Assembly (NCBI GenBank): GCA_003151555.1
Contig: PLXU01000067.1
Coordinates: 1-36,454 of the forward strand
From: Acidimicrobiaceae bacterium
Lineage (GTDB): Bacteria > Actinomycetota > Acidimicrobiia > Acidimicrobiales > RAAP-2
Length of the DNA: 36,454 nucleotides
Reading direction: 5' to 3'
Below the pieces are notes generated by a model. That model ran no database searches, was not told where the DNA came from, and saw only the letters and a list, made by a program, of their open reading frames with translations. This document shows positions 1 to 36,454 of this stretch, piece by piece (the stretch's first letter is position 1; each line of letters starts with the position of its first letter). The position numbers and the translations under genes were made by a program.

Positions 1-806
1 GGCTCGTGCGCGTGCACGTCGATCGCGAAACCGAAGTCGGACGGCAAGTTGCCGCTGACTTCGACCCAGTTGTCGCCGGCGTCGTCGCTACGCATGACGT
101 CCCAATGTTTTTGCATGAACAACACATCGGGACGCGACGGATGAAGGGCAATGCGGTGCACACAGTGCCCGACTTCTGCGTCTTCGTCGGGTATGCCCTC
201 GGAGTGAAGGCCGTGGTTGATCGGTCGCCAGCTCTTGCCGCCGTCGTCGGTGCGAAACGCGCCGGCCGAGGAAATGGCGACGTAGATTCTTTTGGGATCG
301 CTCGGACTCACGAGGATCGTGTGCAGACACATCCCCCCCGCCCCGGGTTGCCAGGAGGCGCCCGTCGCGTGCGTACGCAGTCCCGAGAGTTCTTGCCAAT
401 TTTCGCCGCCGTCGCGGGAGGAGAAGAGTGCCGCATCCTCCACCCCGGCGAGCACCTCATCGGGGTTGGTCAACGAGGGCTCGAGGTGCCAGACCCGAGC
501 GAATTCCCACGGGTGCGGCGTGCCGTCGTACCACTGGTGAGTACCGGGCACGCCGTCGTACTTGAATTGGTTGCCCACCGGTTCCCACGATTTGCCGCCG
601 TCATCGGAGCGTTGAATTAGCTGTCCAAACCAACCGGTCGACTGCGACGCGAAGATCCGGTTCGAGTCAATGGGCGAGCCCTTGACGTGGTAGATCTCCC
701 AACCGCCGAAGAAGGGGCCATTGACTTCCCATTTATCACGCTTACCATCCGACGTCAGGATGAATGCGCCCTTGCGTGTACCTACCAACACTCGCACGCC
801 GCTCAT
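1..806 (-). CDS. Sialidase/BNR-repeat (YCF48/VPS10-like) beta-propeller protein, truncated by window start
   Basis: Reverse-strand reading from ATG at 806 gives [45 protein letters not shown]...[12 protein letters not shown]...[13 protein letters not shown]...[12 protein letters not shown]...[13 protein letters not shown]; repeated Asp-box (S/TxDxGxxW) motifs. Open at window edge so absent from the ORF track. Confidence 0.85.
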
Positions 807-1412
807 GCGCGCTCCTCTCCCCCAGTGGTCACGATCTCTCGTCCCCCAGGAGGGGACGTTCGCCCGTTCGTGGTGAGTTTATCTAGGCCAGGGACTCGAT
901 CACCGACTTTTTCCTTCGTGGCGTTAGAACCGACCATCAATCATTTCGGATATTCTCATCTGCCAATTTCCTGGTCCACTTGTCGCGGAAATTACGTAAA
1001 CACCGGCTGTGACACTCGCAGTTGCGCAAAGCGATGAATGCCTATCGAGGTACTTGCGAATGTCTGTTGACCATAACGGTTCGAATCCCGTCAGCCCGTC
1101 AGGGCGCGAGCGCATTGGGCGAGGAGACGATGGGCGTGACGGCATACCGGTTTTCGGGGTCCCTAACGCTGCGCGCGCAGGAGTCCAAACCGGGGGCGCC
1201 CACCGCAACGGTGAAGTTAGAACTCCCGTAGATCTCCAGCAGAAAGAATTGAACGTGAGCCGCGACCTCAAGGTTGGCAGTTTCGTTGATGCCCGACTAC
1301 TCAGCGTCGATTGACCAACGGCCCCCGTGGGCGATCGCAGCGAACGACCAAACCAGAAAGGCGTGACGCATCGACATGAATGTTCGAAACAAGAAGAGGG
1401 TGGCACGAGACG

Positions 1413-2999
1413 TCAAAGCGATCGTGGAATTGATTGTGCAAACGAGAATACGTCATCCGGATCGTATTTTGCTTTCACCTTGACCAACCTATCCAAATTG
1501 GAGCCGTAGTACGCGCTCTGCCAATCCGAGAGATTCGGATCAATATAGTTTTGGTAGGCACCCGTTTGAGGATTAAACACGTTATTCCCCAGCCAGGTGA
1601 GCCACTCCTCACCGGCGGCGATCACCGACGTGGGCGTGTAGGTCGACCAGGAATACGTCGCTTGAATGCCCGCCAATTTGTCGCGGTGCACGAAGGCCGT
1701 CTGGTCGCTGTTCATTCGGTTGATGGCGCCGCCGTAGGCGTCGAAGGCGAGACCCCCGCCAATGCTCGGCGCGTGACTCTTCAAGTTGACAACGGCTTCG
1801 ACTATCTGCGCGTTTTGCATCGCGGTCATTGGCGCATCCACGTAGCTGGACTTGGCCGAATAGGCCTCGCGGCTCAATTTCCCGCCGGGACTGTGCGATG
1901 AGAGATGACACGCGGCAATCGTCAGGCCCGGGCATCCTGCTTCGATCTGCATGGCACCGATGTAGTCGTTGGATCCGCGAAAGTTACTCAAGGGTGCAGT
2001 GCCGATCGCGGACCGCAGCGGTGACAGCAAACTGTCGAGGGCGGACGGTGAACCGCAGAACACGCCGCTCACCTGGGCCAAGTAGCCCGACGGGCCCTCC
2101 GAGAGCAACTGACAGTTGGACCACAGTTCGTCGGGCATCGACACCATCCACTCCTGCCACGCGCCCAACATCGTCACCGCGGCCGACCACGCATACCGCA
2201 ACGTGAAGAGGGTCACTTCGGGCATCGGGTGCACTGAGAATTCGAACGACGTCGCCACGCCGAAGTTCCCTCCGCCGCCGCCGCGGCAGGCCCACAGGAG
2301 GTCGGCGTGGTCCCGGCCGTTCGCCGTGACGTGTTGCGCGTCGGCCGTCACCAGATCAATCGATTGCACGTTGTCCGAGGTCAATCCGTACTTGCGGCCA
2401 AAGACGCCAATGCCGCCGCCCAACGCGAGCCCGGCAATACCCACGCTCGGACACGATCCCCCGGGCAGCAATCGGTTGTGACTGCCAATGGCGTTGTACA
2501 CGTCGATAAGTTGGGCCCCGGCGCCAACCGTGGCCGTGTTGGAGCGCGTATCAACCACGACCGACGACATTCGACTGACGTCGATGACCAGCCCGTCGCA
2601 GTTCGAGTAACCGCCGTAACTGTGTCCGCCCGATCGGGCCGCCTGGTTGATGGCGTGGGCGGTCGCGAAGTCAATGCACCGCGCGACGTCATCGGCGGAC
2701 GCGCAATACGCAATGGCTCGCGGATGAAGCCCTACGAATTTTGCGTTGTAGAGCAGACGGTCGACCGCGTAACCGGGGTCTGAAGGCACCACCAGCGTTC
2801 CGTCCATCGCCGCACCGAGCGTCGACCAGTTCATCGTCGTCGGCGGACCCAGGGTGGTAGACGTCGTTGACGGCGGCGCCGATTGCGTGCCGCAGCCCTC
2901 TAGGAGTGAGGCGCTCACCACTGCGCCGGCCGCCAGGGTACCGATCTTGAGGCCCTGGAGCAAGAACCCTCGACGATCAAGTGAGGGTTGGTGATCCAC
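1413..2999 (-). CDS. FAD-binding oxidoreductase, berberine-bridge-enzyme (BBE)-like, with Tat/lipoprotein-type signal
   Basis: 528 aa ORF; N-terminus DRRGFLLQGLKIG (twin-arginine) followed by SLLEGC (possible lipobox); RSGGHSYGGYSNCDGLVIDVSRM and GGGIGVFGRKYGLTSDNV are typical FAD_binding_4 motifs; C-terminal NLDRLVKVKAKYDPDDVFSFAQSIP is BBE-like. Confidence 0.92.
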   Translation of the reverse strand: MDHQPSLDRRGFLLQGLKIGTLAAGAVVSASLLEGCGTQSAPPSTTSTTLGPPTTMNWSTLGAAMDGTLVVPSDPGYAVDRLLYNAKFVGLHPRAIAYCASADDVARCIDFATAHAINQAARSGGHSYGGYSNCDGLVIDVSRMSSVVVDTRSNTATVGAGAQLIDVYNAIGSHNRLLPGGSCPSVGIAGLALGGGIGVFGRKYGLTSDNVQSIDLVTADAQHVTANGRDHADLLWACRGGGGGNFGVATSFEFSVHPMPEVTLFTLRYAWSAAVTMLGAWQEWMVSMPDELWSNCQLLSEGPSGYLAQVSGVFCGSPSALDSLLSPLRSAIGTAPLSNFRGSNDYIGAMQIEAGCPGLTIAACHLSSHSPGGKLSREAYSAKSSYVDAPMTAMQNAQIVEAVVNLKSHAPSIGGGLAFDAYGGAINRMNSDQTAFVHRDKLAGIQATYSWSTYTPTSVIAAGEEWLTWLGNNVFNPQTGAYQNYIDPNLSDWQSAYYGSNLDRLVKVKAKYDPDDVFSFAQSIPRSL

Positions 3000-3088
3000 G
3001 TTGTGACGTTATCGGCAACCGAGAACTGCTTCTCGTATTGACGCGATCACACGATCCACGTCGCGCGAGGGCGAATTCGCTTCGGTCG

Positions 3089-3976
3089 CTACTCCAGTGG
3101 CGATGCGGTGGGTTGTCGATGACGGGCCGCGACGGCGGCGATGGCGCCCAAGCCAACCAGCACCCCCACGACCTGTGAGAACGTCAAGGACTGGCCGAGG
3201 ATGGGAATGGCCGCCACGGCGGCCACCAGCGGGTTGAGGCAACCGAGTATCGAAGAGATCGACGCGTCCACGTAACGATGGGACCAGTTCATGATCAGAT
3301 GTCCGCCGCCTGGCACTACCGCGAGCAGGACGATCCAGGTCCAGTCGCCCAGCTTCACCTGACCAAGTGACTGGCCCGAGATAAAGACGATCGGGGTCAC
3401 CGTCAGCGCCGCCATGATCGTCACGCCCGCCGTGTACTCCAAGGCGCCGTGCAGTTCGCGCGCGTGCTTGGTCACCAGCCAGTAGGCCGACCAGCACAAC
3501 AGCGATCCGACCGCGAGTAGGTCACCGAGGGCCTGATGACGGCTCGACGCGCCCGGTCCGAGAACCGTCGCCAACACGCCGAACATAGCCAACGCAATCC
3601 AAAAAACGTCCCAGCGGCCCAGTCGTTCACCGAAGAGACGTCGCGCGGCGAGGATTACCAGGATGGGCTGGAACGCACCGATCACCGTGACGTCGACGAC
3701 GCTGGCTAGTTTGACGGCGCTATAGAAGAGGGCCATGTCACCGGCCAGAAACACGCCGCCCAGCCAAGACGCGCGCACCGTGGCCCACGTCAATCGCCGA
3801 CCCGAGAGGTAGGTAATGACGACCAACAACGCGGCGCCGAGCCACAGGCGGTAGAAGGAGAGGACGAGACCGGGCGCAAAAGTCAGCGCGGCGAAAATCG
3901 CCCCGAAGCCCCACAGGATTGCCGCGAGGACCGAGCCGCCGAGACCAATCGTCTGATTGCGTGCATCGGAATTAAT
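3089..3976 (-). CDS. DMT-superfamily (EamA) transporter; start codon uncertain
   Basis: Track ORF begins at TTG 3829, but the same frame stays open to a stop at 3992-3994 and encodes LGGSVLAAILWGFGAIFAALTFAPGLVLSFYRLWLGAALL, a typical EamA N-terminal helix. No ATG/GTG/TTG in that extension; ATT at 3976 used here as provisional limit. Confidence 0.8.
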   Translation of the reverse strand: MNSDARNQTIGLGGSVLAAILWGFGAIFAALTFAPGLVLSFYRLWLGAALLVVITYLSGRRLTWATVRASWLGGVFLAGDMALFYSAVKLASVVDVTVIGAFQPILVILAARRLFGERLGRWDVFWIALAMFGVLATVLGPGASSRHQALGDLLAVGSLLCWSAYWLVTKHARELHGALEYTAGVTIMAALTVTPIVFISGQSLGQVKLGDWTWIVLLAVVPGGGHLIMNWSHRYVDASISSILGCLNPLVAAVAAIPILGQSLTFSQVVGVLVGLGAIAAVAARHRQPTASPLE

Positions 3977-4236
3977 ACGTTCTCTGTTCGTTCACGGCGC
4001 GTTCACCTTGTTGGTGGCCACCAATCGACTCTAGCGTTGGCCGTACCTTCAACGCACCGAGGCCTCGCTCGATGAACGTGGTCGCCAACGTGGCGGGCCT
4101 GGAATTTCGTCTTGGCGTGCAAGTTAAAGTTGTGTACGTGAGCAAGCACCGTAACGGCGATCGCGACGTGACCTAACTTATGCAGCGTTCGACCGAGGCG
4201 GCACCGACCACGTGCGCCGGTCACTAGGGCCCGACC

Positions 4237-5421
4237 ATGGATTCGAGTTCGCCCATTTCATCTGACGCCATCGCGACGGAAGTCTCCTTTCGTCCGTTCG
4301 CCTTCGCCAACGCCACTGCGATCTTCCTGCTGATTGGCGCCACCTCTTCGCTGTACGGGCCACTGCTCATCAGCTTCTCGCACAAGTTCCATATCTCGTT
4401 GCCCGAAACGGGCATCCTGCTCAGCGTCAACTTTGTGGGGGCCTTCTTCGGGGTGCCGCTCGGCTGGCTGGCCATCAAGCGATTCACCGGCAAGACCGTG
4501 CTGTGCGCAGCATTGCTACCCATGGCGGCCGGGGCCACCGGCGTGGCGCTCTCAAGTTCGTGGACGCTCTTCTTGATTTGCGCGTTCATCGTCGGCGTCG
4601 GATTTGGTGGGGTGGACTTCTCACTCAACACCCTGATGGCGCGAACGGCCCTCGAGGGTCGGGCCCATCGATTGAGCTTTTCCAACGCCGGGTTCGGACT
4701 GGGCGCCGTCGTCGGACCACTGCTCATCATTGCGTTGCGGCCGCACAATTTTCCCCTGCTGTTCGGTGGCATCGCCGTCGCGGCACTAGTGCTGTCGACG
4801 ATGAACCAGGGATTGCACGCGCCACCGCTACGGGCCGAAACCAAACAACGCGAACTCTCCATGTTGAAATCCCAGCGACGCCCAATCCTGGCGACGTTCA
4901 TTCTCGCGTACATTCTCTACGTCGCCGTCGAGACGAGTTCGTCCGGTTGGATTGCCTCACAGCTTCATCGCGAGGGTTACTCGGCGTCCATCGCCAGCCT
5001 GGTCACCGCCGGATTCTGGTGCGGACTCACCCTGGGTCGAGTGGTGGGCGGACCATTGCACAAACGCGTGGGCGACAAGGCGCTCGTCCTCGTCGGGCTG
5101 AGCCTTGCCTTGCTGCTCTCCCTGGTTGCGTACTCCAGCGTCCTCGCGCCCTACGCTTACCCCGTACTGGGCCTGGTCATCGCGTCGGTCTATCCAATGG
5201 GGCTGATCTGGTACACGGTTCTGTGCCCGCACGACAGTGATGGGTTGGCCCTGTTGATTCTCTTTATGATGTTCGGCGGCGTGATCGGTCCAGGGGTCGA
5301 GAGCCTGATGGTCTCCGCGTTTGGAATACACGTCGTGCCGCTAGTAATTGCCGCGTTCGCCGCGCTGGACATCGCGGTCTTCGCTAGTGCGATTCGCTTT
5401 CGACCGCTCTCCGGCCCCTAG
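4237..5421 (+). CDS. Major facilitator superfamily (MFS) transporter
   Basis: 394 aa, about 12 hydrophobic segments, FANATAIFLLIGATSSLYGPLLISFSHKF...GAFFGVPLGWLAIKRFTGKTVL typical of MFS. Confidence 0.88.
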   Translation: MDSSSPISSDAIATEVSFRPFAFANATAIFLLIGATSSLYGPLLISFSHKFHISLPETGILLSVNFVGAFFGVPLGWLAIKRFTGKTVLCAALLPMAAGATGVALSSSWTLFLICAFIVGVGFGGVDFSLNTLMARTALEGRAHRLSFSNAGFGLGAVVGPLLIIALRPHNFPLLFGGIAVAALVLSTMNQGLHAPPLRAETKQRELSMLKSQRRPILATFILAYILYVAVETSSSGWIASQLHREGYSASIASLVTAGFWCGLTLGRVVGGPLHKRVGDKALVLVGLSLALLLSLVAYSSVLAPYAYPVLGLVIASVYPMGLIWYTVLCPHDSDGLALLILFMMFGGVIGPGVESLMVSAFGIHVVPLVIAAFAALDIAVFASAIRFRPLSGP

Positions 5422-5487
5422 CGCCTACCGGCGACGAGATCCGCGACGGGTAGGGTCGGACGCTGTCGCGACGAACCGCGAGATCGC

Positions 5488-6054
5488 CTAGTCCTCTTCA
5501 GCCTCGTCGTCATTTTCTTTGTCCTTACCGAGTTTCTTGGCCGCCTTCTTAGCCGCTTCGAAACGCTCGGCAATGTCGTGCTGCACGGGACGAATCACGC
5601 GCTCGGCCTCCTTGATCTGCTGAGCGATCATCTGCTTGGCCGGTTCAATGACCCGCTCGGCCCCCTTGAGTTGCTGGGCGATCTTCTGCTTGGCCGGTTC
5701 CATGGCGCGCTCGGCCTCTTTGATCTGCTGGGCGATCAGCTGCTTCACCGGCTCCATAGCCCGCTCGGCGTCCTTAATCTGCTGGACCAACATCTGCTGG
5801 AGGGGACGCATGGCTTCGTCGAGGTAACTGCCGAATCGCTTTTGCGCCGCACTTCGCGAAATCCCCAGCACTTCACCGAGTTCTTGCCAGGTGGCGCCGC
5901 GTGAACGGGCGACCTCGACGTTGAGCTCGATCGCAATCTCTTCCTGTTCGATTACTAGTCGGCTGTTGTAGATATCGGTCAACGCGGTGACCTTGCCGAA
6001 CGCCTCCTCGGAGACGGGCAATTCACGGTTCTTTTTGGCGGGCTTTTTGCTCAT
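5488..6054 (-). CDS. HTH-containing protein with tandem 18-residue amphipathic helical repeats and acidic tail
   Basis: Probable start MSKKPAKKNREL (track ORF 6069). HTH-like RGATWQELGEVLGISRSAAQKRFGSYL followed by ~4 copies of xIAQQIKEAERxxEPxKQ and tail KENDDEAEED. Confidence 0.8.
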   Translation of the reverse strand: MSKKPAKKNRELPVSEEAFGKVTALTDIYNSRLVIEQEEIAIELNVEVARSRGATWQELGEVLGISRSAAQKRFGSYLDEAMRPLQQMLVQQIKDAERAMEPVKQLIAQQIKEAERAMEPAKQKIAQQLKGAERVIEPAKQMIAQQIKEAERVIRPVQHDIAERFEAAKKAAKKLGKDKENDDEAEED

Positions 6055-6231
6055 GTCCCATTGTAGCATAAATTCGTAATTGTAGAGTTAAGTTGACAAA
6101 ATATGTAGTTGGTCTGATGGATCTTTCCTGGTCAACACTGGTCCACCAAAATTCCCTCCTGCCAAACCCTCCGCAGTATTTTGGCTTGGCGGGTTTCAAC
6201 TACAACGCTCGAAGACGCGATCAATCCCGAT

Positions 6232-7146
6232 CTACGTGCTTAACGTCGCGAGGCGCAGGAGTTCAAAGAGGCGGTCCACTTCGGCGCGCGTCTCCTCATC
6301 CAAGTGGTAGCCGAGGGGTCCGCGAGCGAACGTGGACGCCAGAACCCCCTGGCGCTTGAGGATATGTTTTTCGATGGCCACGTAGGAGTCAATCGACGTT
6401 TGCAGATCAATCAGCAGGCTGAGCGGTCCGCTGATGGCGTACGCCAGTGGCCAGTTGGCCGAAGCGAGGGCGTCCCACATTTTCTGGACGGCCCAGCAGA
6501 CTTCGGCGCCCGGCATCGTGCCGACGGCTCCTCGCCGAAAACTGTCGACCAGGGCCACTCCCCCCGTGCCCTCGAACACCCGGGCCTGGCCTCGCGTGGC
6601 GTCACGTATCTTGGTGACACGCTGACCGATTGGGGGCGCCTCGGGCTTGAAGTAGATGCGCTCGCCGTACGTGGCCAGGAGCTTGGCCTGCACTTCGATG
6701 CTGAACGGGCGGCCCACGTACCCACTGGCGTCCTGGATCACCAGGCCGATCGACATCGAGTCGGCGACGGCGGAGTAGTAGCCGTAGAGGGCGTCATCGT
6801 CGAGCACCACCGAGATCGGTGGGATCACCATCGCCGCGTCAGCGCCGACCGCTTCGGCGTGGCGGGCGTGCATCACCGCGGTGTTGGTACTTTCGGCGCC
6901 GCAACTGATGACCGAAATCACGTCGCGTTCAATCGCCACCCCGACCACGACTTCGCTGAGTTGATGGCGCTCGGTCTCACTGAGGCGTAGTACTTCGGAG
7001 ACCATGCCGGTAGTAAGACCCGCGACGCCTTGGTTAAGGACCCACTGGCACTCCTTGATGAGGGCCACCTCGTCAATGGCCCCGTCGTCGTCGAATGGGG
7101 TTTGAATCACCGGCAGCACTCCGGCGAGTACCCGACTAGTTGACAC
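6232..7146 (-). CDS. DHDPS/N-acetylneuraminate lyase family protein (candidate 2-keto-3-deoxy-aldonate dehydratase or aldolase)
   Basis: 304 aa; GVLPVIQTPFDDDGAIDEVAL N-terminus and Schiff-base lysine context RIYFKPEAPPIG typical of DHDPS/NAL class I lyases. Confidence 0.88.
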   Translation of the reverse strand: MSTSRVLAGVLPVIQTPFDDDGAIDEVALIKECQWVLNQGVAGLTTGMVSEVLRLSETERHQLSEVVVGVAIERDVISVISCGAESTNTAVMHARHAEAVGADAAMVIPPISVVLDDDALYGYYSAVADSMSIGLVIQDASGYVGRPFSIEVQAKLLATYGERIYFKPEAPPIGQRVTKIRDATRGQARVFEGTGGVALVDSFRRGAVGTMPGAEVCWAVQKMWDALASANWPLAYAISGPLSLLIDLQTSIDSYVAIEKHILKRQGVLASTFARGPLGYHLDEETRAEVDRLFELLRLATLST

Positions 7147-7203
7147 GGCCCCTCCTTTCCAAAATGTCGTCGACGGCGGTGGGGAACGCGAGCATGACGT
7201 CGC

Positions 7204-8724
7204 CTACGCGCGCAACTGTCCGTCCACTCGACGAACGATACCCAACGGGTTGTCCTCCTTGATCGACTCCGGCAGCCACGCGTCCGGCACCGACTGGTAC
7301 GAGACGGGACGCAGCCACCTGCGCATCGAGTTGGCTCCCACTGACGTATGCAGCGCCGACGTGGTGGCCGGATGTGGGCCGCCGTGGTGCATGGACCACG
7401 ACACCCCGACGCCCGTGGGATAGCCATTGATGATCACCCGACCGGCGAGCTGACGTCCTAAATCAATGAGTACCGGTCCCCAGTCATCGTCGCTTTCGGC
7501 GTGCACGGTGAACGTCAGGGCCGGCTCGAGGTCGCTCAATGCCTCCAGGAGTCGCTCGCGTTGCGCGTAGCGCACGACGATCGCCACCGCGCCGAAGCAT
7601 TCGGTGTCCAGGATCGAGGCGTCCGGGCCGCTCAGGGTGTCGAGCGCAATTTCGACCAGCACGGCGCCCGCGCCCGAGGGCCCCGAGCCGCTCGAACTCC
7701 TCGCCAGCACTTCGACACCTTGGGTGTCGAGCAGCGCCGCCACGCCAGCGTCGTAGTGCTCACGAATCGCGCTACTCAGCATGGTGGCCCCGGCGCTCGC
7801 ACTCATGGCCTCGCGCGCCGCGCTCACCACTTCGTCGCCGTCTCGCCCACTCGGCACGAAGAGCAGGCCCGGCTTCGTACAGAACTGTCCCGCCCCGAGC
7901 GTCACGGAGGCCACCATGGCCGCGCCAATCTCACTGGCCCGGGCGCCGGCCGCGCGCGGCGTGATCACCAGCGCGTTCACACTACCGAGTTCACCGTAAA
8001 AGGGAATAGGAACGGCCCGCGCCTGCGCCCGGTCAAAGAGGAAGCGACCAGCGCGGTACGAGCCGGTGAATCCCACGGCGCGCACGTTGACGTCGTCCAC
8101 CAGCGACACGCCCGCCGCCACGCCGAACACGCACTGGAGCAGATCGACCGGTGCATCAACTTGGCTCGCGGCACGCTCGAGGGCGCGTACGCAGAGTCGC
8201 GACGTGTTCGGATGGGCGGGATGGGCCTTGACGATCACGGAGCATCCGGCCGCCAACGCCGACGCCGTGTCGCCGCCGGGCACCGAAAAAGCCAGCGGGA
8301 AGTTCGACGCGCCAAAGACTGCCACCGGTCCGAGTGGCTCGAGTTGACGGCGCAGGTCGGGCAGCGGTCCCATGGGCGTGTCGGTGGCGTGATCAACGCT
8401 GGCCTCTAAAAAACCACCATCGCGTACCACCGAGGCGAAAAACCGGAACTGGAACGACGTGCGGCGCAGCTCGCCCGTCAATCGTCCCTCACCGAGTCCC
8501 GTTTCCTCGTTGGCGGCGGCGATGATCGCCGCGCCGTCGTCGTCCAGCGCCTGGGCCATGGCTTCGAGCAGGCCTGCGCGCCACTCGAGCGAGCGGGTCG
8601 CGAACGTCGTGGCGGCGCCCAGTGATCGTCGGCCCATCTGCACCACCTCTTCGACGCTCGTCTCGTGAATGCCGAGCGGCGTCGCCACGCCGGTGACGGG
8701 ATTCGTGCTGAAGACCTCACTCAC
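7204..8724 (-). CDS. Aldehyde dehydrogenase, alpha-ketoglutarate semialdehyde dehydrogenase-like
   Basis: Motifs FGASNFPLAFSVPGGDTASALAAGCSVIVKAHPAHPNTS, PFYGELGSVNALVITP and catalytic Cys GAGQFCTKPGLLFVP. Probable GTG start at 8724 (VSEVFSTNPVTG); track ORF to 8823 would overlap the upstream gene. Confidence 0.9.
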   Translation of the reverse strand: MSEVFSTNPVTGVATPLGIHETSVEEVVQMGRRSLGAATTFATRSLEWRAGLLEAMAQALDDDGAAIIAAANEETGLGEGRLTGELRRTSFQFRFFASVVRDGGFLEASVDHATDTPMGPLPDLRRQLEPLGPVAVFGASNFPLAFSVPGGDTASALAAGCSVIVKAHPAHPNTSRLCVRALERAASQVDAPVDLLQCVFGVAAGVSLVDDVNVRAVGFTGSYRAGRFLFDRAQARAVPIPFYGELGSVNALVITPRAAGARASEIGAAMVASVTLGAGQFCTKPGLLFVPSGRDGDEVVSAAREAMSASAGATMLSSAIREHYDAGVAALLDTQGVEVLARSSSGSGPSGAGAVLVEIALDTLSGPDASILDTECFGAVAIVVRYAQRERLLEALSDLEPALTFTVHAESDDDWGPVLIDLGRQLAGRVIINGYPTGVGVSWSMHHGGPHPATTSALHTSVGANSMRRWLRPVSYQSVPDAWLPESIKEDNPLGIVRRVDGQLRA

Positions 8725-8788
8725 GCCGGTCCCCTTCGTCGTGCGCGGAGCGCGAAACCAGTCGGCGTCCGGGGTCGTTGGGCTGTAC

Positions 8789-9964
8789 TCACGAGGTGAG
8801 GACGCGAAGGGAGCGCCCGCCATTGGGATCGAAAAAATGAAGGTTGTCGGTAGTGAGACCGAGAGTGATCAAACTGCCCTCCACGACGTCGGTGCGCGCA
8901 CTGAGGCGAGCGACCACGCGCGAACGCTTGCGAACCGTTTCGGCGTCGCTCGTGGGCAGGGCATCGAGCACCACGTCGGTGTTCGACGTGATGGCCAGGT
9001 ACGCCAGTATCTCGGAACCGAGTGCCTCGCGCAGGTCGACCCGGGCCCTAAGGAGATCGTCGGTCGTCGAATTGTCAGCCACCAGGTCCTCGGGGCGAAA
9101 GCCCAATACCACCTGACGTCCGATCCACTGTGCCAGGGCGTGGGTGCTCCGGTACTGCTCGGGGATGAGCAGCGACTGGTCGCCGAAGTGGGCTCTCGTG
9201 ACGCCTTGGCCTTCGTCCAGGTTGGCCAGGATCAGGTTCATCGGGGGCGAACCAATGAAGCCGGCCACGAACTCGTTGGCGGGGAAGTCGTAGAGGTCCT
9301 GGGGGGTGTCGACCTGCTGGAGCAGTCCCCCGCGCAACACGGCCACGCGGTCGCCCATCGTCATTGCTTCGGTCTGATCGTGGGTCACGTAGACCGTCGC
9401 CACGCCCAGCAATCGCTGAATTCGCGCGATCTCGGTGCGCATCTCGACGCGCAACTGCGCATCGAGATTCGAGAGCGGCTCGTCCATCAAAAAGGCCTGG
9501 GGCTCACGCACGATGGCCCGGCCCATGGCGACGCGTTGACGCTGGCCGCCCGAGAGCGCCTTGGGACGGCGGTCCAGATACTCATCGAGGCGCAGTATGC
9601 GCGCGGCCTCACCCACGCGCTGGGCAATCTCCGCCTTCGCCACGCCGCGAATCTTGAGGGCGAAACCCATGTTCTGCGCGACCGTCATCTGGGGATAGAG
9701 AGCGTAGTTCTGAAAGACCATGGCGATGTCGCGGTCCTTGGGCAACACGTTGTTCATCACCGTGCCGCCGATCGCGATCGTGCCGTCGGAGATCTCCTCG
9801 AGGCCCGCCACCATGCGCAGCGCCGTCGTCTTGCCGCAGCCCGACGGTCCCACCAGCACCATGAACTCACCGTCGGCGACGCTGAGCGAGAGGTCGTTGA
9901 CGGCGGGCACCCCGTTGGCGCCCGGATAAATCTTGGTGACTCGCTCAAAGACGACGTCGGCCAC
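8789..9964 (-). CDS. Sugar ABC transporter ATP-binding protein (UgpC/MsmK/MalK-like)
   Basis: Walker A GPSGCGKTT, signature LSGGQRQRVAMGRAIVREP, Walker B FLMDEPLSNLDAQLR, C-terminal regulatory (TOBE-like) domain. GTG 9964 preceded by GGGGAAAGG is the likely start. Confidence 0.95.
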   Translation of the reverse strand: MADVVFERVTKIYPGANGVPAVNDLSLSVADGEFMVLVGPSGCGKTTALRMVAGLEEISDGTIAIGGTVMNNVLPKDRDIAMVFQNYALYPQMTVAQNMGFALKIRGVAKAEIAQRVGEAARILRLDEYLDRRPKALSGGQRQRVAMGRAIVREPQAFLMDEPLSNLDAQLRVEMRTEIARIQRLLGVATVYVTHDQTEAMTMGDRVAVLRGGLLQQVDTPQDLYDFPANEFVAGFIGSPPMNLILANLDEGQGVTRAHFGDQSLLIPEQYRSTHALAQWIGRQVVLGFRPEDLVADNSTTDDLLRARVDLREALGSEILAYLAITSNTDVVLDALPTSDAETVRKRSRVVARLSARTDVVEGSLITLGLTTDNLHFFDPNGGRSLRVLTS

Positions 9965-10015
9965 GACACATACCTTTCCCCGCACTCAACGTGGCGGTGG
10001 CGCCAGGATAAACCT

Positions 10016-10885
10016 TCATCGGTCGATCCCCATGGTGAGACCCTGGATGAGGAAGCGCTGGAAGCCCAAGTAGACCAGCATCGCCGGCAGCGCCGACACC
10101 AATGATCCGGCCAACAACTCGGGGATCGAAGTGGTTCGTCCCGCCGCCAACGCCGCCAGTCCCACGGTGATGGGCCGCTGGCTGGGGTTCTGCAGGAAGA
10201 GCAGGCCCACCAGCAGGTCGTCCCAAATTTGAATGAACTGCAGCACCGTCACCGTCGCGATCGCCGGCAGGGCCATCGGCAGGATGAGACGGGTGAGCAC
10301 GCCGGTGTAGCCCAGTCCGTCGACGATGCCCGCTTCAATGAGCTCGTCGGGGATGCGACGAAAGTACGTCGTAAAGAGAAAAATGGAAAAGGGCGTGCCG
10401 AGCGCCGCGTAGACAATGACGGCGCCGAAGTAACTGGTCGTCAGTCCCAGCTTGGCCATGTTGACGAATTCGGGCATGAGTATTGCCTGCAACGGGACCA
10501 TCATGGCGCTCACCACGGTCAAGAACACCACGTTCGAGCCACGAAACTGGAGCTTGGCGAAGGCGAAGCCGGCGGCCCCGCCCACGACGAGCACGATGAA
10601 GATCGAGGCCGAACAGATGATGGTCGAGTTGAGCAACTCCTGATAGATCGGCAAGGTCTGATTGAGATCCTTCCAACTCTGCAGCGATGAACCACGGCCG
10701 ATCAGGTACTGGCTCTCGGTCTTAAAGCTGGTGACCAGCATCACCACGAACGGGTACAGCATCACGCCGGCGACCAGGATCATGACCACGAGCAGTACGG
10801 CGCGCGCGACGCGCCGGCGAATCTGACGCGGCGTCAGTTTGGGCGGCGTGGCGACGTGCGCCGGCGTGACGAGCGCGGTGCTCAT
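10016..10885 (-). CDS. Carbohydrate ABC transporter permease (MalG-like)
   Basis: MSTALVTPAHVATPPKLTPRQIRRRVARAVLLVVMILVAGVMLYPFVVMLVTSFKTES; EAA-like loop ELIEAGIVDGLGYTGVLTRLILPMALPAIAT. ATG at 10885 overlaps the upstream gene stop; track ORF to 11167 is over-extended. Confidence 0.93.
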   Translation of the reverse strand: MSTALVTPAHVATPPKLTPRQIRRRVARAVLLVVMILVAGVMLYPFVVMLVTSFKTESQYLIGRGSSLQSWKDLNQTLPIYQELLNSTIICSASIFIVLVVGGAAGFAFAKLQFRGSNVVFLTVVSAMMVPLQAILMPEFVNMAKLGLTTSYFGAVIVYAALGTPFSIFLFTTYFRRIPDELIEAGIVDGLGYTGVLTRLILPMALPAIATVTVLQFIQIWDDLLVGLLFLQNPSQRPITVGLAALAAGRTTSIPELLAGSLVSALPAMLVYLGFQRFLIQGLTMGIDR

Positions 10886-11826
10886 CAGTCCTTCGCCCCT
10901 AGCAGGCGCAGTTGAAAGACGCCCACCACGCACATGATGATGAAGAGAATCAAGCCGTAGAGGGCGGCTGTGCCGAACTGGGCCTGGGCGAAACCGGTCT
11001 GGTAGACCAGAAACTCCATTGTCGTGGTGGAGTAGCCCGGACCGCCGCCGGTCATGACAAATATCAGGCTGAAGAGCGCGGAGAAGGCCGAGATGATCGT
11101 GATCACGAAGGCCAGCTGGATGAACCGGGTGAGGTGGGGAATCGTGATGTGGCGAAAGATCTTCCACGAGCTGGCGCCGTCTATGCGCGCGGCCTCTTCC
11201 TGACTGGGGTCGAGGGTGGCCAGCCCGGTGAGAAAGAGCATCGTGTTGGTGCCGATCATGGAGAAGATGAACGTCACGCCGAGCGCGATGAGGGCCGTCG
11301 ACTCATTGCCGAGCAGATTGGTGTGCGAATGAGAAAAGCCCAGCCAGTCGAGCATCGAGTTGAGGGTTCCCGAGTAGGCGAAGAAGTGCTCGGCCACGAG
11401 ACCAATCACGACCCACGAAATTGCCGTGGGCAAAAAATAGATCGAGCGGAAAATCTTCCAGCCGGCCACCTTTTGGTGCAGCAGCACCGCGATGCACAGC
11501 GGAATGCCCAGCGCGAAGGGCACCGACAGCAAGAGCAACGCGTTGTTTTCCAGCACTCGCCACATCGTCGGATTGTGGAAGGCCTGGGTCCACGCCGACG
11601 GACCTATCCAGGTCGTCGTCACACCGTTCCACTCGGTCATGGAGTAGTACACCGCTTGGCCAATGGGAACAACGATCAGCAAGGTGATGAGCACCAGGGC
11701 GGGCAACGTCAAGACGAGGCCCATGCGCCGGCGACGGCGGGTCAACAGCGACGTCGAGTACGTGGGGCGAAAGCGTGACCCGGCGCGTCTCGGTGTGCGT
11801 CGTAGGTCCAGCGCCGATATCGCCAT
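10885..11826 (-). CDS. Carbohydrate ABC transporter permease (MalF-like)
   Basis: 313 aa, multiple TM helices; EAA-like loop EEAARIDGASSWKIFRHITIPHLTRF. Confidence 0.93.
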   Translation of the reverse strand: MAISALDLRRTPRRAGSRFRPTYSTSLLTRRRRRMGLVLTLPALVLITLLIVVPIGQAVYYSMTEWNGVTTTWIGPSAWTQAFHNPTMWRVLENNALLLLSVPFALGIPLCIAVLLHQKVAGWKIFRSIYFLPTAISWVVIGLVAEHFFAYSGTLNSMLDWLGFSHSHTNLLGNESTALIALGVTFIFSMIGTNTMLFLTGLATLDPSQEEAARIDGASSWKIFRHITIPHLTRFIQLAFVITIISAFSALFSLIFVMTGGGPGYSTTTMEFLVYQTGFAQAQFGTAALYGLILFIIMCVVGVFQLRLLGAKD

Positions 11827-11851
11827 TAAACCGTTGCCCCTTGCTGGCTAG

Positions 11852-11894
11852 ACACGCCTGGCCCGGTGCTGTGAGTGCACCAGGCCAGGCGTGT
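11852..11894. repeat. Perfectly placed intercistronic hairpin between substrate-binding protein and permease genes
   Basis: acacgcctggcccggtgc - tgtgagt - gcaccaggccaggcgtgt: 18-bp stem with one mismatched/G-T position and 7-nt loop; no evident T-tract. Confidence 0.85.
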
Positions 11895-11905
11895 GATGTT
11901 GTTAT

Positions 11906-13210
11906 CTATCCGGCGTACGCCTTGCCACGTTGGCTGGCCGGCAACTGTTGCCACGTCTGCTGCATCTTTTGCAGGGCCGCCGAAGGCGTTGTCTGATTTG
12001 CCAGTACGGTCGTCAGCTCGCTGCTACCGGCATTGACGACGTTGCCCTGGGTGACGTTGTCCAACATTGGATACACCGTGAGGTGCTGTTGGGTCACGAA
12101 GTTCAACATCTGCTGGTTGACCGGGTTGGTGGTCGTCGTACCCTGCAGGTCGGGAATGAGGCCGGCCTTGTTGATAATCGCCGCCGCCGCCGGGGTCGTC
12201 ATGAACGTCTCGAACTTGTAGTCGTCCGCTAAGTGCTTGGAGTAGTTCATGACGCTGATGCCGTCACCGGGGAAGTCGACCACGCCCTTGATGGGCTTGG
12301 CCGAGAAAGGTGGCACGAAGGCCGCTACCTTCGATCCCATGGCCGCGGTGTACGTCGCCGTGTCCCAGGTGCCGTCCATGATCATGGCCGCCTTGCCCTT
12401 TTCGAACTGCTGGATGTTGGTGGTGTTGGTCAGCACGTCGGGGTTGGTGCAACCCATGGTCTTGAGCTTCTGCCACGCCGCCAGCGACGCTTCGGTGGTC
12501 TTGGACGTCCAGGGGATCGAGCCGTTGTAGAGGCTCTTCCACTGGGCCACCGAGTAGTCACCAATCATCATGTAGCTGAGGTCGTACCAGGGGTAAAACT
12601 CGGCGCCCAGGGCTTGGCCGCCGTTGCCGTAGGAGAAGGGCGTGACGCCGATCTTCTTCAGCTTGGTGCAGGCAGCGTACAACTGCGTCCAGTCGGTGGG
12701 CACCGACGTGACACCGGCCCGGGCAAAGAGCGCCTTGTTGTAGAAGCCAATGTAGAACTGGGTCTCCAACGGCATTACCAACGGGTCCGACGTACCGGTC
12801 ATGCCCGGCGTCATCCACTGCAGTCCCTCCATCTTGCTCAGGGCCGTGGCCGACACGTGACCCTTGAGGGGCTGAATCATGCCCGAGTACTGCAAGGCGT
12901 ACAGGCCCGTCCACATGACCGCCAGGTCCGGCCCGCTCTTGGACACGTCCGCCGACTGCAGCAGCGGGAAGTAGTTGTCCGCCGGCTCCGACACCACGTT
13001 GACGGCGATGTTCGGATTCTGCACCGTGAATGCCTTGGCAATGGCTTTGATCGCCACGGCGTTCGACTCCGTGCCATAGTTCTCCCACAGCGTTAACGTC
13101 ACCTTGCTCGACGACGCGCCAGCCAACATCGGAACAGCGACAAGAACACTGCTAGCTATTAGCGCGGCGGCGAGAAACTTCGCTGGGTTTCTCCTCCAAT
13201 TTTTTCTCAC
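11906..13210 (-). CDS. Extracellular sugar-binding protein of ABC transporter (family 1 type)
   Basis: Signal-peptide N-terminus; VTLTLWENYGTESNAVAIKAIAKAFTVQNPNIAVNVV...; GKAAMIMDGTWD motif; adjacent to permeases. GTG start preceded by AAGGGG. Confidence 0.93.
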   Translation of the reverse strand: MRKNWRRNPAKFLAAALIASSVLVAVPMLAGASSSKVTLTLWENYGTESNAVAIKAIAKAFTVQNPNIAVNVVSEPADNYFPLLQSADVSKSGPDLAVMWTGLYALQYSGMIQPLKGHVSATALSKMEGLQWMTPGMTGTSDPLVMPLETQFYIGFYNKALFARAGVTSVPTDWTQLYAACTKLKKIGVTPFSYGNGGQALGAEFYPWYDLSYMMIGDYSVAQWKSLYNGSIPWTSKTTEASLAAWQKLKTMGCTNPDVLTNTTNIQQFEKGKAAMIMDGTWDTATYTAAMGSKVAAFVPPFSAKPIKGVVDFPGDGISVMNYSKHLADDYKFETFMTTPAAAAIINKAGLIPDLQGTTTTNPVNQQMLNFVTQQHLTVYPMLDNVTQGNVVNAGSSELTTVLANQTTPSAALQKMQQTWQQLPASQRGKAYAG

Positions 13211-13282
13211 ATCAGTCCCCTTATACCCTTCAATTCACGACAGCCGCTCTGGCCGCCGTTCCTAGACCAACGTGTGCGTCGG

Positions 13283-14998
13283 TCAAGACCTTCCCACCAC
13301 GGGCTCTTCGAGCCGCGGCGTCACCCCTGGCGTACCCGCCAGAAAATCAAAGTCGCACCCGTCGGGTGCCTGCTGCACGTGCGCGAGGTACATGGCTTGA
13401 TAGCCGCGCGCGTCGCTTCGTTTCAAGTCGCTGCGCGCTCTTCGCCGATCAAGTTCAGGTCCGTCAACCTCGAGATCAATGGTCCCGGCGTCGGCGTCCA
13501 CACTGATCATGTCGCCCGACTCCACTAAACCAATCGCGCCGCCCACGGCCGCCTCGGGCGCCACGTGTAGAAAAACCGTGCCGAAACTAGTGCCGCTCAT
13601 GCGGGCATCGGTGACGCGCACCATGTCGTTGACGCCCGCGCGCAGCACGCTCTTGGGCAGCGACACCATTCCCCACTCGGGCATGCCCGGCCCGCCGACC
13701 GGACCGGCACCGGCGAGCACCAGCACCGACGTTGGATCGACGTCATCGTCCGACGACGTTGCCTCGGCCACGTCGACCGCGGATCGCATGACGAGCGCCG
13801 GACCTCGATGGCTCAGCAATTGAGTCGTCGCCGCGCAGCGCTTGATGAGGGCCCCGTCGGGGGCGAGGTTGCCGTAGACCACGCGAAACGCTCCGCCGGC
13901 GTCCAGCGGATCTTCGAGCGCGCGGATGACCTCACCGGTGTTCGCGGCGTTTCGGGCCCATTGGTCACACGTTCGTCCGTCGGCCATCACCACGTCTGGG
14001 TCGAGCCTGGCGCCCAACGCTCGCCACACGCTGGGCGTACCGCCAGCGCGGTCGAAGTCTTCCATCAGCCCGGAGCCGGTTGGTTCGATGTCCACGAGCA
14101 CCGGCGTCGACCGCCCGGCTCCGTCGACGTCCTTGAGTCCGAAGGTCACGCCCAGACGACGCGCGAGCGCCGTGAGATGGATGACGGCGTTGGTCGAGCC
14201 ACCAATCGCGCTCAGTACCTGGGCTGCGTTGACGAAGGCTTGGCGAGTGGCAACGCTCGCGGGCGTGACGTCGTCTCGCACCATGTTCACGATGCGAAGA
14301 CCCACCGCCCGGGCGTAGTCCAAGTGGCGAGCATCGCCGGCCGGCACTGACGTCGAACCGGGCCACGCGAATCCCAGCGTTTCGGCGAGCGCGCCCATCG
14401 TCGAGGCGGTTCCCATCGTGTTACAGGTACCGCGTCCCAGCGTCAGCGCAACTTCCAACTGGGCCCACTCCTCGTCGCTCAGCGTGCCAGCGCGACGAGA
14501 CTCCCACAGGCGCCACAGATCCGTGCCCGTCCCGATCCGTCTCCCCTGAAAATGGGCACTGGGCCGCGGCCCAGCCGTGACCAGCAGGGTGGGCAGGTTG
14601 GTGCTGATGGCGCCCATGAGGGCGGCCGGTACCGACTTATCGCAGGCCGCGAGGACGATCACGGCGTCCAGGGGCTGGCTGCGCAACGACTCTTCCACTT
14701 CCATCGCCACCAAGTTGCGGTACAACATGGCGGCCGGCTTCATGAGGTCCTCGCCCAGGGACATGACGGGGAATTCAACGGCCACGCCCCCGGCCTGGGC
14801 GACGCCGGCCTTGATCGAAGGGATCAAATCATTGAGCGGCTGATTACAGGGATTAAGGTCGCTGGCCGAATTGGCCAGGCCAATGACGGGCACACCGCCC
14901 TTGGCCGACACGCTTTGGCCCCCCATGGCCAGTGCGACGCGCGCGTCGAGGGCAACTTCGTCGTCGCCACTCAACCAAGCATCGCTGCGCAGCTTCAT
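13283..14998 (-). CDS. IlvD/Edd family dehydratase (candidate aldonate/sugar-acid dehydratase)
   Basis: Cluster-binding motifs NPCNQPLNDL, AACDKSVPAALMGA, GRGTCNTMGTASTMGALAETLG; GGSTNAVIHLTALARR; DARMSGTSFGTVFLHVAPEAAVGGAIGLVESGD. Confidence 0.93.
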   Translation of the reverse strand: MKLRSDAWLSGDDEVALDARVALAMGGQSVSAKGGVPVIGLANSASDLNPCNQPLNDLIPSIKAGVAQAGGVAVEFPVMSLGEDLMKPAAMLYRNLVAMEVEESLRSQPLDAVIVLAACDKSVPAALMGAISTNLPTLLVTAGPRPSAHFQGRRIGTGTDLWRLWESRRAGTLSDEEWAQLEVALTLGRGTCNTMGTASTMGALAETLGFAWPGSTSVPAGDARHLDYARAVGLRIVNMVRDDVTPASVATRQAFVNAAQVLSAIGGSTNAVIHLTALARRLGVTFGLKDVDGAGRSTPVLVDIEPTGSGLMEDFDRAGGTPSVWRALGARLDPDVVMADGRTCDQWARNAANTGEVIRALEDPLDAGGAFRVVYGNLAPDGALIKRCAATTQLLSHRGPALVMRSAVDVAEATSSDDDVDPTSVLVLAGAGPVGGPGMPEWGMVSLPKSVLRAGVNDMVRVTDARMSGTSFGTVFLHVAPEAAVGGAIGLVESGDMISVDADAGTIDLEVDGPELDRRRARSDLKRSDARGYQAMYLAHVQQAPDGCDFDFLAGTPGVTPRLEEPVVGRS

Positions 14999-15951
14999 CG
15001 CAGGGGAACCCCAAGGCCCTTCGCGCCGGCCAAGGACATGACGAGGTCACTTTCGCTGCGCTTGATCCATTCAATAGATATGGCGGCGCGACGCACTTTT
15101 TCGCGCACGTTCCCCACCACGTCTGAGGAGAGATGCTGTCCGGCCGGATACACGGCGCGAGCGTTACGAAGTCCGTACTTGGCGTAGACCGGCGCCGCGA
15201 CCAACACCGTTTCGACCACTTCGTGTCCGCGCACCATGCCGCCGAGAGAGTCGGGGGCCTCAAGATAGATATCGATGGGCGTCTCGGCGACCGCGCGCAC
15301 TTCGCACAGCTCCATCAACGTCATGTCGGAAGGGATATTGATCGTGCTGGCTCCGAGTTTGGCCAGCATTCGAAACGCGACGGGATTGGACGGCGCCAAT
15401 ACCGCCGACGCCTTCCAAACAATGTCGCTGGGCAACTGATTCGCCGCGACCAACTCACCGACGATTTCCAAGAGGCCCAAATCGGCGACCAAAAAACCAC
15501 GGATGCCTGATTCGAGGGCGCGGTGAATGTCTTCGAGGGCGTAACGAAGTTGGTGCAGGCCGCGAAGGTGACCCGACATCGATCGGCCCTCCGACGCGTG
15601 TACCGCGCCCCCGGTGCCGAACTCTTCGCGAGGGCCCACAAAAAGGCTTACTTCGATACCGCGGTCCGCGCCCATGGCGGCCATCTCACCCAACTCCTTT
15701 TCACTCAACAACATGGCGCCGCTGCCCTGGGAAACGCGATGCACGGTGACACCCAACCGGTCCGACTCTTCAATGACGGCCGCCATGGCGGAGGGATTTT
15801 CCACCGACGGTATTTCCACGCGCATCTGGGCACCATCGGGGAACCGAGCCACGCTCAAGGAGAGCTCCAACTTGTGAAAGCCGACCGTGTCGTCGAGCGC
15901 TCGATTGCCGGCTGGCGTCCCGGCGCCCCTGATCTCATTTTTGTTGCTCAT
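14995..15951 (-). CDS. Peptidase U32-like / TIM-barrel family protein of unknown function
   Basis: 318 aa; alternating beta/alpha pattern with GIRGFLVADLGLLEIVGELV, IVWKASAVLAPSNPVAFRMLAKLGASTINIPSDMTLMELCEV and PIDIYLEAPDSLGGMVRGHEV resembling U32 barrels; 4-bp overlap with dehydratase gene. Confidence 0.6.
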   Translation of the reverse strand: MSNKNEIRGAGTPAGNRALDDTVGFHKLELSLSVARFPDGAQMRVEIPSVENPSAMAAVIEESDRLGVTVHRVSQGSGAMLLSEKELGEMAAMGADRGIEVSLFVGPREEFGTGGAVHASEGRSMSGHLRGLHQLRYALEDIHRALESGIRGFLVADLGLLEIVGELVAANQLPSDIVWKASAVLAPSNPVAFRMLAKLGASTINIPSDMTLMELCEVRAVAETPIDIYLEAPDSLGGMVRGHEVVETVLVAAPVYAKYGLRNARAVYPAGQHLSSDVVGNVREKVRRAAISIEWIKRSESDLVMSLAGAKGLGVPLR

Positions 15952-15964
15952 GATCCCCCTTTGA

Positions 15965-17101
15965 TCACTCCAACACCAACAGATCTGCGGCGCTCAACGG
16001 ATCGTCCGGATCACATCGGGGCCACAGCCCGGTTGTCGTTACACACTCATTACCAGATTCACCGACCAAAAAGGTATCCTCGACCTTCGCTCCCCCGTGC
16101 AGGCTGGGATTCCAGGCAACGGCTACGTTTTGCTCGATTGGTCGTGACCAGAAGGCCGAGTGCGTGGCCTCGGGCGAAAGTTCGAATTCGCGTTGGGCGT
16201 AGCCAATGGGGCCTCCCTGAAAGTGATCGCGCCACGCCTGGCCGTGACCGACGTCTCGATAGGCACGTGAGAGCGCACCGTAAGCGTCGCCCCAGGTGGC
16301 GCCCGGAGTGCTCGCCAACAGCGTCGCGCGCGCGACCGACGACACCAACGCGTAATCGTCGCTCAGTCGTTGGTCGGCGCTGTTGGTCGCCATGCGAGTG
16401 GCCGCCACGTGCAGGCCGCTCCAGCGCACCACCACCACGGCCATCAAGAGTTCATTCACCACCGCGCCGCACATCATGGGGTGTCGAAACGTCTTGACGC
16501 GATCGTCACCACCAACGATGAGGCAGACCGCCTCGGCACCGATGGTTTCCAGACCGAGCTGAATCTCGCCGGCCACCGAGAAGTCCGCGGTTATTCCGGG
16601 CTGCCACGCACGAACGGCCTCTTCCAAGACTCGCGCCGACTCGGCGCCGAGCCAACGCAACATCTCGCGCTCGCCGCCCGAGAGAACCATGCGAAAAGCA
16701 GTGAGCTCGGTCGAGACGTCCGTACCCAGACCAACGTCACTGAGGACATCTGCGTGATCGTGCTCGGCCGCGGCCAAAGCGGCCTTGGCGAAACCGTTCT
16801 CTTCGTACCAGGGAACCGCGACCACCTTGAAACCCAACTCTTCGAGTTCACCTTCGGCCGCGAAACGAGGGATCTCCACCGAGCTGATGAGCAGGGTCGG
16901 CTCCTTGGCGTCGACCAGCCAGACGGCATCGAATGCGGCGGTGCGGTCAATGGGTTGAGAGACCCCGCCCGTGGCCCAGGCCACGGATCCCGACGTGCCC
17001 AAGATCAATGGCGCGTCTCCGTGGACCCGTCGAATCGCCCTGAGCGCTTCGCGGGCGTGTTGCACCCTTGCCCGGCGGTGCTCCCTCGCATTCGGTATCA
17101 C
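15965..17101 (-). CDS. M24 (Xaa-Pro aminopeptidase/creatinase) fold protein lacking most metal ligands
   Basis: Track ORF reaches 17179; a GTG at 17101 with GGAG upstream is a plausible start. C-terminal pita-bread pattern WRDHFQGGPIGYAQREF...AVAWNPSLHGGAKVEDTFLVG. Confidence 0.78.
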   Translation of the reverse strand: MIPNAREHRRARVQHAREALRAIRRVHGDAPLILGTSGSVAWATGGVSQPIDRTAAFDAVWLVDAKEPTLLISSVEIPRFAAEGELEELGFKVVAVPWYEENGFAKAALAAAEHDHADVLSDVGLGTDVSTELTAFRMVLSGGEREMLRWLGAESARVLEEAVRAWQPGITADFSVAGEIQLGLETIGAEAVCLIVGGDDRVKTFRHPMMCGAVVNELLMAVVVVRWSGLHVAATRMATNSADQRLSDDYALVSSVARATLLASTPGATWGDAYGALSRAYRDVGHGQAWRDHFQGGPIGYAQREFELSPEATHSAFWSRPIEQNVAVAWNPSLHGGAKVEDTFLVGESGNECVTTTGLWPRCDPDDPLSAADLLVLE

Positions 17102-17200
17102 AGAACTCCGTTCGTGAATGTTTACGTTATCTAACCATAAAGTTTCCATCGTGGCCAGAGATTCCCACACATAATTCAAATTTCTGTATTGTGTTCGCTA

Positions 17201-17989
17201 ATGCCGAATTTAGAGACGACTGATCGGTACCAGGTTCGAAGCGTGGCGCGGGCCCTCGAGATGCTCGAGGCGGTGGGCGAAAGTGGCGAGACGGGTCTCA
17301 CCCTTACCGAAATGGCCCAGCGACTGGACATGGCCAAGAGCTCTACCATGGCGGCGGCACGAACGCTGGCGTCCTTCGGATTCCTGCGCATCGAAACGCC
17401 TGGTCCGCGTTACCACCTCGGCCTCGCCCTCCTGCGCTACGGCGATCTGGTGGCCCAGATGACGTCACTGGGAAAAATCGCACTGCCCCTGCTCAATGAG
17501 CTCACCGAAGAGACGGGCTTGACCTCGCGCCTGGCCATCAACGAGGAGGGCTACCCGGTTTTCATCGAGCGCGTCGACGGGCGGGGATCGGTTCGTTTTT
17601 ACACGCCACTCGGTCAACGTGAGTCGCCGCACAGCACTGCTGCGGGTAAGGCAATCCTGGCCCAGCTCGGCGAAGAGCAAGTCCTTCGCATTGTGAATGA
17701 AACTGACCTGGTTGCGAACGCGGCCAACTCCCTCACGACGATTGACGCGGTACTGAATGAGCTGAAGTACGTGCAATTGGTTGGCTACGCGATTGACAAC
17801 GAAGAAGAGGCTGACGGCATCATCTGCGTGGGCGCACCAATTTTCAATTACAACGGACACTGTGCGGGCGCCGTGAGCGTGACGGGTCTCAAGGTCGACA
17901 TCACCCAGCGGGTAATCGGGCCCTTGTGCACCACCGTGCTCAGCTACGCCGAACGGATCTCGGCCCTCATTGGCAACGTGCGCCTCTGA
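17201..17989 (+). CDS. IclR family transcriptional regulator
   Basis: MPNLETTDRYQVRSVARALEMLEAVGESGETGLTLTEMAQRLDMAKSSTMAAARTLASFGFLRI winged HTH plus effector-binding domain (SPHSTAAGKAILAQL, CVGAPIFNYNGHCAGAVSVTG). Confidence 0.94.
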   Translation: MPNLETTDRYQVRSVARALEMLEAVGESGETGLTLTEMAQRLDMAKSSTMAAARTLASFGFLRIETPGPRYHLGLALLRYGDLVAQMTSLGKIALPLLNELTEETGLTSRLAINEEGYPVFIERVDGRGSVRFYTPLGQRESPHSTAAGKAILAQLGEEQVLRIVNETDLVANAANSLTTIDAVLNELKYVQLVGYAIDNEEEADGIICVGAPIFNYNGHCAGAVSVTGLKVDITQRVIGPLCTTVLSYAERISALIGNVRL

Positions 17990-18984
17990 TGAGGGCCGTG
18001 GTGGTTGCGTCGCCCGGCCACGTGGCGCTGCAAGACATACCCGCACCGCTAGCCGCGCCGGGTGAACTCCTGATCCAACCAGTTGCTTGCGGCATGTGCG
18101 GCACCGACCTCGAATTGATCGATGGATCGATCGACCCCGCGTACGTGCGCTATCCGCTCGTCCTCGGTCATGAATGGGTTGGTCGGGTGCTTGACGGCGA
18201 TGGTGAGCCCACGGGCGGCCCCGTCGCCGTCGAAGGCATCATTCCCTGCGGGCACTGCGTCGAGTGCCTGATTGGCGCGACGAACCGTTGCGAGACCTAC
18301 GACGAAATTGGTTTCACCCGGCCCGGGGCGCTGGCCGAGTTAATCAGCGTGCCCGAAGGTCTGGTGCACTATCTGTTGCCTTCCGTATCCATGCTCGACG
18401 CCGCCCTGGTCGAACCAATGGCGGTGGTGTGGCGCGCGCTGGTACGTACTGCCATTCGTCCCCGCTCGACGTGCCTGGTGATTGGCGATGGCACGGTGGC
18501 GATGTTGGCGGTGCACTTACTGGGGCGCTTTGATCCTACGCGCATATCCATGTTGGGGGTACGTCCCGCCCAGCGTGAACTTGCCCTGCGAGCCGGGGCA
18601 AATGAGTTCCTCCTCGAACCGTCGGACCAGCGCTTCGACGTCATCATCGAGGCGGCAGGTCACGCGGAGGCCGTCACAACGGCCCTTTCTTCGATCGCTC
18701 GAGGTGGATCGATAACGTTGCTCGGTCTGCCACCCCACGGCACCCAAGTATCAATTGTCCCCGATGATTTTGTCAATAACGACATCACCTTGCAAGGCAG
18801 TTTCGGTTACACGCGCCAGCCCTGGTCCGACGTGGTCGCACTACTGAACGACGGTGAGGTCACGCCATCATTTCTCGTGACCCACACCTTTGGCATAGAT
18901 GATTTCAATCTCGCCATTGAAACCCTGCGTACTCCACCACCCGAGGCCGCGCGCGGCAAAGTGATGATGCTTCTCAACACGTAG
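17989..18984 (+). CDS. Zinc-type medium-chain alcohol/polyol/sugar dehydrogenase
   Basis: ATG overlaps IclR stop (TGATG). CGMCGTDLELIDG, LGHEWVGRVL, IPCGHCVECLIGATNRCETYDEIGFTRPGALAELISVP typical of the MDR superfamily. Confidence 0.92.
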   Translation: MRAVVVASPGHVALQDIPAPLAAPGELLIQPVACGMCGTDLELIDGSIDPAYVRYPLVLGHEWVGRVLDGDGEPTGGPVAVEGIIPCGHCVECLIGATNRCETYDEIGFTRPGALAELISVPEGLVHYLLPSVSMLDAALVEPMAVVWRALVRTAIRPRSTCLVIGDGTVAMLAVHLLGRFDPTRISMLGVRPAQRELALRAGANEFLLEPSDQRFDVIIEAAGHAEAVTTALSSIARGGSITLLGLPPHGTQVSIVPDDFVNNDITLQGSFGYTRQPWSDVVALLNDGEVTPSFLVTHTFGIDDFNLAIETLRTPPPEAARGKVMMLLNT

Positions 18985-18997
18985 CGCATCACGCGCA

Positions 18998-19843
18998 CTA
19001 CCACGTGTGACAGGGGCCGCTCTGCGCACCAGGGCACTTAGTCGAGCTATTCGTAATGGCGTTGGTCGTACTGGTTTGCGACAGACCGGCCCCGCTTAGG
19101 TTGGCGCCGGACAAGTTAGCGGACATTAGATTGGCGTTGAAGAGATTTGTGCCCGACAGGTCAGCCGACGACAGATTGGCGCTCGACAGGTCGGCACCCG
19201 AGAGATCAGCGTGCGACAAGTTGGCGTTGGCAAGATTCGCACTGAAGAATTTCGCCCCAGCGAGGTCGGCGTGCGACAGGTTGGCGCCGTGCAGTGAGGC
19301 GAAAGCCAGATTCGCGTCGGGACCGATGAGATAGCCGTTCACCAGTTTCCATCCGGCGGGCAACGTGGGATTGCCCTTCACGAGACCGGAGGTTACGAAG
19401 CTCAAGTCGGCGCCGGAAATTCGGGCATTCACAATATTGGTGCCGTAGAGGTCGGCGCCGGACAATTGAGCGCCGTTGAGATTTGCGCCGGGGCCAACGA
19501 GGTAACCGTTGATGAGGTCCCATCCGGCGGGCAGTATGGGTAAACCGACGACTGACCCAGAGGAAACGTTGTTCAGGTGGGCACCGGACAACTCGGCGCC
19601 TTGCAAGTCAGCGCCCTTTAGGTTGGCGTTCATTAGGTCCGCATTCTCCAAGTTGGCGTTCTTGAGATTGCGGCCCGTCAAGTTACAGTTGGCAAAATTG
19701 ACGCCGGCGTGCGGCTTCGCGTGACAGTTCACGCTCAGGGCGTTCGCGCTGGGCGCGAGCGTCCACAGAGCGACGCCAAAACCAGCGGTAGAGAGAAGTA
19801 GCACGACAAGTCCGCTCCAGCGAGTCAACGTCAGTCGGTGCAC
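18998..19843 (-). CDS. Secreted pentapeptide-repeat protein
   Basis: N-terminal hydrophobic signal; many A(D/N)LxX repeats (NLENADLMNANLKGADLQGAELSGAHL..., NLSHADLSGADLSSANLSSADL) with two LPAGWxLxNGYLxGPxANL modules. Confidence 0.92.
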   Translation of the reverse strand: MHRLTLTRWSGLVVLLLSTAGFGVALWTLAPSANALSVNCHAKPHAGVNFANCNLTGRNLKNANLENADLMNANLKGADLQGAELSGAHLNNVSSGSVVGLPILPAGWDLINGYLVGPGANLNGAQLSGADLYGTNIVNARISGADLSFVTSGLVKGNPTLPAGWKLVNGYLIGPDANLAFASLHGANLSHADLAGAKFFSANLANANLSHADLSGADLSSANLSSADLSGTNLFNANLMSANLSGANLSGAGLSQTSTTNAITNSSTKCPGAQSGPCHTW

Positions 19844-20032
19844 AATGGGCTCCTTCCGATCGATAATGCGACTTCGAGATCCCGGCTATGTCGATGGAGC
19901 ATACATCTAACTTTGAGTAAAATTCTGCTCGATCTTTTCGGGGATTGTCATCGCCAAACGTCAAAGAATTTCGCGACCTTGTCGCCCGGTCATTTGGTCG
20001 AAATAGCTATTGCGGCTAGGGAAATCTGACCG

Positions 20033-20082
20033 AATCGGCGCCACTCGGAGCAAGCACACAGCCCCTACTCGTGGCCCCGATT
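20033..20082 (-). terminator. Possible hairpin terminator downstream of ketopantoate-reductase-like gene
   Basis: aatcggcgccac / gtggccccgatt inverted repeat (11 of 12) with 26-nt loop immediately 3' of the minus-strand gene; poor T-tract. Confidence 0.3.
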
Positions 20083-20096
20083 GAACGCGTCAAGGA

Positions 20097-21068
20097 TTAA
20101 CGGGCGTCCAGCATGGCCAGCACTTCATCTTGCGTAAGGGCCCCCGGAGCGCGTCGCTCAGCCGCCAGCTGATTGGCCAGTGTCTGCAATAACTCGTTGA
20201 CCGGCGTGGCCACGCCGAACAATCGTCCCTGCATAACTATTTCGCCCGTCAAGAAGTCGGTTTCTACGGTACCGGTCGCCCTTGACATGCTCTGCCACGT
20301 CGATCCACCACCGCGTTCGGCGCCGCCGATAGGGCCGTAGTTCAGGAGTTGGCCGCGGCGCTGCGAATCTTCGTCGTGTCGCACGTAATCAATGTTGGCG
20401 GCCCTGAGCACCGCTTCTCCTTCGTGCGTCGCGAGTTGCGAGAGCACGCCCGAACGCGCCGTGTACCCGCACACGGCTTCCACGGCATTGCCCAGATTCA
20501 TGAGCAACTTGCCCCACTTCCAACGCGCGATATCCTCGCGGACCAGCGAATCAAACGACGACGCACTCAACATGCTGGCCAGCTCATTGATGCGCGCATC
20601 CGAACCAGTGGGCCAGCGACCCACGTCCAGTAAGCCACTCATGGGCGACGAGTTGACTTGCACCACGCCCGGCTCCAGGTGTGTCGCTGGCAGCATCACA
20701 CACATCCCGTAGACGTCACGAAACCATCGCAGCGCCACCCGCTCGTTTTCCACGCCATTCTGGCCGCAGACGATCGCGGTCGTCGACGGGGCCACCAATG
20801 CGAGATGGTGCAAAGCCTGCATCGAATCCTGACTCTTGACGGTCAAGATCACCAGGTCGCTCGCGCCGATCAACAGTTTGGCGGGATCATCGACAGCCGG
20901 AATCGGCAGGGTCACAATCTCGGCCGGTGTCTCCAAACGAATTCCACGCGCGGCGATGGCCGCGTAATTGTCGCCGCGCGCGATGAAGGTCACGTCGTGA
21001 CCGTGCTGAAACAATTTCGCGCCAATCACTCCCCCGACGGCCCCTGCCCCAAAGACAATCACTCGCAC
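20097..21068 (-). CDS. Ketopantoate reductase family (2-dehydropantoate 2-reductase-like) oxidoreductase
   Basis: MRVIVFGAGAVGGVIGAKLFQHGHDVTFIARGDNYAAIAARGIRLETP; KWGKLLMNLGNAVEAVCGY (Lys-containing ApbA/PanE motif). Confidence 0.9.
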   Translation of the reverse strand: MRVIVFGAGAVGGVIGAKLFQHGHDVTFIARGDNYAAIAARGIRLETPAEIVTLPIPAVDDPAKLLIGASDLVILTVKSQDSMQALHHLALVAPSTTAIVCGQNGVENERVALRWFRDVYGMCVMLPATHLEPGVVQVNSSPMSGLLDVGRWPTGSDARINELASMLSASSFDSLVREDIARWKWGKLLMNLGNAVEAVCGYTARSGVLSQLATHEGEAVLRAANIDYVRHDEDSQRRGQLLNYGPIGGAERGGGSTWQSMSRATGTVETDFLTGEIVMQGRLFGVATPVNELLQTLANQLAAERRAPGALTQDEVLAMLDAR

Positions 21069-21126
21069 GTGTTCATCCTCGCACCGTCACTGCGCCGCGC
21101 GGGCTGCCTCTTCACGCTCACGATTG

Positions 21127-21690
21127 TTATCGTTCCCCCAAAGTCATGTGCATCACGTGCAAGCCCACCAATCCCTGCTCGGGATGATCGAACGCCTCGG
21201 GGATCGTGGTGAGAATCGTAAAACCTAAGCTCCGCCAAAGTTGGACGGCGGCGACGTTCGTCTCGACGACCGCATTGAATTGGATGCTTCGGTAACCGCG
21301 CTCGCGCGCCCAAGCAAGCACGTAGTTTCCGAGCGAGCGTCCGACCGATTGACCCTGATGGTCGGGATGAACCATGAAGCTGGCCGTCGCAACGTGCGAA
21401 CCGCGGCCGGGTCGGTTGGGACCCATCTTGGCCGAGCCCACGATGACGTCGCCCTGTACGGCGACCACGGTCAGCCCGGGAGGTCGCTCCATCCACAGGT
21501 GTTCAGCCTCTTGTACGGAGAGATCCGCCGGGTACGCGTACGTCTCGCCCTTGTCGACGATCGAGCGAAAGAAGGGATAGATATCCTGCCAGTCGACGTG
21601 ACTAGCCTCCCTGATCACCATGAGCCGTGAGTGTAACGGCACCCGTGTCATTCGAACCGCGCACGGTGATGCAAGCAGGCGCAGGACCAT
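21127..21690 (-). CDS. GNAT family N-acetyltransferase
   Basis: ATASFMVHPDHQGQSVGRSLGNYVLAWARERGYRSIQFNAVVETNVAAVQLWRSLGFTIL; likely true start at MVIREASHVDWQDIYPFF (~21621). Confidence 0.88.
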   Translation of the reverse strand: MVLRLLASPCAVRMTRVPLHSRLMVIREASHVDWQDIYPFFRSIVDKGETYAYPADLSVQEAEHLWMERPPGLTVVAVQGDVIVGSAKMGPNRPGRGSHVATASFMVHPDHQGQSVGRSLGNYVLAWARERGYRSIQFNAVVETNVAAVQLWRSLGFTILTTIPEAFDHPEQGLVGLHVMHMTLGER

Positions 21691-21879
21691 AGACCGTCAG
21701 TGTTTCAGCGTGATTGCGTGAGGCGGACCCGGTCATTCTTCTTTACGACCATTACTTCGAAATCTCTTTCTGAACTCTTTTTTCGAGTGCGCTGGAGTCC
21801 GATTTAATCCTTGTAGTAGACCGGTTACAAGTGCACACGCACTCCCTTCCAATTACTCACGCGAGGATGGTTACTGCCA

Positions 21880-23817
21880 ATGAAGAGTTCAATCAACAAC
21901 AAATGGAGTTTCACGGCGATTCGTTCGGCTCTCACGTCGACACTCGCGCTCGCTGCGACCACTGCGCTGCTGGTTACCGGGTTGTCAGTCGTCTCGGCAT
22001 CGGCGGGTGCCGCGCTCAAGGTGGCGCACGCCACTGCGGTGTGCAACACCACCGTGTCGGCCGGCACCGGAACGGTCGTCGGACCACTTATCGTGGGTGT
22101 CACTGCAGGCACCACCAAGATCACGCTTGACTGCAATGACGCGACCAACGCGGCCATCGTGGCGCAGGCTTCCCTGCTCAGCGCGATCGGCACGACTGCC
22201 GTTTCCCAGTCGGGTGAAGCCGATACGGGCGCGTTCGGCGCGTTCAACGCCAGCGCCACCGATACTGGTTGTCCGGCCGCCACGGCCGGCATGTGCACCG
22301 TGGCCATCTATTCGGTGCCGGCTACGTTTGCGTCGGCCGATGCCAAGGGTGTGTGCCCGCCCAGTCAGACCCAAATCAACGCCGGATTGTTCGCCTGCGC
22401 GTTGGCCGCAGCGACTGCCGGAGGAGTGCCCGTCACGGGCGCTGAGTACGTGATGACGTTCGCCAGCCAGACCACCGTGCCCAATGCCCCGTCCATCGCC
22501 GCGACGCCGGCGACCGGAGTGGCCGGCGGTTCGGTCAAAGTGAGCGACGCCACCGCCAACACCGGCTATTGGTGGGCCAACGCTGTCCAGGCGTACCAGG
22601 CCGCCGCGCTCAGTACCACGGCCGCCGCACCTCCGACCACGTGCGCCGCTAGTGGTGGCTACGGCAACGTGCCCGCCGCCTTCTTAGAAGTGAACTGGTT
22701 CGCGTCGGGCAGTACCACGGCGATCCCTGGCAGTGCCGCCGGCGTAACCATCTCCAACGACTGCTACGACGGCTCGACACTGCACGCGCCCGTACTGAGC
22801 GGGAGCATTCCGGTACCAGCCACGTTGAAGGTCGGCACGTCTTACAAGGCGTACCTCTGCGAACTCAACCTCACGCCGTACCCGAGCAACGACACTAACG
22901 CGACGACTTACTGCGGTCCGGCGCCGGGCGGCGAAAGTTGGATTGACGCCTCCTTCGCCTTCACCGACGCGCTCGGTCCGATCACCCAGGTTGCGCCCAC
23001 CTCCGGTACGACACCACCAAATACCGCCACGAGCGTGCAGCTGAACGTTACGGGTAGTTCCGGGTCGGTGACGTTCGTGACTTCCTCCACGGCCGTAGCG
23101 GGACTCACCGTGACGTCGGGCGGGTTGCTCAGCTCGTCGGCCAGTTTGGTGGACGGTATCTACACCATCTCAGGTACCGACTCGGACACCACTGGTGATT
23201 CGGGCACCTGGACCTACACACTCTCGGTCGGCACCGCCCAGGCGGCCCTCACGATCACCACGCTTTCAGGCCGGGCCGGTAATGCTCTTTCGCTCGCGAC
23301 GAGTGGAGGATCGAGCAGTGGTGCGGTGACCTACACGGCCACCAACGGCACCGCGACCGGCTGCAGCGTCACTGCAAACTCATTAAGCGCCACCGGTGCC
23401 GGTACCTGTCTCGTGGTCGCCACGAAGGCCGCGGACTCAACCTACCTTGCTGTCTCTTCGGCGTCGACCACCGTGACTTTCACGGGCGCTCCCAAAGAAA
23501 AATTGGTGAGCAGGGTTGCCGTCCTCGGGCCTAACGCCAGGTTGCTTTCGATAAGAATCTCGTGCGCCAACGCGGCCTGCAACGGTACGCTCTCGGTCAC
23601 AGTCTCCGGGCAGCGAATCCATCGGCCCTTCAATTTAGGCAGCGCCGCGTACCACGTCGGGCGCGGTTCGTCGAAGTCCGTCGTCATTCGCCTCACGACA
23701 GCGAGCCGGATATTCCTCGCGGGCAATCCAGGGCGACCACTCATCGGGAGCGTCTACGTCACCGATAATCTAGGCAAGAAACACACGTATATCGGTCGGG
23801 TGTCACTGCTCAAGTAG
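21880..23817 (+). CDS. Large secreted protein with Ig-like/putative adhesion repeats
   Basis: Signal peptide SALTSTLALAATTALLVTGLSVVSASAGA; Thr/Ser/Ala-rich; putative Ig-like region ITQVAPTSGTTPPNTATSVQLNVTGSSGSVTFVTSS...; later TATNGTATGCSVTANSLSATGAGTCLVVATKAADSTYLAVSS module. Confidence 0.85.
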   Translation: MKSSINNKWSFTAIRSALTSTLALAATTALLVTGLSVVSASAGAALKVAHATAVCNTTVSAGTGTVVGPLIVGVTAGTTKITLDCNDATNAAIVAQASLLSAIGTTAVSQSGEADTGAFGAFNASATDTGCPAATAGMCTVAIYSVPATFASADAKGVCPPSQTQINAGLFACALAAATAGGVPVTGAEYVMTFASQTTVPNAPSIAATPATGVAGGSVKVSDATANTGYWWANAVQAYQAAALSTTAAAPPTTCAASGGYGNVPAAFLEVNWFASGSTTAIPGSAAGVTISNDCYDGSTLHAPVLSGSIPVPATLKVGTSYKAYLCELNLTPYPSNDTNATTYCGPAPGGESWIDASFAFTDALGPITQVAPTSGTTPPNTATSVQLNVTGSSGSVTFVTSSTAVAGLTVTSGGLLSSSASLVDGIYTISGTDSDTTGDSGTWTYTLSVGTAQAALTITTLSGRAGNALSLATSGGSSSGAVTYTATNGTATGCSVTANSLSATGAGTCLVVATKAADSTYLAVSSASTTVTFTGAPKEKLVSRVAVLGPNARLLSIRISCANAACNGTLSVTVSGQRIHRPFNLGSAAYHVGRGSSKSVVIRLTTASRIFLAGNPGRPLIGSVYVTDNLGKKHTYIGRVSLLK

Positions 23818-23945
23818 GCCCACGACCAATCGGCAGCTAGCAGGTCTTCGTCGAGGTCGACGTCGCGACACATCGTCGCGGTCGTCGCCCCGGCGAACGG
23901 TTCCTGATCCGGTTCTATAAATTGAACTAAACGTAAGGTGGCAAC

Positions 23946-24818
23946 GTGCGTCTCAGTACCGTGGTTCTCCCCCTCGAGCGGTGGTCAAAATCGAAAGAGA
24001 AATGGCGCCGCGCCGAAGAGTTGGGTTTCTCGGCGGCCTACACCTACGACCATCTGTCGTGGAGACGCCTCGAGGACCGTCCCTGGCTCGGCGCCATTCC
24101 TACCCTGAGTGCGGCCGCGCTCGCCACTTCGACGATTCGGCTGGGGACCTTGGTGACGACGCCCAATTTCCGCCATCCCGTGCCGCTGGCCAAGGACCTA
24201 CTCAGTCTCGACGACCTTTCCAACGGTCGACTCACCGTGGGCGTGGGCGCCGGCGCGAGAGGCAGTGACGCCAGGGTCTTGGGAAATGATCCGTGGTTAG
24301 CCCAGGAGCGGATGGACCGCTTCGTCAACTTCGTCGAACTGCTTGATCACTTGCTGGAACAGCCGGTCACCTCGCACCGCGGCTCGTTTTACAGCGCAAG
24401 CGATGCGCGCATGTTGCCGGGCACCGTGCAACAACCCCGTCCTCCGTTCTTCGTCGCGGCGGCGGGCAAACGCGGCCTCGAGGTGGTCACTCGTTTCGGA
24501 CAGGGCTGGGTAACAATCGGGAGATCATCCAACGCGCAGGAGTCCTGTTACGACGCGGTCTCGTCACAACTGAACCGCTTACGGAGCGCTCTCGACGAAG
24601 CGGACCGTCCACTCGACAGCATCGAGCGGCTGTTGCTCGACGGGCTGAACGATGAGCAGCCCCTGGTCTCACTCGACGCGTTCGTCGACTGGGCCGGTCG
24701 CTACCAATCGCTCGGCATCACCGAGTTGGTAATCCACTGGCCCGAGCCCAATTCGCTCTTCGACTTCGACGTGGCGACGTTCGAGAAGATTGCCACCGAG
24801 GGGCTCGCCCAGCTCTAG
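23946..24818 (+). CDS. LLM class (F420/FMN-dependent luciferase-like) oxidoreductase
   Basis: MRLSTVVLPLERWSKSKEKWRRAEELGFSAAYTYDHL...LGTLVTTPNFRHPVPLAKDLLSLDDLSNGRLTVGVGAG typical luciferase-like monooxygenase. Confidence 0.92.
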   Translation: MRLSTVVLPLERWSKSKEKWRRAEELGFSAAYTYDHLSWRRLEDRPWLGAIPTLSAAALATSTIRLGTLVTTPNFRHPVPLAKDLLSLDDLSNGRLTVGVGAGARGSDARVLGNDPWLAQERMDRFVNFVELLDHLLEQPVTSHRGSFYSASDARMLPGTVQQPRPPFFVAAAGKRGLEVVTRFGQGWVTIGRSSNAQESCYDAVSSQLNRLRSALDEADRPLDSIERLLLDGLNDEQPLVSLDAFVDWAGRYQSLGITELVIHWPEPNSLFDFDVATFEKIATEGLAQL

Positions 24819-24891
24819 CGCGATGGCGCCTTGGACTTTCTACGTCGCATCGGTTCTCGTCCACGCGGGGACAACCGGGTAACTTTGGTCC

Positions 24892-25812
24892 ATGCAAGAA
24901 CTTAAGGAGGCGTCCCCCGAATCAACGCGCATTGGCTGGATCGGAACCGGCGTCATGGGTTCGACGATGTGCGCGCACCTGCTATCGGCCGGCTACTCAG
25001 TCACCGTCTCGACCCGCACTCGAAGCAAGGCCGACGCGCTGGTCGCCGCCGGGGCGACCTGGGCCACTGCGCCGAACGAAGTGGCCAAGGCGAGCGACAT
25101 CGTCTTTACCATGCTGGGCTATCCCAGTGACGTTCGCAAGGTCCTGTTCGGGCCCAGCGGTGTGCTCGAGACAGCCCCCGAGGGCGCGATCGTGGTGGAC
25201 ATGTCGACCAGTGAGCCGGCACTGGCCGTGGAAATCGCCGCCACCGCCGCGCAGCGCCACGTCCACTCGCTCGACGCGCCCGTGTCGGGTGGCGACGTGG
25301 GCGCCAGGAACGCCACCCTCTCGATCATGGTCGGTGGTCCGAGCGAAGTCTTCGACGCGGTCGGTCCGTGCTTCGCCGTGTTGGGCGCCACCATCGTGCG
25401 ACAGGGCGATCACGGCGCCGGTCAACATACCAAGATGATGAACCAGGTGTTGATAGCGAGCAACATGGTGGGAGTCTGCGAAGCCCTGCTCTACGCCTAT
25501 CGGGCCGGTCTCGACCTTGACGACGTACTCGCGTCGGTCAGCGGCGGCGCGGCGGGCAGTTGGTCGCTCACCAATCTCGCCCCGCGGGCCATCGCGGGCA
25601 ACATGGCCCCCGGTTTCTTCGTTGATCATTTCGTCAAGGACATGGGAATTGCCCTCGGTGAAGCGAGTCGGATGCATCTGTCCCTACCCGGACTGGCGCT
25701 CGCTCACCAGCTCTACGTTGCCCTCCAGGCCCAAGGAGGCGGACGCGACGGCACGCAGTCACTCGTTCGCGCCCTCGCCTCACTCTCGGGCATCGACTGG
25801 GATCGGCGCTGA
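24892..25812 (+). CDS. NAD(P)-dependent beta-hydroxyacid dehydrogenase (3-hydroxyisobutyrate/tartronate semialdehyde reductase family)
   Basis: [57 protein letters not shown] containing catalytic Lys. Confidence 0.92.
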
Positions 25813-25819
25813 GCACACC

Positions 25820-26740
25820 GTGACGACGCCACGCATTGCAGTAGGTCCTCAGTCAGCGCCGTGGGCGGATGAGGCCGTGCGCCGCGGTGGCGGCGAAATC
25901 GTCCCGGTCGACGACGGGCCAGACGGACTGGTATGGATCGAATTTCGAGCCGCTCAGAATCTGAAGAAGTACCTCGACGCGCACCCCGGCATCGGCTGGG
26001 TGCAGTTGCCGCTCGCCGGGGTGGAGGACCTTTTTGCGGCCGGCGTTATCGACCACGATCGCACGTGGACGTCGGCCAAGGGGGCGTACGCGGAACCGGT
26101 GGCCGAGCACGCCTTGACCCTCGCGTTGGCGGGCCTCCGGGTGCTGCCGATCCGGGCCCGGGCGCGCACGTGGGGCACGCCGGCCGGAGTGAGCCTGTTC
26201 GACCGGCCCGTGACGATCATCGGGGCAGGCGGCATCACCGTCGCGTTATTGGCCCTGCTCAAACCATTTCGGACCGAGGTGACCGTAGTTCGCCAACGTC
26301 CTCAACTGCTCGACGGCGCGTGGCGCACGCTCGGAATCGATCACCTGCACGAGGCGTTGACGGGCGCTCAGGTGGTGGTGCTGGCGCCGGCCCTCACGCC
26401 GCGTACCCACCAAATGATGGCCCGGACCGAGTTCGACGTCATGGAGCGCGACGCGTGGTTGGTGAACGTTGGTCGTGGAGGCTTGGTGGACACGGACGAC
26501 CTCGTTGACGCCCTACGGGCGAAGAGCATCGGCGGCGCGGCCCTCGACGTGACCGATCCCGAGCCACTCCCCAAGGGTCACCCGCTGTGGTCGATGAAGA
26601 ACTGTCTCATCACGCCGCACACCGCGGACACCCAGGAGATGATTTGGCCGCTACTGGCCACACGAATCACCGAAAACGTGCGACGCCTGGGAGCGAACGA
26701 GGAGTTCATTGGTCTCGTCGACGTGCAACAAGGCTATTAG
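25820..26740 (+). CDS. D-isomer-specific 2-hydroxyacid dehydrogenase
   Basis: GTG start 25820 (VTTPRIAVGPQSAPW); WVQLPLAGVEDLFAAGVID; TIIGAGGITVALLALLKPF; ALTPRTHQMM; WLVNVGRGGLVDTDDLVDAL; ALDVTDPEPLPKGHPLWSMKNCLITPHTA. Track ORF from 25517 is over-extended. Confidence 0.92.
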   Translation: MTTPRIAVGPQSAPWADEAVRRGGGEIVPVDDGPDGLVWIEFRAAQNLKKYLDAHPGIGWVQLPLAGVEDLFAAGVIDHDRTWTSAKGAYAEPVAEHALTLALAGLRVLPIRARARTWGTPAGVSLFDRPVTIIGAGGITVALLALLKPFRTEVTVVRQRPQLLDGAWRTLGIDHLHEALTGAQVVVLAPALTPRTHQMMARTEFDVMERDAWLVNVGRGGLVDTDDLVDALRAKSIGGAALDVTDPEPLPKGHPLWSMKNCLITPHTADTQEMIWPLLATRITENVRRLGANEEFIGLVDVQQGY

Positions 26741-26823
26741 GCGTCATCACCACTCCTGGTGGCGAACGCCGGTCACCGACACGTCAGTCGTCCTTCGACG
26801 TGCTGCCCTGGCAAAATGGTGAC

Positions 26824-27543
26824 GTGACCGCCTATCAAGAGTTCGCGCCCTTCTACGACGCGGTCAACGGTGAGCCGGCGGAGCGCAGCCGCCAGATACT
26901 TGACTACATTGCCCGATTCCGACCCGCGTCGACGTCGGTGCTCGAACTAGGTTGCGGCACCGGGGCAGTGCTGGCCGGACTCGGCTCCGGACTGGCTCTG
27001 ACGGGCCTCGATCTCTCCTCCGAAATGCTCGCCTACGCCAAGCGTCGATGCCCGTCGGCGCGGCTCTACGAAGCTGACATGACCACGTTCGTCCAGCCCG
27101 AGCAGTTTGACGTGGTGCTGTGTGTGTTCGACACCCTCAACCACGTGACGACGCTCGAGGGCTGGCTGGCGACGTTCGAACGGGTCCACGCTCACCTCGT
27201 GGTGGGTGGACTCTTCATCTTTGATGTCAATACGCTCGGTCGTCTTCGCCACTTAGGCGACTCGGCCCCGTGGGTGCATCATTTCGACCAGCACACCCTC
27301 ATCATGAACGTCGAATTCGACGGCCATTGCCTCGCCCAGTGGGAAATTCGGATCTTCGAACAACTCCACGAGCGACACTTCGTGCTCCACCACGAACGAA
27401 TTACCGAACTGGGAATCCCACTCGAACGATTGAAAAATGCGCTCGCGTCCGACTTCGAGTTGCTCATGGAGACCGACCCCGAAGGCAAGACGCCGAGTGA
27501 CGAATCGTCGCGAGCCTACTTCGTCTTTCGCCGTCGAGCGTGA
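26824..27543 (+). CDS. Class I SAM-dependent methyltransferase
   Basis: GTG start 26824 (VTAYQEFAPFYDAVNG); motif I VLELGCGTGAVLAGLGSGLALTGLDLSSEMLAYAKRR. Confidence 0.9.
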   Translation: MTAYQEFAPFYDAVNGEPAERSRQILDYIARFRPASTSVLELGCGTGAVLAGLGSGLALTGLDLSSEMLAYAKRRCPSARLYEADMTTFVQPEQFDVVLCVFDTLNHVTTLEGWLATFERVHAHLVVGGLFIFDVNTLGRLRHLGDSAPWVHHFDQHTLIMNVEFDGHCLAQWEIRIFEQLHERHFVLHHERITELGIPLERLKNALASDFELLMETDPEGKTPSDESSRAYFVFRRRA

Positions 27544-27564
27544 CGATGCACTCGATAGTTGGCG

Positions 27565-28731
27565 TCAGGGAATTGTTGTCGTGGTCGTGGAGCTCGTCGT
27601 CGTACTGGTAGTAGTAGTGGTGGTCGTCGTCGTGGTCGTCGTCGTCGTGGTCGGCACCACGTAACCGGGCCAACCTTCCCAACCGACAACCACTCCCGCG
27701 GGACCGGCGACGCGGGCGAACTGCGATCGCAGCGAATGGATGAGTACGAGATTGGCTTGGCCGGCGATCCCGAGGGCGTTGCCTCCGTGCTGTCCCAGGT
27801 CCACGGCGTAGATCGTTATCACGGTGCCATTGATCGCGTAATTGATGGCCATCACGTCGCAGCCCCCCGACACATTGGTGTAGCCGGACTTCACACCCAC
27901 CACGCCGTCATGTCCCACGAGCGGTGTGTAGGAGATGACAACTCCGACCACCGGCAGTTTCACCTGTGGCAGCGCCACGATAGTGCGCACTATGGGCTCA
28001 TTGGTCATCAAGGCCACGGCGATGATCGCCTGATCATGCGCGGTGGAGCGGTCGTAGGGTGAGATCCCGCTGTAGTCGGCGTAGCGGGTGTGGGTCATCC
28101 CGAGGGCCCGCGCATCACGGTTCATCTCATTGACGAATTGCGACTGCGTCATGCCGAGCATCGTCACCAACAGCTGAACGTAGTTACCGGCCGAGTGAAC
28201 CAGCAGTCCGCGCAGCAGCGTTCCTTCACACAACGTCTCACCGAGCTTGACGGTGACGCTGGACTGATCGGTCGCGACGTCGAAGTCGTAGAGCGCCACG
28301 TCGCTCGCGTTGACACTGAGACAGGGGCCTCGTTGGGAGTAGGTCAGGGGCAAGTGATGCAACACCACCCAGGTCGACATCAACTTGGTGAGACTGGCGA
28401 TTGCCTGTGTGGGCTGAGCGGTTGACGAGGCGGCCACGGACAGCGCGGGAATGGCGATCGCGGCGCTGCCCTGTTTGGGCCACGGCAACTTGAGTCTCGC
28501 GGGAATAACAGCCGGCAACGTCGTGGTTGTCGTGGTGGTCGTAGTGGTCGACGTCGAAGGTATTGTCGTGGTCGTCGTCGACAAAGTAGTCGTGGTCGTC
28601 GTGTCGCGCGGGGCCGTTGTCGAGTGAGCAATCTCCGGGGTCGCCGCCACCAACGTCGCAATCAAGAGGCCGCCCAGGGACACGACAAGCAGCGGGCCGC
28701 GACGGAGTAAGGACCGCGGAGTTACTTTCAC
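27565..28731 (-). CDS. D-alanyl-D-alanine carboxypeptidase family (peptidase S11) protein with Thr-rich linkers
   Basis: SLTK motif (TQAIASLTKLMSTWVVL), LLVHSAGNYVQLL, late GVVGVKSGYTNVSGGC (KSG/KTG-like). N-terminal TM/signal. Confidence 0.88.
   Translation of the reverse strand: MKVTPRSLLRRGPLLVVSLGGLLIATLVAATPEIAHSTTAPRDTTTTTTLSTTTTTIPSTSTTTTTTTTTTLPAVIPARLKLPWPKQGSAAIAIPALSVAASSTAQPTQAIASLTKLMSTWVVLHHLPLTYSQRGPCLSVNASDVALYDFDVATDQSSVTVKLGETLCEGTLLRGLLVHSAGNYVQLLVTMLGMTQSQFVNEMNRDARALGMTHTRYADYSGISPYDRSTAHDQAIIAVALMTNEPIVRTIVALPQVKLPVVGVVISYTPLVGHDGVVGVKSGYTNVSGGCDVMAINYAINGTVITIYAVDLGQHGGNALGIAGQANLVLIHSLRSQFARVAGPAGVVVGWEGWPGYVVPTTTTTTTTTTTTTTTSTTTSSTTTTTIP
27568..27663 (-). repeat. C-terminal poly-Thr/Ser low-complexity tract (ACG/ACC/ACT codon repeats)
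   Basis: VPTTTTTTTTTTTTTTTSTTTSSTTTTTIP encoded by gtcgtggtcgtc-type repeat on + strand. Confidence 0.9.
28513..28620 (-). repeat. N-terminal poly-Thr/Ser linker tract
   Basis: TTAPRDTTTTTTLSTTTTTIPSTSTTTTTTTTTTL encoded by gtcgtggtcg-type repeats. Confidence 0.88.
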
Positions 28732-28849
28732 CCATTTAACTTACTTTGCGGGGTCGACCATCTTTGTTACCGCGCCGTGACAAATAGCACTCGTGACGCC
28801 CGCCTCGACGCCACGTCCGTCCTCGACCCTGCGTGAACGTGCGAGAACG

Positions 28850-30115
28850 TCACTCGCGATCACCTCGCGCGAGTTCGTCCAGGCGACGTTCGAGAAACGC
28901 TCGCTCGACTTCGTTCTCGCACTGAGTCAGCGCCTCTTGATACGCCCCTCGCGCTTCATCACGACGGCCGAGCTGGCGCAGAAAATCGGCGCGAGCGCTG
29001 GCCCGGTAGTTGTAACCGGCCAACTGCGAATCGCTCGCGAGTTCGTCCAGGGCGCTGAGACCGGCCTCGGGGCCCTCGGCGATGCCTACCGCGACCGCCC
29101 GGTTCAGGGCCACCACTGGTGACGGCCAAGCAACAAGTAGCAGGTCGTATAACGCGATGATCTCGGGCCAATCGGTTTGCTCCCACGAGGGCGACTCCGC
29201 GTGCACGGCAGCGATCGCGGCCATCAAGGCGAACCGACCGGGCAGCGGGCGTTGTAGCGCGTCACGCACGAGAACCGTGCCTTCGACGATGGCCTTGAGA
29301 TCCCACTGGTCGCGATCTTGCTCAGATAACAACAGCAGCGTGCCGTCGGGTCCGGTGCGAGTCCGGTGACGCGCATCGGTCAGGATCATGAGCGCCAGGA
29401 GTCCGGCGACGCTCGCCTCCTCGGGCAACAGGACCCGCAGCATGCGCGCCAGCTCGAACGCGCGTTCGACCAGGTCGCGGCGCATGAGGTCGGCGCCCGT
29501 GGGCGCGGTGTGCCCGGTGGTGAAGACGAGGTGCACGGCGGACAGCACGGCCTCGATTCGCGCGGGCAGGTCTTCGGCCGTCGGTACTCGGTACGGGATG
29601 TGCGACGTCGAAATCTTCTTCTTCGCGCGCGTGAGGCGCGCCGCCATTGTGGACTCGGTGACCAGGAAGGCCCGGGCCACCTCCGAGGTGGTCAGACCGC
29701 ACAACAGGCGCAGGGTGAGGGCCACCTGCGTCTCGATGGACAAGGACGGGTGACAACAGGTGAAGATGAGGCGAAGGCGGTCGTCGGGGATTATTGGATC
29801 TTCCACCTCGAGCGCCTTCGCCCTCTCTTCGGGTTCGACGAACTCCACTAACAATCGGTCGTGCGTGGATTGGCGTCGAAGGACATCAATGACCCGGCGT
29901 CGCGCCACGGTCGTCAGCCAGGCGCCCGCTCGGTCGGGTATCCCGGTTTTCGGCCAGGTGGTCAGCGCCTTGGAGAACGCGTCCTGCACGCACTCCTCGG
30001 CGAGATCGATGTCCCCGGCGACGCGAATGGTCGCCGCCAACACGAACGCCCACTCGCTCTGGTACGCCAGGGCGACCGCGGCCTCGACCTCGATGGACGC
30101 GTAGGGATCGCTCAG
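28850..30115 (-). CDS. ECF42-type RNA polymerase sigma factor with C-terminal extension (DUF6596-like)
   Basis: DIDLAEECVQDAFSKALTTWPKTGIPDRAGAWLTTVARRRVIDVLRR (region 2); IFTCCHPSLSIETQVALTLRLLCGLTTSEVARAFLVTESTMAARLTRAKKKI (region 4); long C-terminus. Frame is open upstream of 30043 with apparently conserved LSDPYASIEVEAAVALAYQSEWAFVLAAT; CTG at 30115 used as provisional start. Confidence 0.9.
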   Translation of the reverse strand: MSDPYASIEVEAAVALAYQSEWAFVLAATIRVAGDIDLAEECVQDAFSKALTTWPKTGIPDRAGAWLTTVARRRVIDVLRRQSTHDRLLVEFVEPEERAKALEVEDPIIPDDRLRLIFTCCHPSLSIETQVALTLRLLCGLTTSEVARAFLVTESTMAARLTRAKKKISTSHIPYRVPTAEDLPARIEAVLSAVHLVFTTGHTAPTGADLMRRDLVERAFELARMLRVLLPEEASVAGLLALMILTDARHRTRTGPDGTLLLLSEQDRDQWDLKAIVEGTVLVRDALQRPLPGRFALMAAIAAVHAESPSWEQTDWPEIIALYDLLLVAWPSPVVALNRAVAVGIAEGPEAGLSALDELASDSQLAGYNYRASARADFLRQLGRRDEARGAYQEALTQCENEVERAFLERRLDELARGDRE

Positions 30116-30459
30116 TCGAAGACCCTGATGGGACGGACCTCAACGCCGCCGAAGGACGCCGGCACCTGTGCGGCGATCGCGATCGCCTCGTCCAGGTCGG
30201 CCGCCTCGATGACGTAGTAACCGCCGAGCGCTTCCTTGGTCTCGGCGAATGCGCCGTCGGTCACAACCAACTTGCCCGAGGAATCGTGGCGCAGCGACGT
30301 CGCGCTGGACGTGGGGTGAAGGGCGTTGCCGCCGCGTAGCTTGGCGCCATTCTGCTCGCCGAAGATGTTGTGCGCGGCCATCATCTTGCCGGCGGTCTCG
30401 GCGTCGGCGCCCTCCCAGGCCGCTTCGTTTTCGTAAATGAGGATTAAGTATTCGGACAT
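30112..30459 (-). CDS. YCII/DGPF-domain protein
   Basis: MSEYLILIYENEAAWEGADAET...HNIFGEQNGAKLRGGNALHPTSSATSLR...DGAFAETKEALGGYYVIEAADLDEAIAIAAQVP: DGPF/YCII pattern, directly upstream of ECF42-type sigma gene. Confidence 0.92.
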   Translation of the reverse strand: MSEYLILIYENEAAWEGADAETAGKMMAAHNIFGEQNGAKLRGGNALHPTSSATSLRHDSSGKLVVTDGAFAETKEALGGYYVIEAADLDEAIAIAAQVPASFGGVEVRPIRVFD

Positions 30460-30554
30460 TTCAGCTCCTTAGAGTGAGACCCGCACCTCGGGCCTCACCT
30501 ATAACGACGAACGAGGGGCGGGCAAATCGACAACCGACACCTTATTCTGCCCCG

Positions 30555-31568
30555 TCAGTGCAGCGTGTTCCACTCGTCGTCGGTCAAGCGGCCCAGTCGT
30601 TGCGCTTCGTCCAGACCGCCCAAGAGAAGGGCCGTTCGCCGGTCGTCGATGTACGAGACGTGATCGAAGCCCAGTCGCCGCCACGGTTGAAAGAGAATCC
30701 GAGTCGTGGAGGGATTGGAGTAGATTCCGCGCACCAGGACGCCGACGTCCGACGCCGCCACCACCAACGCCGGGCGCTGTTTGACGCGTTGTTCGGGAAT
30801 CTCGGGATCGACAGCGTCGAAGGGAACCTCGCCCAGCACGATGGTACCCACGAAGGGGTGATCGGGGTCGAACTTTTCCAACTCACTCGGCGTAAGGGTC
30901 ATTCGGCGACGTTCGCTCACCGCGAGCGGCTCTGCCGGTGACGGAGGCGGCGCCGGGGCCACCTTCTTGTCGCCTTTCACCCTCACGGGACGCGCCGGGT
31001 GAATCGGCGCACTGTTGCGACGGCGCTTCTTTTCCTCCTCGCGACGGGCCTTGCGCTGCGCCCGCACCTCGGGGTCAACCGGCTTGGGCGCCAACAGGGC
31101 CGAGTTGGGTGCGATCTCAGGCAGTTCGGGCAACGCGAGTTCAGAGCGCTCGTCGAGCAGTTGACGACAGTGCGGGGCCGCCGCAAACTCCTCGCCAACG
31201 GCGAAGCACAGCAGCGCCACCACGTCGTCGTTGGTCGCCCCGTCGGCGATCAACTGGTCGACGGCCGACGTCAACTGCTCGTACGAAGGCGAGTCGGCGT
31301 GATCGCCGAGGGCCGCGATGACCTTTTCGAGCGGCTCCATGGCCAGCAGTTCCAGCAGGCCCTTAGCCGCCGCAATGGGCGCGCCGATGGCGAAGGCGGT
31401 GACGTCGCGGCGTTGCTGGAGACTGCGCAACGGCATGCCCACTACGGCGCTGATCTTGGCGTTGCCGCGCAGGTCGAGCGAGTCCACGGCCGCCAGGACC
31501 GTGTTGTCGTCAATCTTGAGCAGGGCGCGGCGCACGTAGTGCGCCGGGCTGGAGGTGGCGGACGTCAC
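30555..31568 (-). CDS. Uncharacterised protein: helical N-domain, K/R-rich linker, possible PemK/MazF-like C-domain
   Basis: 337 aa; linker EVRAQRKARREEEKKRRRN...VKGDKKVAPAPPPSPAEP; C-terminus HPFVGTIVLGEVPFDAVDPEIPEQRVKQRPALVVAASDVGVLVRGIYS. Confidence 0.6.
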   Translation of the reverse strand: MTSATSSPAHYVRRALLKIDDNTVLAAVDSLDLRGNAKISAVVGMPLRSLQQRRDVTAFAIGAPIAAAKGLLELLAMEPLEKVIAALGDHADSPSYEQLTSAVDQLIADGATNDDVVALLCFAVGEEFAAAPHCRQLLDERSELALPELPEIAPNSALLAPKPVDPEVRAQRKARREEEKKRRRNSAPIHPARPVRVKGDKKVAPAPPPSPAEPLAVSERRRMTLTPSELEKFDPDHPFVGTIVLGEVPFDAVDPEIPEQRVKQRPALVVAASDVGVLVRGIYSNPSTTRILFQPWRRLGFDHVSYIDDRRTALLLGGLDEAQRLGRLTDDEWNTLH

Positions 31569-31574
31569 GCTGGC

Positions 31575-32717
31575 CTACTTCAAGAGGTGTTTCGCGACCA
31601 CGACGCGCTGGACCTGATTGGTACCTTCGTAGATCTGCGTGATCTTGGCGTCGCGCATGAAACGCTCGACCGGAAACTCCTTGGTGAAGCCGTAGCCACC
31701 CAGCAGCTGCACGGCGTCGGTGGTGACGCTCATGGCGGTGTCGGACGCGAAGGACTTGGCCGCGGCCCCCAAGTAGCCAAGCTGGCCATCGGGGTCACCG
31801 ACGTCAATCGTCGCGCAGGCCCGGTAGACGAGCGCGCGCGCCGCCTCGTTGCGGATAGCCATGTCAGCCAGCATGAAGCGCAGGCCCTGCAGGTCAGCGA
31901 TGGGCGCGCCGAAGGCCTTGCGTCCGAGCATGTAATTACCAGCGAAGTCAATCGCGCCCTGGGAGATGCCGACGGCCTGGGCCCCGATGGTCGGACGCGA
32001 GCGGGCCAGGGTGTGCATCGCGATCTTGAAGCCGTCGCCCTCCTCGCCAATGCGATGAGAGAGCGGCACGCGCACGTCGCGCAAGACCACCTCGCCCGTG
32101 GGTGACGCGCGCAGTCCCAACTTGTCCTCGAATTTGGGGAACTCGACGCCCGGACCCTTTTCGACCAGGAAACACGAGATACCTCGGCTCTTCTTGTCCA
32201 GATCCGTCGAGGCAAAGACGGTGTAGGTGTCCGACACCCCGGCATTGGTAATCCAGTACTTTGCGCCATTAAGTACGTAATCGTCACCATCGCGCACGGC
32301 TCGACAGCGCATCGAAGCCACGTCGGAGCCGGCATCGGCTTCGGAGAGGCAGTAGGAGCCTTGGATCTCGCCCGTCGCGAAGCGCGGTAGGTACTGCTGC
32401 TTGATCTCCTCGGAGGCAAAGTTCATGATCGGCAGCATTGCGAGCTTCGAGATCAGCATCGTCACCGAGGTCGAGGCGCAGCCCCGGGCCACCTCTTCGA
32501 TCATGATGGCTTGGGTCACCATGTCGGCTTCGGCGCCGCCGTAGACCTCGGGCACCCACAACGAGGGCAGATCCATCTCCTTACAGGCCAGCCAGCTCTC
32601 CTGGGGAAAGGCCTGCTCGCGGTCGTAGCGCGCGGCGTGGGGAGTCACGCGGCTATCGACAAAGGCGCGCATCACGTCGCGGAAGGCCCGTTGCTCGTCG
32701 TTGAGGTCAAAGCTCAT
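31575..32717 (-). CDS. Acyl-CoA dehydrogenase
   Basis: 380 aa; YCLSEADAGSDVASMRCRAVRDGDDYVLNGAKYWITNAGVSDTYTVFA; QLLGGYGFTKEFPVERFMRDAKITQIYEGTNQVQRVVVAKHLL. Confidence 0.97.
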   Translation of the reverse strand: MSFDLNDEQRAFRDVMRAFVDSRVTPHAARYDREQAFPQESWLACKEMDLPSLWVPEVYGGAEADMVTQAIMIEEVARGCASTSVTMLISKLAMLPIMNFASEEIKQQYLPRFATGEIQGSYCLSEADAGSDVASMRCRAVRDGDDYVLNGAKYWITNAGVSDTYTVFASTDLDKKSRGISCFLVEKGPGVEFPKFEDKLGLRASPTGEVVLRDVRVPLSHRIGEEGDGFKIAMHTLARSRPTIGAQAVGISQGAIDFAGNYMLGRKAFGAPIADLQGLRFMLADMAIRNEAARALVYRACATIDVGDPDGQLGYLGAAAKSFASDTAMSVTTDAVQLLGGYGFTKEFPVERFMRDAKITQIYEGTNQVQRVVVAKHLLK

Positions 32718-32737
32718 AGTGAATCTTTCGTAGCCAG

Positions 32738-33211
32738 TTAGTGGGTGCCGGCCGGCGCGACGCCGATCAACAGGTCTTCCCTCGTGACGGCGTCGACGAA
32801 CCGGCGCTGCGCGGCGTAACTGTGCGCCAGTCCCAAGAATTGGGCGGTCTGGTCGCGCTCAATGAGTGACGTGGTGCGCAGGCCGAAGATATCCAGGGCC
32901 AAGTGCACGTCCTCGGGGATGGGCCCTCGCCCGACCAAGCTGGCCCGCTTGGCCGCCACCAGGGCCACGCCGCGCTCCACGTCGTGTCGGTCGTGGGGGT
33001 GCGCGAAGTGCAGTTTGGCGCATTCGCGCTGGGCAATGGTGAGGGCGAATCCCTCGCCGGGCGCCGGGGTGCCGTGACCAATCCCCCCGACCGCACTGAG
33101 CGAGTGCTGCAGTCCCGCCTTCGGCTTTCGGCCGATTTCGGGGGTCTGGGTAGGCATGGTCGGGCGAACTTCTCCCAACGCGGGAACGGGGGAAAACGTT
33201 GGTTGGGTCAC
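32738..33211 (-). CDS. Conserved-looking hypothetical protein
   Basis: 157 aa ORF between ilvE-like and acyl-CoA dehydrogenase genes, same strand, tight spacing; no motif recognised. Start may be MPTQTPEIG (~33157). Confidence 0.6.
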   Translation of the reverse strand: MTQPTFSPVPALGEVRPTMPTQTPEIGRKPKAGLQHSLSAVGGIGHGTPAPGEGFALTIAQRECAKLHFAHPHDRHDVERGVALVAAKRASLVGRGPIPEDVHLALDIFGLRTTSLIERDQTAQFLGLAHSYAAQRRFVDAVTREDLLIGVAPAGTH

Positions 33212-33239
33212 ACTTCGACACTACCCCTGAATGGGCGTG

Positions 33240-34166
33240 TTAAATCCTGGTCAACCAAGATTCGTACTGGGCCAGTTCACCACGCACCGCCTGATGGTAG
33301 GTCGCTTGAATGGCCTTGGTGATGGGACCGGGCATTCCATTGCCCACCGCTCGGTCATCCACCGAGCCAATCGGGACGATCTCGGCCGCGGTCCCGGTCA
33401 AGAAGGCTTCGTCGGCGATGTAGAGATCGTCGCGACGCATGGCCTCGAAACTCACCGAGTAACCATGGTCGTTGGCGATGCGCACCACGCTGGCCTGGGT
33501 CACTCCGCGCAGCGCGCCCACCTCCGAGGGCGGTGGGCTGATGAGCAAGCCGTCGCGCACGATGAAGAGGTTCTCGCCGGTGCACTCCGAGACGCGCCCG
33601 TCGGGGCCCAGCATGATCGCTTCGTCGTAGCCGGCCTTGACTGCTTCGACCTTGGCCAGGCTCGAGTTGACGTAGCCGCCCACCGTCTTGGACGCCGTGG
33701 GCATGGCGTTGGGACCGTGACGCACCCACGAGGAGATCTTCATGCGTACGCCGTTCTCGACGCCCTCGTCGCCAAGATACGCTCCCCAGGGCCAGCAGGC
33801 AATGGCCACGTTGACCGGGGCCAGCAGCGGGTTCACGCCCATCTCGCCGTAACCCAGGTAGATCAGCGGACGCAGGTAACAGCCCTCGTCCATTTTGTTC
33901 ACCCGCACCACCTCGACCGCCGCGTCGCAGAGTTCGAGCATCGTGTAGGGCACGTCGATCATCAAGATCTTGCAACTGCGCATCAAGCGCTCCATGTGAT
34001 CGCGAAGTCGAAATATCGCCACGCCGCTCGCCGTCGGGTAGGCCCGTATGCCCTCGAAGGCGCCGGTGCCGTAATGCAGGGTGTGCGTGAGCACGTGCAC
34101 CGTGGCCTTCTCCCAGGCAACTAATTCGCCGTCCATCCAGATCTTCTTGGTGGGAGTAATGGGCAT
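33240..34166 (-). CDS. ilvE: Branched-chain amino acid aminotransferase
   Basis: 308 aa; WMDGELVAWEKATVHVLTHTLHYGTGAFEGIRAY; LAKVEAVKAGYDEAIMLGPDGRVSECTGENLFIV. Confidence 0.95.
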   Translation of the reverse strand: MPITPTKKIWMDGELVAWEKATVHVLTHTLHYGTGAFEGIRAYPTASGVAIFRLRDHMERLMRSCKILMIDVPYTMLELCDAAVEVVRVNKMDEGCYLRPLIYLGYGEMGVNPLLAPVNVAIACWPWGAYLGDEGVENGVRMKISSWVRHGPNAMPTASKTVGGYVNSSLAKVEAVKAGYDEAIMLGPDGRVSECTGENLFIVRDGLLISPPPSEVGALRGVTQASVVRIANDHGYSVSFEAMRRDDLYIADEAFLTGTAAEIVPIGSVDDRAVGNGMPGPITKAIQATYHQAVRGELAQYESWLTRI

Positions 34167-34168
34167 TT

Positions 34169-35191
34169 CTACAGCCTCTCTAACAGTTGCTTGGTCACGC
34201 CGAGGGTCCCCAGCGTCATCACGTCACCTTCAAAGTCTTGCACGGCGCGCGTGATGCGTCGCGCCGCGTCCACTTCACCGAGGTGCTCGAGCATCAGGGC
34301 GGCCGAGGATACCGCGGCCAAGGGATTGGCCAGACCAGTGCCCACCAGGTCGTGCGCCGCGCCGTGCACCGGCTCGAAGAGCGATGCGCCGGTGCGCGCG
34401 GGATTCAAATTGGCGCTCGCCGCGTAGCCAATGCCACCCGTGACCGCGCCGGCCAGGTCCGAGAGAATATCGCCAAAGAGATTGTCGGTGACGATGATGC
34501 CGTAGCGCTGGGGACTTTCGACGAGGTAGATACACGCGGCGTCGACGTGGTTGTAGTCAACCTCGACGGTACTGAACTCGGCGCCCACCTCGTTGACGAC
34601 ACGGCTCCACAGGTCGCCGGCGAAGGTCAGCACGTTGGTCTTGTGCACCAGGGTCAGCTTCGGCTGGGCCAAGGTGGCCGCGCGTTCGAAGGCGTAGCGC
34701 ACGCATCGTTCTACACCGAATCTGGTATTGACCGAACCCTGGGTCGCCACCTCGTGGTCGGTGCCGTAGCGCAGCACGCCGCCCTCGCCGGCGTAGGGTC
34801 CCTCGGTATTCTCGCGCACGATCGCAAACTCGCAGCCCTGGGCCAGTGAACCCGCCACGGCGCGAAATGGTCGATAGTTGATGTAGAGGTCGAGCCCGAA
34901 GCGCAGTCGAAGCAAGAGGCCGCGTTCCAGGACGCCCCCCGGGATGCGCGAATCGCCAATGGCCGGTCCAATGGCCCCCAGGAGGATGGCGTCGAAACCG
35001 CGCAACTCGTCCAGGGTGGCCTGATCGAGCACGAAACCGTCGCGCAGGTAACGCGCCGCGCCCAGTTCGTAATCGGTGGTCGCCAGATCCACCCCGGCAC
35101 CTCGTACGACGTCGAGCGCCGACTGGGTGACCTCGGGCCCGATGCCGTCACCGCCGAGCACGGCCACGCGATAAGTGCGCTCGCTGAGCAT
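34169..35191 (-). CDS. leuB: 3-isopropylmalate dehydrogenase
   Basis: MLSERTYRVAVLGGDGIGPEVTQSALDVV; IVRENTEGPYAGEGG; IIVTDNLFGDILSDLAGAVTGGIGYAASANLNP; EPVHGAAHDLVGTGLANPLAAVSSAALML. Track ORF to 35251 probably over-extended. Confidence 0.94.
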   Translation of the reverse strand: MLSERTYRVAVLGGDGIGPEVTQSALDVVRGAGVDLATTDYELGAARYLRDGFVLDQATLDELRGFDAILLGAIGPAIGDSRIPGGVLERGLLLRLRFGLDLYINYRPFRAVAGSLAQGCEFAIVRENTEGPYAGEGGVLRYGTDHEVATQGSVNTRFGVERCVRYAFERAATLAQPKLTLVHKTNVLTFAGDLWSRVVNEVGAEFSTVEVDYNHVDAACIYLVESPQRYGIIVTDNLFGDILSDLAGAVTGGIGYAASANLNPARTGASLFEPVHGAAHDLVGTGLANPLAAVSSAALMLEHLGEVDAARRITRAVQDFEGDVMTLGTLGVTKQLLERL

Positions 35192-35310
35192 TTTTCGTGC
35201 CTCCCTTGAAGATACAGTTTGCTCGCCCGGCCCCTCCGGGGGCAAACTCACGGAAGGATCCTCTACCGCGACGGGTAGAATTAAGGATTCTCCACGACAA
35301 AGGTTGGGCC

Positions 35311-35787
35311 ATGGCCGGCGAAATCCACCGCATCACCCAAGAGACGCTGGACAAGCTGAAAGCCGAGTACCTCGAACTGACGACCGCGGGCCGCACGTCA
35401 ATCGCGCGCACCATTGAATCGGCCCGATTGATGGGCGACCTCTCGGAGAACGGCGACTACCACGCCGCCAAGGACGCCCAGGGCAAGATGGAATCTAGAA
35501 TTCGCCAGATTGACAACGTCATCCGCAACCACGAGATCGTCGAGCGCGACGAGCACGCCGACGCGGTCCAGTACGCCTCGATCGTCCAGGTGGTCTACGA
35601 GGGCGACAACGACGACGAATTTCAGGAGTTTTTCATCGGTTCCATTGAAGAGAGGCCCGACGACGTGCTCGTGGCTTCGCCGACTTCGCCACTGGGCGAG
35701 GCCCTGCTCAACCACTCCATTGGCGAACTGGTGGAATACGAGGCGCCCTCGGGCGTGCTGCGGGTGAAAATAGTAGGGCTGCGCTAG
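35311..35787 (+). CDS. greA: Transcription elongation factor GreA
   Basis: ITQETLDKLKAEYLELTTAGRTSIARTIESARLMGDLSENGDYHAAKDAQGKMESRIRQID coiled-coil; SPLGEALLNHSIGELVEYEAPSGVLRVKIV C-domain. Confidence 0.95.
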   Translation: MAGEIHRITQETLDKLKAEYLELTTAGRTSIARTIESARLMGDLSENGDYHAAKDAQGKMESRIRQIDNVIRNHEIVERDEHADAVQYASIVQVVYEGDNDDEFQEFFIGSIEERPDDVLVASPTSPLGEALLNHSIGELVEYEAPSGVLRVKIVGLR

Positions 35788-35790
35788 ACC

Positions 35791-36454
35791 GTGGCCGCAC
35801 AAACCGTGTTCGACAAGATCTGGGAAGAACACGTGGTGGCCTCGCCCGAGGGCGAGCCGACCCTGCTCTACATAGACCTGCACCTGGTCCACGAGGTCAC
35901 GAGCCCCCAGGCGTTCGAGGGGCTTCGGCGGCGCGGCGGGACGGTGCGGCACCCCGAGCGGACGATCGCCACGGCCGACCATTCGACGCCGACGCACGAT
36001 CGGTCGCTGCCGATCCTCGACCAGCAGGCTGCCTTCCAGGTCCAGCAGCTCTCGCGCAACTGCGCGGAGTTCGGGATCCCCATCCACAGCCTCGGATCGG
36101 ACACGCAGGGCATCGTCCACGTCATCGGGCCCGAGCTTGGCCTGACGCAGCCCGGCATGACCATCGTGTGCGGCGATTCGCACACCGCCACCCACGGCGC
36201 GTTCGGTGCCCTGGCGTTCGGCATCGGCACCAGCGAGGTGGAGATGGTCCTCGCGACGCAGTGCCTGCTGCAGCGCCGGCCGCTGAGCTACGAGGTGCGC
36301 GTCGACGGGCGCCTGACGCCCGGGGTCACGGCCAAGGACATCATCCTCGCGCTCATCGCCAGGATCGGCATCGGCGGCGGGACGGGTCATGTCTTCGAGT
36401 ACACAGGTGAGGGGATCCGGGCGCTTTCCATGGAAGAGCGCATGACCATCTGCA
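35791..36454 (+). CDS. leuC: 3-isopropylmalate dehydratase large subunit, truncated by window end
   Basis: GTG start 35791, [16 protein letters not shown]...[44 protein letters not shown]...[33 protein letters not shown]. Open at window edge, absent from the ORF track. Confidence 0.95.

Follow-up and report, generated by a model that had tools for sequence, protein, structure and literature searches.

A Candidate Metal-Independent Mutarotase Family With a Peptidase M24 Fold in Bacterial and Archaeal Sugar Operons

The window analyzed here, a stretch of 36,454 nucleotides from an Acidimicrobiaceae bacterium, carries in a sugar operon the gene of an M24-like protein which, by alignment, has lost four of the five M24 metal ligands (D to V, D to A, H to G, and E to N in the window), a loss that extends across its whole family. 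The reading favored here, with a confidence somewhat above even, is that the family acts as an aldose 1-epimerase (mutarotase) that needs no metal and stands in for GalM without being homologous to it. Whether it amounts to an unrecognized M24-fold mutarotase family of Actinobacteria, Deinococcota, Cyanobacteria, Enterobacterales, and haloarchaea, which substitutes for GalM and is hidden under the label of M24 metallopeptidase, is judged an evenly balanced question. The fold family, the ligand loss, the conserved residues, the neighborhoods, and a partial alternation with GalM in one clade are read from sequence, and from these we infer the reaction, its catalytic pair, and its sugar.

Gene and Fold Assignment

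The M24-like gene is encoded on the minus strand; on the plus strand, the frame at 15965-17101 is interrupted by stops (Table 1). Its open frame runs from a TTG at 17179 to 15965, and the GTG at 17101, with an SD-like GGAG just upstream, is a plausible start; the exact start is uncertain because start codons vary among relatives. In Pfam, the protein matched only PF00557 (Peptidase_M24; E 7e-7, 29.6 bits, cut-off 23), which bears out the M24 fold assigned to it in an earlier sequence-only reading of this DNA; PF01263 (GalM) was not matched, nor was any model in an NCBIfam search. Its relatives score between 30 and 56 bits against PF00557, and two of them also exceed the Creatinase_N cut-off. 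An AlphaFold2 prediction from two sequences (the window protein and one relative) gave a pLDDT of 31.6, too low for use. Upstream extensions of the open frame at four loci (L054, L066, L079, and L069) match no family and offer no fusion clue to function.

Table 1. Features of the M24-like gene and its operon in the window (residues in GTG numbering).
Feature	Position	Strand	Remarks
DHDPS-family aldolase/dehydratase	6232..7146	-	
Aldehyde dehydrogenase	7204..8823	-	
ABC ATPase, MalK type	8789..9985	-	
ABC permease	10016..11167	-	Open frame exceeds gene
ABC permease	10885..11826	-	
ABC sugar-binding protein (SBP_bac_1)	11906..13210	-	
IlvD/EDD-family sugar-acid dehydratase	13283..14998	-	Best models PRK06131 and L-arabinonate dehydratase
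U32-like TIM-barrel-type protein	14995..15951	-	Pfam U32 just below cut-off
M24-like gene	15965..17101	-	About 378 aa from GTG start at 17101; predicted aldose 1-epimerase
Glu341, sole retained ligand position	16079..16081	-	Candidate catalytic Glu; E in 66/66 family members and in canonical proteins
Asn331, first Glu ligand position	16109..16111	-	EPG to NPS; canonical E 12/12; family N 66/66
Gly297, His ligand position	16211..16213	-	GHGVG to GGPIG; canonical H 12/12; family G 66/66
His293 (DHFQGG), non-ligand	16223..16225	-	Equivalent to AMPP H350; H in 65/66, Tyr in closest relative
Ala233, second Asp ligand position	16403..16405	-	SDxTR to VAATR; canonical D 12/12; family A/S/N/C
Val222, first Asp ligand position	16436..16438	-	Canonical D 12/12; family V/A/T/S
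His207 of RHP motif	16481..16483	-	Candidate catalytic His; invariant in alignment A2 (43 sequences)
IclR-family regulator	17189..17989	+	Divergent
Zinc-type polyol/aldose dehydrogenase	17926..18984	+	

Metal-Ligand Positions

Ligand positions were checked in an alignment that set 66 distinct relatives against a panel of 12 canonical prolidase-type proteins drawn from related genomes. Where M24 metallopeptidases carry D, D, H, E, and E, the window protein reads V, A, G, N, and E, and none of the 66 relatives departs from the family pattern, those of Actinobacteria, Thermus, Pantoea, and haloarchaea included. HMMER profile alignments to 5cdl and 1pv9 give the same result at three positions (second Asp, His, and second Glu) and open a gap of two residues at the first Asp. 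The segments quoted in the sequence-only reading (NELLMAVVVVRWSGLHVAATRMAT, AVAWNPS, RDHFQGGPIGY, and KVEDTFLV) are all present in the window protein, and the replacements it had proposed, of both Asp ligands by Val and Ala and of a Glu ligand by Asn in AVAWNPS, were confirmed. It had also counted three lost ligands, which is right as to the loss and one short as to the number, and had considered a His and the final Glu as kept. The Glu is indeed conserved; the ligand His has become Gly, and the His that is kept is a non-ligand one. In Escherichia coli AMPP, the ligand His is H354, and H350, four residues upstream, does not bind metal (PMC5774706); it is with this conserved non-ligand His, four residues ahead of the ligand, that the His of RDHFQGG in the window aligns. 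Even the latter is replaced by Tyr in the H-x-QGG motif of the closest relative (L021:8064-9209 and L002, G015), and therefore this His is not indispensable.

Other polar residues are remarkably constant. Across the 43 diverse members of alignment A2, an Arg, the His of RHP, a second His, Q-G-G, a further Arg, N-P, a Lys, and the Glu are all invariant. His207 probably occupies the position of AMPP H243 and creatinase H232, with an alignment uncertainty of one or two residues. Because the ligand loss is family-wide while other polar residues are near-invariant, the M24-like protein is, on the evidence of these alignments, a re-purposed protein and not a product of decay. Chance or sequencing error was rejected, the substitutions being fixed in 66 relatives and relatives being present in 28 of 100 related genomes, and so was pseudogene decay, given that the polar residues are invariant and the open frames, with few exceptions, intact.

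The Operon in the Window

The genes accompanying the M24-like gene read as a non-phosphorylative (oxidative) aldose pathway, whose first oxidative step is likely the zinc-type polyol/aldose dehydrogenase, and the ABC sugar transporter genes bear out the link to sugar import that had been suggested earlier. The same operon type (M24-like, U32-like, IlvD, ABC transporter, (DHDPS), and ALDH genes, with divergent IclR and dehydrogenase genes) was found at more than 20 loci, and the U32-like gene is fixed between the M24-like gene and that of the IlvD-type dehydratase in 26 loci of this type. The intergenic region between the M24-like and IclR genes (17102-17200) contains, in about 20 related loci, a conserved promoter-like TTGAC ... 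TGCTTGTAT as well as operator-like repeats GTTCGGCAT / CCGAAC. Adjoining the operon, at 18998-19843 on the minus strand, there is a gene for a pentapeptide-repeat protein with a signal-peptide-like start.

An operon with a dehydrogenase, an aldonate-type dehydratase, and no recognized lactonase could be completed by a sugar lactonase, which would open the aldonolactone made by the dehydrogenase to the aldonate used by the IlvD-type dehydratase; proteins related to the M24-like one are also found near other DHDPS/ALDH sugar operons (loci L105-L107). This function is nevertheless unlikely for the M24-like protein, since it fits oxidative operons only, and the family is also embedded in galT-galE-galK and xylA-xylB operons, pathways that form no lactone. 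Moreover, the U32-like neighbor is a candidate as well, and could equally be the enzyme that supplies the missing lactonase activity.

Distribution and Phylogeny

Relatives of the window protein were found in 28 of 100 related genomes, with identities up to 77%, and in at least 31 of 397 genomes across the phylum and at least 13 of 298 in the order, although these last two surveys scored no more than the top five or six candidates of each genome, so that absence is under-called. Plasmid-borne relatives occur in Thermus, Pantoea, haloarchaea, Deinococcus, Nostoc, and Gloeothece; for example, the homologue of Thermus thermophilus HB8 is located on pVV8. A search of viral contigs gave no relatives. 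In a tree of 64 relatives and the 12 canonical proteins, the two groups separate with a support of 100/100. One genome of the order (G090) holds two closely similar M24-like copies, on contigs C101 and C22 (L034 and L035).

Neighborhoods in Other Genomes

In an actinobacterial family, f57, the M24-like gene is found inside or at the end of a Leloir operon. The gene orders found are galT-galE-galK-M24 (L099, L100, L118, L119, L123, and L124), galT-M24-galE-galK (L094 and L122), M24 between galT and galE-galK (L121), and galT-galK-GH36-M24 (L120). The M24-like gene lies 0.9-3.1 kb from the galK signature in every f57 genome in which the two were detected (13 of 13); in a single genome of f82 and a single one of f47, they are 4.6 and 6.4 kb apart, respectively. 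Sugar genes of other kinds surround the family elsewhere. In Thermus, the M24-like gene follows xylB in a xylF..xylA-xylB operon, and overlaps it in HB8; in Nostoc it overlaps malQ; in haloarchaea it adjoins arabinofuranosidases and sugar ABC transporters; in Pantoea it lies between GMC oxidoreductase and SDR genes; and in Deinococcus an ALDH-M24 pair is located near a sugar ABC transporter and an L-fucose isomerase. Some members (e.g., L110 and L097) have no recognized sugar gene nearby. At one locus (L104:2279-3316, G191), a gene of the URO-D (uroporphyrinogen decarboxylase) family directly adjoins the M24-like gene. As far as gene content indicates, a free reducing sugar is the feature common to the pathways of the sugar-gene neighborhoods, and it speaks for an anomer-interconverting enzyme (mutarotase) more than for a hydrolase.

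Compared across phyla, the neighborhoods point to no amide, amidine, or guanidino compound as a shared substrate and have no nitrogen-handling genes in common. This weakens the earlier idea of a creatinase-like hydrolase, taken here as one acting on the C-N bond of a sugar derivative such as a glycosylamine, an amidine, an N-glycoside, or a glycated amine. Such an activity would be in keeping with the fold superfamily, which is that of the metal-free creatinase, and with a candidate His and Glu at sites that probably correspond. However, the sequence is nearer to prolidase than to creatinase, the reading fits no operon type in particular, and the variety of sugars would demand a general glycosylamine substrate, all of which leaves a C-N hydrolase with a rather small chance of being the right answer.

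Alternation With GalM

The relation to GalM is clearest in f57, where 20 galK-bearing genomes could be scored, leaving out one (G393) cut at a contig end. The M24-like gene alone is present in 12 of them and a PF01263 protein alone in six, whereas one (G411) has both and one (G152) has neither despite its galT-galE-galK genes (one-sided Fisher P 0.0012, relatedness ignored). Four sister genomes (G293, G152, G185, and G196) lack an M24-like gene at the end of their galT-galE-galK operon, and three of them (G185, G196, and G293) have a GalM-type gene elsewhere in the genome. In other actinobacteria, GalM adjoins galK (L181 and L182). Phylum-wide there is no exclusion, since 8 of 32 carriers of the M24-like gene also encode a PF01263 protein, among them the genome of the window, which has two. 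A pattern that would fit the replacement of GalM by the M24-like gene is partial, and clear only in f57.

A Proposed Mutarotase

The mutarotase reading is favored because the Leloir, xylose isomerase, maltodextrin, and oxidative aldose pathways share only the need for anomer exchange. The alpha anomer is the substrate of both GalK and XylA, and in E. coli galM is part of the galETKM operon, GalM using a Glu/His pair. The M24-like protein would be cytosolic and would bind the free reducing sugar in its pita-bread pocket, where an acid/base pair would open and re-close the sugar ring; conservation points to His207 and Glu341 as the best candidates for this pair. Asn331, Lys339, Arg206/Arg304, and Gln295 would hold the sugar hydroxyls. 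Both anomers delivered by the ABC transporter would thereby become available to the anomer-specific enzyme that follows, in the window presumably the divergent zinc dehydrogenase that heads the oxidative aldose pathway (dehydrogenase, dehydratase, DHDPS-like enzyme, and aldehyde dehydrogenase). No relevant open-access paper was found that links M24 to a mutarotase, a galactokinase, xylose, or sugar operons, an earlier description elsewhere being possible. A paper on the xylose region of Thermus brockianus names xylF, xylH, xylR, xylA, and xylB, and a term search of its text found no mutarotase or epimerase (PMC5292009).

Alternatively, the loss of the catalytic metal site could have left a true pseudoenzyme, i.e., a non-catalytic sugar-binding partner or sensor that modulates, for example, a regulator or a kinase, and M24 already counts pseudoenzymes that are not peptidases, those of the Ebp1 type (PMC3888471). 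Against this, residues of acid/base type are near-invariant from bacteria to archaea, and the enzymes that surround the gene come with a wide variety of regulators (IclR, ROK, and GntR), so that a role of this sort seems improbable. The least credible option by far is a peptidase that binds its metals through other residues, as public records imply by labeling family members M24 family metallopeptidase or aminopeptidase P. No member retains more than one of the five ligands, the operon context is sugar catabolism, and the genome of the window encodes several further M24 proteins. With the metal ligands lost, a metallopeptidase is therefore very unlikely, and on this point the sequence-only reading, which had not taken it for a peptidase, is upheld.

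If the family does consist of mutarotases, the metallopeptidase annotation is wrong for an entire clade. Many bacteria and archaea would then have an enzyme for a missing step, anomer interconversion, in their use of galactose, xylose, and arabinose, and within the M24 fold creatinase would be joined by a metal-free isomerase.

Comparison With Known Systems

By profile, the family is closest to the prolidases and aminopeptidases P (M24B; 5cdl and 1pv9), being like them of two-domain prolidase type (E about 1e-18) and sharing with them the last Glu ligand, the His of H350 type, and the basic residue two positions before that Glu. It differs from them in its V, A, G, and N ligand replacements, in its sugar-operon context, and in forming a separate group in the tree. 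Creatinase is an M24-fold enzyme that works without a metal centre. Its structure (1chm) is matched weakly by the family profile (E 0.019), and is not the closest one; its His232 and Glu358 may be equivalent to the invariant RHP His and Glu. The loci of the M24-like family show no guanidino context. With GalM (PF01263), the M24-like gene shares the operon slot by galK and the pathways served, with partial mutual exclusion in f57; the fold of GalM, however, is a beta-sandwich, and the window protein is of M24 type. Mutarotases have evolved repeatedly in sugar operons, as RbsD/FucU, RhaM, and NanM illustrate, all with folds unrelated to that of the M24-like family. Finally, other M24-fold proteins have been re-used on non-peptide substrates, namely the ectoine hydrolase DoeA, a weak match to the family profile (E 3e-5), and the DMSP lyase DddP, which, unlike the M24-like family, is a metalloenzyme that has kept its metal ligands (PMC4108388).
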